Part shown: piece after piece, positions 1-64,000 of the stretch
Numbering within the stretch: the stretch's first letter is position 1
Layout: each line of letters begins with the position of its first letter
Source: Crocinitomicaceae bacterium
GTDB lineage: Bacteria; Bacteroidota; Bacteroidia; Flavobacteriales_D; Crocinitomicaceae
Assembly (NCBI GenBank): GCA_021325675.1
Contig: JAJTCM010000004.1
Coordinates: 66,794-130,793, forward strand
Reading direction: 5' to 3'
Length of the DNA: 64,000 nt
Notes under the pieces: generated by a model
Told to the model about the DNA's origin: nothing
Databases searched by the model: none
Seen by the model: only the letters and a program-made list of their open reading frames with translations
Translations under genes and position numbers: made by a program

Positions 1-724
1 AAGGCAAACCTTCCTTGTAAAATACCTTCAATTTTTTAAATTTCTCTTCCACTTCCGCATCGGAGAATGCTGATCCGAAAATTATTGTATGCGAGCCTAC
101 TTGCGGGATTAAGACGAAATCGCCGTTTTTTTCACGGTGAATTTGCCCTATTTGTGCACTCAATAAGGGATCGTTACAAACATAATACGAAATTCGGTAG
201 ATATCATCTAAAAATTTTTTAGTTTTCAAGGTATCATTGTTAATAATTTCGTCGACGGGAAGTGAGTGTGCATCGTCGGGAATATTCCCTGTGACGACGA
301 CCACTCTTGCGGTGTAAAGTGATGAAGTTGCCATCGTGTGGCCGAGGTCGTCCAGGTAAAAAGTTTCCCCGCTGCTGTTGAAGATCCGGGCGATCGGCTT
401 GCGGGTCTCAATGTCGATATTCCATTGTTTTCCAATGTTTTGATAAACGCGGCAGGTTTTAATTTCGGACATGCTTTCCAGGTAATCCTCTACTTTTTTG
501 ACAGGCAGCTTGCCAAATTTCTGACCGGGATAGATAAAACCCTTGCGTACCAGCCGTGTGTGGACTTCGTCTTCTGTCAGGAACGCGTTTTCACCGTCCA
601 CGTGAATGAAAATCCGCGGCTCAGATGTTTCCTCTTCTTTTTGCGCAGAACCGGACATGCTCAGCCCGATCACTACAGCGATGCCGAAGAGCACCCAAAA
701 TCCTATTTTTAACCATTTTTTCAT
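1..724 (-). CDS. ftsQ: Cell division protein FtsQ (C-terminus cut by window edge)
   Basis: Bitopic divisome protein that links early and late division proteins in the inner membrane. The reading frame is open from an ATG at 724 to the window edge, about 241 codons. The N-terminus (MKKWLKIGFWVLFGIAVVIG) is a short basic tail plus one membrane helix. It is followed by a region fitting a POTRA-like domain (about residues 35-105) and a beta-rich domain with FxDxxG-like YLDDLGHTM, as in FtsQ. It lies directly downstream of murC (50-base gap), where Bacteroidota dcw clusters carry ftsQ, with ftsA and ftsZ expected next outside the window. The assignment rests on topology and position more than on conserved catalytic residues. 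Confidence 0.85.
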   Translation of the reverse strand, partial: MKKWLKIGFWVLFGIAVVIGLSMSGSAQKEEETSEPRIFIHVDGENAFLTEDEVHTRLVRKGFIYPGQKFGKLPVKKVEDYLESMSEIKTCRVYQNIGKQWNIDIETRKPIARIFNSSGETFYLDDLGHTMATSSLYTARVVVVTGNIPDDAHSLPVDEIINNDTLKTKKFLDDIYRISYYVCNDPLLSAQIGQIHREKNGDFVLIPQVGSHTIIFGSAFSDAEVEEKFKKLKVFYKEGLP

Positions 725-774
725 TTTCTTTGATATTAGGATTTCAGACTCATTAGTCCTGGTCCCTTAACATT

Positions 775-2142
775 CTAAAGTCCTATTAGCCCGGTTTTAA
801 TTTTCGGCACAATGCGGTCAATGTCGCCGGCCCCGATCGTTAATATAACTCCGTCGGTATATTTAGTTACTCTCTCAACGACGGCATCCGGGCTGAGGAG
901 CTGTTTTTCTTTATTGGTGCACTTTTCCAGCAGCATATCGCTGGTAACGCCCGGGATCGGTTCTTCCCGTGCCGGGTAAATCGGCAGCAGGATGAGCTCG
1001 TCGAGCCTGGAAAGCTCGTTTATGAAGCCTTCCTGGAAATCCCGCGTGCGGCTGAAGAGGTGTGGCTGGAAAATGCCCGTAATTTTTTTGCCCGGGTAAA
1101 TCAGCCTTACGGAATCTACCAACGCTTTGATCTCTGTCGGATGATGCGCGTAATCGTCAATATACACCAGGTTTTCTGTGCGCAGCTGATATTCGAACCT
1201 GCGTTTTACCCCTTTGAAGCTTTGCAGGCCGTGACGGATTTCTTCCTCGCTTAAGCCCAGGAACGTGCACAGCGCAATGCAGGCGAGTGCGTTTTCGGCA
1301 TTGTGGATGCCCGGCAGCCCAAGCTCCATGTTTTTCCATGCGCCTTGCGGGGTTTGAACGTCCATATAAAAACGACCGTTGTTAATTACGAGGTTCGACC
1401 CGGAATAATCGGCTTCTTCGTTGATAGCGTATGTTGTGATCCTGGTTTTGGAAGTCAATTGCAGGCCTTTACGCATGACGATCAGCCCGTTTTCATCAAT
1501 TTGTTGTGCATATAATTGAAAGCCTTCGAGGAAAAGGGACGCATCACCGTAAATATCGAGGTGGTCGGCGTCTGTTGAAGTTATGATGCTTGCGTAGGGA
1601 TGCAATTGCAAAAAGGAACGATCGAATTCGTCGGCTTCGATCACGGTCAGATCGGAAGTGGTCGAAGAAACAAAATTGGAAGCAAAATTGGCTGAAATTC
1701 CCCCGAGGAAAGCTGAGCATTTCAGGTGCGATTCATTCAGGATGTGTGTCAGCATGGTGCTGGTCGTTGTTTTTCCGTGCGTTCCGGCAACGCCCAAACC
1801 GCGTGAATTTTGCGTGATTAATCCAAGAACCTGTGCGCGTTTTAAAAGTGTGAACCCATTTTCCCGGATGAAATTCAGCTCACCGAGGCTTTTCGGAATA
1901 GCCGGGGTGTAAATAACGAGCGTGTCTTCCGCGTTTTTGAAATCCACCGGGAGATTGCTTCCCAAATCTTCAAAATGGATCGCAATGCCTTCCTTTTCCA
2001 GCTCGTCCGTCAGGGGAGAAGGCGTTTTGTCGTAACCGCCCACGGTAAATTTACGCTCGTTGAAATAACGTGCCAGCGCCGACATGCCGATGCCCCCGAT
2101 CCCGAGGAAATAAATGTTTTTATAGGTGTTAAGGTCTTTCAT
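775..2142 (-). CDS. murC: UDP-N-acetylmuramate--L-alanine ligase
   Basis: Cytoplasmic ATP-dependent ligase adding L-alanine to UDP-MurNAc, the first step of peptide stem assembly. The 455-residue protein has the N-terminal Rossmann motif LGIGGIGMS (about 13-21), the Mur ATP-binding loop GTHGKTTT (120-127) and the MurC-typical DDYAHHPTE in the C-terminal half. The length is normal for MurC. I placed the start at the ATG at 2142 (MKDLNTYKN). The frame stays open to 2205, but the extra 21 residues are His/Pro-rich and unlike the family. It sits between murG and ftsQ in the dcw cluster and is probably co-transcribed; the 103-base gap to murG is the largest gap near this end of the operon. Confidence 0.97.
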   Translation of the reverse strand: MKDLNTYKNIYFLGIGGIGMSALARYFNERKFTVGGYDKTPSPLTDELEKEGIAIHFEDLGSNLPVDFKNAEDTLVIYTPAIPKSLGELNFIRENGFTLLKRAQVLGLITQNSRGLGVAGTHGKTTTSTMLTHILNESHLKCSAFLGGISANFASNFVSSTTSDLTVIEADEFDRSFLQLHPYASIITSTDADHLDIYGDASLFLEGFQLYAQQIDENGLIVMRKGLQLTSKTRITTYAINEEADYSGSNLVINNGRFYMDVQTPQGAWKNMELGLPGIHNAENALACIALCTFLGLSEEEIRHGLQSFKGVKRRFEYQLRTENLVYIDDYAHHPTEIKALVDSVRLIYPGKKITGIFQPHLFSRTRDFQEGFINELSRLDELILLPIYPAREEPIPGVTSDMLLEKCTNKEKQLLSPDAVVERVTKYTDGVILTIGAGDIDRIVPKIKTGLIGL

Positions 2143-2245
2143 TTTTAAAAATGATGGGTGATGGTTGTGATGTGTCGGGTGTTGTTGCGTGTACATAAAC
2201 ATCATAACAATCCGAGATTACATTTTAATCATCCAACGTTCATCG

Positions 2246-3346
2246 TTATTTAATTATTTTCTCAATTTCATTCACAATATCTTCTGTTGCGTGCGACCTG
2301 CCCAAAGGCTGTATGTTTTGGGACAGTTCGTGCTGCTGTTCTGCGTTATTCAATAATTCCGCTGCTACAGGAATCAATTCTTTACGGGCGTCGGCATCTT
2401 TCACGAGGATCGCAGCTTTTTTGTTCACGAGCGCCATCGCGTTTTTTGTCTGGTGGTCTTCCGCTACATTGGGCGAAGGAACAAGGATAGCCGGTTTTTT
2501 TACCAGGCAAAGCTCAGAAACCGCGATTGCCCCGGCGCGGGAAATAATCACATCTGCAACGGCGTATGCCAAATCCATGCGCTGGATAAATTCGTGTAAA
2601 TGCACATTAAGCGTTTGGTTCAGCGCGTCATTGAACTTGAGTTCGGGATAATAAAACTTGCCGCATTGCCATAAAACCTGGAAACCGGAATTACGGATAA
2701 GCTCCAATTGCCCGGTTACACTTTCATTTAAGGTGCGGGCGCCGAGGCTCCCGCCAACAATCAATGCGGTTTTTTTATTCGGGTCGAGGTTGAAAAACGA
2801 CATCGCTTCGCCGCGTTTGCCTTCCAGGTCGACCATTTCGGAACGGACCGGGTTTCCCGTGACAACGATTTTATCTTTCGGAAAGAATTTCTCCAGGCCT
2901 TCGTAAGCGGTACAAATCCGGTTTACTTTCGGCGCGAGGATTTTATTTGTTTTTCCCGGGAATGAATTCTGTTCCTGGATCAGCGTCGGGATTCGTTTCG
3001 AAATCGCTGAGCGCAGGGTCGGGCCGCTGGCATATCCGCCAACACCAATTACGACATCCGGCTTAAAATCCCGGATCACTTTACCGGCCAGGGAAAGACT
3101 TTGAATAATTTTATAAGGAAGCATGAAATTCGAAAGCGTAAACCTGCGCTGGAAACCCGCAATCGGCAGACCGATGATTTTATACCCGGCCTGTGGCACT
3201 TTTTCCATTTCCATTTTGCCTAAAGCGCCGACAAATAAAATTTCAGCATCCGGGTTGCGGCGCTTGATTTCGTTGGCGATGGCAATAGCCGGGAAAATAT
3301 GTCCGCCGGTTCCTCCACCGGATATGATGGCCCTATTCACTTTCAT
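2246..3346 (-). CDS. murG: Undecaprenyl-PP-MurNAc-pentapeptide GlcNAc transferase
   Basis: Peripheral membrane glycosyltransferase (family 28) that converts lipid I to lipid II using UDP-GlcNAc. The 366 residues carry the N-terminal glycine-rich loop SGGGTGGH (9-16), the linker GGSLGA (198-203), and the C-terminal donor-binding segment SRAGAIAVSE (269-278) followed by AEDHQTKNA (295-303). All are hallmarks of MurG. The ATG lies 14 bases inside the ftsW stop region, so the two genes overlap and are likely translationally coupled. Confidence 0.98.
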   Translation of the reverse strand: MKVNRAIISGGGTGGHIFPAIAIANEIKRRNPDAEILFVGALGKMEMEKVPQAGYKIIGLPIAGFQRRFTLSNFMLPYKIIQSLSLAGKVIRDFKPDVVIGVGGYASGPTLRSAISKRIPTLIQEQNSFPGKTNKILAPKVNRICTAYEGLEKFFPKDKIVVTGNPVRSEMVDLEGKRGEAMSFFNLDPNKKTALIVGGSLGARTLNESVTGQLELIRNSGFQVLWQCGKFYYPELKFNDALNQTLNVHLHEFIQRMDLAYAVADVIISRAGAIAVSELCLVKKPAILVPSPNVAEDHQTKNAMALVNKKAAILVKDADARKELIPVAAELLNNAEQQHELSQNIQPLGRSHATEDIVNEIEKIIK

Positions 3347-4517
3347 GGCTTATCGTATTTTCTGTTTCTACTTTTTCTGTTTTTTTCTGCTGGGAATAGG
3401 CCACGCTTTGTACAATACCCAGGGCGAGACAAGTCATGATAAGACCCGATCCACCCATGGCAAGCAAAGGCATGTTCTGTCCTGTAACCGGGAAAACGCC
3501 CGTACAAACAAGCATGTTCACGGAAGCCTGGGAAAGGATAAGAATCCCGATCCCGAGCAGCATGTAAGTCTCAAAGAGTTTTTCGGATTTCAGGGCAATG
3601 CGGATGATCCGGTAAAGCAGGATCAGGTAGCATAAAACCAGGATGACGGCTGAAATGAGGCCAAATTCTTCCACGAAGCTGGAATAGTAAAAATCCGCGT
3701 AAGCTTCCGGGATGTATTCTTTTAATTTACCGTCGCCCACTCCTTGTCCGAAAATCCCGCCGTTGTAAATGGCGAGCTCGGCATTGAGCGCCTGGGCGTT
3801 TTCAACAACATCTTTCGTGTCGGCCATCCGGTTCAGGATCCTGTTTTCCCAGGTTTCGTAGCGCGGAAGAATGTTCAGCGCCGGTGCGGCTTTATGAATT
3901 ACCACAACGAACGAAAAGAGCAGGATCCCGCCGCCTACCAGTGAAAACAGTTTTCCAAAGGGCACACGGCCGATAAATAATAAGGTTAAACTCAGGGCGA
4001 AGACAATAGCTGCGGTCGAAAAGTTGTCCTTTACGATCAATCCACAAATAACAATTATCGGAAACATGATCGGCCAAAAGCCTTCCCGCCAGGAGTTCAA
4101 TACATCTTTTTTGCGATCGAGCAGCTTGGAAACATACACGATCAGCGCCAGCTTGGCAAAATCGGAAGACTGGAAAGTCAAACCTACAAAAGGGATTTTG
4201 ATCCAGCGCCCGGCGTCGTTTACTTTCGTTCCGAAGAAGAAGGTAAAGATCAGCAAGGCAATCGCGACATAAAAGCCGAAACGGGCAAATTTGGAGAAAA
4301 ATACCGGGTCCTTTTTATGGATCCAGCGCATGGTGAAAACCCCGATCGCTACATAAATCAAATGTTTGAACAGGTATTTGAACGGTGTTCCCCCTTCGAT
4401 CTTTACGAGGATGGGAACGAAGCTGTAAACTGTAAGCAAAGACATTCCCAGCAAAATGAGTGTGATCACCCAGATTACCGTATCTCCTTTGAAATGTTTT
4501 TGCAGAAAGTTTTTCAC
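3333..4517 (-). CDS. ftsW: FtsW-type SEDS peptidoglycan polymerase
   Basis: Integral membrane glycosyltransferase of the SEDS family that polymerises septal glycan from lipid II with a partner class B PBP (here the PBP encoded at 9174-11300). The 394-residue protein is hydrophobic with about ten predicted helices. The conserved loop KVNDAGRWI and the motif SSDFAKL follow about a quarter of the way in. Near the C-terminus TGQNMPLLAMGGSGL corresponds to the SEDS signature (usually TGxxLPFxSxGGSS). FtsW rather than RodA is inferred from its place in the dcw cluster between murD and murG. Confidence 0.95.
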   Translation of the reverse strand: MKNFLQKHFKGDTVIWVITLILLGMSLLTVYSFVPILVKIEGGTPFKYLFKHLIYVAIGVFTMRWIHKKDPVFFSKFARFGFYVAIALLIFTFFFGTKVNDAGRWIKIPFVGLTFQSSDFAKLALIVYVSKLLDRKKDVLNSWREGFWPIMFPIIVICGLIVKDNFSTAAIVFALSLTLLFIGRVPFGKLFSLVGGGILLFSFVVVIHKAAPALNILPRYETWENRILNRMADTKDVVENAQALNAELAIYNGGIFGQGVGDGKLKEYIPEAYADFYYSSFVEEFGLISAVILVLCYLILLYRIIRIALKSEKLFETYMLLGIGILILSQASVNMLVCTGVFPVTGQNMPLLAMGGSGLIMTCLALGIVQSVAYSQQKKTEKVETENTISHESE

Positions 4518-4530
4518 CTTATTTTATACT

Positions 4531-5010
4531 TTATTTGTTTTGGTTTTGTGCCAAAAAACCCTCGAATTTGGTTTTGGCTGCATGCCAGTTTTCGCCTGAG
4601 CTTGTGAAAAGCAGGATGCCTTGTTTTTTGGAAACCGCTTTCAGCAAGTCAAGGGCATCGTCCATGGAAGCGCTGCCCAATACGGAATCAACACCGTCGA
4701 GCACTTCGTTTGGCAGCTTAAAGCCCGCTTTATCGTAAGTGCAGATAGTTTTTACATTCGTCATCCAGTATTTTTCCTCCTGCAAAATGCGCAGCACATC
4801 ATTTTCGTTGGCGAACCAGCAAATCGGCGCCGGAAAGCTCGAAAGCGTATTCTCCAGCTCATACATGCTTGGCTTGTACCAGGAAAAAACGTCCATTCCC
4901 CACAATTTACCGTGCGAACGCAAAGAGCCGATCACCTGTTCTTCTCGCTGCTGCTCCCGGGCTTGTAACAGCTGCCCGTGAAGTCCTGTTTTTTGTGTTG
5001 TTTCTTTCAT
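4531..5010 (-). CDS. Unrecognised 159-aa dcw-cluster protein, Mur-ligase-tail-like
   Basis: No family recognised with certainty. It is soluble, with no signal peptide or membrane helix. The first 30 residues are Gln/Glu/Arg-rich and probably helical. From about residue 55 the order of elements resembles the C-terminal domain of the MurD encoded just upstream: a hydrophobic strand ending in W (APICWF against PTVWIV), a NVKTIC strand against KVKAII, GVDSVLGSASMDDAL against GDVETIVEAGSAMEAV, KKQGILLFTSSGENW against KDETVLLSPACASFD, and a final Phe-rich helix. Neither a P-loop nor a substrate Rossmann domain is present, so it cannot be a Mur ligase itself. It lies in the operon between murD and ftsW, 14 bases from ftsW, and has the same codon character as its neighbours. 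A divergent duplicated tail of MurD is my inference. Confidence 0.75.
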   Translation of the reverse strand: MKETTQKTGLHGQLLQAREQQREEQVIGSLRSHGKLWGMDVFSWYKPSMYELENTLSSFPAPICWFANENDVLRILQEEKYWMTNVKTICTYDKAGFKLPNEVLDGVDSVLGSASMDDALDLLKAVSKKQGILLFTSSGENWHAAKTKFEGFLAQNQNK

Positions 5011-5032
5011 TTCATTAATGTGTTAATGAGAC

Positions 5033-5069
5033 AATGTGCTAATTGCTATAATTTGCATATTAGCACATT
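5033..5069. repeat. Family A spacer inverted repeat (AATGTGCTAAT / ATTAGCACATT)
   Basis: Perfect 11-base arms, 5033-5043 and 5059-5069, with a 15-base AT-rich loop. It fills the short spacer between murD and the 159-residue gene and overlaps the murD stop codon. A related word (TTAATGTGTTAATG) precedes it at 5015-5028. The same words occur at 22237-22337 and, changed, at 50278-50368. In RNA it would form a moderately stable hairpin inside the dcw transcript; there is no T-tract, so it is not an obvious terminator. Confidence 0.75.
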
Positions 5070-6411
5070 AAAGTGCCCTAACCGCATTCTTAAACTGGTT
5101 CCCGCGGTCCTCGTAGTTTTCGAAGAGGTCGAAGCTGGCGCAGGCCGGGGAAAGCAGGACGGTCTCATCTTTTTTCGCCAGGCGGTAACCGTAAGCAACG
5201 GCTTCCATAGCGGAACCTGCCTCAACGATGGTTTCAACGTCACCGGCGAAAGCTTCAATGATCTTCTGGTTTTCCGTTCCAAGGCAAATGATCGCCTTTA
5301 CTTTTTCCTGCACAAGCGCTTTCAACTGGGAATAATCATTTCCTTTATCGACGCCGCCGACGATCCAAACCGTTGGGTGCTCCATGCTCTCGAGTGCAAA
5401 CCAGGAGGAATTGACGTTCGTCGCCTTGGAATCATTGATGAACTCAATGCCATTCACTTTGGCTACGAATTCCAGACGGTGCTCAACGTTCACAAAGTCT
5501 TCGAAACTCTGACGGATCACGTCGTTCCGGATGTCGAGGATCCTTGCAGCCAGCCCGGATGCAAGAGAGTTTTGGGTATTGTGCTTACCCTTAAGTGCTA
5601 AATCGTGGATTGACATAGTAAATTGTTCTTTTATGTTAATTGTTATTTGTTTTTCATCTGCATATCCCCCTTTTTCCTGGGGCGTTTTTAGTGAGAAAGG
5701 GGCCAGCTGCATGTTCGGCATCCTTTTTTTGATCTCGTTGACGATCAGTTCATCGTCGGCATTGTATATGAACCAGTCGTTTTCTGTTTGATTCTGAATG
5801 ACGCGCATTTTCGAATCGACGTAGTTCTGCATTTCATAATTGTAGCGGTCCAGGTGATCCGGTGTGATATTCGTCAGGATCGCGATATCGGCTTTGAAAT
5901 CGTACATGTCATCCAGCTGAAAGCTGCTCAGCTCAAGGACGTACCAGTCGAAATCTTCAGTGGCGACCTGCTTGGCGAAGCTTTGTCCCACATTTCCTGC
6001 CAGGCCCACTTTAAAACCGGCTTTTTTCAGCACGTGGTGGGTGAGCATGGTCGTTGTTGTTTTTCCGTTGCTTCCCGTGATGCAGATCGTTTTCGCGGTG
6101 TTATAGTATCCTGCGAATTCGATTTCAGAAATAATTTTGATCCCTTTCGCTTTCGCCTGTTTGATGATTTCAACTTTGTCAGGGATTCCGGGAGATTTAA
6201 CGATCAGGTCGGCTTGTAAAATGCGTTCAAAATCGTGTTTTCCCTGTTCCCAGTCGATCCCGAGTTCGCGGAGCTCTTTTTGATAAGATTCTTTGATCTG
6301 CCCGAAATCGGAAACAAAGGCCGTCCAGCCTTTCGCCTTTGCCAGGAAAGCTGTTCCGATCCCGCTTTCGCCGGCACCTAAAATTGCAATATGTTTGCCT
6401 TTTCCTTCCAT
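5068..6411 (-). CDS. murD: UDP-N-acetylmuramoyl-L-alanine--D-glutamate ligase
   Basis: Cytoplasmic ATP-dependent ligase adding D-glutamate to UDP-MurNAc-L-Ala. The 447 residues contain the N-terminal LGAGESGIG nucleotide-type loop (11-19), ATP loop GSNGKTTT (113-120), the NDSKATN motif typical of MurD in the C-terminal half, and a C-terminal LLSPACASFD, all expected. The gene starts one base after the mraY stop (6413), so the two are tightly coupled. D-glutamate would come from MurI, encoded at 43866-44696 in this window. Confidence 0.98.
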   Translation of the reverse strand: MEGKGKHIAILGAGESGIGTAFLAKAKGWTAFVSDFGQIKESYQKELRELGIDWEQGKHDFERILQADLIVKSPGIPDKVEIIKQAKAKGIKIISEIEFAGYYNTAKTICITGSNGKTTTTMLTHHVLKKAGFKVGLAGNVGQSFAKQVATEDFDWYVLELSSFQLDDMYDFKADIAILTNITPDHLDRYNYEMQNYVDSKMRVIQNQTENDWFIYNADDELIVNEIKKRMPNMQLAPFSLKTPQEKGGYADEKQITINIKEQFTMSIHDLALKGKHNTQNSLASGLAARILDIRNDVIRQSFEDFVNVEHRLEFVAKVNGIEFINDSKATNVNSSWFALESMEHPTVWIVGGVDKGNDYSQLKALVQEKVKAIICLGTENQKIIEAFAGDVETIVEAGSAMEAVAYGYRLAKKDETVLLSPACASFDLFENYEDRGNQFKNAVRAL

Positions 6412-6412
6412 T

Positions 6413-7660
6413 TTAACGGAGCTTGAGGGTTACGATGGTTAATACAGCGAGCAATACGGCAACAATCCAGAAGCGGGAAACAATTTTGGCTTCGTGCATG
6501 CCTTTTTTCTGAAAATGATGGTGGAGCGGGGCCATGAGGAAAATCCGCCGGCCGGCGCCAAAGCGTTTTTTGGTGTATTTGAAATAGCCTACCTGCATAA
6601 TCACAGAAAGATTTTCAATGAGGAACACGCCGCACAATACCGGGATGAGCAATTCTTTCCGGATGGAGATCGCAAACACAGCGATAATTCCCCCGAGGGC
6701 CAAACTTCCGGTGTCGCCCATGAAAACCTGTGCCGGGAAGGAGTTGTACCACATGAAGCCGATGCAGGCCCCCACGAAGGCTGAAATGAAGATTACCATT
6801 TCTTCCGCCATGGGAATGTACATCACGTTGAGGTAATCCGAAAAGCGAACGTTGGACGAGACATAAGCAAAAACCGCCAGCGCAAGCCCGATGACCGCCG
6901 AAGTTCCGGAAGCGAGCCCGTCCAGCCCGTCCGTCATGTTCGCCCCGTTCGACACGGCGATTACGATGAAGATCACGAGCGGGATAAAGAGCAGCCAGCC
7001 GTATGATTTGTCGATATCTCCGATCAGCCAGTTGTAATTGAACTCATTTCCTTTGAAGAACGGGATCGTTGTCGTCATGTCACGTGTCTGGATCCACATT
7101 GTAGTTGAATCCTTGCTGAATTCCATGTGCTTGTGGGTCACAACCGATTCGTTCGGCGCGAGCTTATAATCAGCGGAAACACGTTTGTGTACCTGGACAT
7201 CCGGGTGGAAGTATAAAATGCATCCTACGATAATACCAACGCCGATCTGCCCGACAACCTTGAATTTTCCGGCCAGTCCGTCCTTGTTCTTTTTAAAGAC
7301 TTTGATGTAGTCGTCGAGGAAACCGATTATGCCCAGCCATACAGTAGCGATAAGCATCGTGATTACGTATACATTGTGCAGCTTCGCAAACAATAAAGTC
7401 GGGATCAAAATCGCGGCCAGGATAATCAAGCCACCCATTGTCGGTGTACCCGATTTTTCAATTTGTCCTGCCAAACCGAGGTCACGGACCGTTTCACCGA
7501 TTTGCTGGCGGCGCAGCAGGTTGATCAGGCGCTTTCCGAAAATAACGGAAATAACCAGCGAGGTGATCAGCGCCATAGCTGCCCTGAACGAGATGTAATC
7601 AAATAACCCGGCTCCCGGGAAATCAAACGAATTTAAGTAGTTGAATAAGTAATATAACAT
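6413..7660 (-). CDS. mraY: Phospho-N-acetylmuramoyl-pentapeptide transferase
   Basis: Membrane enzyme that transfers phospho-MurNAc-pentapeptide to undecaprenyl phosphate, forming lipid I. The 415-residue multispanning protein shows the family motifs [28 protein letters not shown] and the C-terminal HHHFQKKG. It is about 50 residues longer than the E. coli enzyme because of an extra loop (roughly residues 150-195, including [10 protein letters not shown]). Such an insertion is known in Bacteroidota MraY. It is followed directly by murD. Confidence 0.98.
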
Positions 7661-7680
7661 ATTTTTTAATTAAGAATTTA

Positions 7681-7711
7681 GAATGAAGAATGGAAAATTA
7701 ATTCTTCATTC
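7681..7711. repeat. Family B spacer inverted repeat (GAATGAAGAAT)
   Basis: Arms GAATGAAGAAT (7681-7691) and ATTCTTCATTC (7701-7711) are perfect inverted copies, in the 59-base spacer between murE and mraY. The same words recur at 16705-16798 and 38951-39067. On the mRNA it makes a hairpin between two essential genes of the dcw transcript. No T-run follows on the minus strand that would make it a strong terminator. Confidence 0.7.
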
Positions 7712-7719
7712 TCCATTTT

Positions 7720-9177
7720 TCATTTATCTAGTTTTTCAAATAATTCCTTTACAATTTTCAGGTCGTCGAAATCGTGTTTCACGCCCTTGATTTCCTGGTA
7801 AGTTTCATGGCCTTTTCCTGCCACCAGGATGATATCGTTTTCTTCCGCCATGGAAACCGCTGTTTTTATAGCTTGTTCGCGGTCCTGGATGGAAAGTGTT
7901 TTTTTGAAATATTGGCCTTCCACACCGGACATCATTTCTTCGATGATTACTGCGGGGTCTTCCGAACGCGGGTTATCCGAAGTGATAATTACCTTGTCGC
8001 TCAGCTCACAGGCGATTGCGGCCATTTTCGGGCGTTTTGTTTTGTCCCGGTCGCCGCCACAGCCCACGATCGTATAAACTGTTTCGTTGCGGGTGCGGAT
8101 ATTGGAAATGGTTTTCAAAACATTTTCCAGTGCATCCGGTGTATGGGCGTAATCGACAATAGCTGTGATCCCGCTTTTGGAACGGATGAACTGGAACCTG
8201 CCGGAAACGGATTCCAGCTGGCTCATGATGGTCAGCACTTCCATTTTATCCTGCTCGAGCAGCATGGAAACCCCGTAAACTGCTAATAAATTATAGGCAT
8301 TGAAGTCACCGATCAGCCGGGTCCACAATTCTGTTCCGTTGATATTCAGCACAAGTCCCGAAAACTGGTTTTCAATCACTTTTGCTTTGAAATCCGACGG
8401 CGTTTTGAGGGCATACGTTTGTTTTTGTGCCTTCGTGTTTTGCAGCATTACCATGCCGTTTTTATCGTCGCTGTTCGTGAGCGCGAAAGCATCGCTTCCC
8501 AGGCTATCAAAGAAAGCTTTTTTCGCTTTGATGTATTCGGCAAAAGTCCCGTGGTAGTCCAGGTGGTCGTGTGTGATGTTCGTAAACACGCCACCTTTGA
8601 ATTCCAGGCCTGCAATGCGGTGCTGAACGACAGCGTGTGAGCTCACTTCCATAAAACAGAAAGCGCAGCCTTCGTCCACCATTTCGGCAAGGAGACGGTT
8701 CAGCTCTACCGGGTTTGGTGTGGTGTGCGTGGAAGGGATTACGGTATTCCCGATTTTATTTTCCACTGTTGAAAGCAAGCCTGTTTCGTAGCCCAGGCGC
8801 ATAAACATCTGGTGCAGAAGCGTCGTGGTAGTCGTTTTTCCGTTTGTTCCGGTGATACCGATCAACGATAATCTGGAAGAAGGGTTGCCGAAAAAATTAG
8901 AAGCCATTTCACCCAAAGCCCTGGAAGAATTTTCCACTTTGATTTGCGTAACGGAATCATTGGCAATTGTTTCTTCACAGACGATAATGCTGCAGCCTTG
9001 TTCGATCACCTGTGAAATGAAGCTGTGGCCGTCAACCTGTGTGCCGCGGATTGCAAAAAAGACAGTAGAAGCCGTAGCTTTGCGGGAATCAAATACCAAT
9101 TCCGAAACTTCATGTTCCGTTGTTCCGGACACGAGCTCGTAATCTACGCCTTTTAATATGTCGTGCAAATGCTTCAT
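7720..9177 (-). CDS. murE: UDP-MurNAc-L-Ala-D-Glu--meso-DAP ligase
   Basis: Adds the third stem amino acid in the cytoplasm. The 485 residues have the Mur N-terminal motif DSRKATASTVFFAIRG (30-45), ATP loop GTNGKTTT (110-117), the carbamylated-lysine region (KAKKAFF, about 218-224) and DNPR at 401-404. DNPR is the sequence that recognises meso-diaminopimelate in MurE; L-lysine enzymes differ there. The peptidoglycan is therefore predicted to be the meso-DAP type. Its ATG overlaps the stop of the upstream PBP gene by four bases, so translation is probably coupled. Confidence 0.97.
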   Translation of the reverse strand: MKHLHDILKGVDYELVSGTTEHEVSELVFDSRKATASTVFFAIRGTQVDGHSFISQVIEQGCSIIVCEETIANDSVTQIKVENSSRALGEMASNFFGNPSSRLSLIGITGTNGKTTTTTLLHQMFMRLGYETGLLSTVENKIGNTVIPSTHTTPNPVELNRLLAEMVDEGCAFCFMEVSSHAVVQHRIAGLEFKGGVFTNITHDHLDYHGTFAEYIKAKKAFFDSLGSDAFALTNSDDKNGMVMLQNTKAQKQTYALKTPSDFKAKVIENQFSGLVLNINGTELWTRLIGDFNAYNLLAVYGVSMLLEQDKMEVLTIMSQLESVSGRFQFIRSKSGITAIVDYAHTPDALENVLKTISNIRTRNETVYTIVGCGGDRDKTKRPKMAAIACELSDKVIITSDNPRSEDPAVIIEEMMSGVEGQYFKKTLSIQDREQAIKTAVSMAEENDIILVAGKGHETYQEIKGVKHDFDDLKIVKELFEKLDK

Positions 9178-11300
9178 CTTTCTAATGTTAATTCAATTAA
9201 ACCGCCGCGGAATACAGGAGTGCCGGCCGGAACGGTTTGTTTGCTTACTTTTCCGTAACCTACCACACGGGCGCTCATGCCGGTGCTTTCGATGAGGTAA
9301 ACAGCGTCTTTGGCAGACATTCCGACTACGTTCGGCACCGTTTTTTTACCGGCATAACGCTGGTGGAATTCAATTTTTTCCTCGTTGGCCCTGGTAGAAA
9401 CCCATTCGTCCGTCGATCCGGATTTCGGGTCCTGTTCGTAGCGGATCCCAAAATGTTTCAGGATTTTCTGCAGATCGTAGCGGTTCCCGTCCTTGGAGTA
9501 AGGAGCGGTGTATACCTTGCTTCTTCCTTCGTTGATCGCTTTGTGGTATTTCAGGCTCCCGGCGTATACTTTGTTCGCAATCGCTGAGAATACCGTTCCC
9601 GATACCGTCGCACCATAAATATTCTCCCCGGAAGCGGAAATCGAAACAATGCAGGAATACATCGGGTCCTGTACCGGGAAATAACCCACGAACGAAGCGA
9701 GGTATTTCTTTTCGCCTTTCGCGCCGTATTTCATGTCGTCGTTGAGGATTTCGGCTGTACCGGTTTTTCCTGCAATCTCGAAATAAGAGGAAGTCAGCCG
9801 TTTACCGGTTCCCGTTTTCATTACGCCTTCGAGGCAATCCTGTAAAATGTGGAGCGTAGCGTCTGAACAGATTTTTTCCCGCAGTACAATCGGCTTGAAG
9901 CTTTTCACCACTTCTGTTCCGCGCACGATTTCTTTCACGAATTGCGGTTTCACCATTTTCCCGTTATTTGCTACGGCGTTATAAAATGCCAGGATCTGCA
10001 TCGGCGTGAGCTGAACTTCGTAGCCTACAGCCATCCACGGCAGGGAAATTCCCGACCAGTTTTTGCTGCCCGGTGAATACAGCGTTGGAGTCGGCTCACC
10101 CAAAATGTCGAGTCCAAGCGGCTCGCCCAACCCGAAGGAGCGCAAGCGGTTAACAAACGTTTCCGGCTCATTGCGGTAAGCGTTGTGGATCACCCGGGAG
10201 ATAACATTCGACGACAATTCGAAAGCCCGTTTGATCGTAACCCGCCCGTAGTAATTGTTGTGGGCTTCATTCAGGGTGTTTTTACCATAATAGGTATATT
10301 TTGTAGCCGTTTCAACGGAGTCGTTGATATTGATCTTTTTATCTTCGAGGGCCGCCATCAAAGCCGCAAGCTTGAACGTTGATCCCGGAACTTCTTTTGT
10401 CCCGATGGCCTGGTTATACAATTCGTAATAATCGCCGTCAGCCGCCTGAGTGAGGTTTACCACCGCTTTCACGAAGCCTGTTTTCACGTCCATAACGATT
10501 ACAGAACCGCTTTTTGCATTGGTGCTTTTCAGCTGGCGGAGCAGTTCGTTGTGTGCTACTTCCTGGATTCCTTTATCAAAGCTGGTAATTACGTTGGCGC
10601 CTTCTACGGCATCTTTTACAATCTGCCCGGTTTTTTTCCAGCCTGTGGAAATCTGCTGCTCAATTTCCAGGCCCGGCTCACCCACTAAATATTCATGGAA
10701 AGCACCTTCAATCCCTACGCGCAGCTCGCCTTCGTGGTTTTTCTGGTAATAACCCAAAGTACGTTTCAGCAATTCCCCATGCGGGCGCTTACGGATGATC
10801 GTTTCTTCGAGGTCAATCAGGCCGCCTTTGTTTCTTCCGAGGTTAAAAATCGGGAAAGTACGTAAACGGTTACGCTGTTCGTTTGTTGCTTTGCGTTTGA
10901 TGAGCAAATAACGGTTGCCGCGCTGTCTTCCGCGACGAATGTGGGTTTCGTATTCACGTGCCGACATTTCCGGGAATATCCCGCTCAGCTTTTGGCTCAG
11001 CTCCATGATGTTGGCATCAAACGCTTCCTGGCTGCAAACAGTCGGGTCCATGTGGATATCAAAGAAAGAAACGGAAGTTACCAGCGGTGTGCGGTTGATG
11101 TCGAGCACTTCGCCACGTCTTGGGATACGCTTCACAGTTCGTGTCGGGATTTTTTCCTTTCCGTTGCCACCGCCAACCAAAACCGTTTTCACGCCTTCAG
11201 CCTGGATCGTAAAGGTTTTCCCGATCACGATAAACATAATGATGATAAACCCGATGTAAATCAGGTATGCTCTCCACAATATTTCTTTTTTTTCTTTCAT
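9174..11300 (-). CDS. ftsI: Class B penicillin-binding protein with C-terminal PASTA domain (FtsI)
   Basis: Periplasmic DD-transpeptidase that cross-links septal peptidoglycan, working with FtsW. The 708 residues comprise one N-terminal membrane helix (about 10-28), a PBP dimerisation domain, and a transpeptidase domain with STFK (307-310, active Ser307), SSN (363-365) and KTGT (512-515). A single PASTA repeat occupies about 650-708 (TVPNVVGMSAKDAV). A terminal PASTA on the divisome PBP is normal in Bacteroidota. It overlaps murE by four bases and is separated from the ftsL-like gene by 66 bases. Confidence 0.96.
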   Translation of the reverse strand: MKEKKEILWRAYLIYIGFIIIMFIVIGKTFTIQAEGVKTVLVGGGNGKEKIPTRTVKRIPRRGEVLDINRTPLVTSVSFFDIHMDPTVCSQEAFDANIMELSQKLSGIFPEMSAREYETHIRRGRQRGNRYLLIKRKATNEQRNRLRTFPIFNLGRNKGGLIDLEETIIRKRPHGELLKRTLGYYQKNHEGELRVGIEGAFHEYLVGEPGLEIEQQISTGWKKTGQIVKDAVEGANVITSFDKGIQEVAHNELLRQLKSTNAKSGSVIVMDVKTGFVKAVVNLTQAADGDYYELYNQAIGTKEVPGSTFKLAALMAALEDKKININDSVETATKYTYYGKNTLNEAHNNYYGRVTIKRAFELSSNVISRVIHNAYRNEPETFVNRLRSFGLGEPLGLDILGEPTPTLYSPGSKNWSGISLPWMAVGYEVQLTPMQILAFYNAVANNGKMVKPQFVKEIVRGTEVVKSFKPIVLREKICSDATLHILQDCLEGVMKTGTGKRLTSSYFEIAGKTGTAEILNDDMKYGAKGEKKYLASFVGYFPVQDPMYSCIVSISASGENIYGATVSGTVFSAIANKVYAGSLKYHKAINEGRSKVYTAPYSKDGNRYDLQKILKHFGIRYEQDPKSGSTDEWVSTRANEEKIEFHQRYAGKKTVPNVVGMSAKDAVYLIESTGMSARVVGYGKVSKQTVPAGTPVFRGGLIELTLER

Positions 11301-11366
11301 TGCTTTCTGCAGACATTAGATTAAGAGACCTAAAGACATGAGACCGGAGGTCTTTCGTCTTTTGTC

Positions 11367-11786
11367 TTAGTCTTTTGTCTTATTTTTTATTCTAATCACC
11401 TTTGCAGGCTTCGTTGTTTCTTTTAGTCCCCGCGGTTCCAGCTTGCGTACCAGCTCATAGCGTTTGGTGCGTTCTTCCAGTCTCGCTTTGGCTTCCACAT
11501 ATTCAGCGGTGGATGCGTCGAGCTGTTTCAGGGAAGTATCGATATCCTTTGTCAGCTGTTTTCCGAGGTAGCCTTTCGCTACCAGCAGGATCAGGAGCAT
11601 GATGCAGAAGAACACGAACCCCAGGTTGTTCAGCACCACGTCACGCGTCAGGATCTCCCCGTTGAGGATTTGCACCAGGATATTGTTCTTGGTCTTGGTG
11701 CGTACCTTTTTCTCCTTAGGCTCGCGGGCTTTTTGCTTTTTTTCTTCGGCAGCCAGCTGTTCTTTATCGATGTACTGATTATCCAT
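11367..11786 (-). CDS. ftsL: FtsL-like cell division protein
   Basis: Small bitopic protein of the divisome expected to pair with a coiled-coil partner and FtsQ. The 139 residues have a highly charged cytoplasmic N-terminus (about 1-48, many Lys/Glu), one hydrophobic helix (about 53-70, FVFFCIMLLILLVAKGYL), then a periplasmic stretch with coiled-coil character (about 72-115, KDIDTSLKQLDASTAEYVEAK) and a basic end. Sequence conservation in FtsL is poor, so the call depends on topology and on its position between rsmH (8-base overlap) and the PBP gene. Confidence 0.85.
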   Translation of the reverse strand: MDNQYIDKEQLAAEEKKQKAREPKEKKVRTKTKNNILVQILNGEILTRDVVLNNLGFVFFCIMLLILLVAKGYLGKQLTKDIDTSLKQLDASTAEYVEAKARLEERTKRYELVRKLEPRGLKETTKPAKVIRIKNKTKD

Positions 11787-12699
11787 TGTTGCGGGCTGCT
11801 ATACGAAGTTTGGCGCTGCGGGCGCGTGAATTGCGTTCTATTTCTTCCTCGTTAGGTGAAACCGGCTTGCGTGTGACTTCCGTAAAAGGTTTCAGCACGT
11901 TTCCGTAAAAGTCTTTTTCGATGCTTCCGTCCAGGTTGCCGCGCTTCATGAAGTTTTTCACGAGGCGGTCTTCGAGGGAATGGTATGACATAACCACCAG
12001 TCTTCCTTCGGGCTTAATCACTTCTGTTGTTTGCAGGAGGAATTTCTCCAATACGTCGATTTCACCGTTCACTTCCATGCGGATAGCCTGGAAAACCTGG
12101 GCGTAAAATTTATGTTCCTTGAATTTCGGGGCGATTGTTGCCAATACGTCGATGAGGTCACCGGTAGTTTTCAGCTTGCTTTTGGAGCGGGCGCGGCAGA
12201 TTGTTCCGGCAATTTTCCCAGGGTAATCCACTTCGCCGTATTTGCGCAGGATTTTGATCAGCTCTTCTTCGGTGTAGGTATTTACGACTTCTTTAGCAGA
12301 CAATTCGCCCTGCTGGTTCATGCGCATATCGAGCGTATCGTTCGTCCGGATGGAAAAACCGCGGCTGGCAGCATCAAACTGGTGGGAAGAAACCCCCAAA
12401 TCTGCGAGGATACCGTCTACTTGCGGAATACCCAAAACGCGGAGGTAATTCTTTAAAAAAGAAAAATTTGCCGGAATGAAATGAAAATTGGGGGCTTCCC
12501 AGGCGTTGCGCTGTGCGTCCGGGTCCTGGTCAAAAACGATCAGCTTTCCTTTCGGGCTGAGCCTTTCGAAAATAGCTCTTGAATGGCCGCCGCCGCCAAA
12601 AGTAACGTCTACATAAACGCCGTCCGGATGGATATTCAATCCTTCCAGGCATTCGTGCAGCATTACCGGTACGTGGTATGTGTTATTGTTCGTCGTCAT
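11779..12699 (-). CDS. rsmH: 16S rRNA (cytosine(1402)-N4)-methyltransferase
   Basis: SAM-dependent methyltransferase modifying C1402 of 16S rRNA in the decoding centre (old name mraW). The 306 residues start YHVPVMLHECLEGL and carry the SAM loop DVTFGGGGHS, then ADLGVSSHQFD and SYHSLEDRLVKNF, all diagnostic. I chose the ATG at 12699 (MTTNNNTYHVP); the frame also has an ATG at 12711. Either start overlaps the end of mraZ (by 17 bases for 12699), consistent with coupling. Confidence 0.96.
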   Translation of the reverse strand: MTTNNNTYHVPVMLHECLEGLNIHPDGVYVDVTFGGGGHSRAIFERLSPKGKLIVFDQDPDAQRNAWEAPNFHFIPANFSFLKNYLRVLGIPQVDGILADLGVSSHQFDAASRGFSIRTNDTLDMRMNQQGELSAKEVVNTYTEEELIKILRKYGEVDYPGKIAGTICRARSKSKLKTTGDLIDVLATIAPKFKEHKFYAQVFQAIRMEVNGEIDVLEKFLLQTTEVIKPEGRLVVMSYHSLEDRLVKNFMKRGNLDGSIEKDFYGNVLKPFTEVTRKPVSPNEEEIERNSRARSAKLRIAARNNG

Positions 12700-13147
12700 T
12701 TCCCAAATCACCCATTACATCCTCTGCCAAATCGGCGAAGTCCGTCATGTTCGCTTCAATCAAATTGAAGTATTTGGTTTTGTCCCAGATTTCAATGCGG
12801 TCATTGTATGCAATTAACATGACATCTTTTTTCAGGCCCACACGCTCCATGTGCGTCACCGGGATCAGCGCCCTGCCAGCCGAATCCAGGGAAATTGCTT
12901 TCGCTCCCTGGTGGAACAGACGGTAGAACATCCGGTTTTTGGGCTTGAACAAATTCATTTTCGACAATTTAGCGCTAAGCTTCTCCCATTCGTTCATGGG
13001 GTACAGCGTCAAACAGTCTTCAAATCCTTTGTTAAGCATGAAATTTTCCTGGGCAGCAGGGGAAAGCTGTTTCCTCAAACCTGATGGAAACAGGAAGCGC
13101 CCTTTTTCATCGAGCCTTACTTCAAATTCGCCTACTAAACCTGCCAT
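12683..13147 (-). CDS. mraZ: Transcriptional regulator MraZ
   Basis: DNA-binding protein of the AbrB-like fold that heads dcw clusters and regulates them by binding repeated boxes before mraZ. The 154 residues contain two tandem SpoVT/AbrB-type halves: FEVRLDEKGRFLFPSGLR (about 8-25) and AKAISLDSAGRALIPVTHM (about 85-103), each with the conserved D-x-x-GR. The start is the ATG at 13147 (MAGLVGEFEV). The 13 extra in-frame upstream residues are hydrophobic and lie in the leader that contains a candidate MraZ box, so they are unlikely to be translated. Confidence 0.96.
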   Translation of the reverse strand: MAGLVGEFEVRLDEKGRFLFPSGLRKQLSPAAQENFMLNKGFEDCLTLYPMNEWEKLSAKLSKMNLFKPKNRMFYRLFHQGAKAISLDSAGRALIPVTHMERVGLKKDVMLIAYNDRIEIWDKTKYFNLIEANMTDFADLAEDVMGDLGNDDEQ

Positions 13148-13182
13148 AACGGAAATAATGGGTAAAATTAAAGAGAAAATCT

Positions 13183-13195
13183 CCACTTTTTACCA
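13183..13195 (-). promoter_or_regulatory. Candidate MraZ box, mraZ-proximal
   Basis: Minus-strand TGGTAAAAAGTGG, giving two GTGG words ten bases apart, 36 bases before the mraZ start and just after the proposed -7 element. MraZ proteins are known to bind direct repeats with about 10-base periodicity placed near this promoter. The 13-mer matches, except for one base, a plus-strand copy at 13302-13314. The assignment is inferred from spacing, repetition and position. Confidence 0.5.
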
Positions 13196-13228
13196 CTAGA
13201 TTACACTTTGTTGATAACTTGAAACGAG

Positions 13229-13236
13229 CAAAAGTA
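13229..13236 (-). promoter_or_regulatory. Candidate dcw promoter -7 element (TACTTTTG)
   Basis: On the minus strand TACTTTTG fits the Bacteroidota TAnnTTTG consensus. It lies 81 bases before the mraZ start, so the proximal MraZ box would fall in the early transcribed region. No good TTTG is seen about 20 bases further upstream, which lowers confidence. Confidence 0.4.
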
Positions 13237-13292
13237 ATAAAAGGTTACATTAGTTTATGAAAAGAGTTGATTTCATTGAATTTAATCTGAAA

Positions 13293-13320
13293 TGGTATTG
13301 GTGGTAATAAGTGGTAATGA
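13293..13320 (+). promoter_or_regulatory. Candidate MraZ box, distal, inverted, three repeats
   Basis: Three TGGTA words begin at 13293, 13302 and 13312 (spacings 9 and 10), about 150 bases upstream of mraZ and on the strand opposite to mraZ. The central 13-mer TGGTAATAAGTGG equals the proximal box except for one base. Two facing arrays could bind MraZ cooperatively. An alternative is that the distal array serves the divergent gene at 13507. Confidence 0.45.
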
Positions 13321-13506
13321 TTTTCAGGATTGTTGAAAAGTTATAAAACGACGTTAATAAGTACCAGGGGTTAAAAAAGTTTTCAATTAAAAAAAACTGT
13401 ATATTGGAATCTGTTAAAATGCAGGCAGATTACGGTCTGAAAAGCCCGCTAACAAACCGGCATAATTATTGAGGTTTTTACGCTAATCAATTTAAACTTT
13501 TTCCTT

Positions 13507-14766
13507 ATGAAAAAACTAGTATACTTCAGCTCCTTACTTCTTTTAAGCGTTTCCTGTGTAAAAACAAAAGGAGAAATATCCATGACGTACGAAAAGGCTA
13601 CTGCGGTTTACGGCAGCCTGGACTCTCTCCGTGCGCTTCCCCTGCTGATTCAGAAGCAGGAATTGACCAAGCCAAGAAATTTTCACATTGGAAGCAATTA
13701 TGTGCTTGTTAGTGAAGAAAATAAAGGAATCCATATTTATGACAATACCGACATGCAAAATCCGCAAAGGCTATCCTTTATACAGTTGCCTTTCCTGCGG
13801 GATTTTTATGTGAAAGATCATTTTTTATATGCGGCCGGTGTATACGATCTTGTTAAAATAAACATCAGCAATGTCTACAATCCAATTTTGGTGAGCCGGG
13901 CAGAAAATGTATTCTGGACACCGCTCGAAAATGATAAAGGACAGCAGTTGTTAGGATTTCAATATACTATGGCCACGGATAAATTTGAGGTCAACAGCCC
14001 GGAAGCCAAAGAAATAAAAAAAGCGGGAAAACTGCATCTTGACTTCCTGGAAAATGTAATTCCGATCTCTGAAATTCCAACTTTTTTTACCGGCAGCAAC
14101 AGCAATTCCAAAGGTACGTTGAATAAAATCGCGGTGGAATTTGACCATATTTATGTAATTGAAGATGATGAAATGCACGTCATTTCCAATGGCGCTTTTT
14201 TCAGTAAGGTTTCAAGCGTTGAAATCGGTAGAAACACGGAAACGATCTATGGGGCCAACAACAGGTTATACCTTGGTTCCATGACCTCGATGACAATTTA
14301 CAACGCGAACAACCCTTCTTCACCGCATGAAATATCGTCGATAGAACATGCGGAATCCTGTGACCCGGTTTTACCCCGGGGAGAAGTTGCATACTATACC
14401 TTGCGCTCAACAGAAAATGAAGGTTGTAACGGGGAGGGTGAGAATACACTTAACCTAGTAGATATTTCTAATGTAAATAAACCGGTGGAATTGGAAAGTA
14501 TAGATTTAGCCAGTCCGTACGGCCTGTGTTTTGCAAATAATTACTTGTTCGTCGGCGAAGGCTACAATGGTTTGACGATTTACGATGCGAGTAATCCGAA
14601 ATTGCTTAAAAACAAAGTAACAATTTCAAATGTTACGGCCTTTGATATCATGATCCACCCAAATAATCCGGATATCCTGATTTTGTCTAACAGTAACGGG
14701 ATCCAGGAATTTCAAATTGACTGGACTAATCTTACTTTAAGCTTCGTCGGTAAATTGATGTATTAG
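13507..14766 (+). CDS. LVIVD-repeat lipoprotein
   Basis: Probable outer-membrane or periplasmic lipoprotein of unknown role. The signal peptide ends in the lipobox SVSC (Cys about 17). The remaining 400 residues contain several beta-propeller-like repeats of the LVIVD type: a strand, then a hydrophobic-x-hydrophobic D motif followed by N/D-P-x-x-P (GIHIYDNTDMQNPQ, LVKINISNVYNPI, LNLVDISNVNKPVE, GLTIYDASNPKLL). Such repeats build predicted propellers in surface proteins. No catalytic motif is seen. It is followed after 19 bases by a barrel-like gene on the same strand, which may share its transcript. Base composition is a little more AT-rich than that of the dcw genes. Confidence 0.7.
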   Translation: MKKLVYFSSLLLLSVSCVKTKGEISMTYEKATAVYGSLDSLRALPLLIQKQELTKPRNFHIGSNYVLVSEENKGIHIYDNTDMQNPQRLSFIQLPFLRDFYVKDHFLYAAGVYDLVKINISNVYNPILVSRAENVFWTPLENDKGQQLLGFQYTMATDKFEVNSPEAKEIKKAGKLHLDFLENVIPISEIPTFFTGSNSNSKGTLNKIAVEFDHIYVIEDDEMHVISNGAFFSKVSSVEIGRNTETIYGANNRLYLGSMTSMTIYNANNPSSPHEISSIEHAESCDPVLPRGEVAYYTLRSTENEGCNGEGENTLNLVDISNVNKPVELESIDLASPYGLCFANNYLFVGEGYNGLTIYDASNPKLLKNKVTISNVTAFDIMIHPNNPDILILSNSNGIQEFQIDWTNLTLSFVGKLMY

Positions 14767-14785
14767 TTTTTATTTGGTAAAATAA

Positions 14786-15397
14786 ATGAAAATCACATAC
14801 AGGGCGCTCTTGTTCATTGTCTTGATTTCTCCTGCTTATTTATCGGGAAACGATGGTGTGAGGTCCGCGAAGCCCAGCTTATCCCTTCCATACCGGGAGT
14901 ATATGGAAAGCGCCTTCAAGCTCGATTTTTCCCAGGGCGTTGGTTTTAGAAATGTTTCCTGGGAACTGAGCGCATGCTATCAATTCAGGCAATATTTTTC
15001 CATTGGCATAGGGAGCGGGTTTCATTTCAATACCTATCCGATATTTTCAAGCTCAGATAAACACAGGCTCAATATGTGGTCTTATCCGCTTTACCTGAGG
15101 GGAACAGTTTATCTTTTTGGAAATTCTGACAGGGCTTGTTATGTGTATGGCAAGTATGGCCGCTCATTCGGTATGCAAACAAAAGACGTTGACCCGAATG
15201 ACGATTTTAAAGCTGTCACTGCTGAAGCGGGCATAGCTTATGAGCGGATCTATAACAACGGAGCGGTTTACTTTGAGCTGGGCCAGTATTATGTTTCGGC
15301 AAATGGCGTGTTGAAGTCAAGCTACAGCTCTGTCATCAATTATAACCTTCAAATCTATTCCGTTGTTGGCAAGGTTGGTTTCAGGATCAATCTTTGA
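14786..15397 (+). CDS. Predicted outer-membrane beta-barrel protein
   Basis: The 203 residues start with a signal peptide (LLFIVLISPAYLSG). The rest is made of alternating amphipathic strands rich in aromatic residues and glycine (for example FSIGIGSGFHFNTYPIF, GAVYFELGQYYVSANGV) and ends VVGKVGFRINL. That is a typical last strand for a small eight- to ten-strand barrel. No specific family was recognised. It probably forms a unit with the LVIVD lipoprotein gene just upstream. Confidence 0.6.
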   Translation: MKITYRALLFIVLISPAYLSGNDGVRSAKPSLSLPYREYMESAFKLDFSQGVGFRNVSWELSACYQFRQYFSIGIGSGFHFNTYPIFSSSDKHRLNMWSYPLYLRGTVYLFGNSDRACYVYGKYGRSFGMQTKDVDPNDDFKAVTAEAGIAYERIYNNGAVYFELGQYYVSANGVLKSSYSSVINYNLQIYSVVGKVGFRINL

Positions 15398-15430
15398 ATG
15401 AATGCCCGGAGTTTAGTCCGGCTCCTCCAA

Positions 15431-15503
15431 ACGGGAAGGCTTTGCGCTCTTCAGCTAACTTAAACTTTGCGCTCTCTGCGAAAACTTTGTAACCTTTGCG
15501 TTC
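15431..15503. repeat. Family D spacer repeat (CTTTGCGCTCT words)
   Basis: Spacer composed of repeated words: GGCTTTGCGCTCTTCAGC, AACTTTGCGCTCTCTGCG, AACTTTGTAACCTTTGCG. The same vocabulary recurs at 23345-23460, 24061-24120, 44755-44850 and 55640-55735. No coding sense is apparent. Confidence 0.6.
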
Positions 15504-15573
15504 AAAAAACTGTGTATTATACCCGCTCTGTATCCTGTGTGGTCATAAGTGCAAGATTTGCAAAGTCTTTCTC

Positions 15574-15581
15574 TATATTTG
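15574..15581 (+). promoter_or_regulatory. Candidate -7 element (TATATTTG) for the AraC/GyrI gene
   Basis: Matches TAnnTTTG and ends 16 bases before the ATG at 15598. The only nearby TTTG (15557-15560) is too close for a standard -33 element, so only the -7 half is supported. Confidence 0.45.
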
Positions 15582-15597
15582 TTTGGAATATTGAACC

Positions 15598-16485
15598 ATG
15601 AACGAAGAACTGACAGCGGCGGAGCATAAAAAGCGCATAGACAATGTGCTGGATTATATTCTCGGGAACCACCGCGAGGAAATTTCGCTCAAAACCCTGG
15701 CAGACATTGCACATTATTCTCCTTTTTACCTGCAGAAAATATTCAAACAGTATGTAGGTGAATCGCCCAAGCAATATGTGATGCGCCTGCGCCTGGAAAC
15801 AGCTTTACATTATTTAATCATTGACCCTGAAAAGCCCGTATTGGAGGTGGCGCTTGACGGAGGTTTTTCGTCGCCGGCGGTTTTTTCACGGGCAGTCAGG
15901 AATTTTTATGGCATTTCACCCGAACAGTTTCGCCAGCTGCCGATGCAGGAACGCTCAAAATATATCCGTGCCCGGGAATTGAAGAAAGACCTGATGTATG
16001 AAACGGCGGAACATGTTGTACAGGACGAGCGCCAGCTGGAGATCAGCATTGTCCGTTTGGAGCCAAAGCGCGGAATTTATATCCTCACGCAATTCGATGA
16101 TAAAGACAAAATCAGGCAGGCTTTCCGGGATTTGTTGAACCAGGCAGAAAGCTACGACCTGGAACCGGAGCCGGGCGAAATGTATGGGATCGTCAGCCCG
16201 CACCAGAATATGTACAAAGCTTTTGTGGTATTAAAACCCGATCAGCAGGTTCCTCAGCGGATTAAAACAATGGAAGTGGATGGCGGTAAATTCGCTTCAT
16301 TCAATCTGAAAGGCGATCGCACTGAAATTCTACGTTCAGCTCATGTTTTCTTCAAGGACTGGCTGCCCGAAAGTGCCTACAAAGTCGGGGATATCGTTGG
16401 CCTTGAAAAGTTCCTGGGAAACCCCGCCACCACAGATTACGATACCCTGGAGCGAAAAGCTTTTATCCGCCTCGAGCCCAAATGA
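15598..16485 (+). CDS. AraC-family regulator with GyrI-like effector domain
   Basis: One-component transcription factor. Residues about 15-115 form the two AraC helix-turn-helix units (LKTLADIAHYSPFYLQKIFK and VLEVALDGGFSSPAVFSR, then the typical FYGISPEQFR). Residues about 145-295 fit a GyrI/Rob-type small-molecule-binding domain, beginning near VRLEPKRGIYI and ending in a basic tail. Proteins of this layout bind hydrophobic compounds and control stress or efflux genes. No target gene is obvious next to it; the tiny secreted-peptide gene at 16575 follows on the same strand behind its own -7 element. Confidence 0.9.
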   Translation: MNEELTAAEHKKRIDNVLDYILGNHREEISLKTLADIAHYSPFYLQKIFKQYVGESPKQYVMRLRLETALHYLIIDPEKPVLEVALDGGFSSPAVFSRAVRNFYGISPEQFRQLPMQERSKYIRARELKKDLMYETAEHVVQDERQLEISIVRLEPKRGIYILTQFDDKDKIRQAFRDLLNQAESYDLEPEPGEMYGIVSPHQNMYKAFVVLKPDQQVPQRIKTMEVDGGKFASFNLKGDRTEILRSAHVFFKDWLPESAYKVGDIVGLEKFLGNPATTDYDTLERKAFIRLEPK

Positions 16486-16540
16486 CAAGAATTGCAAAGC
16501 CCTGTGCGTAAAATGCAAACCAGGCCGGTTTCCAAAGCTC

Positions 16541-16548
16541 TATTTTTG
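16541..16548 (+). promoter_or_regulatory. Candidate -7 element (TATTTTTG) for the 41-aa peptide gene
   Basis: TAnnTTTG match ending 26 bases before the ATG at 16575. It supports the short reading frame being expressed. No TTTG is seen at -33. Confidence 0.4.
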
Positions 16549-16574
16549 TTTTATTAATCTTAATACCAGTTTTT

Positions 16575-16700
16575 ATGAAAACAAAAATCATCCTCATTAC
16601 AACGGCAAGCCTTTTGGCAATTGCAGGCGCTATGCATTTAAAAAACGGCGGGAAAGGCTGTCCGCTGAAAAACGCAATGGAAGTAGTGCATAATAAGTAA
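16575..16700 (+). CDS. Small secreted peptide, 41 aa
   Basis: Short frame with a signal-like start (MKTKIILITTASLLAIAGAM) followed by a small Gly/Lys-rich stretch with a single cysteine (GGKGCPLKNAMEVV). Translation from the ATG at 16575 to the TAA at 16700 gives 41 residues. A -7 element precedes it. It could be an exported peptide or a single-pass membrane microprotein; no family was recognised. Support comes from the clean signal peptide and the promoter, not from homology. Confidence 0.5.
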   Translation: MKTKIILITTASLLAIAGAMHLKNGGKGCPLKNAMEVVHNK

Positions 16701-16704
16701 TTTT

Positions 16705-16798
16705 AAAATGGAGAATTGAGAGTGGAAAATGGGGAATTGTCACCTCTCTTAATCCCTTTTGGGGGAAGGAGCGATTCCATTTTCAATTCTTCATTCTA
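16705..16798. repeat. Family B spacer repeat (GGAGAATTGA / TCAATTCTTCATTCT)
   Basis: The left end (AAAATGGAGAATTGAG) and right end (CCATTTTCAATTCTTCATTCT) are imperfect inverted copies of the words at 7681-7711 and 38951-39067. The element fills the gap between the convergent peptide gene and the 16796 lipoprotein gene and overlaps the stop codon of the latter. Confidence 0.6.
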
Positions 16799-17911
16799 AT
16801 AACATCCTTCGGCATTAGGGATGCAAATCATACCCGGCAGGTAGCCGCGTAAATAGAGTGGCATTTTCCCTTTGGCAGTCTGGAAGATCAAAGCGCCCTT
16901 TTCAATATAGATTGGTAGTTGGTTGCGTGCATCCGCCGCATAGATCCGAACGGTTTTTTTATTTTGATCCAGGAAAATCAACTTGCTGTGGCCTTGTTTT
17001 TCTGTCCCGGTCTGAGCAGTATAAAACTGCGTGATTACATGGTATTTCTTGCTGCCGGTTTCCAATGCCCCAAGGTAGCGCGTAAAATAGTGTGTTTCCG
17101 AAGCTTTGCCACTGATAATCTCCTTGTTCTTTTTGGCCGGGTTGACGAATTTAGCAAATTCATAAGGTTGTTCAAATTCTTCCGGCGGGAATTCACCACT
17201 GAAATACAGCTTGTAAAGTGTCCATTTTCCATTGGCTGGGTTGTAGCGATAAGAGCTTTCCATGTTGCCATAAGCGTTCGCGTGAACACTTTTGGTCAGG
17301 AGCTTGTTTACCGGATCAATTATAGCCGGGAACATGGCCAGGGAATCTGAGAGAAATGCGTCCCGCTTAAATTTCCCGTTTTTGCCCTTGACGTAATACG
17401 TATAAACCGGTCCGCCATTTCCGCCGGATCCGGATTTGAAAGCGAAATCCTCCCTGCTGTCAAAGTTGAAGTCGGCAACAATGAAATCCCCGAAATCGTT
17501 GTCCGTGACTTCTTTTTCCTCGTTGAAATGCGTTACATACGACCGTGACGCGTCTGCATAACGATAAGGCTCATCCAGGATCGTGCCGAGCTCAACCGTG
17601 AGCTGCTGTTTGAGTTTGTGGCTTTGCTTGTCCGTAATCCATATTTCAAGCTCATTCGAACGTTCATCTTCCCGGAGGTCCGTTCGCTTCTCAAAAAAGA
17701 TGAGCCCGAAATCCAGGTGTTTTGAATGTTTCCGGTAATTGACGTGAAAGGTGTCGTAAACGCCCTGGGTTTCCTTCGCCGGGTAAAGCTTTGGCGGCTG
17801 CAGGGTGTCGGTTTCTTTTTCAGGTAAGCCTTCCGAATGATATTCAGGCTGCTCGGTGCACGCGATCATCCCGGCGATAAGCAATACAAAGTATGTAATG
17901 TTGATTTTCAT
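16796..17911 (-). CDS. Lipoprotein with FG-GAP-like (XAC2610-type) region
   Basis: The 371-residue exported protein has a lipobox (MIAC, Cys about 18) after a short signal peptide. The middle (about residues 125-175) reads DFIVADFNFDSREDFAFKSG then GGNGGPVYTYYV. This D-x-N-x-D-x-x-xD calcium-type loop with the Gly-Gly-x-Gly segment is typical of integrin-like FG-GAP/XAC2610 proteins. The function is unknown; a role in surface binding is only a guess. It is transcribed away from the ferredoxin gene across a 243-base spacer in which I see no other gene. Confidence 0.6.
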   Translation of the reverse strand: MKINITYFVLLIAGMIACTEQPEYHSEGLPEKETDTLQPPKLYPAKETQGVYDTFHVNYRKHSKHLDFGLIFFEKRTDLREDERSNELEIWITDKQSHKLKQQLTVELGTILDEPYRYADASRSYVTHFNEEKEVTDNDFGDFIVADFNFDSREDFAFKSGSGGNGGPVYTYYVKGKNGKFKRDAFLSDSLAMFPAIIDPVNKLLTKSVHANAYGNMESSYRYNPANGKWTLYKLYFSGEFPPEEFEQPYEFAKFVNPAKKNKEIISGKASETHYFTRYLGALETGSKKYHVITQFYTAQTGTEKQGHSKLIFLDQNKKTVRIYAADARNQLPIYIEKGALIFQTAKGKMPLYLRGYLPGMICIPNAEGCY

Positions 17912-18128
17912 GAATCTGGTTAAAATGAATCCTGTTGTCCAAAAGCGGTCATTTATTTCTGAAATTTACACTTTATCCCGGAAGGGCAGTTGCTTTTCCT
18001 CTGCTAATTATTGCATTAAAATTGATTGGCATCACCGGTTTGATGTCTTTGAACAGTAATAACTGCACTGCTGCTGTGACGGTCTCCATTTTAAAATTCG
18101 TAGCTTTCAGCGAAGAAGTTATTTTCTG

Positions 18129-18136
18129 TATTTTTG
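18129..18136 (+). promoter_or_regulatory. Candidate -7 element (TATTTTTG) for ferredoxin gene
   Basis: TAnnTTTG match ending 18 bases before the ATG at 18155. No clear TTTG is present at the expected -33 distance. Confidence 0.45.
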
Positions 18137-18154
18137 TAAAAAAATGGAATAACT

Positions 18155-18478
18155 ATGTCAGACATCACCGTAACCATTATCGACCGCGAAGGCGTTTACC
18201 ACGAATTAACCGCGCCAACAGATATGAACATGAACATCATGGAGCTGTGCCGTTCTTACGAGCTTCCTGTAAAAGGCGAGTGCGGCGGAATGGCGATGTG
18301 CGCTACCTGTCAATGCTACCTGGAGTCAGACACGCCCCTGGATGAGCAAAGTGATGCCGAGCTCGACATGCTTGACCAGGCATTTTACGTAAAACCTAAC
18401 TCGCGCCTGGGCTGCCAGATTCCGATCACAGAAGAGATCGACGGAATAGTACTGCGTTTAGCCCCTGAATCAGAATAA
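18155..18478 (+). CDS. 2Fe-2S ferredoxin, adrenodoxin type
   Basis: Soluble electron carrier of 107 residues. The four cluster cysteines are C43, C49, C52 and C87 in the pattern C-x5-C-x2-C-x34-C (GECGGMAMCATC and RLGCQIP). This is the vertebrate/bacterial adrenodoxin-type layout associated with ISC assembly or P450/Rieske electron transfer. The partner is not visible here. The last base of its stop codon is the first base of the methyltransferase ATG (TAATG), so the two are translationally coupled. Confidence 0.92.
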   Translation: MSDITVTIIDREGVYHELTAPTDMNMNIMELCRSYELPVKGECGGMAMCATCQCYLESDTPLDEQSDAELDMLDQAFYVKPNSRLGCQIPITEEIDGIVLRLAPESE

Positions 18479-19332
18479 TGTTTTTCGACCGTTTATATAC
18501 AGAAAACTGGCCCGATTATGAATTGATCGATGCCGGAGGAGGTAAAAAATTTGAGCGCTTCGGGAAAATCCTGACGATCCGCCCGGAGCTGCAAGCCTAT
18601 TTTAAATCCGAAATGCCGTTTGCCGAATGGGAACAACGTGCAAGCGCTTCTTTCATTGAAAACAAAGGACAAAAAGGCAAGTGGAAATTTCACCGGCACA
18701 CGCTTCCTGAATGGGAAATCGATGTGTTCAACCTGCGTGTGAAACTGGAATTTACACAATTCAAACATGTGGGGATTTTCCCTGAGCAATACGATAACTG
18801 GAAATTTATTCAATCCCATATTCAACCGGGCGATCAGTTCCTGAACCTGTTTGCGTATACGGGACTGGCTTCGTTGGTTGCCCGGAGCGCAGGTGCTGAA
18901 GTGACGCATGTAGATTCTATGAAGCAGCTCGTTTCCTGGTCGAAAGAAAACATGGTCCTCAGTGAGCTGTCGGATATCCGCTGGATCGTGGACGACGCTT
19001 TGAAATTCGCACAGCGTGCTGCCAAGCGTGAAAGCAAGTACAAAGGAATAATCATGGACCCGCCGGCTTTCGGTTTGGGCGCCAAAGGTGAAAAATGGAT
19101 CCTCGAAGACCGTTTACCGGAATTACTCACCGCAGCCAACAGTATTCTCGAAAAAGACGGTTTTCTGATCGTTAATACCTATTCCCCGAAAATTACTGCC
19201 GAAATGCTGTACCAAATGGCAAAAAAAGCGTTTCCTAAACGGAAAGTTGAGGTGCAGGAGCTGTGGATGAAATCCCGGACGGACAAAGACCTGTATTTTG
19301 GCAATGTGCTGAGGGTGGTAAGCTATGAGTGA
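18478..19332 (+). CDS. Class I SAM-dependent methyltransferase (RlmI/RlmK-like)
   Basis: The 284 residues resemble the catalytic part of 23S rRNA methyltransferases of the RlmI/RlmK group (COG1092 type) without the N-terminal PUA domain. The visible elements are GIFPEQYDNW, the SAM-binding LNLFAYTGLASLVARSAGAEVTHVD region (about residues 122-146), and the catalytic-type MDPPAFGLG (about 197-205). The target is probably an RNA base, but the exact nucleotide cannot be read from sequence. Its start overlaps the ferredoxin stop by one base. Confidence 0.85.
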   Translation: MFFDRLYTENWPDYELIDAGGGKKFERFGKILTIRPELQAYFKSEMPFAEWEQRASASFIENKGQKGKWKFHRHTLPEWEIDVFNLRVKLEFTQFKHVGIFPEQYDNWKFIQSHIQPGDQFLNLFAYTGLASLVARSAGAEVTHVDSMKQLVSWSKENMVLSELSDIRWIVDDALKFAQRAAKRESKYKGIIMDPPAFGLGAKGEKWILEDRLPELLTAANSILEKDGFLIVNTYSPKITAEMLYQMAKKAFPKRKVEVQELWMKSRTDKDLYFGNVLRVVSYE

Positions 19333-19466
19333 TGAACATTGAATTAATAAGCTAATCTAATCTATTCGCATCGTGAATTCTCATGTGGTTCAAAAAACTT
19401 CTCGCTTTCTAACTTTGAAACTTAGCGAACTTTGCCTGAACTTATGTCAACCCGGCGATCTAAAAA

Positions 19467-20897
19467 ATGCGTAACTTTTTCTTATTAATAGCGCTTTTCA
19501 TTACAACATCTACTTTCAGCCAGGAGGAAGAAGACACCCTTTTCATGCTCCCATCGGAAAATTCACGCCTGAATGCGATCGGAGGTTTGTCGGCTTATTA
19601 TTTCTGGGAGGAAGACAGCCTGGGGTTTATCGTGGATTCGACGTTTGATAAGGTGTTTAAATGCAATTACAACATTGCTTTGCAAGACCCGGTTTTCAGC
19701 TTTGACCGGACGGATTATCTCAAAAAAGCCGTTTACCTCTTTTCGGAAGATGTTTCAAAATCAGAAGAGAAAAGCCGTTTTTGGGTAAAAGACAAAGAGG
19801 ACAAGCAAAAAGTGATTATCCCACTCCGGCGCAGCAGCGGAAATATTCCATCCAGTGTCATTTATCGCAGTCAAAACGGGGTTTGCCGCACGGACGTTTA
19901 CAAAAATGTGTTATACATCAATGTGTATTCGAACTTAACCCGGAAATTTTCACACGCCAACGACTCTTTGATCCTGAACACGCTTGGCATGAACCAGAAA
20001 GCTTTCGGGCATTATCTTGTGAAACGGTTTTGGAACGATTCGGGTGCGTTGGTGCTTGAGCAGGTGTATGCTTTCAACGGCGATAACGTGACGGAATATT
20101 TCACAAGCCAGCAGAAACCCGAGCCGCAGCATTTGATCGTATTTTCCAGCGGCTACCGCGGCCCGAAGAAAAACCGGGATGTGACCGACAACCTGATTAC
20201 CAAAAAAGACCGTTTCCATTATTGGCTGCGACTGGATAAAGCGTTTATCAACCGGATCAAACCCGATGATTACTTTTACATAGATGGCAATAGCAGCATC
20301 CGCACATCGAACCACCGCAGCATGGCTAATTTTTCGCTTAGTTACAGCCGGGTGAAAAGCCTGCGCAAGAAAGACCGGAACAGGTACGATTATCATTTGC
20401 TGAATACAACGCCCAACGATTCGGGTTTTTATTACCGGAAAACGCAAGGAGTGCTGGCCGCCCAGGCCTACCTGACGCTGAAATGCAATTCGCCGGCTTG
20501 CCATGAAGTGAAAGATACGATCGACATCGTGTGCCACAGCATGGGATATTCCTATTCCCTGGGGTTTATTGAAACGGTTAAGGATTACGTCGTTTTCCGG
20601 AATATGTACATCATCGCCCCGGAAAATGCCCGCGCCGGGGGAGCAGACTGGAGTATGTTCCGCGAAGTGTGGCAATACGGTTCGAATATGGATGAAGCCA
20701 ATCCTGCGCCGGTTTGGGAACAGGACGGCATCGCCCCGCAGACAGCAGTAAAAGGAATTCATGAGGTGGTAACCGGCGGCAGGGTGTTTTTCCCGGAAGA
20801 CAGCAAACGCCTGAATTTCATTAACAGCCACATGCTCAACCATTACCGCTGGATATTTACGAAGCTGAAAGCGGGCGACCGGGGCTACGTGTATTGA
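19467..20897 (+). CDS. Exported alpha/beta-hydrolase-like protein
   Basis: A 476-residue protein with a signal peptide (LLIALFITTSTFS). About residues 215-235 hold an alpha/beta-hydrolase opening strand (HLIVFSSGYRGP), and about 352-365 the nucleophile elbow DIVCHSMGYSYSLG. There the usual G-x-S-x-G has Cys at its first position (C-H-S-M-G), as in some lipase-like families. An acid and a late His (for example GIHEVV or the terminal HMLNHYRW) could complete the triad. The N-terminal 200 residues are not recognised. Probably a periplasmic or secreted esterase/lipase; the substrate is unknown. It stands alone between spacers. Confidence 0.6.
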   Translation: MRNFFLLIALFITTSTFSQEEEDTLFMLPSENSRLNAIGGLSAYYFWEEDSLGFIVDSTFDKVFKCNYNIALQDPVFSFDRTDYLKKAVYLFSEDVSKSEEKSRFWVKDKEDKQKVIIPLRRSSGNIPSSVIYRSQNGVCRTDVYKNVLYINVYSNLTRKFSHANDSLILNTLGMNQKAFGHYLVKRFWNDSGALVLEQVYAFNGDNVTEYFTSQQKPEPQHLIVFSSGYRGPKKNRDVTDNLITKKDRFHYWLRLDKAFINRIKPDDYFYIDGNSSIRTSNHRSMANFSLSYSRVKSLRKKDRNRYDYHLLNTTPNDSGFYYRKTQGVLAAQAYLTLKCNSPACHEVKDTIDIVCHSMGYSYSLGFIETVKDYVVFRNMYIIAPENARAGGADWSMFREVWQYGSNMDEANPAPVWEQDGIAPQTAVKGIHEVVTGGRVFFPEDSKRLNFINSHMLNHYRWIFTKLKAGDRGYVY

Positions 20898-21088
20898 ATC
20901 CCTGCTTCTGACCTGGTAAGTTTCTCTTTTAGCCACGATTGCACAAATAGAATAACTCACAGAGTGAATTAGTGTAATTCCACCTTAATCAGGTTTTATG
21001 AAGCTTAAAAAGGGTGGCTCATAGTATTTGTAAATTTGATCACCCGGTAAAATCAACTTTATCGATAATTTTTGGGGATTTCTCCGTT

Positions 21089-21104
21089 TAAATTTGTACT
21101 TTTG
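21089..21104 (+). promoter_or_regulatory. Overlapping -7 elements for hpt (TAAATTTG, TACTTTTG)
   Basis: Two TAnnTTTG matches in a row at 21089-21096 and 21097-21104, with TTTG at 21071-21074 upstream (14 and 22 bases away). The second would start transcription within a few bases of the TTG start codon at 21116, so the leader is very short. Confidence 0.55.
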
Positions 21105-21115
21105 CAAAAAATTTT

Positions 21116-21655
21116 TTGATTTTGGTACAGATTCACGATAAATCGTTTGGCCCTTACATCAGCGCTGATGAGATCCGTCAAAAAGTGCAGGAGCTTGCGA
21201 ATCAAATCAATAAGGAATATGAAGGTAAAGAGCTGATTTTTATCTCGATCCTGAACGGCTCCTTCATGTTTGCTGCCGACCTGATGAAATGTATCACGAT
21301 CCCCTGCGAAATTTCTTTTGTGAAAGTTAGCTCTTACCAGGGAACGAATACTTCCGGGCGGGTTGACGAGCTGATCGGCCTGAACACGACCATTGATCAC
21401 AAGCACATCATCATCCTCGAAGATATTGTTGATACGGGCATTACGATGAACAAGATTTTCAATTACCTGTCGTCGTTTGAGCCTGCTTCCCTCAAAATTG
21501 CTTCTTTGCTTTACAAGCCGGATGCTTTTGAAGGAAAACATAAGCCTGACCTGGTTGGTTTTTCCATTCCGAACGCCTTTGTGATCGGTTACGGCCTGGA
21601 TTACAACGAACACGGAAGAAATTACGACGCAATTTATAAATTAATCGAAAATTGA
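21116..21655 (+). CDS. hpt: Hypoxanthine phosphoribosyltransferase
   Basis: Purine salvage enzyme making IMP (and often GMP) from PRPP and the base. The 179 residues contain the N-terminal VQIHDKSFGPYISADEI, the core LNGSFMFAADL and the PRPP loop ILEDIVDTGITM (about 100-111). The start codon is TTG at 21116: no ATG or GTG lies in frame before the conserved N-terminal region, and the frame is full-length for the family. The stop is one base before the adk ATG, so hpt and adk form an operon in nucleotide metabolism, with obg next. Confidence 0.95.
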   Translation: MILVQIHDKSFGPYISADEIRQKVQELANQINKEYEGKELIFISILNGSFMFAADLMKCITIPCEISFVKVSSYQGTNTSGRVDELIGLNTTIDHKHIIILEDIVDTGITMNKIFNYLSSFEPASLKIASLLYKPDAFEGKHKPDLVGFSIPNAFVIGYGLDYNEHGRNYDAIYKLIEN

Positions 21656-21656
21656 C

Positions 21657-22238
21657 ATGTTGAACATTGTTTTGTTTGGCCCTCCGGGAGCAGGAAAAGG
21701 TACGCAATCCGAACGATTGAAAGAAAAATATGGACTGGTGCATATTTCAACCGGTGACGTTTTTCGTGCATTGGACCCACAGTCCGACCTGGCAAAATTG
21801 GCAAAAAGCTACTCCGAAAAAGGAAACCTCGTACCAGACGATGTCACCATCCAGATCCTGGAAGCAGAAGTATCCAAATTCCCGGATGCCAAAGGTGTAA
21901 TTTACGACGGTTTTCCAAGAACAACTGCACAGGCAGAAGCCCTGGATAAATTTTTAGCAGCTAAAGGAACGTCGGTTTCCGTGATGCTTTCGCTTGTTGT
22001 TCCGGAAGAAGAGTTGAAAGCCCGCCTGGTGGCCCGCGCAGAAGTTTCCGGCCGCAAAGACGACGCTGATCCGTCGATCATTGAAAACAGGATCAATACC
22101 TATAAAAAATCAACTGCGCCGGTAGCAGAGTTTTACCGCAGCCAGGGGAAATTAAGCGAAATCAACGGCGTTGGCAGCATCGACGATATTTCCGAAAGAC
22201 TTTACACAGCGCTCGATTCCCGCAAAACAAAAATCTAA
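21657..22238 (+). CDS. adk: Adenylate kinase
   Basis: Cytoplasmic enzyme interconverting ATP + AMP and 2 ADP. The 193 residues start LNIVLFGPPGAGKGTQSE (P-loop 8-15), followed by the AMP-binding STGDVFRA and YDGFPRTTAQAEAL. The length and the lack of a long cysteine-containing LID show the short form of the enzyme. The stop codon overlaps the left end of a family A spacer repeat, and obg follows. Confidence 0.97.
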   Translation: MLNIVLFGPPGAGKGTQSERLKEKYGLVHISTGDVFRALDPQSDLAKLAKSYSEKGNLVPDDVTIQILEAEVSKFPDAKGVIYDGFPRTTAQAEALDKFLAAKGTSVSVMLSLVVPEEELKARLVARAEVSGRKDDADPSIIENRINTYKKSTAPVAEFYRSQGKLSEINGVGSIDDISERLYTALDSRKTKI

Positions 22239-22337
22239 TGTGCTAATGGACGAATATGCTCACGTGCTGATAAAGCACTAAATTAGCGTATGACAAATTC
22301 AATTTAGCAGATTAGCACATTAAAACATTAGCACATT
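22237..22337. repeat. Family A spacer repeat, three copies of the 11-mer
   Basis: AATGTGCTAAT at 22237-22247 faces ATTAGCACATT at 22311-22321 (perfect inverted copies), with a further ATTAGCACATT at 22327-22337. The word thus occupies both ends of the adk-obg spacer. The interior holds looser relatives (GTGCTGATAAAGCACTAAATTAGC). Same 11-mer as at 5033-5069. Confidence 0.8.
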
Positions 22338-22344
22338 TAAAATC

Positions 22345-23334
22345 ATGGCTTCAGATAATTTCGTTGACTACGTAAAAATTCATTGTACTTCCGGAAACGG
22401 GGGCGGTGGCTCAACGCATTATCGCCGCGAGAAATACATCCCGATGGGTGGGCCTGACGGTGGCGATGGCGGCCGGGGAGGACACATCATTTTGCGCGGA
22501 AACGCCCAGCTGTGGACTTTACTCCACCTGAAATACAACAAGCATTCAAAAGCCGGCCACGGCGCGCATGGTTCAGGAAACCTGAAAACCGGCGCCCAGG
22601 GACAGGATAAATACATTGAAGTTCCGATTGGAACGATAGCCCGAGATGCCGAAACAGGAGAAATCCTTTTTGAAATTTCAGCTGACGGGGAAGAGAGAAT
22701 TCTGGTCCCGGGAGGACGCGGAGGAATGGGTAACAACCATTTTAAATCGTCTACCAACCAATCGCCGCAATTTGCCCAGCCGGGTGAAGAAGGGCAGGAA
22801 GGCTGGAAGATCCTTGAGCTGAAAGTCCTCGCTGACGTTGGTCTCGTTGGTTTCCCGAATGCCGGAAAAAGCACCTTACTTTCTGTCATTACAGACGCCA
22901 AGCCTGAAATCGGGAATTACGCCTTTACGACGCTGAGACCGAACCTGGGCATCGTGAAATACCGCGATTACCGCTCCTTTGTCATGGCGGATATCCCGGG
23001 GATCATCGAAGGCGCCCACACAGGAAAAGGAATCGGGCTGCGCTTTTTGCGCCACATCGAACGCAACTCGCTGTTGTTGTTCATGATCCCATGTGATTCG
23101 GATGATATCAAAAAAGAATACGATATCCTGCTCAACGAGCTGAAGGAATATAACCCGGAATTGCTCCACAAAGACCGTTTGCTGGCAATCACCAAATCCG
23201 ATATGCTGGATGATGAGCTGAAAGCTGCAATTGAGAAAGATTTGCCGGATTTGCCGTATGTGTTTATTTCTTCTGTTGCCCAGCAGGGTTTAACGGAGCT
23301 GAAAGATTTGATCTGGAATAAGCTGAATGAGTAA
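22345..23334 (+). CDS. obg: GTPase Obg/CgtA
   Basis: Essential ribosome-associated GTPase acting in 50S maturation and stress control. The 329 residues have the glycine-rich Obg fold (about 1-158, with [13 protein letters not shown] and [10 protein letters not shown]) and a G domain with GFPNAGKST (G1, about 170-178), DIPGIIEG (G3) and ITKSDM (G4). It lacks the C-terminal OCT extension seen in Gram-positive Obg, as is usual for this group. It lies in the hpt-adk-obg set. Confidence 0.97.
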
Positions 23335-23344
23335 CACAATGAAT

Positions 23345-23460
23345 CGCTAAAATTAGCGTAAAGTACGCAAAGCTTTTGCTGCTTCAGATGAGCTTTGGTG
23401 TTTTGATTTTAACTTCTCTGCGGTCTCAGCGCTAACTTTGTTAACTTTACGATATAATAA
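23345..23460. repeat. Family D spacer repeat (AGCGTAAAGTACGCAAAGC ... CTGCGGTCTCAGCG)
   Basis: The spacer between obg and the PAP2 gene. The left end carries CGCTAAAATTAGCGTAAAGTAC and GCAAAGC, the right end TCTCTGCGGTCTCAGCGC and AACTTTGTTAACTTTACG. These are inverted versions of the CTTTGCG/CTCTGCG vocabulary. No gene is visible. Confidence 0.55.
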
Positions 23461-23469
23461 AAACACCCG

Positions 23470-24063
23470 GTGATTGACTACTTCGAATCCCTTGATCGTG
23501 CGATCGTTTTGACGGTCAATTCCTGGCATACGCCTTTTTTGGATGAGCTCATGTGGTGGCTTTCGGCGCGTATAACCTGGGTTCCCCTGTATTTGCTTTT
23601 GCTTTTCCTGGCGTACCGGGCCAAAGGTTTAAAAACCGCTTTGCTTTTCTTTGTTTTCGTGGTACTCACCATCATTCTTGCTGATGCCGTTTCGGTTTAT
23701 CTCATTAAAGAAACAATCCGGCGTTATCGCCCTTCGCATCACGCTTTGCTGACCGATCACCTTCATTTCTACAGGATCAGTGCCCGTGATTTCTATAAAG
23801 GCGGACAATACGGCTTTGTTTCCTCTCACGCGACTAACTTTTTCGTGGTTGCAACTACTTTCTGTCTCGTTTTCCGCAAAACCTACCCGAAAACGGTTTA
23901 TACCGTTTATTTCCTTGCAGCGCTGGTTTGCTTTTCGCGCATCTACCTCGGCGTGCATTACCTGAGCGATATCATCGGAGGCGCTTTGCTCGGAAGCATT
24001 ATCGCCTGGGGAATGTTTAAATTAGTGTGGGAAAAAATCGGATCGCAAAATTGGCAAAGGTAA
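23470..24063 (+). CDS. PAP2-family membrane phosphatase
   Basis: Integral membrane phosphatase, possibly acting on undecaprenyl diphosphate or a lipid phosphate. The 197 residues have about five hydrophobic helices and the three PAP2 motifs: K-x6-RP (KETIRRYRP, about 79-87), a Ser-His motif (FVSSHATNFF, about 116-125, SSH instead of the common SGH), and SR-x5-H-x3-D (SRIYLGVHYLSD, about 159-170). The start is a GTG at 23470; no earlier ATG is available in frame. Confidence 0.9.
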   Translation: MIDYFESLDRAIVLTVNSWHTPFLDELMWWLSARITWVPLYLLLLFLAYRAKGLKTALLFFVFVVLTIILADAVSVYLIKETIRRYRPSHHALLTDHLHFYRISARDFYKGGQYGFVSSHATNFFVVATTFCLVFRKTYPKTVYTVYFLAALVCFSRIYLGVHYLSDIIGGALLGSIIAWGMFKLVWEKIGSQNWQR

Positions 24064-24130
24064 AGTTTTCTTTGCGTGAACTTTACGTTCTTTGTGATCA
24101 AAAAAATCTTCGTGGCAAACTTTACAACAT

Positions 24131-24150
24131 AAAAAGGGGCCGAAGCCCCT
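24131..24150 (-). terminator. Intrinsic terminator of the DUF4382 gene
   Basis: On the minus strand a six-base GC stem (AGGGGC/GCCCCT) with a TTCG tetraloop is followed by a run of T. It lies 25 bases after the stop of the 24175-24987 gene. Confidence 0.9.
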
Positions 24151-24174
24151 CTTCACGATTATATGTGGATCGTC

Positions 24175-24987
24175 CTAGTTGAAGGAAATATGCCCGGTTG
24201 AAGTAATTCTTCCGTCAACTACAACTACGTTGATGATTTTCGCCTGCAAATCGTTCAGCCCGGAAAGGAGCGGCTGGATGAGCAAACGGTAACTGCCTTC
24301 TTCGATATCACGGATCATGAATTGTCCGTCGGCAGTTAAAAAAGTCTGGTACGATGCGTGATCGCTATCCAGGGAAATCAGTGCCTGTGCTGTGCCGCTA
24401 ACCGATCCGGAGATTCCTGTTTCAGGGTCTTCCAGCTGGTCGATAACCGGGTCGAAAATAAATGCACCTGCCTGTTGGCTCAAAGCCTGGTTCAGGTCGA
24501 AGTGCAGGATAATTTCCGATTCCTGGCTAATCCCTTCGCGGTCAACTTCGATCAGCAGCTCGTTGCTGTTTGCCAGTGCCATCTGCAAATGGTCACCGTT
24601 TTCAGAGGTAAGGAAGTTGTTGTCGCCAAAAGTCAAACGGATTTTTTCGATGCGATCAAAAGTCGTATCCGGCATGGTGGCGATCATTGCGGCAGCGTCC
24701 AGGTTGGCCTGGGTCAGGTTGATGGTTTGGTCTTCGTCGCGAATAATGATCCAGCCCTGGCTTTGTGTAAAGGCTTCTACCTTGTCGATTTCAATGAAGC
24801 AATCCCGGTATTCGTGTGAGTTTTCTCCCGGGGAGCTGTTCACTTTGATTGCTTTTGCACCCGGAGGCGCTGTAGGGCTAGTGGCTTGCGAGCTGCTTTG
24901 AGGCTGGGCTGCCAATTCTTCTTTCTCACAGGCAGTAATTACAGAGGAAAACAACGCAGCTGCAATTATTAGGTTTACTGTCTTCAT
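24175..24987 (-). CDS. DUF4382 lipoprotein
   Basis: Exported lipoprotein of 270 residues of unknown function. The start is the ATG at 24987 (MKTVNLIIAAALFSS); the frame is open further but the preceding residues do not look like a signal peptide. The lipobox ends in TAC (Cys about 20). Residues about 45-190 fit DUF4382: CFIEIDKVEAF, GWIIIRDEDQTINLTQANLD, RIEKIRLTFGDNNFLTSENG, with EVDREG and HFDLNQAL later. The C-terminal 70 residues (ISLDSDHASYQTFLTADGQF, ending in a Tyr/Leu-rich strand) look like a carboxypeptidase-regulatory-type beta domain. A clear terminator follows. Confidence 0.75.
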   Translation of the reverse strand: MKTVNLIIAAALFSSVITACEKEELAAQPQSSSQATSPTAPPGAKAIKVNSSPGENSHEYRDCFIEIDKVEAFTQSQGWIIIRDEDQTINLTQANLDAAAMIATMPDTTFDRIEKIRLTFGDNNFLTSENGDHLQMALANSNELLIEVDREGISQESEIILHFDLNQALSQQAGAFIFDPVIDQLEDPETGISGSVSGTAQALISLDSDHASYQTFLTADGQFMIRDIEEGSYRLLIQPLLSGLNDLQAKIINVVVVDGRITSTGHISFN

Positions 24988-25194
24988 ATTTTTAAATTTA
25001 GATGTGTATGCCAAATGCATTAGCGAAGCGTGTACCAGAAAATGAAATTTTGCGTTTATCTCTTTAAAAACAACGCTTTAACTTGTGATGAGGTTTATGC
25101 CAAAAACGGATTTTATTTTCAATTTGAAAAAAATTACGTCAGAATGAAAAGCAGACCTGTATAAAAATGAAACTTTTTTCGTTGGAAAGAGTTA

Positions 25195-25202
25195 TAGCTT
25201 TG
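25195..25202 (+). promoter_or_regulatory. Candidate -7 element (TAGCTTTG) for the VWA gene
   Basis: TAnnTTTG match ending 24 bases before the ATG at 25227. TTG at 25182-25184 is too close to be a normal -33 element. Confidence 0.4.
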
Positions 25203-25226
25203 GCTTAAATTTTGTAAGTTCGGAAT

Positions 25227-26657
25227 ATGCGTTTGTCCATTTTTTTACTGCTTATGTTCTCAAAGTTGAGCTTTGCGCAGCTGGTATTTGAACAAACGGA
25301 AATTAATCTCGGCGATCTCAAAAGCGATTCCCAGCGGTATGCCGATATCGAAGTCAAAAATACCGGGGCAAAAAAAGAATATTTCCTGAGCTTTCGCCGC
25401 CCGCCTGAGCTGGTAAGCCTTTCCAAAGGTGAATCCGTAATGCCCGATTCCATGTCTTTTATCCGCATCCAGGTTAATCCAAAAAAGAAAGGCAAGTTTG
25501 AATACGAGCTCCAGGTTTTCACATCCGATAAACAGGAAGCAACGATTATCCGTGTCAAAGGAAATTTCCTGGAACTGCCGGATGATGCAATGGCCCAGCT
25601 GCAAAATTGTCCTGATTTCAATTCAAAGCCGGCGAGCCGCAACCCGCAAAACACCGTAGTCATCAAAACGGTTGACGCGAATTTCAAGAACCCGGTTGAC
25701 GCCGATGTATTTCTGGTGCGCAACGGAACGGACATCGATCGCTTCAAAACAAAAGACGGGGAAACGGAAGAAAAAATGGATATCGGCTACGTATACTTTT
25801 TTGTGGTATCGGAAAGTTACAAAAGCCTTGATACGAGCACGTACGTGAGCGTAAAAAGCAAAGAGGTAGTACTTGAGCTGCAGAAAGATCCAAGCTATAA
25901 AACCCGCACAGCTATTATTTTAGAGGATACGCTAAATAAAGAAGAAGAGCGGGCAGAAATTGAAATTAAAGTTAATGAGCCCAAATCGGATATGCGTCTT
26001 GACCTGGCACACGAGCTGGATCAGCAGCAAGCTACTTCAGATCAAACACCGCCTGCGATTGCCTTGGATTCCATACCGCTGAACGAATTCCGGGAAGAGC
26101 ATTTCAAGCCGGTGAACGTGGTTTTTGTATTGGATGTTTCCTCGTCAATGGGGAGCAACGAAAAATTCGATCTCCTGAAATTCAGTCTCATTCAACTTTC
26201 TGATTTACTGCGGCCGCAGGACCGGATCACGCTGGTAACTTACGCTTCCGAAGCTAAGGTCTTATTGCCGGCAGCTTCTGGTGTGGAAAAGGAAACGATC
26301 CGGAAAGAAATCAAAAAGCTGCATGCTTCCGGGCAAACTGCGGGTACGGATGGAATTAAGCTCGGTTTCAGGGAAGCGGAAAAAAGCTTCATTTCTGATG
26401 GGAGCAACCTCGTTATTGTCATTACGGACGGCGCTTTCAACAAAAGCAGCGGTGATTACCTCAAAGTGATCGAAAAATATAACGAGAAAAACATTCTTTT
26501 CTCCGTCGTAGGGATCAAAAACCTCCCGAAAGACGAGATCAGCATGCGGGAAGCCGCTGATAAAGGAAAGGGCGCATATGTGCCTGTTTTCAAGCTCGCT
26601 GATGCGCAGCAAAACCTGATCCGTGAAATCCGCCGGGTGACGTTTAAGGGAGTTTAA
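25227..26657 (+). CDS. Exported VWA-domain protein
   Basis: Probable periplasmic or surface protein of 476 residues with a signal peptide (SIFLLLMFSKLSFA). Residues about 18-110 form an immunoglobulin-like domain resembling DUF1573 (VFEQTEINLGDLKSD, ADIEVKNTG, RIQVNPKKKGKFEYEL). About 120-220 is a second beta domain. About 295-470 is a von Willebrand factor A domain with a complete MIDAS: DVSSSMG, then GTDG, then ITDGAF. The family binds proteins through a divalent metal. No gliding or T9SS sorting signal is seen at the end. Confidence 0.85.
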   Translation: MRLSIFLLLMFSKLSFAQLVFEQTEINLGDLKSDSQRYADIEVKNTGAKKEYFLSFRRPPELVSLSKGESVMPDSMSFIRIQVNPKKKGKFEYELQVFTSDKQEATIIRVKGNFLELPDDAMAQLQNCPDFNSKPASRNPQNTVVIKTVDANFKNPVDADVFLVRNGTDIDRFKTKDGETEEKMDIGYVYFFVVSESYKSLDTSTYVSVKSKEVVLELQKDPSYKTRTAIILEDTLNKEEERAEIEIKVNEPKSDMRLDLAHELDQQQATSDQTPPAIALDSIPLNEFREEHFKPVNVVFVLDVSSSMGSNEKFDLLKFSLIQLSDLLRPQDRITLVTYASEAKVLLPAASGVEKETIRKEIKKLHASGQTAGTDGIKLGFREAEKSFISDGSNLVIVITDGAFNKSSGDYLKVIEKYNEKNILFSVVGIKNLPKDEISMREAADKGKGAYVPVFKLADAQQNLIREIRRVTFKGV

Positions 26658-26681
26658 TTTGGGGTCCTTTGCGATACAAAC

Positions 26682-26708
26682 AAAAAAGACCCGCCAATCT
26701 GACGGGTC
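26682..26708 (-). terminator. Intrinsic terminator of ahcY
   Basis: On the minus strand GACCCG and CGGGTC form a stem around a 9-base loop, followed by six T. It lies 25 bases after the ahcY stop codon. Confidence 0.9.
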
Positions 26709-26732
26709 TCTCTGTATATCTGTTTACAAATT

Positions 26733-28046
26733 TTAGTATCTGTAATGCTCAGCTTTGTATGGTCCATCCACGTTCACGCCGATGTAATCAGCCTGGTCCT
26801 GGGATAAAACTTCCAGCTCAACACCGATTTTAGCCAGGTGCAAACGCGCTACTTTCTCATCCAGGTGTTTCGGGAGCATGTAAACGTCATTTTCATAAGC
26901 ATCTGCATTCGTCCACAATTCCAATTGAGCCAGAGTCTGGTTTGTGAAGGAGTTTGACATTACGAAAGACGGGTGACCTGTAGCACAGCCCAAGTTCACC
27001 AAACGGCCTTCAGCCAGGATGATGATGTCGTTACCGTTTACGTTGTACATATCTACCTGCGGCTTGATCTCGATTTTGGATTTACCGTGGTTGCTGTTCA
27101 ACCATGCCATGTCGATTTCGTTGTCGAAGTGACCAATGTTACAAACGATCGCCTTATCTTTCATTTTTTCGAAATGACGTCCAACAACGATGTTTTTGTT
27201 ACCTGTAGTTGTTACGATGATGTCTCCTAAGTGAACAACAGTATCCAGTTTTTTCACTTCAAAACCGTCCATGGCAGCCTGTAACGCACAGATCGGGTCG
27301 ATTTCAGTTACAATTACGCGGGCGCCTGCACCTTTCAAAGAAGCAGCAGAACCTTTACCAACGTCACCGTATCCGCAAACAACAGCTACTTTTCCAGCCA
27401 TCATTACGTCAGTTGCACGACGGATAGAATCCACCAAAGATTCCTTACAGCCGTATTTGTTGTCGAATTTCGATTTCGTTACGGAGTCGTTTACGTTGAT
27501 TGCAGGCATCACCAAAGTTCCGTTTTTCACGCGCTCATACAAACGGTGAACACCGGTAGTGGTTTCTTCAGACAATCCTTTGATGTTTTTAGTCAATTCC
27601 GGGAAACGGTCGAAAACCATATTTGTAAGGTCACCTCCGTCATCCAGGATCATATTTAAAGGCTGGCTGTCTTTGAATGCAAACAACGTCTGCTCAATAC
27701 ACCAGTCAAATTCTTCTTCGTTCATACCTTTCCAGGCGTAAACCGGGATGCCCGCAGCAGCAATAGCAGCAGCAGCGTGGTCCTGCGTAGAGAAAATGTT
27801 GCAGGAAGACCAGGTAACCTCAGCGCCCAGGTGTACGAGTGTTTCAATCAGCACAGCAGTCTGGATGGTCATGTGCAAACATCCTGCGATGCGCGCACCG
27901 GCCAGCGGCTTGGATTGTCCATACTCAGCGCGCAGGGACATTAAACCCGGCATTTCCGCTTCGGCGAGGGTGATTTCTTTTCTACCCCAATCAGCCAAAC
28001 TGATATCTTTGACTTTGTAAGCCAGTTTTTCTTGTGTGTTATTCAT
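26733..28046 (-). CDS. ahcY: Adenosylhomocysteinase
   Basis: Cytoplasmic NAD-dependent enzyme that hydrolyses S-adenosylhomocysteine to adenosine and homocysteine, relieving inhibition of methyltransferases. The 437 residues include the substrate motifs [15 protein letters not shown] and DDGGDLTN, the NAD-binding [17 protein letters not shown], and the C-terminal [14 protein letters not shown] ending in KAEHYRY. This is an intact, full-length enzyme. It is monocistronic, with its own -7 element and terminator. The codons are strongly biased, as expected for a highly expressed gene. Confidence 0.98.
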
Positions 28047-28080
28047 GTTGATCTTTAAAATTCTTATAACTAATCAAGTG

Positions 28081-28088
28081 CAAAATTA
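28081..28088 (-). promoter_or_regulatory. Candidate ahcY -7 element (TAATTTTG)
   Basis: Minus-strand TAnnTTTG match 34 bases before the ahcY ATG. I see no SAH riboswitch-like structure in the short leader. Confidence 0.45.
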
Positions 28089-28206
28089 CAAAACTCCTTG
28101 CTAGAAAAAAAATATTTTTGGGATTCAGCGAAAAAAGCTTTTCCTGGAGTTGGATTTTCAAAAATATTTCCTAATTTCAATCAACCAATTTAAAACCTAC
28201 CTATTT

Positions 28207-29397
28207 ATGAAAGAAGATTATCTGCACGCCATCTGGCGGCTCAAACGCATTCCGTACCACAATCTGTATTTAACCGACGGGCGCAAGCTCACCATCCGGA
28301 AAACCGGCTGGCACAACCATGACGCCGGGCCTGATTTTTTCAACGGTTCGGTCGAAATTGACGGTATCCGCTGGAACGGGAACATCGAAATCCACATCAA
28401 ATCATCGGATTGGTATGTACATCGGCACCATCTCGACCCGGCCTACGACTCCGTAATCCTGCACGTTGTTTTTGAGCATGACCGCGAGGTATTGATCAAA
28501 GGGCAGGCGGTTCCAACCCTTGAGCTGCGTTTTTTGCTTGATATGCTGCATTGGGAAAAATACAGCTCGCTGCTTTCCAATCCCAGCTGGATCCCCTGTG
28601 AAAAATCCTTGCCGCAGGTCGCTTCGTCAACCATTGCAAACCAATTGGAAAGCCTGGTGATCGACCGGCTGGAACGTAAAACCGCAATTTATAAAGAAGC
28701 TTTTTGTCAATTAGGTGAAGACCCGCTGCGCCTGTATTACGAAATGTATGCGCTGGCTTTCGGGCTTAAGGTCAATGCGCTGCCTTTCGTTGAGCTGACC
28801 CGCAAGCTGGATCTCCGGCTTTTGTGGAAGGAAGACCCGCAACTTGCGCCGGTCATTTTGTATGGCGTTGCCGGGTTTTTCCAGTATAGTGAGCGCTTTG
28901 GGATTACCGGCCTGGAAAACGAGTGGCGCTACCTCCAGCGCAAGTACGGGTTGGATGAAATGGATTTCCATAGCTGGCGCTTCAAAGGGCTGCGGCCCGT
29001 AAGCTTTCCCAATCGTAAGCTGCTGGAATTTGCGGCCTTGTGTTCCCGGCAGGATTTTTTCCGGATCCATGAGCTGGATTACCCGGAGCTGCTACGGCTT
29101 TTTGAAACTTTAGAAGTCAGCGAAAGCTTCCGGAACCATTTACTGATCAATGTTGCTGCGCCCGTTTTGTGGTGGAATTATGCCCGTTTTGATAACATCA
29201 AATCCCGTGAAAAAGCCCTTGAGATTTTGCTGCAAACGTCACCCGAAAGCAATGCTGTCGTAAAACGCTGGAAAAAATTAGGGGTGAAGTGCAAATCTTC
29301 TTTCGAAACACAAGGATTATTGGAATTAAAGAACGAACTTTGTGAAAGGAAAAAGTGCCTGCAGTGTAAAATTGCTTACGAAATCCTCAAACAATGA
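28207..29397 (+). CDS. DUF2851 family protein
   Basis: Cytoplasmic protein of 396 residues, widespread in Bacteroidota and of unknown function. It is recognised by its N-terminal core: MKEDYLHAIWRLKRIP, GRKLTIRKTGWHNHDAGPDF, and GNIEIHIKSSDW followed by HHLDPAYDSVILHVVFEHD. The conserved H, D and E residues there could be a nuclease-like active site, but this is speculative. The C-terminus has a CERKKCLQC cysteine group. I used the ATG at 28207; the frame opens earlier without family similarity. Its stop overlaps the start of the PspC gene by four bases. Confidence 0.85.
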   Translation: MKEDYLHAIWRLKRIPYHNLYLTDGRKLTIRKTGWHNHDAGPDFFNGSVEIDGIRWNGNIEIHIKSSDWYVHRHHLDPAYDSVILHVVFEHDREVLIKGQAVPTLELRFLLDMLHWEKYSSLLSNPSWIPCEKSLPQVASSTIANQLESLVIDRLERKTAIYKEAFCQLGEDPLRLYYEMYALAFGLKVNALPFVELTRKLDLRLLWKEDPQLAPVILYGVAGFFQYSERFGITGLENEWRYLQRKYGLDEMDFHSWRFKGLRPVSFPNRKLLEFAALCSRQDFFRIHELDYPELLRLFETLEVSESFRNHLLINVAAPVLWWNYARFDNIKSREKALEILLQTSPESNAVVKRWKKLGVKCKSSFETQGLLELKNELCERKKCLQCKIAYEILKQ

Positions 29398-29633
29398 GAA
29401 CGATCCAGAAAATTATCTTCTTTTTCGAAATGCGCTCCTACGGGGTTTGTACCTGGTGGGCGCGTAAGCTCGGGATCAATTCTTCCAAAGTGAAGCTCGG
29501 CTTTATTTATGCTTCGTTCCTCACTTTCGGTACACCGCTTTTTATCTACCTGGCTATGGCTTGGATCCTGGAACATAAGCATTTCTTTAAGCTGCAGCGA
29601 AAGCGCCGCCGGACTACGATCTGGGAATTGTGA
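29394..29633 (+). CDS. PspC-domain membrane protein
   Basis: Small membrane protein of 79 residues resembling the PspC domain of phage-shock proteins: GVCTWWARKLGINSSKVKLG followed by one hydrophobic helix (about 38-58, ending YLAMAWIL) and a basic tail. PspC relatives sense inner-membrane stress. It overlaps DUF2851 by four bases, a pairing that suggests coupled expression, but no functional link can be read from sequence. Confidence 0.85.
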   Translation: MRTIQKIIFFFEMRSYGVCTWWARKLGINSSKVKLGFIYASFLTFGTPLFIYLAMAWILEHKHFFKLQRKRRRTTIWEL

Positions 29634-29639
29634 CCGTAA

Positions 29640-29733
29640 GGTTTTCCGCTGATTTCGCTAATTTTCCCGCTGATTTACGCAGAATATGATTTAGCGTTAT
29701 TCTGCGCTCTAATCTGCGCAATCTGCGGGAAAA
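29640..29733. repeat. Family D-like spacer (CTGATTTCGCTAATTTTCCCGCTG / CTGCGCAATCTGCGG)
   Basis: Spacer between PspC and a convergent gene. It contains repeated TTTCCGCTGATTT-type words and the reverse vocabulary TTCTGCGCTCTAATCTGCGC, so the two halves are partly inverted. No gene is visible. Confidence 0.5.
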
Positions 29734-29770
29734 CAAAAAAACCCGGAGGCCTCGTTTGGCTCCCCGGGTT
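29734..29770 (-). terminator. Intrinsic terminator of the barrel gene
   Basis: Minus-strand AACCCGG and CCGGGTT arms (29764-29770 and 29740-29746) around a 17-base loop that has its own GAGGCC/GGCTC potential, followed by seven T. It lies 56 bases after the 29826-30677 gene. Confidence 0.85.
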
Positions 29771-29825
29771 GCAGAAACTTATATTATGAAAAAAGTATAC
29801 TTGTATCAGGTCGGTTTTATCTATT

Positions 29826-30677
29826 TTAGAAATTCATGCTTAAACCAAAGGTCAGCGGGTACACTTCGCTCGTCCTGTCGGTGTCGAACAGCGGCATCAA
29901 AGCATAGTTGGCAAAAACGCCCCAGTTTCCGTAGCCCATGCGCAATGTAGCGTCCACTTTGAAAGGGTTGAGGGCGTAGGTTCCCTTGGTTTTTTGCTTG
30001 TTGTCAAAATTGTCGCGGTCGATTTTCTGAATAATCGCAGAGCCAACACGCACACCTCCGATCACACCTGCTGCGAGGTAAAAAGCCTTATCCTGGTCTT
30101 CGTTGGTGTTGAACTCCAGCATCAGCGGGATTTGCAGGTAAGTGGCGCGAAGCTTGTTTTTAGAGTAATGCGTTGTGGAATCCACTGCGTAATACAAAGA
30201 GTCGCTGGTGCTGCTTTTTTCAAACAGGAGGTAATCGTTTTTGATCCCGATCTGCGTCCAGTTGATCCCGAAACCGGTGGTAATCCCCACATAGTTTTTA
30301 TAGATGTTGAAACGGTGGTCCATGATGTTAATGTTCCAGTAGAAAGACTTCGCCGGGTCGTTTTCCCAGATCGGGTCGTTCGGAAAAGAAGCCTGGAAAG
30401 CAGAATTCATAAGCATCGTTACCCCGAAATCGATTCCTGCCCAGCGGCCATCGTGGTCCGGATCGTCTTCATCGTCCTCTTTGTCAGGTGATGCGTCAAC
30501 CGTATCTGCCGGTGTTGTATTTGCATCAATGACTACCTTGCCTTTTTTCGTGTTGATGATCAGCACTTCAGTTTCGCCGAGGTTAATGCGTGTAGTGTCG
30601 TTTTCTTTTTCTTCTTCTGTCTGTGCGAATGTCATTAAGCTGCTAAGGACAAATGCTGTAAGGATAATCGTTTTCAT
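29826..30677 (-). CDS. PorT-like outer-membrane beta-barrel protein
   Basis: The 283 residues begin with a signal peptide (TIILTAFVLSSLMTFAQ) at the ATG at 30677; the open frame extends 18 Gln-rich residues further without sense. An acidic linker (about 20-75, TEEEKENDTTRI and DKEDDEDDPDHDG) precedes a barrel of about eight to ten strands with alternating aromatic residues, ending PLTFGLSMNF. This resembles the outer-membrane beta-barrel (PorT/OMP_b-brl) families of Bacteroidota. No specific role can be assigned. Confidence 0.7.
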   Translation of the reverse strand: MKTIILTAFVLSSLMTFAQTEEEKENDTTRINLGETEVLIINTKKGKVVIDANTTPADTVDASPDKEDDEDDPDHDGRWAGIDFGVTMLMNSAFQASFPNDPIWENDPAKSFYWNINIMDHRFNIYKNYVGITTGFGINWTQIGIKNDYLLFEKSSTSDSLYYAVDSTTHYSKNKLRATYLQIPLMLEFNTNEDQDKAFYLAAGVIGGVRVGSAIIQKIDRDNFDNKQKTKGTYALNPFKVDATLRMGYGNWGVFANYALMPLFDTDRTSEVYPLTFGLSMNF

Positions 30678-30934
30678 ATTCTTATTTTTTTGTTGCTGTT
30701 GTTGCGTTGTTTCCTGTATGACCTGAAGCATACCAAAAAGTTACAAGAGAAGTTAATTTTTTTTGAAATAAAAGTGTAATTTACTGAAAACAAATAACTT
30801 GCTGAATTTAAAAAATATGCATGGTTTGATGCAGTAGGTGTCAAATATGGTAACATAAGATCGAAGAGTGAAACTGTTTTGGCGTGGGTTTTTGTAAAAC
30901 CATGCCAAAACACCTTTTAGAGACGTAAAACTGC

Positions 30935-31687
30935 TTACCAGATAAAATAGCTCAGCCCCAAAAGCACAATGCTTCCGTCAAGGAGGATATCAAACAGGAT
31001 CCCCGCCGAATTTTTCCGGACGAGCAGCAGCAGAAAAAGCAGGTAAACGATGGTAAACAGGAAAAGCGGGTTCAGTAAAAATTCCGGCTTGAACCAGATC
31101 CGCCAGCAAAAAAAGAAAAGCAGCAGCAAAACAGCCGTCAGTTTGGAATAAAAAATCCCCAGCTTAACGGCAATTGTAGTGATGACTCCCTGGTCTACAG
31201 AGATATCACGGATATCAAAAGGAATAGTCAGGGCGAGGAAAAAACAAAAATGACTGACACAAAACAAAAAGTCAATGGATTGCCCGGAGTTAACAAAGGG
31301 AAAAGCTACGCAGGCGGCAGTCCAGCAGAGGGCAATCAGCGCACCTTTGGCATACGGAAGGCTGCGCACGGGAATTTTCAGGAAGGAAAACGAGGTGACA
31401 TAAAAAAAGCTGATGAAGAAAACGCCAAGAAGCAAGAGAAATGCCGCCAGGGTATGGATGATGTAAAAACAGAAGATGCCAAGGGCAAGAGCGCAAATCA
31501 AAGACAGGTAAAAATAAAAACCGCGTTTTCTGAAGTTGATTTTACCCGGCAGGCAATAAATAAAAAAGATCGAGAGGGCACAAAATGCAGCGGTCAGGTA
31601 GCGGTCAGGCAATTCTGCATGTACGCTGATCCCAAGGCTCAGGATGAAACCTGCAAAAGAAATCCACACATTTTTGAGCAGGAACAC
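30935..31687 (-). CDS. UbiA-like membrane protein with incomplete active site
   Basis: The 250-residue protein has about eight hydrophobic helices. FDIRDISVDQG (157-167) matches the second aspartate-rich motif of UbiA prenyltransferases, and RSLPYAKGALIALCW (108-122) matches the preceding helix. The first motif (NDxxDxxxD), expected near residue 45, is replaced by CLPGKINFRKRG. It may be a UbiA-fold protein with altered or lost activity. It lies four bases after the GT9 gene on the same strand, suggesting a role with that glycosyltransferase in the envelope. Confidence 0.65.
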   Translation of the reverse strand: MFLLKNVWISFAGFILSLGISVHAELPDRYLTAAFCALSIFFIYCLPGKINFRKRGFYFYLSLICALALGIFCFYIIHTLAAFLLLLGVFFISFFYVTSFSFLKIPVRSLPYAKGALIALCWTAACVAFPFVNSGQSIDFLFCVSHFCFFLALTIPFDIRDISVDQGVITTIAVKLGIFYSKLTAVLLLLFFFCWRIWFKPEFLLNPLFLFTIVYLLFLLLLVRKNSAGILFDILLDGSIVLLGLSYFIW

Positions 31688-31691
31688 GGGC

Positions 31692-32699
31692 TCACGGGAT
31701 TAAATGAAGTACGCGTTCAACACTGATTTGCGCCAGGCAGGGGCAGGATTGTCCTTTTTTGCATTGCGTGCACCCCGGGTCGTTTTCGAGGATTTCTACG
31801 TTTTTTCCCAAAGCTTTCCAGCGGCCCGGATGAATCGGACGGCGGGAAGAAAACAGGCCGATCGCCCGGATCCCGCTGATCCCGGCAATATGCAAAGGTC
31901 CTGTGCTGCATGCCACCAAAGCTTTGCTCTGAGCGATAAAAGCGATAAAAGCTTTCAGGTTCATTTTGCCGGTGGCGTCATAGCAATTGGCGTGCTTCGG
32001 AATCAGCTCCCGGAACAAAAGCCCTTCTTTTTCAGTACCGGAGAAAACAACGGTTTCGCCTTTTTCAAGCAGCTTTCCGGCCAGATCCACGTATTTTTCA
32101 ACCGGCCATTCGAGCGCGCTTCCCTGTGATTTTGGATGGAGGACTATTGCATTGCGAAGCTCTGCGAAAGGCTGAGGAACACTTTCGTCCGGAACGTGGA
32201 ACGATGAATTGCTCCAGCTGCTGATTTCTTCCAGGGATGGCAGGGTTTTTACTCCAAAAGGCTTCATCAGCTCAAAATTCAGCTGGGCTTCATGGAAGGG
32301 CGAGTTTTTACGCGTAAAGTTCAGCCGCAGGTTGCAGGTAAACCAGTGAAAGCTGCGGTGTGATGTGCCGATCCGGTTCGGGATCCCTGCTTTTTTCGCC
32401 AGTTTGGCAATTTCTTTCTTAGGGAAAACATGCACACAGGCTTCCAGGTCCAGGGCTTGTAATTGGGCGATTTGTTCCGTTTCCGTCTTTTCTTTCAATT
32501 CATCCCAGCGGATAATATGGTCGATCTCCGGGAAACAGGAAATCACCGGTTCGGTATAGGCGCTCGCCAGGAAATAAATAGTACAATCCGGGAACCGGCG
32601 TTTCAGCCAGATACAAACGGGCAGCGTCAGAACGACATCGCCAATGCTGTCAGTGCGGCTGATTAAAACGGCTGTGTTATGTAGATCAATCGTTTTCAA
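31692..32699 (-). CDS. Glycosyltransferase family 9 (heptosyltransferase-like)
   Basis: Probable cytoplasmic enzyme transferring a sugar onto lipopolysaccharide core or another glycolipid. The 335 residues have the family start VLISRTDSIGDVVLTLPVC (11-29), the middle AIVLHPKSQGSALEWPVEKY, and the C-terminal donor-site segment ACSTGPLHIAGISGIRAIGLF. There is a CTQCKKGQSCPC cysteine-rich end, as in several GT9 enzymes. The acceptor is unknown. It is the third gene of a run 33151-32706-31692-30935 with gaps of 4-10 bases. Confidence 0.9.
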   Translation of the reverse strand: MKTIDLHNTAVLISRTDSIGDVVLTLPVCIWLKRRFPDCTIYFLASAYTEPVISCFPEIDHIIRWDELKEKTETEQIAQLQALDLEACVHVFPKKEIAKLAKKAGIPNRIGTSHRSFHWFTCNLRLNFTRKNSPFHEAQLNFELMKPFGVKTLPSLEEISSWSNSSFHVPDESVPQPFAELRNAIVLHPKSQGSALEWPVEKYVDLAGKLLEKGETVVFSGTEKEGLLFRELIPKHANCYDATGKMNLKAFIAFIAQSKALVACSTGPLHIAGISGIRAIGLFSSRRPIHPGRWKALGKNVEILENDPGCTQCKKGQSCPCLAQISVERVLHLIP

Positions 32700-32705
32700 A
32701 ATGAA

Positions 32706-33140
32706 TTAGCTTAAAGTCAGTTGATGTTCCCGGAGAGTCGTTCTGAATTTTGATAGATTAAATTTGTTGATCTTAAATTTGATGATTTTTTCCAAGTCGG
32801 CACCATTTTTATAAGTTAGTTCAATTGTCGAAAATACCAAGAAATTATCATGTATGACTTTAATAACCTTGTCCCAAGGTATTATTTTATGCACTTTTGA
32901 AGAAAAAAGTCGTTTGAGTACAAAGCCTTCCGCGCTTGTATAAACAATATAAAAAGTAAAATATCTATTAACACAAAAGATAGTAAATAGCGGAAGCCCG
33001 ATATATAAAAGCAGTTTATAATCATCAAAAGAACTATCCCTCAAATAAGGAATAAAGAAGGCAAGGAACACAATATATATCGGCAGAAAAAAAGCCAGGT
33101 ATGCTTGAGTAATATGCAAAACCGGGGTGATCCTTGTCAT
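32706..33140 (-). CDS. Unrecognised two-helix membrane protein
   Basis: The 144 residues show two hydrophobic helices (about 15-32, FFLPIYIVFLAFFIP, and about 43-60). A soluble C-terminal half follows, with a beta-rich pattern (YIVYTSAEGFVLKRLF, KIIPWDKVIKV) resembling the PH-like domains of bacterial membrane proteins. The name and function are unknown. The gene is clearly more AT-rich than the PaaZ and GT9 genes on either side (6 and 10 bases away), which points to a later insertion into the operon. Confidence 0.6.
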   Translation of the reverse strand: MTRITPVLHITQAYLAFFLPIYIVFLAFFIPYLRDSSFDDYKLLLYIGLPLFTIFCVNRYFTFYIVYTSAEGFVLKRLFSSKVHKIIPWDKVIKVIHDNFLVFSTIELTYKNGADLEKIIKFKINKFNLSKFRTTLREHQLTLS

Positions 33141-33150
33141 CTTTCAAGAC

Positions 33151-35220
33151 TTAGTTCTGATCCAGTTTGCGCACCATCGTTAAAATCGTTGCAATTCCCA
33201 CCAAAGGCTCATCGGTATCATCCAGCATTTCAACCAGCCATTTCACAATTCCACGCTGAATTTTTGTACGTGGATCATCTTCTTTTACCGTAACATCGGT
33301 ATCCATTTTTTCTTTGCAGGTAAAACGGATATGAATGTTTGCACCGGCATATACCGGCTTGGTAAAACGCAGTTCATCGATTCCATAGTTCAGTAAAACC
33401 GGGTTGATCTCATAGCTGTCAACAAACAATCCGGCTGAAATACTCATGATCAGATAACCGTGTGCTACCTGCTGCTCAAACATGGTACCTTCAAAATTCG
33501 TTTCGCGCTTGTGGGCATAGAAATTATCACCGCTCAAAGCTGCAAACTGATCAATGTCTTCCGGTGTAATCAAACGGCTTTCTGTAATCAGTTGATCTCC
33601 CACGTTTAATTCTTCAAAGTGCTTTTTGAACGGGTGCACAGGAGATAAGTTCCCTTTGGCCCCTACCTGGAATTGCTGTGTAATTTGCGTAATCGTCGTC
33701 GGGTGGCCTTGAATAGCTGTACGCTGCATGTAGTGCAATACCCCGCGTTTACCGCCCATTTCTTCGCCGCCACCTGCTCTTCCCGGCCCACCGTGGGTCA
33801 GTAAAGGCATTGGTGAGCCGTGGCCTGTGCTTTCTTTCGCGCAATCCTTGTTTAAGACAAGAATTCTTCCGTGCATGCTGGCTGCGCCGACTACGTATTC
33901 CATCGCTTCCTTGTCATTTGGGGTGACGATGGAAGATACGAGCGATCCTTTGCCCAGTCGCGCCAGCTGAATGGCGTCGTCAATTTCTTTGTAAGGCATT
34001 AATGTTGATACCGGCCCGAAAGCTTCAATATCGTGCACGTCCGTTTTATTGAAAGGGTCGTTGTTTAAAAACAAAATAGGGGAGAAGAAAGCCCCTTTTT
34101 CAGAGTCGCCGCCCGTGATTTCCACGCGGTCAACGTCGCCATATACGATTTGCTGGCTTTGGGAAAGCCTGTTTACACTTTCGCGAACACGGTCAACCTG
34201 CATGCGGCTTGCCAGGGCTCCCATGCGTACGCCTTCCATTGCCGGGTCGCCGATTTTAGTCGAGGCTAAACGTGCCGACAAAGCTTTCTGAACATCTTCG
34301 ATGAGGTTTTCCGGAACGAAGATCCTGCGCACGGCAGTACATTTTTGCCCGGCCTTGATGGTGATTTCCTTCGCCGTTTCCTTAATAAAAAGGTCAAATT
34401 CTTCTGTTCCCGGGGTAGCGTATTTGCCTAAAATGGTTGCGTTGAGGGAATCCGCTTCCAGGTTGAAAGAAACACTGCGGTCAGCGATTTGCGGCAGGGC
34501 TTTCAGAAGCTTCCCGGTGTGGGCGCTCCCCGTAAAAGTAACCGTATCTTCCATATCGACGTGATCGAGGATACCGCGGCCTAAACCACACACGAGCTGC
34601 AAGCTTCCTTCCGGCAGGATTTTGGAATCAACAATATCTTTCACCATTTTTTCGGTAAGGAAACAGGTATATTCGGATGGTTTCACGATGGCCGGAACTC
34701 CCGCCATGAGGTTCACCGCAATTTTTTCGAGCATTCCCCAGATCGGGAAGTTGAACGCATTGATATGGATCGCAACTCCCTGCTTCGGAACCATGATGTG
34801 ATGACCGATGAACGTTCCGTTTTTGGAAAGCGGCGCTGCTGTTCCGTCCACATAATAAGGTAAGTCCGGAAACTGGCGGCGCAAGCTTGCATTTGCAAAG
34901 AGGTTGCCGATCCCGCCCTCGATATCGATCCATGAATCAACGCGGGTTGCACCGGTGAGCGCGCTCAGCTGGTAATACGATTCTTTTTTCTCCATCAAAT
35001 GCAGGGCGAGCGCTTTAAGCATGCGTCCTCTTTCCTGGAAAGTCATTTTGCGGAGCTTTTCACCCCCGTTTTTTCTCCCGTAAGCCAGGATGCCTTCATA
35101 GTCCAGCCCAGCGCTGGAAGTGTTCCCGATGATATCGCCGTTGATGGCATTGTATAAATTGGTTTCTACCCCTTCACCGGCCACCCACTGGCCCTGAACG
35201 TAGTTTTTTACTTGGATCAT
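33151..35220 (-). CDS. paaZ: Bifunctional aldehyde dehydrogenase/enoyl-CoA hydratase PaaZ
   Basis: Aerobic phenylacetate pathway enzyme that opens the oxepin-CoA ring and oxidises the aldehyde. The 689 residues are an aldehyde dehydrogenase (about 1-520) with the NLEADSLNA glutamate motif and the active cysteine in AGQKCTAVRR. A MaoC-type hot-dog hydratase follows (about 545-685, with GDNFYAHKRE and EQQVAHGYLIMS). The start is the ATG at 35220 (MIQVKNYVQGQW). No other paa genes are in the window, so the rest of the pathway must be elsewhere, or the enzyme serves another aldehyde. Confidence 0.93.
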   Translation of the reverse strand: MIQVKNYVQGQWVAGEGVETNLYNAINGDIIGNTSSAGLDYEGILAYGRKNGGEKLRKMTFQERGRMLKALALHLMEKKESYYQLSALTGATRVDSWIDIEGGIGNLFANASLRRQFPDLPYYVDGTAAPLSKNGTFIGHHIMVPKQGVAIHINAFNFPIWGMLEKIAVNLMAGVPAIVKPSEYTCFLTEKMVKDIVDSKILPEGSLQLVCGLGRGILDHVDMEDTVTFTGSAHTGKLLKALPQIADRSVSFNLEADSLNATILGKYATPGTEEFDLFIKETAKEITIKAGQKCTAVRRIFVPENLIEDVQKALSARLASTKIGDPAMEGVRMGALASRMQVDRVRESVNRLSQSQQIVYGDVDRVEITGGDSEKGAFFSPILFLNNDPFNKTDVHDIEAFGPVSTLMPYKEIDDAIQLARLGKGSLVSSIVTPNDKEAMEYVVGAASMHGRILVLNKDCAKESTGHGSPMPLLTHGGPGRAGGGEEMGGKRGVLHYMQRTAIQGHPTTITQITQQFQVGAKGNLSPVHPFKKHFEELNVGDQLITESRLITPEDIDQFAALSGDNFYAHKRETNFEGTMFEQQVAHGYLIMSISAGLFVDSYEINPVLLNYGIDELRFTKPVYAGANIHIRFTCKEKMDTDVTVKEDDPRTKIQRGIVKWLVEMLDDTDEPLVGIATILTMVRKLDQN

Positions 35221-35620
35221 TGTGTTGAAATTTGGGTTAAAGTTACACAAGATTTCAGCGATTCATGAAATTATCAGGCTAAAATTTGGTAAAACGGCTG
35301 TTGATTTGAGTTTTTCCTTAAGCCCGGCAATTTTTACAGCATTCAACAAGCCGGTTAAACCGACCTGTTTTCAATAGCTAAGGCAGGGCGCTTAGTAGTT
35401 GTTGCAGCAGAACTCTGGAATGCCTTAATTGTGTTGGCATCTCGCTATTACGCAAATAAACAGGTGTTTATACGCTGATTCAATGGATATTGTGTCATAA
35501 GTCTATTACGTCCTCAACTAGAACTGTTTTGCTCATATTTGAGAAAAAAATCAAAAATTAATTTGGAAATAAAACTTGTTTAATAGAAATTTATAGTTCT
35601 AACTATTTAAATCATTAAGC
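35221..35620. other. 400-base intergenic region before the glycine-zipper gene
   Basis: Between divergent genes. It becomes AT-rich towards 35620, matching the next two genes. There are no open frames with coding character, no tRNA, and no convincing TAnnTTTG promoter for either gene. A few short inverted words (for example around 35331-35375, AAGCCGG and CCGGTT) are not distinctive. Confidence 0.5.
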
Positions 35621-36622
35621 ATGAAAAAGATTATTTTAGGAGCGGTTGTGATCACAACTTTGTTTTCACACGCTCAAGAAAGCCCAAGAATAGTAAAAGT
35701 ATTAGGCAGTTTCGATTTAGGAGCGAATGAAGTAACTACTTTGAAAGATATAAGCGAAGGCTGTACTTTCAAAACCTCTCCTCATGAAAAAGGTATTTTG
35801 TGCCAGGATGAAATCCTAAGCGCGGTCAAATTTGAAAATGCAGAAAAATTTGAAATTTTAAAACCGGATTTAAATTCAAAAATATACGCTTTTATTAATT
35901 GTTCTTCAAAGCTTACCATTGAAAATGTAGGAGAAATGCATAATTATTTAGTAAGGTCGGCTATAGAGGAATTAAAAAAATTTCCTGATCAAAATAAAGC
36001 CGTTGTAAAAGCTTCAAATCGGTTGTATGATGAAATATTGTATAATACAGACGTGACTCATTCTGAATTGTCGGTTTATCTCAATAAGATTGATTTGCCT
36101 CACATGTTAAAAAGTAATGAAGCCGAAAAGTTTCATCAAAAAATGAACGAAGAACTGGAAGAATCTCTAAAACTTTTAAAAAATGAATCCGACCAATTAG
36201 CTCAAATAATGACTCACATTGCTCTTGAGATAAAGGTTTCCAATCAGTCCGAGCTGGCGATTTTTGAGGGTTATATTGAAGCTCAAAGAACAAAGATTAA
36301 TTCAGGAGAAATTCCGTTGAGCGAGAATTTAAAAAATGTTGCTAATATTGTTTTTAATGTTGCCATTAGTTCGTCGAATTATTGGATTAATGAAGGGGAT
36401 GAGGATTGGAATGTTGATGTACATGCTATTCCGAAGGATGATATATACAAGATAATTCAGGCTGATTTGTGGGGTGCTCTCAGAGGAGCTGTTACTGGTG
36501 CAATTGGAGGTGCCTGGGCAGGAGGCATAGGGGCTTTACCAGGTGCATTAGTCGGAGCGTGTATAAATTCCTCTGTTAGTTCAATATACAAGGGAATAGT
36601 AATTTATATAAAATTAAACTAA
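35621..36622 (+). CDS. Exported protein with C-terminal glycine-zipper domain
   Basis: The 333 residues start with a signal peptide (KKIILGAVVITTLFSHAQ). A mostly helical, charged middle (about 100-270) has LNKIDLPHMLKS and a long Lys/Glu-rich stretch. The C-terminal 51 residues (283-333) contain G-x3-G and GG repeats: LRGAVTGAIGGAWAGG, then IGALPGALVGAC, and a hydrophobic end. This looks like the pore-forming part of class II bacteriocins or a glycine-zipper membrane insert. No family name can be given. The DNA is notably AT-rich. A small membrane protein gene follows one base after the stop. A toxin/immunity pair is an inference. Confidence 0.7.
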   Translation: MKKIILGAVVITTLFSHAQESPRIVKVLGSFDLGANEVTTLKDISEGCTFKTSPHEKGILCQDEILSAVKFENAEKFEILKPDLNSKIYAFINCSSKLTIENVGEMHNYLVRSAIEELKKFPDQNKAVVKASNRLYDEILYNTDVTHSELSVYLNKIDLPHMLKSNEAEKFHQKMNEELEESLKLLKNESDQLAQIMTHIALEIKVSNQSELAIFEGYIEAQRTKINSGEIPLSENLKNVANIVFNVAISSSNYWINEGDEDWNVDVHAIPKDDIYKIIQADLWGALRGAVTGAIGGAWAGGIGALPGALVGACINSSVSSIYKGIVIYIKLN

Positions 36623-36623
36623 A

Positions 36624-36833
36624 GTGAAAAAAATAATCTTAAACAGCTTGGGTTTTGGCGTTTTGACATTTTTGGGTATTTTGCTCGAAGAATTATTTAC
36701 GAATGATTATTGCATAAGCAAAACCGCCTTTTGGTTCCATGCCGTATTGGGGAGTGTTATAGGTATGTTGCTTTGGGGTGTTATTACTTATTGCCTCAGA
36801 AAAAATCATGCGAACAAGAACATGGAATCATAA
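36624..36833 (+). CDS. Small two-helix membrane protein, possible immunity partner
   Basis: The 69 residues start at a GTG (36624) one base after the stop of the glycine-zipper gene. Two hydrophobic helices (about 6-22, NSLGFGVLTFLGILLEEL, and about 38-60, FHAVLGSVIGMLLWGVITYC) are joined by a short loop with an acidic pair and a cysteine, and end in a basic tail (RKNHANKN). The size and topology fit bacteriocin immunity proteins, but nothing in the sequence proves it. The gene shares the AT-rich composition of its partner. Confidence 0.6.
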   Translation: MKKIILNSLGFGVLTFLGILLEELFTNDYCISKTAFWFHAVLGSVIGMLLWGVITYCLRKNHANKNMES

Positions 36834-37017
36834 AGTAAAGAATAGGCTAAAACCGCGAATTCGGATAGCTATCCGGGTTGCGTCTTCTGCAGGAACATGC
36901 CGGAAATCATCTGCGCAATCAACGAAATCTGTGGGACCACCAAAAGGTAGCAACAGAGTTAAATTTCCCTTTAAATCATCTTTTGCCCTATTTGTTTCAA
37001 ATTATGCTTCAATAAAG

Positions 37018-37048
37018 TTTGGCAATCAAAAATTTATAGCTACCTTTG
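37018..37048 (+). promoter_or_regulatory. atpDC promoter (TTTG-N19-TACCTTTG)
   Basis: TTTG at 37018-37021 and TACCTTTG at 37041-37048 are separated by 19 bases, an ideal Bacteroidota primary-sigma promoter. The leader to the atpD ATG at 37091 is about 38-40 bases. Confidence 0.8.
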
Positions 37049-37060
37049 CGCCCAAAATAG

Positions 37061-38596
<1,536 letters not shown>

Positions 38597-38608
38597 TCCC
38601 TGAGCAAA

Positions 38609-38896
38609 ATGCAATTAGAAGTTATCACACCTGAAACAAAAGTTTTTGCCGGAGACGTTGTTGCAGTTCAGTTACCGGGAATCGATGGTTCATTCCAGAT
38701 TTTGAATAACCACGCCCCGATTATTTCTGCTTTAACGAAAGGGTCGATCAAAGTTGACCTGGTTGAAAACTTCGAAGCTGACGAGAAAACAAGTAAGCAC
38801 ATTGAAGCCGGCTCCAACCCGAAAGTGATCAACATCACAATCAAAGGCGGAGTGGTAGAAATGCTGAATAATAAAATCATTGTCCTTGCTGAATAA
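38609..38896 (+). CDS. atpC: F-type ATP synthase subunit epsilon
   Basis: Regulatory subunit of the F1 central stalk. The 95 residues cover only the N-terminal beta-sandwich (MQLEVITPETKVFAGDV, GSFQILNNHAPIISAL, ending NNKIIVLAE). The C-terminal helical hairpin, which inhibits ATP hydrolysis in longer epsilon subunits, is missing. That short form is common in Bacteroidota. It lies 12 bases after atpD and is followed by a terminator. Confidence 0.96.
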   Translation: MQLEVITPETKVFAGDVVAVQLPGIDGSFQILNNHAPIISALTKGSIKVDLVENFEADEKTSKHIEAGSNPKVINITIKGGVVEMLNNKIIVLAE

Positions 38897-38915
38897 GCAG
38901 GATAAAAATCCTAAG

Positions 38916-38949
38916 AAAGAGGGAATTGGGCAACCGACTCCCTCTTTTT
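38916..38949 (+). terminator. Intrinsic terminator of atpDC
   Basis: Perfect nine-base stem AAAGAGGGA / TCCCTCTTT (38916-38924, 38939-38947) followed by T residues, 20 bases after the atpC stop. Confidence 0.9.
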
Positions 38950-38950
38950 G

Positions 38951-39067
38951 TTAATTGAGAATTTAGACCGCGTAGCAGCAACGGAGGCAATATAAAAATG
39001 AAGAATTAAATGTATGAACACTTTGCTAAATAATTCTCCATTCTTAATTCTTCACTCTTCATTCTAA
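38951..39067. repeat. Family B spacer repeat (GAAGAATTAA / TTAATTCTTC)
   Basis: Perfect arms at 39000-39009 and 39044-39053, with further words AATTGAGAATTTAGA at the left and CTCCATTCTTAATTC, CACTCTTCATTCTAATT at the right. Same vocabulary as 7681-7711 and 16705-16798. It fills the spacer between the atpDC terminator and uppS. Confidence 0.65.
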
Positions 39068-39100
39068 TTGTGTTAAGGTATGTTAACGGTGCTTTTTGTT

Positions 39101-39108
39101 TATCTTTG
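39101..39108 (+). promoter_or_regulatory. Candidate -7 element (TATCTTTG) for uppS-bamA
   Basis: TAnnTTTG match 49 bases before the chosen ATG of uppS. No TTTG is seen 19-20 bases upstream. Confidence 0.45.
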
Positions 39109-39157
39109 TTAACATATTTTTTCAAATATTTAGTTTAATCTTGTGACTTCAAATTCT

Positions 39158-39904
39158 ATGAGTGTTTTTTCCGATATCGACCTGACGAATGTTCCGAAGC
39201 ACATTGCTATCATCATGGATGGCAACGGGCGCTGGGCTAAAAAACAAGGGCAAATGCGTCTCCATGGGCACTCCGTTGGGGTGGAATCCGTGCGTGGCAC
39301 GCTCAAGGCCGCTCAGAAAATGGGGGTGAAATACCTTACCCTGTATGCTTTTTCAACCGAAAACTGGAACCGACCGAAAGAAGAAGTGGACGGACTGATG
39401 AAACTCCTGGTACAATCCATTTCCAACGAAGTAGAGGAGCTGAATGAAAGCGGCGTCCGCATGCTGAACATCGGCGACAATTCACAATTGCCTGTTGATG
39501 CGCAGGAAGAACTGGAGTCTGCGATGAAGCGCACGGAACACAATGATAATATCCACCTGGTTTTAGCGTTAAATTATAGCTCCCGCTGGGAAATTACCCG
39601 CGCTATGACAGAAATCGCCCAGGATGTAAAAGATAATAAACTGGATCCTTCGGCAATTAATGACGAAGTGGTTTCCTCTTACATGGCTACCGCAAAAAGC
39701 GGGATTCCCGACCCGGAGCTTTTGATCCGTACCAGCGGCGAATACCGGATCAGCAACTTCCTGCTCTGGCAGATTGCGTATACGGAATTCCATTTTACGG
39801 ATATCCTCTGGCCGGATTTCCGCGACGAAGACCTGTTTAAGGCCGTACTGGACTACCAGTCCCGTGAACGCCGCTTCGGTCAGATCACTGAACAATTAAA
39901 ATAA
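39158..39904 (+). CDS. uppS: Isoprenyl transferase (undecaprenyl diphosphate synthase)
   Basis: Makes the C55 carrier lipid for peptidoglycan and surface polysaccharides by cis-condensation of IPP. The 248 residues show the pyrophosphate motif IAIIMDGNGRWAKKQG near the N-terminus, LYAFSTENWNRP, and the C-terminal IRTSGEYRISNFLLWQIAYTEF. I chose the ATG at 39158 (MSVFSDIDL); a GTG at 39143 would add five residues. The gene ends four bases before bamA, so lipid-carrier synthesis and outer-membrane assembly are co-expressed. Confidence 0.96.
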   Translation: MSVFSDIDLTNVPKHIAIIMDGNGRWAKKQGQMRLHGHSVGVESVRGTLKAAQKMGVKYLTLYAFSTENWNRPKEEVDGLMKLLVQSISNEVEELNESGVRMLNIGDNSQLPVDAQEELESAMKRTEHNDNIHLVLALNYSSRWEITRAMTEIAQDVKDNKLDPSAINDEVVSSYMATAKSGIPDPELLIRTSGEYRISNFLLWQIAYTEFHFTDILWPDFRDEDLFKAVLDYQSRERRFGQITEQLK

Positions 39905-39908
39905 TACT

Positions 39909-42452
39909 ATGAACCCATTGAAAACGCTCCTGCTTACTTTCTTGTTTTCGCTGCCAATGATGGCACAAATTACAGATCTCAATTCAGGGCAGGATTATCC
40001 TTATAAAACGCCGCAGGAGTATGAAATCGGGCCGATCCGCGTGGTTGGGGCCGATAACTACGACCACCAGGCCATCAAGCTGATTTCCGGCTTGCGCCAG
40101 GGCCAGCGCATCATGATCCCGGGCGACAAAATCACCAAGGCGATCCGCAATTTATGGGCAGAAGGCATTTTCTCCGATGTGGAGATTGCTGTCGAAAAAG
40201 AAATCAACGGGGTTGTTTACCTGGTGATCTACCTCAAGCCAAGACCGAAATTATCGCGCTTCAAATTTGTAGGTGTTAACCGCCGTGAAGCAGATAAATT
40301 GCGGGAAGAAATCAGCTTATATTCAGGAAAAACGATTACAGAAAACCTGGTATTCAATACACAGAATAAAATTAAAGGCTATTACCGCGAAAAAGGATAT
40401 TACGGCGTTCAGATCGATATCAAAAGACAGGCCGACAGCTTAATGAATGATTCGGAGATGTTTACCATATACATCGAAAAAGGCCATAAAATTAAAATCG
40501 GTACGCTCGATATTGAAGGGAATAATTCCATCCCGACCTGGAAACTGCGCATGGCAATGAAAGACACCAAGCAAAAAGCTTTCTGGCGTTTTTTCAAGCG
40601 TTCCAAGTTTTCTACAACGGCTTACGAACGGGATAAAGTGGCTTTAATTGGAAAATTCAATTCCATTGGCTTGCGTGATGCAGCGATTACTTATGATACC
40701 GTTTACCAGGCAGACAGTAAAAACCTCACCATTATTATTAAGGTTGAAGAGGGGAACAAGTATTATTTCGGTGACATCGAATGGGTTGGGAATACCAAGT
40801 TCAGGACGGGTTACCTCGATACGGTGCTCGGGATCAAATACGGCGATGTATACAATAAGCCTTTGCTCGATCAGCGCCTGAACATGAGCCAGGACGGACG
40901 CGATATTTCTTCGCTGTACATGGACCGCGGTTACCTGTTTTTCCAGATCCAGGCAGTAGAACAAAATGTCAAAGACAACCATATTTCTTACCAGATGCGG
41001 ATTATCGAAGGGAAGGAAGCCCGCGTAAAACGCATCATCATCAAAGGAAACACGAAAACCAACGAGCACGTCATCCGCCGGGAAATCCGGACGAAACCGG
41101 GCGATTTGTTCAACAGGAACGATATTATCCGGACGCAGCGTGAGTTGGCGCAGCTCGGCTATTTTAACGATCAGGCTTTCCAGATCAACCCGCTGCCAAA
41201 CCCGCAGGACGGAACAGTGGATATTGAATACGTTGTTGAAGAAAAATCTTCCGACCAGATCGAGCTTTCGGGTGGTTACGGCGCCGGACGTGTGATCGGT
41301 ACGCTTGGGTTGACCTTCAATAATTTCTCCATTCAAAATACCTTTAATAAAGCAGCCTGGTCCCCGCTTCCTTCCGGTGACGGTCAGCGTTTGTCGCTGC
41401 GTGCGCAATCCAACGGACGTTACTACCAGGGTTATAACTTCTCTTTCACGGAACCGTGGATGGGCGGAAAAAAACCGAATTCCTTCTCCCTTTGGGTGAA
41501 CCACACGCAATTCTCGCAGAATGGTACTGTCCGTAAAAGCGACCTCAATTACCAGGGCATCGGGATTTCAGGTGTAGGTGTAGGTTTGGGCCGCCGGAAA
41601 AAAATTCCGGACGATTACTTCAGCGCATATTACGAGTTTGCTTACCAGTATTACGATGTACGTAACTCCGCGTCGATCTTCCCGGATTTCAGCAATGGTT
41701 ATTCCAATGATATCAGCTTCAAATACGTTTTGCAGCGTAACTCAGTCGATAACCCGATCTTTGCAAAAGAAGGTTCCAAGCTGGGGCTGACAATCAAAAG
41801 CTCGCTTCCGTATTCCCTGCTCGATAACGTAGACGATTACTCCACGATGAGCATCCAGGAAAAATACAAATACCTGGAGTATTATAAGATCAAGTTTACA
41901 GGTGAATGGTATTTGCCGTTAACACCGGACAAAAAGCTAATCCTGATGCCGCGCATTGGTCTCGGATTTATGGGGAATTTTTCTGCCAGCAAAGGCTTAT
42001 CGCCGTTTGAGCGTTTCTACCTTGGAGGTAACGGTCTGACCGGGATCAACCAGTTTGGCGGACGTGAGATCATCGCTTTGCGCGGTTATGACGACAATAC
42101 CTTGTCTTCCCGCAACGGTGACCCGCTGATTGCGAAATATACGCTCGAAATGCGCTACCCGATTTCCCTCAACCCGTCAGCAACTTTCTTTATGCTTGCT
42201 TTCGCGGAAGCAGGGAACACGTTTCCATCCGTAGCCAAATTCAACCCTTTCAATGTGAAGAAAGCCGCCGGTATCGGAATCCGGGTTTTCCTCCCGATGT
42301 TTGGTATGCTCGGACTGGATTACGGATGGGGCTTCGACTATCTTGATCCGCACTCCTCGGGCTACAAAGGTGCTTCAGATCAGTCGATTCAGCAGAAGGG
42401 CTACTTCGGTAAGCTAAACTTTACCATCGGTATGAACCTGGGTGAATTATAA
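39909..42452 (+). CDS. bamA: Outer membrane protein assembly factor BamA
   Basis: Central component of the BAM complex that inserts beta-barrel proteins. The 847 residues contain a signal peptide (LKTLLLTFLFSLPMMAQ) and five POTRA-type repeats (about 40-445, for example VEIAVEKEINGVVYLVIYLK, IKIGTLDIEGNNSIPTWKL, RIIIKGNTKTNEHVIRREI). The 16-strand barrel (about 460-847) ends in the expected C-terminal strand GKLNFTIGMNLGEL. The L6-loop-type VRGF motif appears as ALRGYDDN. It is followed by two OmpH/Skp chaperone genes, the usual arrangement in this phylum. Confidence 0.97.
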   Translation: MNPLKTLLLTFLFSLPMMAQITDLNSGQDYPYKTPQEYEIGPIRVVGADNYDHQAIKLISGLRQGQRIMIPGDKITKAIRNLWAEGIFSDVEIAVEKEINGVVYLVIYLKPRPKLSRFKFVGVNRREADKLREEISLYSGKTITENLVFNTQNKIKGYYREKGYYGVQIDIKRQADSLMNDSEMFTIYIEKGHKIKIGTLDIEGNNSIPTWKLRMAMKDTKQKAFWRFFKRSKFSTTAYERDKVALIGKFNSIGLRDAAITYDTVYQADSKNLTIIIKVEEGNKYYFGDIEWVGNTKFRTGYLDTVLGIKYGDVYNKPLLDQRLNMSQDGRDISSLYMDRGYLFFQIQAVEQNVKDNHISYQMRIIEGKEARVKRIIIKGNTKTNEHVIRREIRTKPGDLFNRNDIIRTQRELAQLGYFNDQAFQINPLPNPQDGTVDIEYVVEEKSSDQIELSGGYGAGRVIGTLGLTFNNFSIQNTFNKAAWSPLPSGDGQRLSLRAQSNGRYYQGYNFSFTEPWMGGKKPNSFSLWVNHTQFSQNGTVRKSDLNYQGIGISGVGVGLGRRKKIPDDYFSAYYEFAYQYYDVRNSASIFPDFSNGYSNDISFKYVLQRNSVDNPIFAKEGSKLGLTIKSSLPYSLLDNVDDYSTMSIQEKYKYLEYYKIKFTGEWYLPLTPDKKLILMPRIGLGFMGNFSASKGLSPFERFYLGGNGLTGINQFGGREIIALRGYDDNTLSSRNGDPLIAKYTLEMRYPISLNPSATFFMLAFAEAGNTFPSVAKFNPFNVKKAAGIGIRVFLPMFGMLGLDYGWGFDYLDPHSSGYKGASDQSIQQKGYFGKLNFTIGMNLGEL

Positions 42453-42464
42453 ACAATAAAGTCG

Positions 42465-42472
42465 TATATTTG
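42465..42472 (+). promoter_or_regulatory. Candidate -7 element (TATATTTG) for the first ompH gene
   Basis: TAnnTTTG match ending 23 bases before the ATG at 42496, within the short bamA-ompH spacer. It suggests that the chaperone gene can be expressed separately from bamA. Confidence 0.45.
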
Positions 42473-42495
42473 TCGTTTCTTGAACAAAAAAGAAT

Positions 42496-43014
42496 ATGAA
42501 ATCAGTACTTGCAGCTTTACTTTTGATTTTTGGCACAAGCTTTGCCAGTTACGCTCAGAAGTACGCGTATATCGATTCGGACTATATTCTGGAAAACGTT
42601 CCTGAGTATAAAGACGCCAAAGAGAAACTGGATAAACTGGCTGAACGCTGGACAAAGGAGATCGAGGACCGGTATACGGATTTGAAGAATAAAAAAGAAG
42701 CATTTGCCCGTGAGGAGGTGCTGCTTCCGGCTGAAGAAAAGAAAAAAAGATCGGAAGATATTGCACGGCTCGAAACGGAAGCTATGGAAATGCAAAAGCT
42801 GCGTTTCGGTGTGAGCGGGGATTACTTCCAGAAGCGCCAGGAGCTCATCAAGCCAATCCAGGACAATGTCTTCGAAGCTTTGCAGAAAGTTGCCTCCAAA
42901 AAAACGTATGCCTTCGTTTTTGACAAGGCTAACCAGAGCAACCTGATCTTTGCCGATAGCAAATTCGATATCAGCAACGAAGTGCTCAAAGAAATGGGTT
43001 ACACCACAAAATAG
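42496..43014 (+). CDS. OmpH/Skp family periplasmic chaperone (1)
   Basis: Periplasmic holdase for unfolded outer-membrane proteins on the way to BamA. The 172 residues start with a signal peptide (VLAALLLIFGTSFASYAQ), then YAYIDSDYILENVPEYKDA, a long charged coiled coil (about 40-120), and a beta end with VFDKANQSNLIFADSKFDIS. This is the Skp layout. It lies directly behind bamA and 100 bases before a paralogue. Confidence 0.93.
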   Translation: MKSVLAALLLIFGTSFASYAQKYAYIDSDYILENVPEYKDAKEKLDKLAERWTKEIEDRYTDLKNKKEAFAREEVLLPAEEKKKRSEDIARLETEAMEMQKLRFGVSGDYFQKRQELIKPIQDNVFEALQKVASKKTYAFVFDKANQSNLIFADSKFDISNEVLKEMGYTTK

Positions 43015-43114
43015 TAAAACACGGCCTTAAGCCAACTAATAACAAGCGTTAGCGCAGTATTTCAAAAGATTACGGTTGACGAAATTTAAATAACAAATAA
43101 AACACAACACAACA

Positions 43115-43633
43115 ATGAAAAAGTTACTGATTGTACTTATCGCAGTTTTCTCCATGGGTTCTCTGATGGCCCAGTCGAAAATCGCTCACGTTAACTCCCA
43201 AAAATTACTGGATACCATGCCTTCCCGCAAAGATGCCATGAAAACCCTGAAAGAGCTTGAAACCCTGGGATACAATGAATTGAAAGAAATGGAAGAGGAT
43301 TTACAGAAATCCTATTCAGCATATATGGCTGAACGCGATAAATTGTCGCCGATGAGCCAGCAGTACAAAGAAGAAGCTTTGCAGAAAAAGCAGTCGACTA
43401 TTCAAATGCGTGAGCAGGAAATCCAGCAGGAGCTTTCCCAAAAGGCAAACGCAATGAACGAGCCGATCCTGAAGCGTATGCAAAAAGCAGTTGATATCGT
43501 TTCTGAGCGTAAAAAGCTCAATTACGTGATCGACGAAAGCGTTACACTTTATTTCAAAGGCGGTATCGACATCACCAACGAAGTAATGGTTGAGCTCCTG
43601 AAGCTTGACGCTGAAGAAACAAAAAAACCGTAA
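43115..43633 (+). CDS. OmpH/Skp family periplasmic chaperone (2)
   Basis: Second Skp-like protein, also 172 residues, with signal peptide (LLIVLIAVFSMGSLMAQ), IAHVNSQKLLDTMPSRKDA, coiled-coil arms (about 45-125, EMEEDLQKSYSAYMAERDK) and LNYVIDESVTLYFKGGIDIT. It is clearly paralogous to its neighbour but well diverged, so the duplication is old. A strong terminator follows. Confidence 0.93.
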   Translation: MKKLLIVLIAVFSMGSLMAQSKIAHVNSQKLLDTMPSRKDAMKTLKELETLGYNELKEMEEDLQKSYSAYMAERDKLSPMSQQYKEEALQKKQSTIQMREQEIQQELSQKANAMNEPILKRMQKAVDIVSERKKLNYVIDESVTLYFKGGIDITNEVMVELLKLDAEETKKP

Positions 43634-43652
43634 GTTTACGATCTTAATATTT

Positions 43653-43685
43653 GAAACGCTCTGTCTGTTGGCAGGGCGTTTTTTT
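43653..43685 (+). terminator. Intrinsic terminator after the ompH pair
   Basis: AAACGC (43653-43658) pairs with GCGTTT (43675-43680), extended by CTG/CAG pairing, followed by a run of T to 43686. It lies 20 bases after the stop codon. Confidence 0.88.
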
Positions 43686-43701
43686 TGACCTGATTTTTTG
43701 A

Positions 43702-43818
43702 ACCATATAAGACATATAAGAAGAGTGAGCTGAACTTTGTATTAAAGATCATAAGATTCTTACATGTTCTTCAACATCACCAATAACTTAAATATCTTTT
43801 GTGCCTTATATGTTTCAA
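43702..43818. repeat. Family E spacer repeat (ACATATAAG / CTTATATGTTTCAA)
   Basis: ACATATAAG (43712-43720) is the inverted copy of CTTATATGT (43805-43813). The 14-mer CTTATATGTTTCAA at 43805-43818 recurs exactly at 44790-44803, so murI is bracketed by direct copies. The interior is AT-rich with AAATCTTTGAATCTTC-type words towards the right end. Confidence 0.6.
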
Positions 43819-43831
43819 GCCTTTTCAAATC

Positions 43832-43861
43832 TTTGAATCTTCAAATTTTTCAATACCTTTG
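43832..43861 (+). promoter_or_regulatory. murI promoter (TTTG-N18-TACCTTTG), near-leaderless
   Basis: TTTG 43832-43835 and TACCTTTG 43854-43861. Only four bases separate the -7 element from the murI ATG at 43866, so transcription should begin at or one base before the start codon. Confidence 0.7.
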
Positions 43862-43865
43862 AACC

Positions 43866-44696
43866 ATGGACCAATCCAGCAAACCAATCGGCGTTTTTGA
43901 TTCCGGCTATGGCGGCCTGACGATTCTAAGCAGTCTCAGGACGAAGCTCCCGGCGTATGATTTCCTGTATTTGGGGGACAATGCCCGGGCTCCTTACGGT
44001 CCGCGGTCTTTCGACGTTGTGTTTGAGTTTACCCTCCAGGCGGTTGAGTATTTATTTGCCCAGGGCTGCGAGCTCGTGATTTTGGCTTGTAACACGGCTT
44101 CTGCCAAAGCTTTGCGCACGATCCAGCAGCAGGTACTTCCGCAAAAATATCCCGGAAAGCGCGTTTTAGGCGTTATTCGGCCTACGTCTGAGATCATCGG
44201 CAATTTTTCGGAGAGTAAGCACATCGGCGTAATTGCTACTGAAGGAACAATCAAATCGGAGTCTTACTGCATCGAAATCGGCAAGTTTTTCCCGGAAGTA
44301 AGCGTTAACCAGTACGCCTGCCCGATCTGGGTGCCGCTGATCGAAAATGCCCTGCATGAAACGGACGGGGGAAAATGGTTTATCCGCCGCGATCTCGATC
44401 TGCTCCTGGAACAGGATCCGGAAATTGACACCATTTTGCTGGGATGTACGCATTATCCGCTGGTTTCAGAACTGATTAGTGAGCATGTCCCGTCACATAT
44501 CCGCGTCATCTCTCAAGGTGACATCATCGCCAACAGCCTGGAAGATTATTTGTCGCGTCATCCTGAAATCGAAACGAATTGCAGCAAGCAGGGCCGAACG
44601 GAATTCCTCACAACGGAAAATGCAGACGATTTCAACCGCAAGGCTTCGCAGTTTTTCAAAGGCAGCGTCGAGTCCAGGCACATCCGGCTTGTTTAA
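43866..44696 (+). CDS. murI: Glutamate racemase
   Basis: Produces D-glutamate for MurD by a two-base mechanism. The 276 residues show IGVFDSGYGGLTIL (7-20), the first catalytic cysteine in ILACNTASAKAL (about 76), and the second in ILLGCTHYPLV (about 197). The substrate residues are present, so it should be active. It stands alone, bracketed by family E words, and has its own promoter with almost no leader. Confidence 0.97.
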   Translation: MDQSSKPIGVFDSGYGGLTILSSLRTKLPAYDFLYLGDNARAPYGPRSFDVVFEFTLQAVEYLFAQGCELVILACNTASAKALRTIQQQVLPQKYPGKRVLGVIRPTSEIIGNFSESKHIGVIATEGTIKSESYCIEIGKFFPEVSVNQYACPIWVPLIENALHETDGGKWFIRRDLDLLLEQDPEIDTILLGCTHYPLVSELISEHVPSHIRVISQGDIIANSLEDYLSRHPEIETNCSKQGRTEFLTTENADDFNRKASQFFKGSVESRHIRLV

Positions 44697-44754
44697 GGCT
44701 TTTATTTTCCGCTGTGTGTACAGAAGATACTTTCTCAAATTCTTATAAGTTCTT

Positions 44755-44850
44755 TTTTGCGCAGTTCATCTGATATTGCCCTTATGTGTCTTATATGTTT
44801 CAAAGACTTTGCGCGTCCTTAGCTTAGACTTTGTAACATTGCGATACTAT
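44755..44850. repeat. Family D/E mixed spacer
   Basis: Spacer after murI containing CTTATATGTTTCAA (44790-44803, identical to 43805-43818) running into CAAAGACTTTGCGCGTCC and GACTTTGTAACATTGCGA, the family D vocabulary. It shows that the two word families can be joined in one spacer. Confidence 0.55.
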
Positions 44851-44879
44851 GCTTATCTTTATCCTGAAAATCAAGCTGT

Positions 44880-45713
44880 ATGATCCCTACACATGACATT
44901 CCGGAAGTTGAAAAGAAAGAAATCCGGATGAATGAGCTGCTCACGCTGACGCACTACGATTCCAGCGAGCCGCACCGGCATGGCTATTTTGAATTTTTTG
45001 TTTTTCTCCAGGGCGGGGGCACGCACATAATTGATTTTGTAGAATTCCCCGTTCATTCCAATTCAATCCATATTGTAGCGCCGGGACAAGTGCACCAGGT
45101 GCGCCGTGAGCTGGGTTCACAGGGTTTCGTTTTTTTATTTGAGCAAAGCCGCTTTAACGATTCCCGGAAAACCGGACATTTTCTGCTGGATCACAGCTGC
45201 CTGGATGTTGAGGAATGCTCACCGGCCTATTTGCTGGAAGATCACAGCAGCGAATTGGAATACCTCGTTAAACAAAGCTGGAAGGAGTACTGTTCCGGGG
45301 ACAGTTTCCGCCACGAGTTTGTGTTCAATAACCTTTCCCAGCTCATTTTACTGTGCATGCGCAAGCGTTTTCAATCTGAAGGAGCTGATTTTAAAGGTGA
45401 CGGTTTATACGCGGCTTTCCGGCGCTTGCTCAGCCAGGAGTTCAGGACCTTGAAAAAAGTAAAAGATTATGCCCGGGCGCTCAGCCTGACGGAAAAGCAG
45501 CTGAATGAAATCACCCGGCAGCGCAGCGGCGAAACAGCGGGTTCACTGATCTATAAGCAGCTCGTCCTGGAAGCCAAACGTTTGCTGAACACCGGGATTT
45601 CCGCCAAAGAAGCGGCCTACGAGCTGAATTTCATCGATCCGGCGCATTTCAGTAAGTTTTTTAAGGCACAAACCGGTCTTTCCCCGTCCGAATTCAGAAA
45701 CGTACATGCGTAA
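44880..45713 (+). CDS. AraC-family transcriptional regulator
   Basis: The 277 residues have an N-terminal cupin-like sensor (about 20-75, SSEPHRHGYFEFFVFLQGGG then HIVAPGQVHQVRRE). The C-terminal double helix-turn-helix follows (about 180-272: VKDYARALSLTEKQLNEITR, and AKEAAYELNFIDPAHFSKFFKA ending in TGLSPSEF). It probably binds a small molecule and activates nearby or distant genes. The last bases of its coding region (45693-45713) and the following ten bases are duplicated at 48561-48591, beyond the next gene. Confidence 0.92.
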   Translation: MIPTHDIPEVEKKEIRMNELLTLTHYDSSEPHRHGYFEFFVFLQGGGTHIIDFVEFPVHSNSIHIVAPGQVHQVRRELGSQGFVFLFEQSRFNDSRKTGHFLLDHSCLDVEECSPAYLLEDHSSELEYLVKQSWKEYCSGDSFRHEFVFNNLSQLILLCMRKRFQSEGADFKGDGLYAAFRRLLSQEFRTLKKVKDYARALSLTEKQLNEITRQRSGETAGSLIYKQLVLEAKRLLNTGISAKEAAYELNFIDPAHFSKFFKAQTGLSPSEFRNVHA

Positions 45714-45723
45714 GGCGGAATTG
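45693..45723. repeat. Left 31-base direct repeat around the T9SS cargo gene
   Basis: 31 bases, beginning TTCAGAAAC and ending GGCGGAATTG, that cover the last six codons and the stop of the araC gene plus ten bases. They match 48561-48591 with one mismatch (C/T, synonymous in the araC frame). The repeat brackets the 45805-48555 gene. Confidence 0.9.
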
Positions 45724-45752
45724 CAGATTTAAATAATTGAAGGATAAAACTT

Positions 45753-45760
45753 TAATTTTG
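45753..45760 (+). promoter_or_regulatory. Candidate -7 element (TAATTTTG) for the GloVer-repeat gene
   Basis: TAnnTTTG match 44 bases before the ATG at 45805, inside the bracketed segment. No clear -33 partner. Confidence 0.4.
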
Positions 45761-45804
45761 AGGATCAATTAAAATTCTTGTTATTTTTGAAAAAAAGATA
45801 CAAG

Positions 45805-48555
45805 ATGAAACACACTATTCTACTCCTGTTTTTAGCTCATTTCTTTTATAATTATTCCCAGCAAAGAGTAATTGGGTTGGCTCACCAGGGCGGAGAATTT
45901 GGAAGCGGGGTTATTTATAGCACAAATGCTGACGGAGATGATTATCAAATGGAAAATTCCTTTTACTCTGATGCGGGCAATCCCTTTGAATTTAATGCTG
46001 TTATAGAATCAACTGACGGATCCATTTATGGTCTATCAAAGATGGGCTGTAAAAATTGTGATATGGGCCAGGGCCAGGGCGTACTTTTTGAATACGATTT
46101 GGAAAGCAATACAAATAAAGTGCTCTTTGATTTTACGGCAGTAAGCGGTCATACTCCCCGGGGTAAACTGACCCAGGCAGGTAACGGGAAATTATATGGA
46201 TTGACAAGCCTGGGCGGCCAGTTCAATTTTGGCACCATCTTCGAATATGATGCAGCGACAAATGTTTTCACGAAGCTGCATGATTTTAATGGAGCTGAAG
46301 GCAAGGATGCACGTTATTCGCTGATTGAAGTGGATAACACATTATATGGGGTAACTTTTTTTGGGGGCGCTAATGATTATGGTGTAGTTTTTAGTTATAA
46401 TCTATCAACACAGGTATATGACGTGATTCATGATTTTATCGATCCTCTCACTGAAGGAAAAAGACCGGTAGGAGATTTATTGTATGACGGTGCGGGCAAA
46501 CTTTATGGCCTGGTCTCTCAAAGCTTTGACGGCATTTATTCCATTGATTTATCAGATAATACTTTTCAGCACGAATTTGATTTTTCCAACTTTGTGGATC
46601 ATGGTGCAAACCCGGTTTCAATTGTTTTTGGGCCAAACGGAAAGATATATGGCTCGAATTATGAAGGAGGGGTCAATAACAATGGGATTCTATTTGAATT
46701 TGATGTAAATACACACCAATTTACTAAAAAAGTGGATTTTCAGAACGCTGTAACCGGCAGGACCCCTAATTGTAATTTAATTGTAGCCAGTGATGGAAAA
46801 ATATATGGTTTCACCCAGCTGGGGGGAGAATTCGACCATTCCAGCGGAAAGATATTTTCCTATGATCCCGGTTTGAATGAGCTGGAGCTTCATCACGAGT
46901 TTAATCAATTCAACCAGGTTAACGGAGTTATGCCATTGGGCCAATTGTTAGAATATGAAAATGGTAAATTTTTAGGAATTTCACAATCTGATAATGTAAT
47001 TGTTCAGGGAGGCGGCAGCTTGTTTTTTGGCGGAAAGAGCACGCTGTTTGAATTTGTTTTGAACGGGAATATAGTTTCAAAGAAGCTTGCATTTGATTCA
47101 AGTCCGGATGGACACAGGCCATCCAGTGGCTTGCTGGATGCGTATAATGGCTTGTATTACGGAACTTGTATGCGGGGAGGTTCCGGTCATGCAGGGACAC
47201 TGTTTTCATTCGATTTAAATAATAATATTAAAACTAAATTATTTGATTTCGATGGGAGTATAACAGGAAATTTCCCAAGCGGTCCCATGGCTTTGTCAAC
47301 GAATAATAAAATATATGGGACTACCCGCTTCGGCGGGGTAAATAATCTCGGGATTTTATTTGAATTTGATCCGGCAACGAACACTTTCGAAAAGAAAGTC
47401 GATTTTGGCAATTTTTGCCAGGAGAATGCATATTCCGGCTTAGTTGCTGATGCTGACGGAAATTTGTATGGTGTTACTTTTGTTATGGGTTCCACACCTA
47501 ATTCAGGCATCCTGTATAAATACGACCCTCTTAATGAACAGTTTACTGTTTTACATGAGTTTGTACGGTCAGATGTAATTGCGGGGATAATTCCCCGGGG
47601 AGACTTATTGGTTTTAAACAATTGCATTTATGGTACTACCGACCTGGGCGGACAAAATTCCGGTGGCGTGCTTTATAAATATGATTTAAATCAACACGTT
47701 TATACCAAACTATATGATTTCAGCAGTGCGGTTTCAGGCTCCTCTCCGCAGGGTAACCTGATCCCTTACGAAAACAAGCTTTTGGGAATGTGTACTTTTG
47801 GAGGACAGAATAATTTAGGCACACTTTATGAGTTTGACACGTTAAATCTTGACGTTACTACCCTGAAAAGCTTCGATATTAATTCCGGTGGAAGGCCTTA
47901 TGGAACGCTTTTAAAGGGAGATGATGTTCTTTATGGAACGACCAGCCTGGAAGGTGATTTTGATTATGGTACGTTTTTTAAATATGATTTGATTAACAAT
48001 ACGTTTGAGAAAAAAGTTGATTTCAGGGACTCCATAGGCTCGATGCCAAGTAGCAATAAGCTTATATTAAGTTGTGTAACACCTGAACCTGTCGGAGATT
48101 CTATCCAATTTTTTTGTTTACCGGCTTTGGTTTCTGATTTCGTTGTGAATGGAGCGGAACTAAACTGGTATGATAATGAAGCGTTTAGTGCGCCGATTAA
48201 TACCGGAAATGCGATCGATACCAGTATTTATTACTTTGTTTCCCAAACAATCGGAGGATGTGAAAGTAATAGTAAATTAAAGGTCCGTGCCGTTATTGAT
48301 TGTTTGAATGTGAACGAAATCGAAATCGAAAAACCAGGTGTTTTCCCAAACCCTACCACGGATAAATTTTGGATTGAAGGAATTGCTGAGGATCAGAATG
48401 TGTCAATGTCGTTGTATGATCAGCTTGGTAAATTGATGTTTACGGCAGATAAAAACTATGGATCTTTCCCCGGTAATGTTGAAAACGGAACCTATCACCT
48501 TATCGTTAAAACAAGCCAGGGGGAATTTGTATTCAAATTAGTGCTCATTCGCTGA
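45805..48555 (+). CDS. T9SS cargo protein with GloVer tandem repeats
   Basis: Probable secreted or surface protein of 916 residues. It has a signal peptide (ILLLFLAHFFYNYS). About thirteen repeats of the choice-of-anchor GloVer type follow, each with LYGxTxxGGxxNxGxLFEYD and then a phrase such as KLYDFNGA. A Cys-containing beta domain sits at about 770-835, and the C-terminal sorting domain begins with VFPNPTTDKFWI (about 850) and ends FKLVLIR. I used the ATG at 45805; a TTG at 45778 is open. The gene is more AT-rich than its neighbours and is flanked by 31-base direct repeats, so acquisition as a unit is likely. Confidence 0.85.
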   Translation: MKHTILLLFLAHFFYNYSQQRVIGLAHQGGEFGSGVIYSTNADGDDYQMENSFYSDAGNPFEFNAVIESTDGSIYGLSKMGCKNCDMGQGQGVLFEYDLESNTNKVLFDFTAVSGHTPRGKLTQAGNGKLYGLTSLGGQFNFGTIFEYDAATNVFTKLHDFNGAEGKDARYSLIEVDNTLYGVTFFGGANDYGVVFSYNLSTQVYDVIHDFIDPLTEGKRPVGDLLYDGAGKLYGLVSQSFDGIYSIDLSDNTFQHEFDFSNFVDHGANPVSIVFGPNGKIYGSNYEGGVNNNGILFEFDVNTHQFTKKVDFQNAVTGRTPNCNLIVASDGKIYGFTQLGGEFDHSSGKIFSYDPGLNELELHHEFNQFNQVNGVMPLGQLLEYENGKFLGISQSDNVIVQGGGSLFFGGKSTLFEFVLNGNIVSKKLAFDSSPDGHRPSSGLLDAYNGLYYGTCMRGGSGHAGTLFSFDLNNNIKTKLFDFDGSITGNFPSGPMALSTNNKIYGTTRFGGVNNLGILFEFDPATNTFEKKVDFGNFCQENAYSGLVADADGNLYGVTFVMGSTPNSGILYKYDPLNEQFTVLHEFVRSDVIAGIIPRGDLLVLNNCIYGTTDLGGQNSGGVLYKYDLNQHVYTKLYDFSSAVSGSSPQGNLIPYENKLLGMCTFGGQNNLGTLYEFDTLNLDVTTLKSFDINSGGRPYGTLLKGDDVLYGTTSLEGDFDYGTFFKYDLINNTFEKKVDFRDSIGSMPSSNKLILSCVTPEPVGDSIQFFCLPALVSDFVVNGAELNWYDNEAFSAPINTGNAIDTSIYYFVSQTIGGCESNSKLKVRAVIDCLNVNEIEIEKPGVFPNPTTDKFWIEGIAEDQNVSMSLYDQLGKLMFTADKNYGSFPGNVENGTYHLIVKTSQGEFVFKLVLIR

Positions 48556-48560
48556 TGAAT

Positions 48561-48591
48561 TTCAGAAATGTACATGCGTAAGGCGGAATTG
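48561..48591. repeat. Right 31-base direct repeat (araC 3'-end remnant)
   Basis: Second copy of 45693-45723, starting five bases after the stop codon of the GloVer gene. In the araC frame the bases 48558-48581 would read NFRNVHA-stop, against EFRNVHA-stop in the intact gene, so it looks like a left-over end of an araC-type gene. Confidence 0.88.
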
Positions 48592-48594
48592 TAC

Positions 48595-48626
48595 ATTGTG
48601 GCGGAGGAAAGCATAGCCTACTTTTG
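48595..48626 (+). promoter_or_regulatory. Promoter of the 48647 gene (ATTG-N20-TACTTTTG)
   Basis: ATTG at 48595-48598 and TACTTTTG at 48619-48626 with 20 bases between; the ATG follows 20 bases later. It lies just beyond the right direct repeat. Confidence 0.6.
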
Positions 48627-48646
48627 TTTCAAATAAATTCAACGAT

Positions 48647-49912
48647 ATGAAAACAAAGTTACTTATTTGCGGAATCTGGCTGCTCAGCTCCTTTTCTGCT
48701 TCTGCACAGGCTGAATGGTTTGAAATACCAAGCGGTACGGATAAAAAGCTCAATACCATCTCTTTTCCTTCATCTGAAATTGGTTATATCGGCGGGAATG
48801 ACAGTTTGCTGCTTAAAACGACCGATGGCGGCATGAGCTGGTCGGAAGTGGATTACTCCGGCGTTACGTTCTATCCCGACGGAGACCATATCCTCAACCT
48901 GCAGTTTGTTTCCGAAACGACCGGCTTTATGACTGTCGGACCTTACTCGGGGAATTACAAAACAACGGACGGCGGAACGACCTGGACGGAGCTTACACCG
49001 CAGGATATTGTCTTGTGCTACAACCAGGGCATGTACTTTTTTGATGAAAACAATGGTTTTATTGGCGGTTCTGGTTGCTTCACCGGCGAAACAATGGGCA
49101 GGCTCTCAAATGGCACCTGGACGGAAAGCAATCTTGACGAAACCATGTTGGCGGATAATTACATCACCGACATCGACTTTTTGAACCCGTCTTTCGGCTT
49201 GGCTGTTAGCCGCAGCGGTTACGTTTACCGCACAACGGACGGAGGCATTGACTGGGACAGCATTCCTACGTCGGCTATGGAAATTATGAACCCGCTGACC
49301 GGTGTTTTAATCGTGAACGACACTCTGGCGTATGCAACTTACGCAGCTTCTGATATTGGCTTTGGCTTACTGGTTTCAACGGATGGCGGCCTCAGCTGGG
49401 ATGACGATATGGCTACAGCGACTTTTTATTACCCGAAAATGTACGGTTTGCACCAATCCGGAAACGGGAATATGTATGCAGGTGGAATTTCATTCAGTAC
49501 AGATGAAGGCTTGATTTACGAATGGACAGACGATTTAACGAACTGGAATTATTATTCAGTTGACAACCGGATCAACGATATTTCCTCCCATGATGACACG
49601 CTCGTTTTTGCAGTGGGCGATAGCGGATACATCGTTGTGAACCATAATTTCGGCAGCCTTGGAACGAATGAGTTCTATTTTAAGGCTGATGAAACCTTCT
49701 CCGTTTATCCCAATCCATGCAAATCCATGCTGAACCTGGATGTAGTTGCAGCAAGCGGTGCCCGGGTGAGAATATATGATTTAAATGGAAAAATGCTGCG
49801 CTCGGCGGCTTATGAAAGCTCCCTGGATGTTTCGGATTTACGAAGCGGTTTGTATGTCCTTGAGCTTGAGTCCGGCGGTTCTGTGAAACGCACGCGTTTT
49901 GTGAGGGAATAA
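48647..49912 (+). CDS. T9SS cargo protein with YCF48/BNR-like repeats
   Basis: The 421 residues have a signal peptide (LLICGIWLLSSFSASAQ). At least four repeats contain the photosystem-stability/BNR signature (LLKTTDGGMSWSEV, NYKTTDGGTTWTEL, VYRTTDGGIDWDSI, LVSTDGGLSWDDD), predicting a beta-propeller. A C-terminal sorting domain begins with VYPNPCKSML (about 345) and ends GSVKRTRFVRE. The protein is expected to be exported through the type IX system and anchored or released at the surface. The ligand is unknown. Confidence 0.87.
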   Translation: MKTKLLICGIWLLSSFSASAQAEWFEIPSGTDKKLNTISFPSSEIGYIGGNDSLLLKTTDGGMSWSEVDYSGVTFYPDGDHILNLQFVSETTGFMTVGPYSGNYKTTDGGTTWTELTPQDIVLCYNQGMYFFDENNGFIGGSGCFTGETMGRLSNGTWTESNLDETMLADNYITDIDFLNPSFGLAVSRSGYVYRTTDGGIDWDSIPTSAMEIMNPLTGVLIVNDTLAYATYAASDIGFGLLVSTDGGLSWDDDMATATFYYPKMYGLHQSGNGNMYAGGISFSTDEGLIYEWTDDLTNWNYYSVDNRINDISSHDDTLVFAVGDSGYIVVNHNFGSLGTNEFYFKADETFSVYPNPCKSMLNLDVVAASGARVRIYDLNGKMLRSAAYESSLDVSDLRSGLYVLELESGGSVKRTRFVRE

Positions 49913-49915
49913 TCC

Positions 49916-50266
49916 TTAATTGATCCCCATTTTTCTGCCGATGGTCCAGGCGATGGTTGAAGCCCGTTGCCTGGCCATTTCGGTTTTTTCACCGCTGAAA
50001 AGCTCGCTCAAAGTTTCGTTGAACAGTTCCAGCCAGCGATCGAAATGCTCCTGTTTGATGGGCATTTTAAGATGTTTTTCAGTAACATTCGTTTTATATC
50101 CCGGTTCATCCAGCAGTACAAAACACCAGAAATGAACCATGTGCGGCTTGTGGGCCTCAAAATCCAGGTTCGCAAAAAAAGGTTTCAGGTTTTCGTCCTG
50201 TAATACTTTCCCGTAAAAGGTATCGACCAGTTTGGCCACGTCTTCTTTGCTTTCAATATCTTTCAT
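49916..50266 (-). CDS. Group III truncated haemoglobin
   Basis: Small haem protein of 116 residues for oxygen or nitric-oxide chemistry. The family pattern is present: VAKLVDTFYGKVLQDENLKPFF, then HMVHFWCFVLL with the conserved Trp, and HLKMPIKQEHFDRWLELF, where the His before F is the expected proximal ligand. The C-terminus ARQRASTIAWTIGRKMG is typical. The stop lies four bases from that of the convergent T9SS cargo gene. Confidence 0.92.
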   Translation of the reverse strand: MKDIESKEDVAKLVDTFYGKVLQDENLKPFFANLDFEAHKPHMVHFWCFVLLDEPGYKTNVTEKHLKMPIKQEHFDRWLELFNETLSELFSGEKTEMARQRASTIAWTIGRKMGIN

Positions 50267-50277
50267 TTCATGTGCTA

Positions 50278-50368
50278 ATGAGTTAATGTAATAATATGCT
50301 AATTGACTAAAGGGTTAATGTGTAATGAGTTAATTGGTCAATAGAACTATGTTAGCATATTAACTCAT
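50278..50368. repeat. Family A-like spacer with nested inverted repeats
   Basis: ATGAGTTAAT (50278-50287) faces ATTAACTCAT (50359-50368), and inside it AATATGCTAA (50293-50302) faces TTAGCATATT (50352-50361). Both are perfect ten-base arms. The interior repeats GGTTAATGTGTAATGAGTTAATTGG. The words are variants of TTAATGTGCTAAT found at 5033 and 22237. The spacer separates the haemoglobin and carbonic anhydrase genes. Confidence 0.75.
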
Positions 50369-50381
50369 CAATATTTCCGCA

Positions 50382-50894
50382 TTATTTAAACCAGGAGGCG
50401 TATCTTACATAGTTATTGGCAATGCGCTGCACTTCACCTTCAAAAAGCTCCGGGGAAAGTGTTTTGACCTTTTTAGCCGGTACTCCCGCATAAATACTCC
50501 AGGATTCAACGCGCGTGCCTTCCAGCAAAACCGCTCCCGCAGCAATAATGCAGTTTGCTTCGATGTAACAGTTATCCATTACAATTGAGCCCATGCCGAT
50601 CAGTACATTGTCTTCCACCGTACACCCATGAACGAGCGCATTGTGACCGATTGATACATTATTTCCAAGGCTTGTTTTTGTTTTTTCGAAGGTACAATGG
50701 ATCACAGCGCCATCCTGGATGTTAACCTTATTTCCCATGCGGATGGAATTTACGTCGCCGCGCACCACCGCTGAAAACCAGACAGAGCATTCATTGCCCA
50801 TAATAACATCGCCTACAATTGTTGCGTTTTCCGCAAACCAGCAATCCTCGCCAAATTGAGGCGCAAAGCCCCTGCATTCTTTAATCAAAGCCAT
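50382..50894 (-). CDS. Gamma-class carbonic anhydrase family protein
   Basis: Trimeric left-handed beta-helix protein of 170 residues built from hexapeptide repeats (for example CSVWFSAVVRGDVNSIRMG). The metal-binding histidines are present: VIHC (about 72), then IGHNALVHGC (about 89 and 94). The substrate may be bicarbonate/CO2 or another small molecule, as in YrdA-type proteins. Its start overlaps the AI-2E permease gene by 14 bases. Confidence 0.9.
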   Translation of the reverse strand: MALIKECRGFAPQFGEDCWFAENATIVGDVIMGNECSVWFSAVVRGDVNSIRMGNKVNIQDGAVIHCTFEKTKTSLGNNVSIGHNALVHGCTVEDNVLIGMGSIVMDNCYIEANCIIAAGAVLLEGTRVESWSIYAGVPAKKVKTLSPELFEGEVQRIANNYVRYASWFK

Positions 50895-51972
50895 TCTTTA
50901 AATTTTTTACGTCTTTTTCACCGATCAGGTAGTTGAAAGGACGTAAGTTTTCCACATGGTCAAAGATAATATTTAAAACGGCTAGTGCGGGCAGGGCGAG
51001 AAACATTCCACCGACACCGGCAAGCGCCCCGCCGATAATCACACCGCAAACTGAGGCCAGGGCGTTGATGCTGACTTTGGAACCAACGATTTTTGGGAGC
51101 AGGAAATTGTTGTCAATCAATTGAACAATCACATTCACCGCCACAACTCCGCCGATCAGCGCCAGGTTTGTTGATCCTGCAAGCGTCATTAATATACTGA
51201 TCAGCCCGGCAATCAAAATCCCGATGTAGGGGATCAGGTTGAGCATACCGGTGAGGATTCCGAGGAAAACGAAATATTTCACGCCGATGATCCAAAGCCC
51301 GGTGCCTGTCAGCAGGGCTACGATACACATTTCGATGCCCAGGCCGCCCAAATACTGCATCAGTATGGAATTGATCTCAAACAGCAGCTCATACGTTGTG
51401 GAAACGGCTTTCGACCCTTTGGATTTTTTGCTCACAGTTACCACAAAAGCGACGAGGTTTTTGCGGTAAATCAGGATCAAAAAGGTATAAATCGGGATCA
51501 GGATCACGTTCAGGAGCAGGGAAGTGACACTGAACAAGGGCTCCATGGATTTGGGTTTCATCATCTCCGTATCCTTCATCGTCTTGATCATTTCCGATTG
51601 CTTGTTATAGCTCAGGTGAAAGGTATTGTCTATCCAATGCTGCACATGATCAAGGTTTACCTTCGCGTTGTGCGTCACCTGCGGAAGATCTTTGAAGACT
51701 TTGCCGACTTCAGAGCCTAATATCATAAAAATGGTTCCGAGGACCACGATTACGACGATCATGCTCAGTAAAATAGCAAGCAAGTCCGGAAAACGCAGCT
51801 TACTTTTCAGGAAGCGTACGGCCGGATAAAGCAAGTTGGCAAAAACGAACGCCAGTCCCAGTGGAACAAGGACACGTTGTGCAACATAAATGAGGGTGGC
51901 GATGGCGATGATTAAAAATGCTCCTGCTGCGATATTTACGAGCTTTCGGTTGGGTTTACTAGCTGTTTCCAA
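50881..51972 (-). CDS. AI-2E family transporter
   Basis: Membrane protein of 363 residues with about seven or eight helices, including LLIIAIATLIYVAQRVLVPLG-like N-terminal and LNLIPYIGILIAGLISILM C-terminal segments, and the family end GGMFLALPALAVLNIIFDHV. Members export autoinducer-2 or act as Na+/H+ antiporters; the substrate cannot be decided. It is the first gene of a two-gene unit with the carbonic anhydrase family gene. Confidence 0.9.
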   Translation of the reverse strand: METASKPNRKLVNIAAGAFLIIAIATLIYVAQRVLVPLGLAFVFANLLYPAVRFLKSKLRFPDLLAILLSMIVVIVVLGTIFMILGSEVGKVFKDLPQVTHNAKVNLDHVQHWIDNTFHLSYNKQSEMIKTMKDTEMMKPKSMEPLFSVTSLLLNVILIPIYTFLILIYRKNLVAFVVTVSKKSKGSKAVSTTYELLFEINSILMQYLGGLGIEMCIVALLTGTGLWIIGVKYFVFLGILTGMLNLIPYIGILIAGLISILMTLAGSTNLALIGGVVAVNVIVQLIDNNFLLPKIVGSKVSINALASVCGVIIGGALAGVGGMFLALPALAVLNIIFDHVENLRPFNYLIGEKDVKNLKNGFD

Positions 51973-52050
51973 GGTGGTTCAGATTATTTATTTGGATAAA
52001 AATATGGTTTTTATACGGGATAAAGGTTACATTTTTTTCAAAAAAATGTA

Positions 52051-52058
52051 TATATTTG
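52051..52058 (+). promoter_or_regulatory. Candidate -7 element (TATATTTG) for the 52077 lipoprotein
   Basis: TAnnTTTG match ending 18 bases before the ATG at 52077. No -33 TTTG is visible. Confidence 0.45.
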
Positions 52059-52076
52059 AAATTATCAATCCGCATT

Positions 52077-52868
52077 ATGAAAACTTTTGTTCCAGGCCTG
52101 TTATTGCTGTCACTGCTTCTTTTTTCCTGCAAAAGCGGGATAGACACCAACAAAGAAAATGAAGCATCCGCTACGGGCGAAGAAGCCACGGCCATGCACC
52201 AGATCGAGCTGGATACGCTGCAAGGCATGTATATCGGCGATTTTGGCGGCTCGGATATCCGGATCGTACTGAACTTTGTAAGCCCGAACCATGCAGTGGG
52301 CTACAACCTGCACAAAGGCCTGCAGCGCAATCTTTCCGGCAGCATAGAAGAAACGGAAAACGAAGTGAAAATGGAGCTCAACGAGCCGGGCGACCATAAA
52401 TTCGATGGAACGTTCTACCTCACATTCAGCAAACTGGACCTGAGCTGCAAAGGATACTGGAAATCCAAAAACAAAAAGCTCGGTAAAAAGAATTTTACGC
52501 TCAAGCGGGTCGTTGTGCCGGAAAGCCTGCTGAACTGGGACAGCCTCCTTGTAACAGATATCAACGGCGAAAATTTCACGGAAATATTTTCACATACCAG
52601 TGATTCCATAGCTGACATGTACTTTGACAACGACGGAAGCGTGCGCTACGAATATTATCCGAAATTAGACACGCTCGAGCGTGCTGAGCAAATGGTAATC
52701 CTGAACGGAAGCTGGACTTACCGCGAGGGCGAAGTAATTGTGAACTGGAATAAGAAAAATGAAGTTTTCCCGGATAAAACCAAAATCGAAATTGTCATCA
52801 ACCCGGATTACGAATTTTTCCTGCGCTACAAAAAACGCCGCTTTTTTGCTAACATGTACGGATACTAA
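52077..52868 (+). CDS. Unrecognised lipoprotein
   Basis: The 263 residues begin at the ATG at 52077 with a signal peptide and lipobox (SLLLFSC, Cys about 18). An acidic linker and two beta-rich halves follow. The first (about 40-135, GMYIGDFGGSDIRIVLNFVS ... KLDLSCKGYWKS) resembles small lipocalin-like sheets. The second (about 180-260) includes FDNDGSVRYEYYPK and GSWTYREGEVIVNW. No family is recognised. The DUF2306 gene starts two bases after its stop, so the two are co-transcribed. Confidence 0.65.
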   Translation: MKTFVPGLLLLSLLLFSCKSGIDTNKENEASATGEEATAMHQIELDTLQGMYIGDFGGSDIRIVLNFVSPNHAVGYNLHKGLQRNLSGSIEETENEVKMELNEPGDHKFDGTFYLTFSKLDLSCKGYWKSKNKKLGKKNFTLKRVVVPESLLNWDSLLVTDINGENFTEIFSHTSDSIADMYFDNDGSVRYEYYPKLDTLERAEQMVILNGSWTYREGEVIVNWNKKNEVFPDKTKIEIVINPDYEFFLRYKKRRFFANMYGY

Positions 52869-52870
52869 AC

Positions 52871-53512
52871 ATGATTTCCAAGTCGCTGAAATGGCTGTTT
52901 TTCTTCCTGGTACTTTATGCATCGTATCTTTTGCTGCTGCTTTCGCTGCCTTACCTGGCGCTGAAACCCAATATAGAATTCCTGCTCACCAAACAATTTG
53001 TTTATCACGTTGATATCTGGCGCTGGTCGTTTTATATTCATGTATTTTCAAGTGTTTTTGTAATCGTGAGCGGCTTGTTCCAGTTTAACCGCTGGACAAT
53101 CAAACGTTATCCGAAAATCCATAAAGTTTCAGGCTATGTGTATGTTTCCTGCTTGCTGCTGATCTCCGGGCCCGGTGCCCTGGTAATGTCGCTTTATGCA
53201 AATGGGGGATTCTGGCCGCAGCTGAGCTTTACACTGCTTTCCATCTTGTGGATCGGGTTTACGCTTTATGCGCTGGTCCTCGTTTATAAAAAACGCTATG
53301 TTGACCACGGAAAATGGCTGCTGCGGAGCTATGCCTTAACTTTGTCGGCCGTTACGCTGCGTTTTTACCTGATGGTGTTTGATTACTTTGATGTTCCGCT
53401 CGGACCTGTTGAATCGTATACAATTGTTGCTTACGCCAGCTGGATCCTGAACTTAATCGTCGCGGAATGGATGATCCGCCGGAAATTTGTGGAAAAGCTT
53501 TTTATGGAGTGA
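52871..53512 (+). CDS. DUF2306 membrane protein
   Basis: The 213-residue protein has six hydrophobic helices. Histidine-bearing helices match the DUF2306 pattern: FYIHVFSSVFVIVSGLFQFN, the motif PKIHKVSGYVYV, then DHGKWLLRSYALTLSAVTLR. Spaced histidines in helices suggest haem or quinone contact, but the function is not established. It is co-transcribed with the preceding lipoprotein. Confidence 0.8.
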   Translation: MISKSLKWLFFFLVLYASYLLLLLSLPYLALKPNIEFLLTKQFVYHVDIWRWSFYIHVFSSVFVIVSGLFQFNRWTIKRYPKIHKVSGYVYVSCLLLISGPGALVMSLYANGGFWPQLSFTLLSILWIGFTLYALVLVYKKRYVDHGKWLLRSYALTLSAVTLRFYLMVFDYFDVPLGPVESYTIVAYASWILNLIVAEWMIRRKFVEKLFME

Positions 53513-53514
53513 TA

Positions 53515-53558
53515 AATTATGAGTGATGAATGGGAAATCCATCACTCAACATCCATCA
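53515..53558. repeat. Family C spacer inverted repeat (GAGTGATG / CATCACTC)
   Basis: GAGTGATG (53521-53528) and CATCACTC (53540-53547) are perfect arms, and ATAAATTATGAGTGATGAATG on the left is mirrored by CATCCATCATTTAT on the right. It sits between convergent genes and could act as a bidirectional terminator. Same vocabulary as 57100-57143. Confidence 0.7.
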
Positions 53559-53559
53559 T

Positions 53560-54696
53560 TTATTTTGAGCTAAGCGTCGGCGGCGCAGCTTTAACGATTT
53601 TTCCTTTAGGGTCAATCGTGAAGCTCTCTTCGCCGATTTTCGTTTTCTTCACCACTTTGTTGTCGTAATAGCCTTCTTCTTCCGGGTCTTTCTCGAAACC
53701 GGTTTCATAGGAAGTCACCGTAATGCTCAGGTCGTTTTTGATCACAGCAGATTTCAGCGGCTTTGAAAAATCGGAGCGACCGGCAATTTCTTTTTTGTCA
53801 ATCAGCTTCCCTTCCGGGGTGTAAGTTGCCAGGCGGAAAGTCAGCGGTGCTTCGTCACCATAAAATTCTTCTTTGATCACATAAACCAAAGCCACGTATT
53901 CGGAAGTTTCCTTCAGGTCTGCCAGGTAGTAGAAACCTTTGCTGACTTCGCGGGAGAACTTTTCGTCGCGCATCTCCGCTATGTATTTTTCAAAATCGTA
54001 GGAGATGCGGGTCTGGTCGTTCAGCAAAATCAAATCAAGGTTTTCATCCAGCTTGAGCGGGAAAGGTGTTTTACTGAATTGTCTTCTGAACTGCAGCCAA
54101 AAAAGATTATCGGCATTCGACAAGCCTTTTAATCCTTGCTTCAGGTGGTAGTTGAACAAATAACTGTTACGCAGGTTTTGGAGGTCTTCGTCTTGGTTGA
54201 TATTGTCAATATTGCTGTAACCCGCCTGGATCGCATATTCAAGGTATTGGCCTGCGAGGTCGGTATTTTCCTGCAAAGAATGTGCACAGGCGATGTTGTA
54301 TAAAACTTTCGAAAAAGGCTCGTAGCCCAGGCGCTCGGCCATTTCATAAGCATAAATCGCTTTTTCGTATTCTTTCCTGTCCATCGCTACATTTCCAAGC
54401 TCATAATACGCTATGTTCGTGGGTACATCAAGAATTGAAGCGGTGAAATAATATTCGGCCGAATCGAGGTCTTTGTTGTTTTTGAACGCGTTAAGGCCTT
54501 TCAGGAAATCCTGGCTGTAATCCGTTGCTTTCGAGTCTTTCTGGTCCATGTATGATTTCACCTTCACATAGGTAAACATGTCTTTTTCACTCAGCTTATC
54601 CACTTTGATAGTGGCATATTTGTTATTGTTCGGATTGGGCGCTGTCCCGCAGGAAGCCAGAATAACAGTAAGAGCGACTGCACAGAAGGATTTCAT
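53560..54696 (-). CDS. TPR-repeat lipoprotein
   Basis: The 378 residues have a lipobox (LASC, Cys about 16). Tetratricopeptide-like repeats follow at about 65-175 (AEYYFTASILDVPTNIAYYELG, KAIYAYEMAERLGYEPFSKVLYNIACAHS, AGQYLEYAIQAGYS). The C-terminal half is beta-rich and includes KGFYYLADLKETSEYVALVYV. TPR lipoproteins scaffold complexes in the periplasm; the partner is unknown. Confidence 0.75.
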   Translation of the reverse strand: MKSFCAVALTVILASCGTAPNPNNNKYATIKVDKLSEKDMFTYVKVKSYMDQKDSKATDYSQDFLKGLNAFKNNKDLDSAEYYFTASILDVPTNIAYYELGNVAMDRKEYEKAIYAYEMAERLGYEPFSKVLYNIACAHSLQENTDLAGQYLEYAIQAGYSNIDNINQDEDLQNLRNSYLFNYHLKQGLKGLSNADNLFWLQFRRQFSKTPFPLKLDENLDLILLNDQTRISYDFEKYIAEMRDEKFSREVSKGFYYLADLKETSEYVALVYVIKEEFYGDEAPLTFRLATYTPEGKLIDKKEIAGRSDFSKPLKSAVIKNDLSITVTSYETGFEKDPEEEGYYDNKVVKKTKIGEESFTIDPKGKIVKAAPPTLSSK

Positions 54697-54813
54697 AAAC
54701 TTCGAATTTGATTTAAAGATATGAAAAAAAATGAAAGGGGTTCGAAGATCCGAAAATTTTTCTGCTGCGAGATTCGAAGGTTAATTTATTAATACCTGAT
54801 CTTCGAATATAAA

Positions 54814-55617
54814 TTAGTGCTTAATTTGGCGTAAACGCTCATACAAAATCATGCCCGTTGCGATACCCACATTCAGGGAGCTGATTTCGCCGTCCATCGG
54901 AATCCTGGCTTTGATGTCCGCTAATTTGAGCAAGTCCGGGCTAACGCCGTCTTCTTCCGAGCCCATAATAATGGCAACATTGCCGCGCAGGTTTGTTTCA
55001 TACAAAGGAACGGACGTTTTTTCTGTACAGGCTACGATACGGAAATCAGATTGCTGGGCATAAAACAAGCTATCCTTGAAGCTGTCGGCTTTACATACTT
55101 TAATCCTGTTCAGGGCGCCTGACGAAGTTTTGATGGCGTCGGAAGTAACTTGTACGGAAGATTTGGAAGGAATAACAATGGCGTCAACTCCCATGCACTC
55201 GGCTGTTCGGGCAATCGCGCCGAAGTTGCGCACATCGGTCAAACGGTCCAGGAAAAGAAAACAGCTCCTGGTATCGTTTTCGACTGCTTCGTCAATCAAT
55301 GTTTCGATCGTGAAATAGGAAACCGGCGAAGCAAAAGCTACAACGCCCTGGTGATTGCTGGTTGTCAGCTTGTCGATTTTCTCAACGGGAACATATTGGA
55401 TGAAGTAATTTTTACCCGCAGTAGCATCTTTCAGCTCATGAAAAACTTCTTTCTGAATGCCTTTCTGAACGAGGATTTTATTGATCTCCCGGCCCGATTT
55501 GATTGCTTCCACAACAGCGTGGATCCCGAAAATCAGGTTTTCATCCACTTTTTTCTCTTTCATGTAAGCCGGTCGCTCAGTGCGCTCGCCGCGTTTGTCG
55601 TTCCTTCTGTTTTCCAT
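54814..55617 (-). CDS. rlmB: 23S rRNA (guanosine(2251)-2'-O)-methyltransferase
   Basis: SPOUT-family methyltransferase modifying the 50S P-loop. The 267 residues have the TrmH N-terminal domain (IFGIHAVVEAIKSGREINKI), motif 1 LDRLTDVRNFGAIARTAECMG, and the SAM-binding knot NVAIIMGSEEDGVSP then SLNVGIATGMILYE. The start is the ATG at 55617 (MENRRNDKRG); the open frame before it overlaps the promoter. The -7 element TACTTTTG ends only four bases before this ATG, so the mRNA is probably leaderless. Confidence 0.95.
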   Translation of the reverse strand: MENRRNDKRGERTERPAYMKEKKVDENLIFGIHAVVEAIKSGREINKILVQKGIQKEVFHELKDATAGKNYFIQYVPVEKIDKLTTSNHQGVVAFASPVSYFTIETLIDEAVENDTRSCFLFLDRLTDVRNFGAIARTAECMGVDAIVIPSKSSVQVTSDAIKTSSGALNRIKVCKADSFKDSLFYAQQSDFRIVACTEKTSVPLYETNLRGNVAIIMGSEEDGVSPDLLKLADIKARIPMDGEISSLNVGIATGMILYERLRQIKH

Positions 55618-55621
55618 TTTG

Positions 55622-55629
55622 CAAAAGTA
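55622..55629 (-). promoter_or_regulatory. rlmB -7 element (TACTTTTG), near-leaderless
   Basis: Minus-strand TAnnTTTG match with four bases between its last G and the ATG at 55617. TTTG is present upstream at 55645-55648 (15-base gap, short for a -33). Confidence 0.55.
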
Positions 55630-55639
55630 GTGATTTTTG

Positions 55640-55735
55640 TATCGCAAAGGCCTCAAAGTTGTTGCAAAGTTTGCAGAGAAAATTACTTTAGCTGCTTTGC
55701 GCGCTCTGCGTGAACTTTGCGCTTTTTGCGATACT
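55640..55735. repeat. Family D spacer repeat (CGCAAAGG ... CTTTGCGCGCTCTGCG)
   Basis: The left end has CGCAAAGGCCTCAAAGTTG and GCAAAGTTTGCAGAG; the right end has GCTTTGCGCGCTCTGCGTG, AACTTTGCGCTTTTTGCGAT. The arms are inverted versions of the same vocabulary. It lies between the rlmB promoter and the end of osmC. Confidence 0.65.
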
Positions 55736-55752
55736 AAATGTTGGAATCCCTT

Positions 55753-56157
55753 CTAAACGTTAAAAATGAACTCAACTTCAACATTTTCACCCAGCGTACG
55801 CGCTACCGGGCAGGCTTTGCCCGCAGCAATGACTTTTTGGGAAGTTTTTTCGTCCCAGCCGTTGCCCTGCAAATCCATTTCGATGACAATTTTTTCAATA
55901 CGGCGCGGGGCTGCAGACATAATTTTAGTGACTTTCGCTTCACCGTGACTGAACGTGTAGCCGTGAGCCTGGCAAAAAATCCCCATGATCGTAAACATGC
56001 AGGACGCGTAAGCCGTTGCAACCAAATCAGTCGGTGAAAAAGCCGAGCCTTTGCCGTTGTTGTCAACCGGGGCGTCTGTCACGATTTTTGTTCCCGAATT
56101 CAGGTGGGTGCATTCCGTCATTAAATCACCCAGATATTTTACCGTTGAAGTGTGCAT
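55753..56157 (-). CDS. OsmC/Ohr-family peroxiredoxin
   Basis: Thiol peroxidase-like protein of 134 residues for organic hydroperoxides. The two redox cysteines are present: one in ATAYASCMFTIMG (about 53) and one in GKACPVARTLG (about 118), with the expected DAPVDNNGKGSAFSPTDLV before them. The best match is the OsmC-like subgroup. Read away from lipA. Confidence 0.93.
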   Translation of the reverse strand: MHTSTVKYLGDLMTECTHLNSGTKIVTDAPVDNNGKGSAFSPTDLVATAYASCMFTIMGIFCQAHGYTFSHGEAKVTKIMSAAPRRIEKIVIEMDLQGNGWDEKTSQKVIAAGKACPVARTLGENVEVEFIFNV

Positions 56158-56174
56158 GAAAGCGTTTATTTATG

Positions 56175-56182
56175 TAATTTTG
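56175..56182 (+). promoter_or_regulatory. Candidate lipA -7 element (TAATTTTG)
   Basis: TAnnTTTG match 31 bases before the lipA ATG at 56214. Confidence 0.5.
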
Positions 56183-56213
56183 CAGTCTGTAAAGCTACGA
56201 ATTTTTCAGCAAC

Positions 56214-57095
56214 ATGAGTGAAATTATCCAGACAGATTCCAACCCGGTCCGCATCAAGAAACCGAAATGGCTGCGTGTAAAGCTGCCAATCGGTGAAAAT
56301 TACCGCAAGGTGAGAGGATTGGTGGACGAGCACAAGCTCCACACGATCTGCGAAAGCGGAAGCTGCCCGAATATGGGCGAATGCTGGGGCGAAGGAACAG
56401 CCACTTTCATGATCCTGGGAAATATCTGTACGCGAAGCTGCGGTTTCTGCGCCGTTCAAACCGGCCGCCCGGAAGCTGTCGACGAATTTGAGCCGGGACG
56501 CGTGGCCCACTCCGTGAAAATTATGGGCGTGAAACATGCCGTAATCACTTCCGTTGACCGCGACGACCTGAAAGATGGCGGAGCCGGAATCTGGGTACAA
56601 ACGGTGAAAGCAATCCGTCACCAGTCACCCGGAACAACACTTGAAACACTGATCCCTGATTTTGCCGGCAAATGGGAAAATTTACAACAAATCATCGACG
56701 TTGCCCCGGAAATTGTTTCTCACAATATGGAAACGGTGCGCCGTTTAACCAAGCAAGTCCGAATCCAGGCCAAATACGACCGTAGCCTCGAAGTACTTTT
56801 CCGCTTGAAAAAAGGAGGGATGCGCACCAAATCGGGTGTCATGCTCGGCTTAGGCGAAACAGACGAAGAAGTAATTGAGACAATGGAAGATTTACGCAGT
56901 GTTTCCGTTGATATTCTTACACTTGGGCAATACCTGCAGCCAACTCCAAAACACCTCCCGATCGACGAATTCGTTACCCCGGAACGTTTTGATAAATACC
57001 GCGAAATCGGCCTGAAAATGGGTTTCCGCTACGTTGAGAGCGGTCCGCTGGTGCGCTCATCCTATCATGCGGAAAAACACATTTTTGATCTTTAA
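56214..57095 (+). CDS. lipA: Lipoyl synthase
   Basis: Radical-SAM enzyme inserting two sulphurs into octanoyl groups on lipoyl domains. The 293 residues carry the auxiliary cluster cysteines C46, C51 and C57 ([12 protein letters not shown]) and the radical SAM cluster cysteines C72, C76 and C79 (CTRSCGFC). The C-terminal VRSSYHA supplies the conserved RSSY serine ligand. It is complete and should be active. The next gene encodes dihydrolipoyl dehydrogenase, a user of the cofactor. Confidence 0.98.
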
Positions 57096-57099
57096 GGTT

Positions 57100-57143
57100 G
57101 AATTCATCACTCAACATTCATCGTTCAATATTCATCATTTATA
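57100..57143. repeat. Family C spacer (ATTCATCACTCAACATTCATCGTTCAATATT words)
   Basis: Tandem variants of the word TTCATCACTCAACATTCATC between lipA and lpd; the reverse word GTGATGAATGTTGAGTGATGAA explains the family. Related to 53515-53558 and to GAGTGATGAACATTGAATTAA after the methyltransferase gene (19326-19346). No strong hairpin here. Confidence 0.55.
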
Positions 57144-57152
57144 AGATTATGC

Positions 57153-57160
57153 TACCTTTG
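57153..57160 (+). promoter_or_regulatory. Candidate lpd -7 element (TACCTTTG)
   Basis: TAnnTTTG match ending 14 bases before the lpd ATG at 57175. No good -33 TTTG. Confidence 0.55.
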
Positions 57161-57174
57161 TAAAAAAAATATAA

Positions 57175-58578
57175 ATGAGCTCGTTCGACGTTACAATTAT
57201 CGGGTCTGGCCCGGGCGGATATGTTGCCGCAATCAGGTGTGCACAGCTAGGTATGAAAACTGCCTTGATTGAGAAATACGATACCCTTGGCGGTACTTGT
57301 CTTAATGTGGGTTGTATCCCTTCCAAAGCGTTGCTGGATTCTTCCGAGCATTATCACAATGCGGTGCACAATTTCGAGGCACACGGGATCAAAACCGGTA
57401 AAATCACGGCAGATATCAAGCAGATGATCAAGCGTAAGGCTGATGTGGTTTCACAAACCTGCAACGGGATCAAATTCCTGATGGATAAAAACAACGTGAC
57501 GGTATTCAACGGACTCGGGTCTTTTGTTTCCAAAACGCAGGTCCAGGTGACAGGGAAAGACGGCAAATCCGAAGTAATCGACTCCAAAAATATAATCATT
57601 GCCACAGGTTCCAAACCGAATTATTTTCCGGGAATGGAGCCGGATAAAAAACGCATCATCACGTCTACGGAAGCCCTCGAATTGCAGGAAATCCCGAAGA
57701 AAATGCTCGTGATCGGCGGCGGCGTGATCGGACTCGAGCTGGGCTCGGTTTACGCCCGTTTGGGGACGCAGATCGAAGTGGTGGAATTCGCCGATACGAT
57801 TATCCCGACGATGGACCGTACTTTGGGTAAAGAGCTCACGAAAGTATTGAAAAAAGAAGGCTTTAAGTTCAACCTCGAACACCGCGTACAATCCGTAGTG
57901 AACAGCGGTAAAAAAGTGACCTTGAAAGCTTTGAATAAAAAAGGCGAAGAAGTAACTTTCGAAGCGGATTACTGCCTTGTTGCAGTAGGACGTAAACCAT
58001 TCACGGACGGCCTGAACCTCGAAAAAGCAGGTTTGGCAGTTAATCAGAAAGGACAAGTAGAAGTGAACGATCATTTACAGACTTCAGTTCCTAATATTTA
58101 CGCAATCGGTGATGTGGTTCGCGGCGCAATGCTCGCTCACAAAGCCGAAGAAGAAGGTGTTTATGTGGCAGAATTACTTGCCGGACAAAAACCGCATATC
58201 AATTACGCACTGATCCCGGGAGTAGTTTACACCTGGCCGGAAGTAGCTGCAGTTGGTAAAACGGAGGAAGAGCTGAAAGCAGAAGGCCGCGAAATCAAAG
58301 TCGGTTCTTTCCCGATCAAAGCATTGGGCCGTGCCCGTGCAAGCATGGATATCATGGGATTGATCAAGATCATCGCTGACAAGCAAACGGACGAAGTGTT
58401 GGGTGTTCATATGATTGCGCCGCGCGCTGCCGATCTGATCATGGAAGCGGTCGTAGCGATGGAATACCGTGCTTCAGCTGAAGATATCGCCCGCATTTGC
58501 CACCCTCACCCGACTTATTCTGAAGCAGTGAAAGAAGCGGCGCTCGATGCAACGGAATCACGTGCCCTGCACATTTAA
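57175..58578 (+). CDS. lpd: Dihydrolipoyl dehydrogenase
   Basis: FAD-dependent E3 subunit that re-oxidises lipoyl groups of 2-oxoacid dehydrogenase and glycine cleavage complexes. The 467 residues have the FAD loop IIGSGPGGYVAAI (8-20), the redox disulfide C42/C47 (GGTCLNVGCIPSKALL), the NAD-binding VIGGGVIGLELGSV, and the dimer-interface active site HPHPTYSEAVKEAA near the end. It is preceded by lipA with its own -7 element. Confidence 0.98.
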   Translation: MSSFDVTIIGSGPGGYVAAIRCAQLGMKTALIEKYDTLGGTCLNVGCIPSKALLDSSEHYHNAVHNFEAHGIKTGKITADIKQMIKRKADVVSQTCNGIKFLMDKNNVTVFNGLGSFVSKTQVQVTGKDGKSEVIDSKNIIIATGSKPNYFPGMEPDKKRIITSTEALELQEIPKKMLVIGGGVIGLELGSVYARLGTQIEVVEFADTIIPTMDRTLGKELTKVLKKEGFKFNLEHRVQSVVNSGKKVTLKALNKKGEEVTFEADYCLVAVGRKPFTDGLNLEKAGLAVNQKGQVEVNDHLQTSVPNIYAIGDVVRGAMLAHKAEEEGVYVAELLAGQKPHINYALIPGVVYTWPEVAAVGKTEEELKAEGREIKVGSFPIKALGRARASMDIMGLIKIIADKQTDEVLGVHMIAPRAADLIMEAVVAMEYRASAEDIARICHPHPTYSEAVKEAALDATESRALHI

Positions 58579-58604
58579 AAAGATAATTTCAAGATAAAAA
58601 CGCG

Positions 58605-58623
58605 GGGCAAACAAATTTTGCCC
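58605..58623. terminator. Possible hairpin terminator between lpd and hemH
   Basis: GGGCAAA (58605-58611) and TTTGCCC (58617-58623) form a seven-base stem around a five-base loop, 27 bases after the lpd stop. The tail (TTCGTTGTTTATT) is only moderately T-rich, so termination may be partial. Confidence 0.55.
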
Positions 58624-58645
58624 TTCGTTGTTTATTACTGTTGAT

Positions 58646-59668
58646 ATGAATAAAAAAACTGGTGTACTTTTAATCCAATTGGGAACTCCCGATAGTCCTT
58701 CTACTTCTGACGTAAGACGCTACTTAAGCGAATTTTTGAATGACCCGCGGGTGATCGATATTCCGTGGCTGCCGCGTAAACTGCTCGTGAACGGGATTAT
58801 TGTTCCTTTCCGCGCACCGAAGTCAGCGAAAATCTACAAAGAGCTCTGGGCTTTCGGAAACGGTAAATCTCCCTTATTGACGCATTCGGAAAATGTGCAG
58901 CGGATTTTGCAGGAAGAATTAAAGGATCAGAATATTACTGTTGAGCTGGCGATGCGCTACCAGAACCCATCCATGGATTCGGTGTTGGAACGGATGCACA
59001 AAGCGAATTACGAGCAGATTATCATTATCCCGTTATTTCCGCAATATGCCAGCGCTTCGTCCGGTTCGGCGATTGAAAAAGCGATGGATATTATCCGAAA
59101 ATGGTGGGTGATTCCGGAGATTAAGGTTGTTTCGCAGTTTTACGACCACGAAGGCTACATCAATTCCGTTGTTGAGCGTGCCCGCGCATTTAACTTAGCG
59201 GATTACGACCACGTTTTATTTTCTTACCACGGTTTGCCTGAGCGCCAGGTGGATAAAGTGTATAACAGCGGTTTGTGTACAGACCACGATTGTGAAAGCG
59301 AGATCACTGAGGAGAACAAATTTTGCTATAAAGCGACCAGCTACGCAACAACCCGTTTGATTGCCGCCAAACTGAACATTCCGGAAGAAAAATATACTGT
59401 TTGCTTCCAATCCCGTTTGAATGAAAAATGGCTGAAGCCCTTCTCGGATAAAGTAGTTGAGGAACAAGCCAAAAAAGGTGCAAAAAAATTATTGGTTTTC
59501 AGTCCGGCTTTTGTAGCCGATTGCCTCGAAACGATCATTGAAATCGGCGGTGAATACCAGGAGATTTTTGCCCATAACGGCGGCGAAAAAGTGCAACTCG
59601 TACCAAGTTCCAACGATCATCCGGAATTCATTTCCTGTCTGAAAGATTTGGTTATCAAACGCCTTTAA
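58646..59668 (+). CDS. hemH: Ferrochelatase
   Basis: Inserts iron into protoporphyrin IX, the last step of haem synthesis. The 340 residues start KTGVLLIQLGTPDSP and have RYQNPSMDSVLERM, FPQYASASSGSAIEKA, the catalytic-His segment LFSYHGLPERQVDK, and the late ADCLETIIEIGGEYQEIF with the conserved Glu residues. I used the ATG at 58646; a six-residue longer frame has a weak start. Confidence 0.96.
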   Translation: MNKKTGVLLIQLGTPDSPSTSDVRRYLSEFLNDPRVIDIPWLPRKLLVNGIIVPFRAPKSAKIYKELWAFGNGKSPLLTHSENVQRILQEELKDQNITVELAMRYQNPSMDSVLERMHKANYEQIIIIPLFPQYASASSGSAIEKAMDIIRKWWVIPEIKVVSQFYDHEGYINSVVERARAFNLADYDHVLFSYHGLPERQVDKVYNSGLCTDHDCESEITEENKFCYKATSYATTRLIAAKLNIPEEKYTVCFQSRLNEKWLKPFSDKVVEEQAKKGAKKLLVFSPAFVADCLETIIEIGGEYQEIFAHNGGEKVQLVPSSNDHPEFISCLKDLVIKRL

Positions 59669-59745
59669 AATTTTTGCGCTGGGTTTGCAAACATCCAAAA
59701 TTATGATTAGTTTCAGGTAATATTACAAAATTTCGCCGTTGAAAT

Positions 59746-59940
59746 TTGACGATCAACCTTTTACAGATCATTGAACCTAAAATCAAATTCCAGGGAAAAT
59801 ACCGGATTGAAAGCCTGCGTGCGCAATGGTGGGATTACAGCAGTAATGGAGCCTATTTCATTACCATTTGTACCAAAGCCAGAAAACATTTTTTCGGCGA
59901 AATAGCTGATCCAGAAAATGGCCGCCCGGAATTGAAATGA
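59746..59940 (+). pseudogene. Truncated REP-associated tyrosine transposase (RAYT)
   Basis: A 64-codon frame whose residues about 10-55 match the N-terminus of IS200-like RAYT transposases: KYRIESLRAQWWDYSSNGAY then FITICTKARKHFFGEI. The family is about 170-200 residues and its His-x-His and catalytic Tyr motifs lie downstream; here the frame stops after DPENGRPELK and the convergent ygiQ gene ends 16 bases later. Only a TTG start is available. It is a remnant, not a functional enzyme. Confidence 0.85.
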
Positions 59941-59956
59941 GCTTTGCCGGGGAAAA

Positions 59957-61843
59957 CTATCCTCTTTTTCTTTTCTCCTCCAGCCATTTCGGCATCTTCT
60001 TTTCGGGAACGTCCCCGAGTAATTTTTCAGCCAAATCCGGCCGGTTAGCTTTTTGGAGGCGGTTCTTGATCCAATCCCGGTTTTCACGTTTGTACCAAAA
60101 GAAAAAGCGGTTTTGATTCAGTTTTTCTTCCTTGGTTTTCACCGTTTTGATTGGCTTGAGCGTATACGGGTGAACGCCGGCATAGTAAATCACCTCGGCG
60201 ACCGTCATTGGTGTTGGAGTGAAATCCTGCACCTGCTCTAATTGGAAGCCCATATCTTTGGTTTCGGCAGCGAGGTTCGCCATATCTTCTTCTTCGCAGC
60301 CCGGGTGGGACGAAATAAAATACGGGATCAGTTGTTGGTTCAAGCCGTTTTTCTGTGAAATGCGGTCGTATTTTTCCTTGAATTTGTGAAAATATTTGAA
60401 GGACGGTTTGCGCATCACTTTCAGCGTGGCATCCGACGTATGTTCCGGGGCAACTTTCAAACGGCCCGAAATATGGCGCGTAATCACCTGCTCGATATAC
60501 TCGTCGTGGTTGCCGTCTTCGTTATTTTTATTGAAATCGTCCACCAGCAAATCGTAGCGAATCCCCGAACCTACAAAGGCTTTTTTCACTTTCGGATGAT
60601 TATCGACCTTGCGGTAAAGCTCCGTCATCGGTTTGTGGGAAGTATCCAGGTTGGAGCAAATCACCGGGTGGATGCAGCTTGGGCTTGAGCAGCGGTTACA
60701 AATGTCTTCGTCCTTGCCTTTCATGCGGTACATGTTGGCCGACGGGCCGCCGAGATCGGAAATGTAGCCGCGGAATTCCGGGTGGTTCACCACGTCTTCG
60801 ACTTCCTGCAAAATGGATTTCTCACTTCTGGAAGCAATGAATTTACCCTGGTGCGCCGAAATCGTACAGAAGCTGCAGCCGCCAAAACAGCCACGGTGCA
60901 TGTTGATCGAAAACTTGATCATATCGTAGGCCGGAATAGCTCCCCGTTTTTTGTATTTCGGGTGCGGCAGGCGCGTGTATGGCAAATCAAAGGATTGATC
61001 GATTTCCGTTTCCGTCATCGTTTTATACGGCGGGTTGATCACCAAAGTCTGGCTTCCGACATGCTGTATAATCCGGTTCGCCTGCCATTTATTGGATTCA
61101 ACCTCAACGGTTTTGAAATTTGCAGCGTATTTGATCTTATCCTGTAAACACACTTCGTGGCTGGACAATTCAAGCGTTTCCCAGCTTTTATTTTTAGGTA
61201 ATTCTTCGTTTTTATCCTGCAAAAAAGCAACCTGTTTCAAAGTTCGCAGGGAAGAAAACGGAACGCCTTTTTTGAGTAAACGCAAAACCTCGCGCAGCGG
61301 CTGATCACCCATTCCGTAAACGAGCATGTCTGCTTTCGAATCCACGAGGATCGACGGCATAAGCTGGTCTTTCCAATAATCGTAATGCGTTACGCGGCGC
61401 AGGGAAGCTTCGATTCCGCCAATGAGTACAGGAACGTCCGGAAATAATTCTTTCAGAATATTGGAATACACCGTTGTGGCATAATCCGGGCGGTAACCCG
61501 CTTCGCCGCCGGGTGTGTAAGCATCCGTTGAGCGCAGGCGTTTGTTGGCCGTGTAATGGTTCACCATCGAATCCATGCAGCCGGCCGTAACACCGAAGAA
61601 ATATTTGGGTTTTCCGAATTTCTTGAAATCGCGCAAATCGTCCTTCCAGTTGGGCTGGGCAACGATCGCTACTTTAAAGCCTTCGTCTTCGATAATCCGC
61701 CCGATCACCGCCGTTCCGAAAGCCGGATGGTCTACGTAAGCATCACCGGAAATGATGACCACATCCAGCTCATCCCATCCGCGTTTTTCCGCTTCTTTCT
61801 TCGTTAAGGGCAACCAATCCGTTATCGGGCGTTCTTCTAACAT
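59957..61843 (-). CDS. YgiQ family radical SAM protein
   Basis: Large radical-SAM protein of 628 residues of unknown reaction. An N-terminal B12-binding-like domain (about 20-180, VVIISGDAYVDHPAFGTAVIGR and VPVLIGGIEASLRRVTHYDYW) precedes the radical-SAM CxxxCxxC (HRGCFGGCSFCTISAHQG, about 317-334). A second cysteine group, CNRCSSPSCIHPVIC, lies about 60 residues later. A basic C-terminal tail ends WLEEKRKRG. Its -7 element TAACTTTG ends four bases before the ATG, so the mRNA is probably leaderless. Confidence 0.93.
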   Translation of the reverse strand: MLEERPITDWLPLTKKEAEKRGWDELDVVIISGDAYVDHPAFGTAVIGRIIEDEGFKVAIVAQPNWKDDLRDFKKFGKPKYFFGVTAGCMDSMVNHYTANKRLRSTDAYTPGGEAGYRPDYATTVYSNILKELFPDVPVLIGGIEASLRRVTHYDYWKDQLMPSILVDSKADMLVYGMGDQPLREVLRLLKKGVPFSSLRTLKQVAFLQDKNEELPKNKSWETLELSSHEVCLQDKIKYAANFKTVEVESNKWQANRIIQHVGSQTLVINPPYKTMTETEIDQSFDLPYTRLPHPKYKKRGAIPAYDMIKFSINMHRGCFGGCSFCTISAHQGKFIASRSEKSILQEVEDVVNHPEFRGYISDLGGPSANMYRMKGKDEDICNRCSSPSCIHPVICSNLDTSHKPMTELYRKVDNHPKVKKAFVGSGIRYDLLVDDFNKNNEDGNHDEYIEQVITRHISGRLKVAPEHTSDATLKVMRKPSFKYFHKFKEKYDRISQKNGLNQQLIPYFISSHPGCEEEDMANLAAETKDMGFQLEQVQDFTPTPMTVAEVIYYAGVHPYTLKPIKTVKTKEEKLNQNRFFFWYKRENRDWIKNRLQKANRPDLAEKLLGDVPEKKMPKWLEEKRKRG

Positions 61844-61847
61844 GGCG

Positions 61848-61855
61848 CAAAGTTA
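61848..61855 (-). promoter_or_regulatory. ygiQ -7 element (TAACTTTG), near-leaderless
   Basis: Minus-strand TAnnTTTG match with four bases between its last G and the ATG at 61843. No clear TTTG further upstream. Confidence 0.5.
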
Positions 61856-61889
61856 CGGCAATTAAGCGGTAGAAAAAAATTATTTGATG

Positions 61890-62660
61890 TTATGGTTTAA
61901 ATCTGACTTCATTATGATATTTCAAAAACTCAGTATTTGGGAGAAATCTTGATGGCAATATGATTTCTTGATCATTATATTTTAAAAAATAATCTTGAAC
62001 TAATTGGGTTTTCTTCTTAAGAAGAATAGATGAAATTTTGATTTTATAATCAGGTGTGATTGTTAATAATCCATTTTCAAAAGCTTTATCATGCAATGCG
62101 TTTATTGCAATTCCATTTTGAGGGTTTAATCTATTTTTTTCGTCAATGCTCCACGGTTTAATATGACCAGCAACTAACACTTCAGGTTGTTGAATTCCAG
62201 TAATACAGCAAGTGTTATTGTATGAAGCTAAGATTGATTGTCTAAAGAACGCTTGATTAACTCGCACTTTAATCATTTGTTCTCGGGTTTTGCCTTCTTT
62301 AAACAATTCCATTTCTGGAATATTATTTAATCTCTCTATTGTTACATTCTTTGTTTCTGCTAACAATTTTTCACTTTCAAAAGCTAAAATTTCTAGATTA
62401 TTGTAAAACTCACTCCAAATAGATTTATCTAAATTACTAGCATTTGTAGCACCTTTTATTCCTCTGGCATGTAAACTGGGATCCATACTTGCAAAATTTA
62501 CAAGTTTGAAAGCTACCGAACCTACAGTTCTATTAATCAAACTTGCGAGTTCAATTACTTCCGGGTTTCGCTGATGAAGTTTTCCAAAAGGAAGCTTCCA
62601 GTATAAATTAATTACAAGAATTAATTCTTCTCGAGTCCACAATTTTTGACCTTCCTTCAT
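61890..62660 (-). CDS. HNH endonuclease domain protein
   Basis: A 256-residue protein. The N-terminal part (about 8-65, LWTREELILVINLYWKLPFG and ELASLINRTVGSVAFKL) looks like a DNA-binding helical domain. Residues about 150-200 form an HNH nuclease of the HNH_2 type, with NNTCCITGIQQPEVLVAGHIKPWSI and NALHDKAFENGLLTI. The conserved His residues (H172 and H190) and Cys residues are present. The gene is AT-rich compared with its neighbours and lies five bases after a 52-residue zinc-ribbon gene. Nuclease genes of this kind often belong to defence islands, but no methylase is nearby. Confidence 0.85.
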   Translation of the reverse strand: MKEGQKLWTREELILVINLYWKLPFGKLHQRNPEVIELASLINRTVGSVAFKLVNFASMDPSLHARGIKGATNASNLDKSIWSEFYNNLEILAFESEKLLAETKNVTIERLNNIPEMELFKEGKTREQMIKVRVNQAFFRQSILASYNNTCCITGIQQPEVLVAGHIKPWSIDEKNRLNPQNGIAINALHDKAFENGLLTITPDYKIKISSILLKKKTQLVQDYFLKYNDQEIILPSRFLPNTEFLKYHNEVRFKP

Positions 62661-62665
62661 AATCC

Positions 62666-62824
62666 CTAAAATTCCTCAATGAAAAAACTAAAATCGCAAC
62701 ATGGACATTCATGATATTGCTTATGTTTTTCATCCATGAACTCTTTAACGATTTCGGTTCTAGCGCTGCAGATTGGGCAAGTTGTTGGTTGATCAGTAAA
62801 TGCGTATACAATTTCAGTTTCCAT
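62666..62824 (-). CDS. 52-aa zinc-ribbon protein upstream of the HNH gene
   Basis: Short protein with two CxxC knuckles: TTCPICSARTEIV (C16, C19) and HECPCCDFSFF (about C40-C43). This is a treble-clef/zinc-ribbon layout expected to bind one Zn2+. The ATG is at 62824 and the TAG ends at 62666, five bases before the HNH start, so the two form an operon. It may be a DNA- or RNA-contacting partner of the nuclease. The AT-rich composition matches the HNH gene. Confidence 0.65.
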   Translation of the reverse strand: METEIVYAFTDQPTTCPICSARTEIVKEFMDEKHKQYHECPCCDFSFFIEEF

Positions 62825-62863
62825 AAATTTCAATTTCTATTGTGAATAATGTGGTTTCTTAAT

Positions 62864-63301
62864 TCAATTATAAATCCTCAAGCCCGTCGCGCCGTCCCAC
62901 CAGGTTTGATATTGGCGCAGGCCGAATTCGGAGCCGGACATCGGGCTGCCATCAAAGAGGGAGAATTTTGCGCCGGTGCAGGAATCGTTTAATTGCAGGA
63001 AATTGTCGGGATCAGTTACCAGCGGAAGGTTGCAGTTGCCGTCATCGGCGGGGGAGTGTCGGTCGAAGGCTACAAATTCGTCGTATGATTTGCGGTAAAC
63101 TACAATTCCTTTAGATCCGCCATTGACGTAAGCCCAGCCGCCGACAGCTTCAAGGCTTGAATAACTAGGCAGGTTGATATAAATCGTAATGTCAAAAGGG
63201 ATGCTTGGCACCGGGTGATTTTTGTTTTTTTTGCACGAAATCACAGCAATTGCCAAAAAAAAGAACAATATTTGCAAGGATAGCTTTCGGAAATTAAACA
63301 T
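62864..63301 (-). CDS. Rieske-like lipoprotein with missing cluster ligands
   Basis: The 145 residues have a signal peptide and lipobox (VISC, Cys23), then a small beta-rich domain arranged like the Rieske-type lipoproteins of Bacteroidota. AYVNGGSKGIVVYRKSYDEF is followed by VAFDRHSPADDG, then NDSCTGAKFSLFDGSPMSG, then GLRQYQ near the end. The Cys-x-His and Cys-x2-His ligand pairs of a true Rieske cluster are not complete; only C108 lies at a ligand-like place. It is probably a clusterless relative. The -7 element TATCTTTG ends three bases before the ATG. Confidence 0.6.
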   Translation of the reverse strand: MFNFRKLSLQILFFFLAIAVISCKKNKNHPVPSIPFDITIYINLPSYSSLEAVGGWAYVNGGSKGIVVYRKSYDEFVAFDRHSPADDGNCNLPLVTDPDNFLQLNDSCTGAKFSLFDGSPMSGSEFGLRQYQTWWDGATGLRIYN

Positions 63302-63304
63302 ATA

Positions 63305-63312
63305 CAAAGATA
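63305..63312 (-). promoter_or_regulatory. -7 element (TATCTTTG) of the Rieske-like gene, leaderless
   Basis: Minus-strand TAnnTTTG match. With three bases between its last G and the A of the ATG at 63301, the start codon itself would be the first transcribed codon. GTTG at 63334-63337 could be its -33 (21-base gap). Confidence 0.55.
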
Positions 63313-63621
63313 ATGAAAATCAGACTCATCCTCCAACTAACGCTCGTATTGGGTTTTCTATTGTTTAGCCCGGCCGTTTTCGGGCAGAAAAACCCGACTT
63401 CCGTTGAAGAAGCAGAAAAAGCCATTGCCAAAAAACGCAAAAAAGAAGGGAAAGCTGCTGCCAAAGCCAAAAAAGCGGCTGAAAAAGAGCACTGGGCGCG
63501 CCAATCCCCTGAAGCCAGGAAAAGCATCAAGCGGAACAAAAAGAAGAACAAAAAAATTCAGCGCACAGTGAAGAAAAACCAGCGCAAGCAGAAGAATTAT
63601 ACGAAGCAGACTTTCGAATAA
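63313..63621 (+). CDS. Lysine-rich exported small protein
   Basis: The 102 residues start with a signal peptide (LILQLTLVLGFLLFSPAVFG) and continue as a very basic, low-complexity helix (Lys, Ala, Glu, Arg, Asn; KAIAKKRKKEGKAAAKAKKA and KSIKRNKKKNKK). No cysteine or domain is seen. It could bind acidic surface polymers or DNA, or be an assembly linker; unknown. Its stop codon directly precedes the GTG of the glycosylase gene, so both are one operon. Confidence 0.65.
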   Translation: MKIRLILQLTLVLGFLLFSPAVFGQKNPTSVEEAEKAIAKKRKKEGKAAAKAKKAAEKEHWARQSPEARKSIKRNKKKNKKIQRTVKKNQRKQKNYTKQTFE

Positions 63622-64000
63622 GTGAACCCTGTATTTCAAATCAAGCTTCCTGAGCTGTTCAGTTTCAGTCATTGTCTGTGGTATCTCGACAGGAACCTGG
63701 ACGATTGTACCCACGAAGTTTTGGATGGAAAAGTGCGCAAGCTGATCGGTTTAGATGGCTCGAAATTGCTGCTTGAGATAAGCGCTCCGGAAGATTTTTT
63801 GCTGGTAGAAGTGCTTTCAGGGAAAGTGGAGGATCCTGATAGCTTAGTCGCGTATGTTACGGATTGGTTTGACCTCGACCGGGATTTAAAGCCGTTTTAT
63901 AAATTGATCGCCGAAGATCCGGATTTACACCCGCTTTTGAAGCTGGAGGGATTACGCCTGATAGGAATTCCCGATTTTTTCGAAGCAATTTCCTGGGGGA
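63622..64000 (+). CDS. DNA-3-methyladenine glycosylase II (AlkA-type), partial
   Basis: Base-excision repair glycosylase of the HhH-GPD family, cut by the window end. The 126 visible residues start at a GTG at 63622, directly after the previous stop codon. They comprise the N-terminal beta domain (SFSHCLWYLDRNLDDC, then LLEISAPEDFLLVEVLS). The approach to the helix-hairpin-helix core, LRLIGIPDFFEAISWG, corresponds to the DxFExLxxxIxxQQ entry of the family. The catalytic Asp lies outside the window. Confidence 0.8.
   Translation, partial: MNPVFQIKLPELFSFSHCLWYLDRNLDDCTHEVLDGKVRKLIGLDGSKLLLEISAPEDFLLVEVLSGKVEDPDSLVAYVTDWFDLDRDLKPFYKLIAEDPDLHPLLKLEGLRLIGIPDFFEAISWG

Follow-up and report, generated by a model that had tools for sequence, protein, structure and literature searches.

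A candidate toxin-immunity gene pair with a glycine-zipper end, from a Bacteroidia-wide family of exported proteins

Two adjacent genes in the window, that is, the whole 64,000-nucleotide stretch of Crocinitomicaceae DNA analysed here, are proposed to form one cassette of a polymorphic toxin-immunity family found across the class Bacteroidia. The first gene encodes an exported carrier of 333 residues whose glycine-zipper end would depolarise the inner membrane of a competitor. The second encodes a membrane protein of 69 residues that would block the zipper. We put the probability of this reading at roughly 0.64.

The carrier gene lies at 35621..36622 on the plus strand. Its product begins with a signal-peptide-like sequence, MKKIILGAVVITTLFSHAQ (residues 1–19, 35621..35677), that has no lipobox cysteine. 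There follow, all on the same strand, an extra N-terminal domain (residues ~20–95, 35678..35905), a G104-E-M-H107-N108 motif (35930..35944), an S251-S-N-Y-W255 motif (36371..36385), and a variable C-terminal glycine-zipper segment, the proposed membrane-active part (residues 281–333, 36461..36619). The last 51 residues (283–333) hold six GxxxG pairs, whereas shuffling these residues gives 2.0 on average (P 0.002). Two long helices are predicted in the C-terminal segment with low confidence, and the fold model of the carrier was of such low confidence (pLDDT 43) that it was not used. One base after the stop codon, an ORF with a GTG start (36624..36833, plus strand) encodes the 69-residue protein, the putative immunity protein, which is predicted to fold as a two-helix hairpin of residues 2–28 and 33–68 with a short turn between them (mean pLDDT 79.6). 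The preliminary description had already pictured an exported protein with a GxxxG-rich hydrophobic end, a two-helix membrane protein one base past its stop, and AT-rich composition of both genes, and all three points hold. GC content is 0.344 for the carrier gene and 0.357 for the small gene, versus 0.452 for the window and 0.483–0.489 for the flanking genes. In the only other long ORF region of the window with GC below 0.35 (0.306), at 61890-62660, the true frame is probably that on the minus strand.

The neighbours of the pair are an aldehyde dehydrogenase-like gene and atpD, and no dedicated secretion gene adjoins it. The pair does sit just before the atpD promoter, as had been pointed out earlier. 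That position is uninformative, because none of the six relatives examined shares the gene order upstream of atpD, and synteny with atpD was rejected as meaningful. Two 29-bp stretches that are 72% identical, 35568-35596 upstream of the pair and 37011-37039 upstream of atpD, are probably both promoter regions.

No close homologue of the full 333-residue protein was found in 84,980 genomes or in plasmids. No entry of Pfam, NCBIfam, PHROGs, PADLOC or PDB names it, and none of its matches reaches a curated cut-off; for these libraries, the earlier remark that no existing family name applies was right. The best sub-threshold matches fall in the glycine-rich tail, and membership in either family was rejected: DUF6861 scored 25.6 bits versus a cut-off of 28, and Gly-zipper 15.5 versus 28.9. 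The preliminary description had recommended a homologue search with the C-terminal part. The tail-only query returned mostly giant repeat proteins and was uninformative, and one entry in the short list of C-terminal matches, L112, with the layout '...SVARHSYAYW...DAWW...ADVKGLVRGG...', led to a family.

The family was delimited by searching alignments of the L112-type region against 395 genomes drawn from the class Bacteroidia. Matches occur in 26 of these genomes and in 24 of the 196 genera. The shared layout is G-x-x-H-N, an interval of about 90–240 residues (mostly 100–150), S-x-x-Y/F-W, and then a variable C-terminus, usually glycine-rich and sometimes cysteine-rich. In an alignment of 21 members, the His and Trp (H107 and W255 of the window protein) never vary, and conservation is at least 90% at G104, N108 and G285. 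Many members have a lipoprotein-type signal, some a Sec-type signal, and some no recognisable signal; the lipobox of most other exported members is absent from the window protein. A profile of 24 members, from which the window protein and its nearest relatives, L026 and L139, had been left out, matches the window protein over residues 97–264 (i-E 1e-6), outside the low-complexity tail. The HMMER bias term of 9.8 bits makes this match solid, if not overwhelming alone, and to it is added the motif pair itself, GEMHN at 104 and SSNYW at 251, at family spacing. On sequence grounds, then, the window protein belongs to a Bacteroidia-wide exported GxxHN...SxxYW family. In Pfam, NCBIfam and PHROGs the family proteins have only weak matches, all of them under the cut-offs, and no description of the family was found in the sequence libraries or in open-licence papers. 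With a profile that included the signal peptide, 25 of 259 genomes of the wider order match at E 1e-3; the weakest of these matches are partial, often to the signal peptide only, and are not to be counted.

Several members vary the layout. A second member, with a lipobox, is encoded in the genome from which the window comes (L176, 2126-2989); the gene 17 bp behind it encodes an exported protein of 109 residues, not a membrane hairpin. In L140 (2771-3664) the glycine-zipper segment stands before, not after, the GxxHN...W domain. In L141 (2547-3497) the glycine-rich part is on a short ORF of its own (ATG near 3115), in another frame and overlapping the end of the carrier, and is followed by a membrane ORF of 69 residues, so that the cassette is split or frameshifted.

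The N-terminal part of the window protein has a distribution of its own. Residues ~15–95 are shared with exported proteins of 164, 152, 354, 526 and 322 residues from the same family of genomes. The remaining parts of these proteins are mostly unrelated to it, and only the 322-residue protein, L026, is alike over the whole length. Searched against 240 genomes, a profile of this module gives about eleven clear members. Several of these are proteins of ~525 residues headed by the module, with a conserved partner of ~275 residues encoded behind them (L066, L069, L070, L071 and L072). Surface display is our guess at its role.

Two unrelated tandem arrays in relatives display the modularity of the family. 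In L116, L117 and L118, of which the latter two are contigs titled uncultured Bacteroidia, the carriers are 96–99% identical and their C-termini only 33–38% identical. Behind each carrier, within 5–21 bp, comes the gene of a distinct membrane protein (93, 109, 155 or 171 residues); in the six pairwise comparisons of these proteins z is at most 0.8, except for one pair at 3.7. L205 comes from a different lineage and has a tandem pair of carriers with 93% identity over 225 residues and 26% between their C-termini. The genes behind them encode two three-helix proteins that differ from each other (23% identity, z 1.0). Across both arrays the membrane proteins are 17–28% identical. Decayed carrier copies are found in both arrays, and a lone membrane gene is also present. 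One carrier of L205 (3641-4651) has a Cys- and His-rich C-terminus, GCCYLWHEVCWYHDAACFNC, perhaps an enzymatic toxin end; a phospholipase-like reading of it was considered, and Pfam gave no match. In these relatives, then, a constant N-terminal part is combined with a variable C-terminus and a variable adjacent gene; the window pair has no close copy with which it could be compared in this way. The classic sign of a polymorphic toxin-immunity system is an exported carrier that stays constant while its end and a matching neighbour change (PMC3482391).

The enrichment of small membrane genes behind the carriers extends beyond the arrays. Gene calls were the longest non-overlapping frames, and a neighbour was counted if it had at most 200 residues and at least two membrane stretches, as scored by a simple hydropathy window rather than a trained predictor, and began within 150 bp downstream on the same strand. 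Such genes follow 13 of 40 carriers versus 5 of 203 other genes of the same loci (Fisher p 5e-8), and 8 of 35 carriers when the L116–L118 tandem clade is left out (p 8e-5). The pattern that the preliminary description had set against itself, homologues that are never followed by a membrane gene, thus did not occur. A further set contributes four hairpin-sized genes of 56–73 residues at gaps of 1–23 bp. Three of them reach the two-stretch threshold, namely those in L226 (56 residues, gap 13), L228 (72 residues, gap 1) and L232 (73 residues, gap 20); the fourth, in L234 (62 residues, gap 23), has two helices by eye and was scored as one. No significant similarity was found among the candidate immunity proteins, and the 69-residue protein has no homologue among the 3,594 ORFs of the loci fetched.

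In about two thirds of the members, no gene for a small membrane protein lies directly behind the carrier. Some of these, L026 (the nearest relative) among them, either stand alone or precede a secreted or regulatory gene, and in L144, L145, L194, L201, L227 and L230 the next gene encodes a protein of ~350–420 residues, mostly with an exported-looking start. One branch (L182, L185, L189, L190 and L202) ends in an ordinary membrane hairpin, lacks an immunity-like gene, and has the appearance of a resident protein of the envelope. Harmless and structural envelope proteins can contain glycine zippers too, with which the weak, sub-cut-off Gly-zipper match of the window protein would agree. The hairpin branch and the zippers of envelope proteins speak for an envelope or surface anchor, in which the glycine-rich end would hold the exported helical domain in the membrane of the producer itself, with the 69-residue protein as its chaperone or partner. 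Tandem copies with carriers 93–99% identical would have no need of completely different anchors, or of a different membrane protein to go with each one, and we regard this explanation as unlikely for the window pair.

Other neighbours bring to mind peptide maturation or signalling. In L206 (1105-7500) two family genes lie beside genes for a lanthionine cyclase (LanC-like, E 1.5e-49), a lantibiotic dehydratase N-terminus (7e-47) and an S41 peptidase, and this is possibly a modified-peptide cluster using the family carrier. In L179, L184, L188 and L225 the family member has no leader, and the gene behind it encodes a long TPR-like protein (~650–680 residues) or a response regulator, an arrangement hinting at signalling. 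The window protein could by extension be the long precursor of a bacteriocin or signalling peptide, its C-terminus released and in some genomes modified or sensed by a regulator. We consider this quite improbable for the pair at hand: no such genes lie near it, its C-terminus is not rich in Ser, Thr or Cys as lanthipeptide cores are, and the adjoining membrane hairpin fits immunity better than sensing. Least probable by far is a chance pairing of an orphan exported protein having a low-complexity tail with an unrelated small membrane protein. The lack of a detectable homologue of the 69-residue protein, and the many unrelated proteins that match the glycine-rich tail alone, are what one would expect of it; the held-out family match falls outside that tail, and the enrichment of small membrane genes is seen across the family. 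Given such variety among the members and their neighbours (exported proteins, TPR-like proteins, a regulator, the hairpin branch, L206), the family may serve more than one purpose, and members without an immunity-like neighbour may do something else. The toxin claim is best founded where a membrane partner is present, and by its layout the window pair is among these cassettes.

The toxin-immunity reading can be set beside several known systems. Class II bacteriocins combine GxxxG helices with a small membrane immunity protein. The preliminary description had drawn on this likeness in proposing its toxin and immunity pair. The pairing stands as the best-supported reading, given that relatives, two tandem arrays included, combine an unchanging carrier with a C-terminus that is glycine-rich and variable and with a small membrane protein that varies beside it; the bacteriocin class does not fit, as a short peptide with a leader and a dedicated exporter would be expected, and here there are 333 residues, a Sec-type start and no adjoining exporter gene. 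In the Cdz system of Caulobacter, the glycine-zipper toxins CdzC and CdzD are countered by CdzI, a small inner-membrane immunity protein with three predicted helices (PMC5380434). The window pair likewise has a zipper and a predicted membrane hairpin, the immunity role of the latter being putative, but CdzC and CdzD have 84–86 residues, carry RTX-like signals and use a type I exporter, whereas here a Sec-type carrier of 333 residues has no adjoining exporter genes. The CDI ionophores have variable membrane-active C-terminal domains that share little but a glycine zipper, and their CdiI proteins are two-helix hairpins of 72–100 residues that vary with the toxin (PMC11630599). This arrangement, of the CdiA-CT EC93 type, is like ours in its variable, membrane-active zipper end and its hairpin partner; however, CdiA is a surface filament of a two-partner system, and the carrier here is small and unrelated, with no CdiB and no Pfam match. 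In EsxX and TelE a C-terminal glycine zipper depolarises membranes, and the membrane proteins ExiCD counter it from outside (PMC12744356), but the carriers are LXG proteins of Gram-positive type VII secretion, and Pfam finds no LXG domain in the window protein. SitA of myxobacteria is an exported, lipidated carrier with a polymorphic C-terminus and an adjacent immunity gene, sitI (PMC5562445); it differs in its nuclease domains, its use of outer-membrane exchange and its unrelated carrier sequence, and the window protein has no lipobox. On this comparison the family would work like known polymorphic and glycine-zipper toxins, yet fails the defining features of each named system.

By analogy with Cdz, the CDI ionophores and EsxX, the segment should depolarise a competitor and the hairpin should protect the producer. 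The proposed sequence of events is as follows. The carrier, with its GxxHN...SxxYW domain and, here, the extra N-terminal domain, would be exported and would display or release the C-terminal glycine-zipper segment, which would by some route, perhaps on contact as the preliminary description proposed, reach a target cell. The segment would insert into the competitor's inner membrane, oligomerise through GxxxG contacts, presumably forming a pore, and dissipate the membrane potential. In the producer's inner membrane the 69-residue helical hairpin would block the segment. While the architecture, the family membership, the joint variation in relatives and the enrichment of small membrane genes are observed, and these comparisons support the modular toxin-immunity reading, toxicity, depolarisation, delivery and neutralisation are inferred. 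More tentatively, and at somewhat less than even odds, the family as a whole may be an unnamed, Bacteroidia-wide group of Sec-exported or lipidated polymorphic toxins, with a carrier domain of its own, mostly membrane-active C-termini and no known large secretion machine, and with one lineage linked to lanthipeptide-type modification genes.

If the toxin-immunity reading is true, many environmental Bacteroidia possess a compact weapon of two genes, which has no counterpart among the named families of the libraries searched and which can be found by two short motifs and the neighbouring gene. The carrier would represent a new Gram-negative class for membrane-depolarising glycine-zipper toxins, and the arrays of L205 and L116–L118 would offer ready matched pairs for testing how membrane immunity proteins recognise their toxins.
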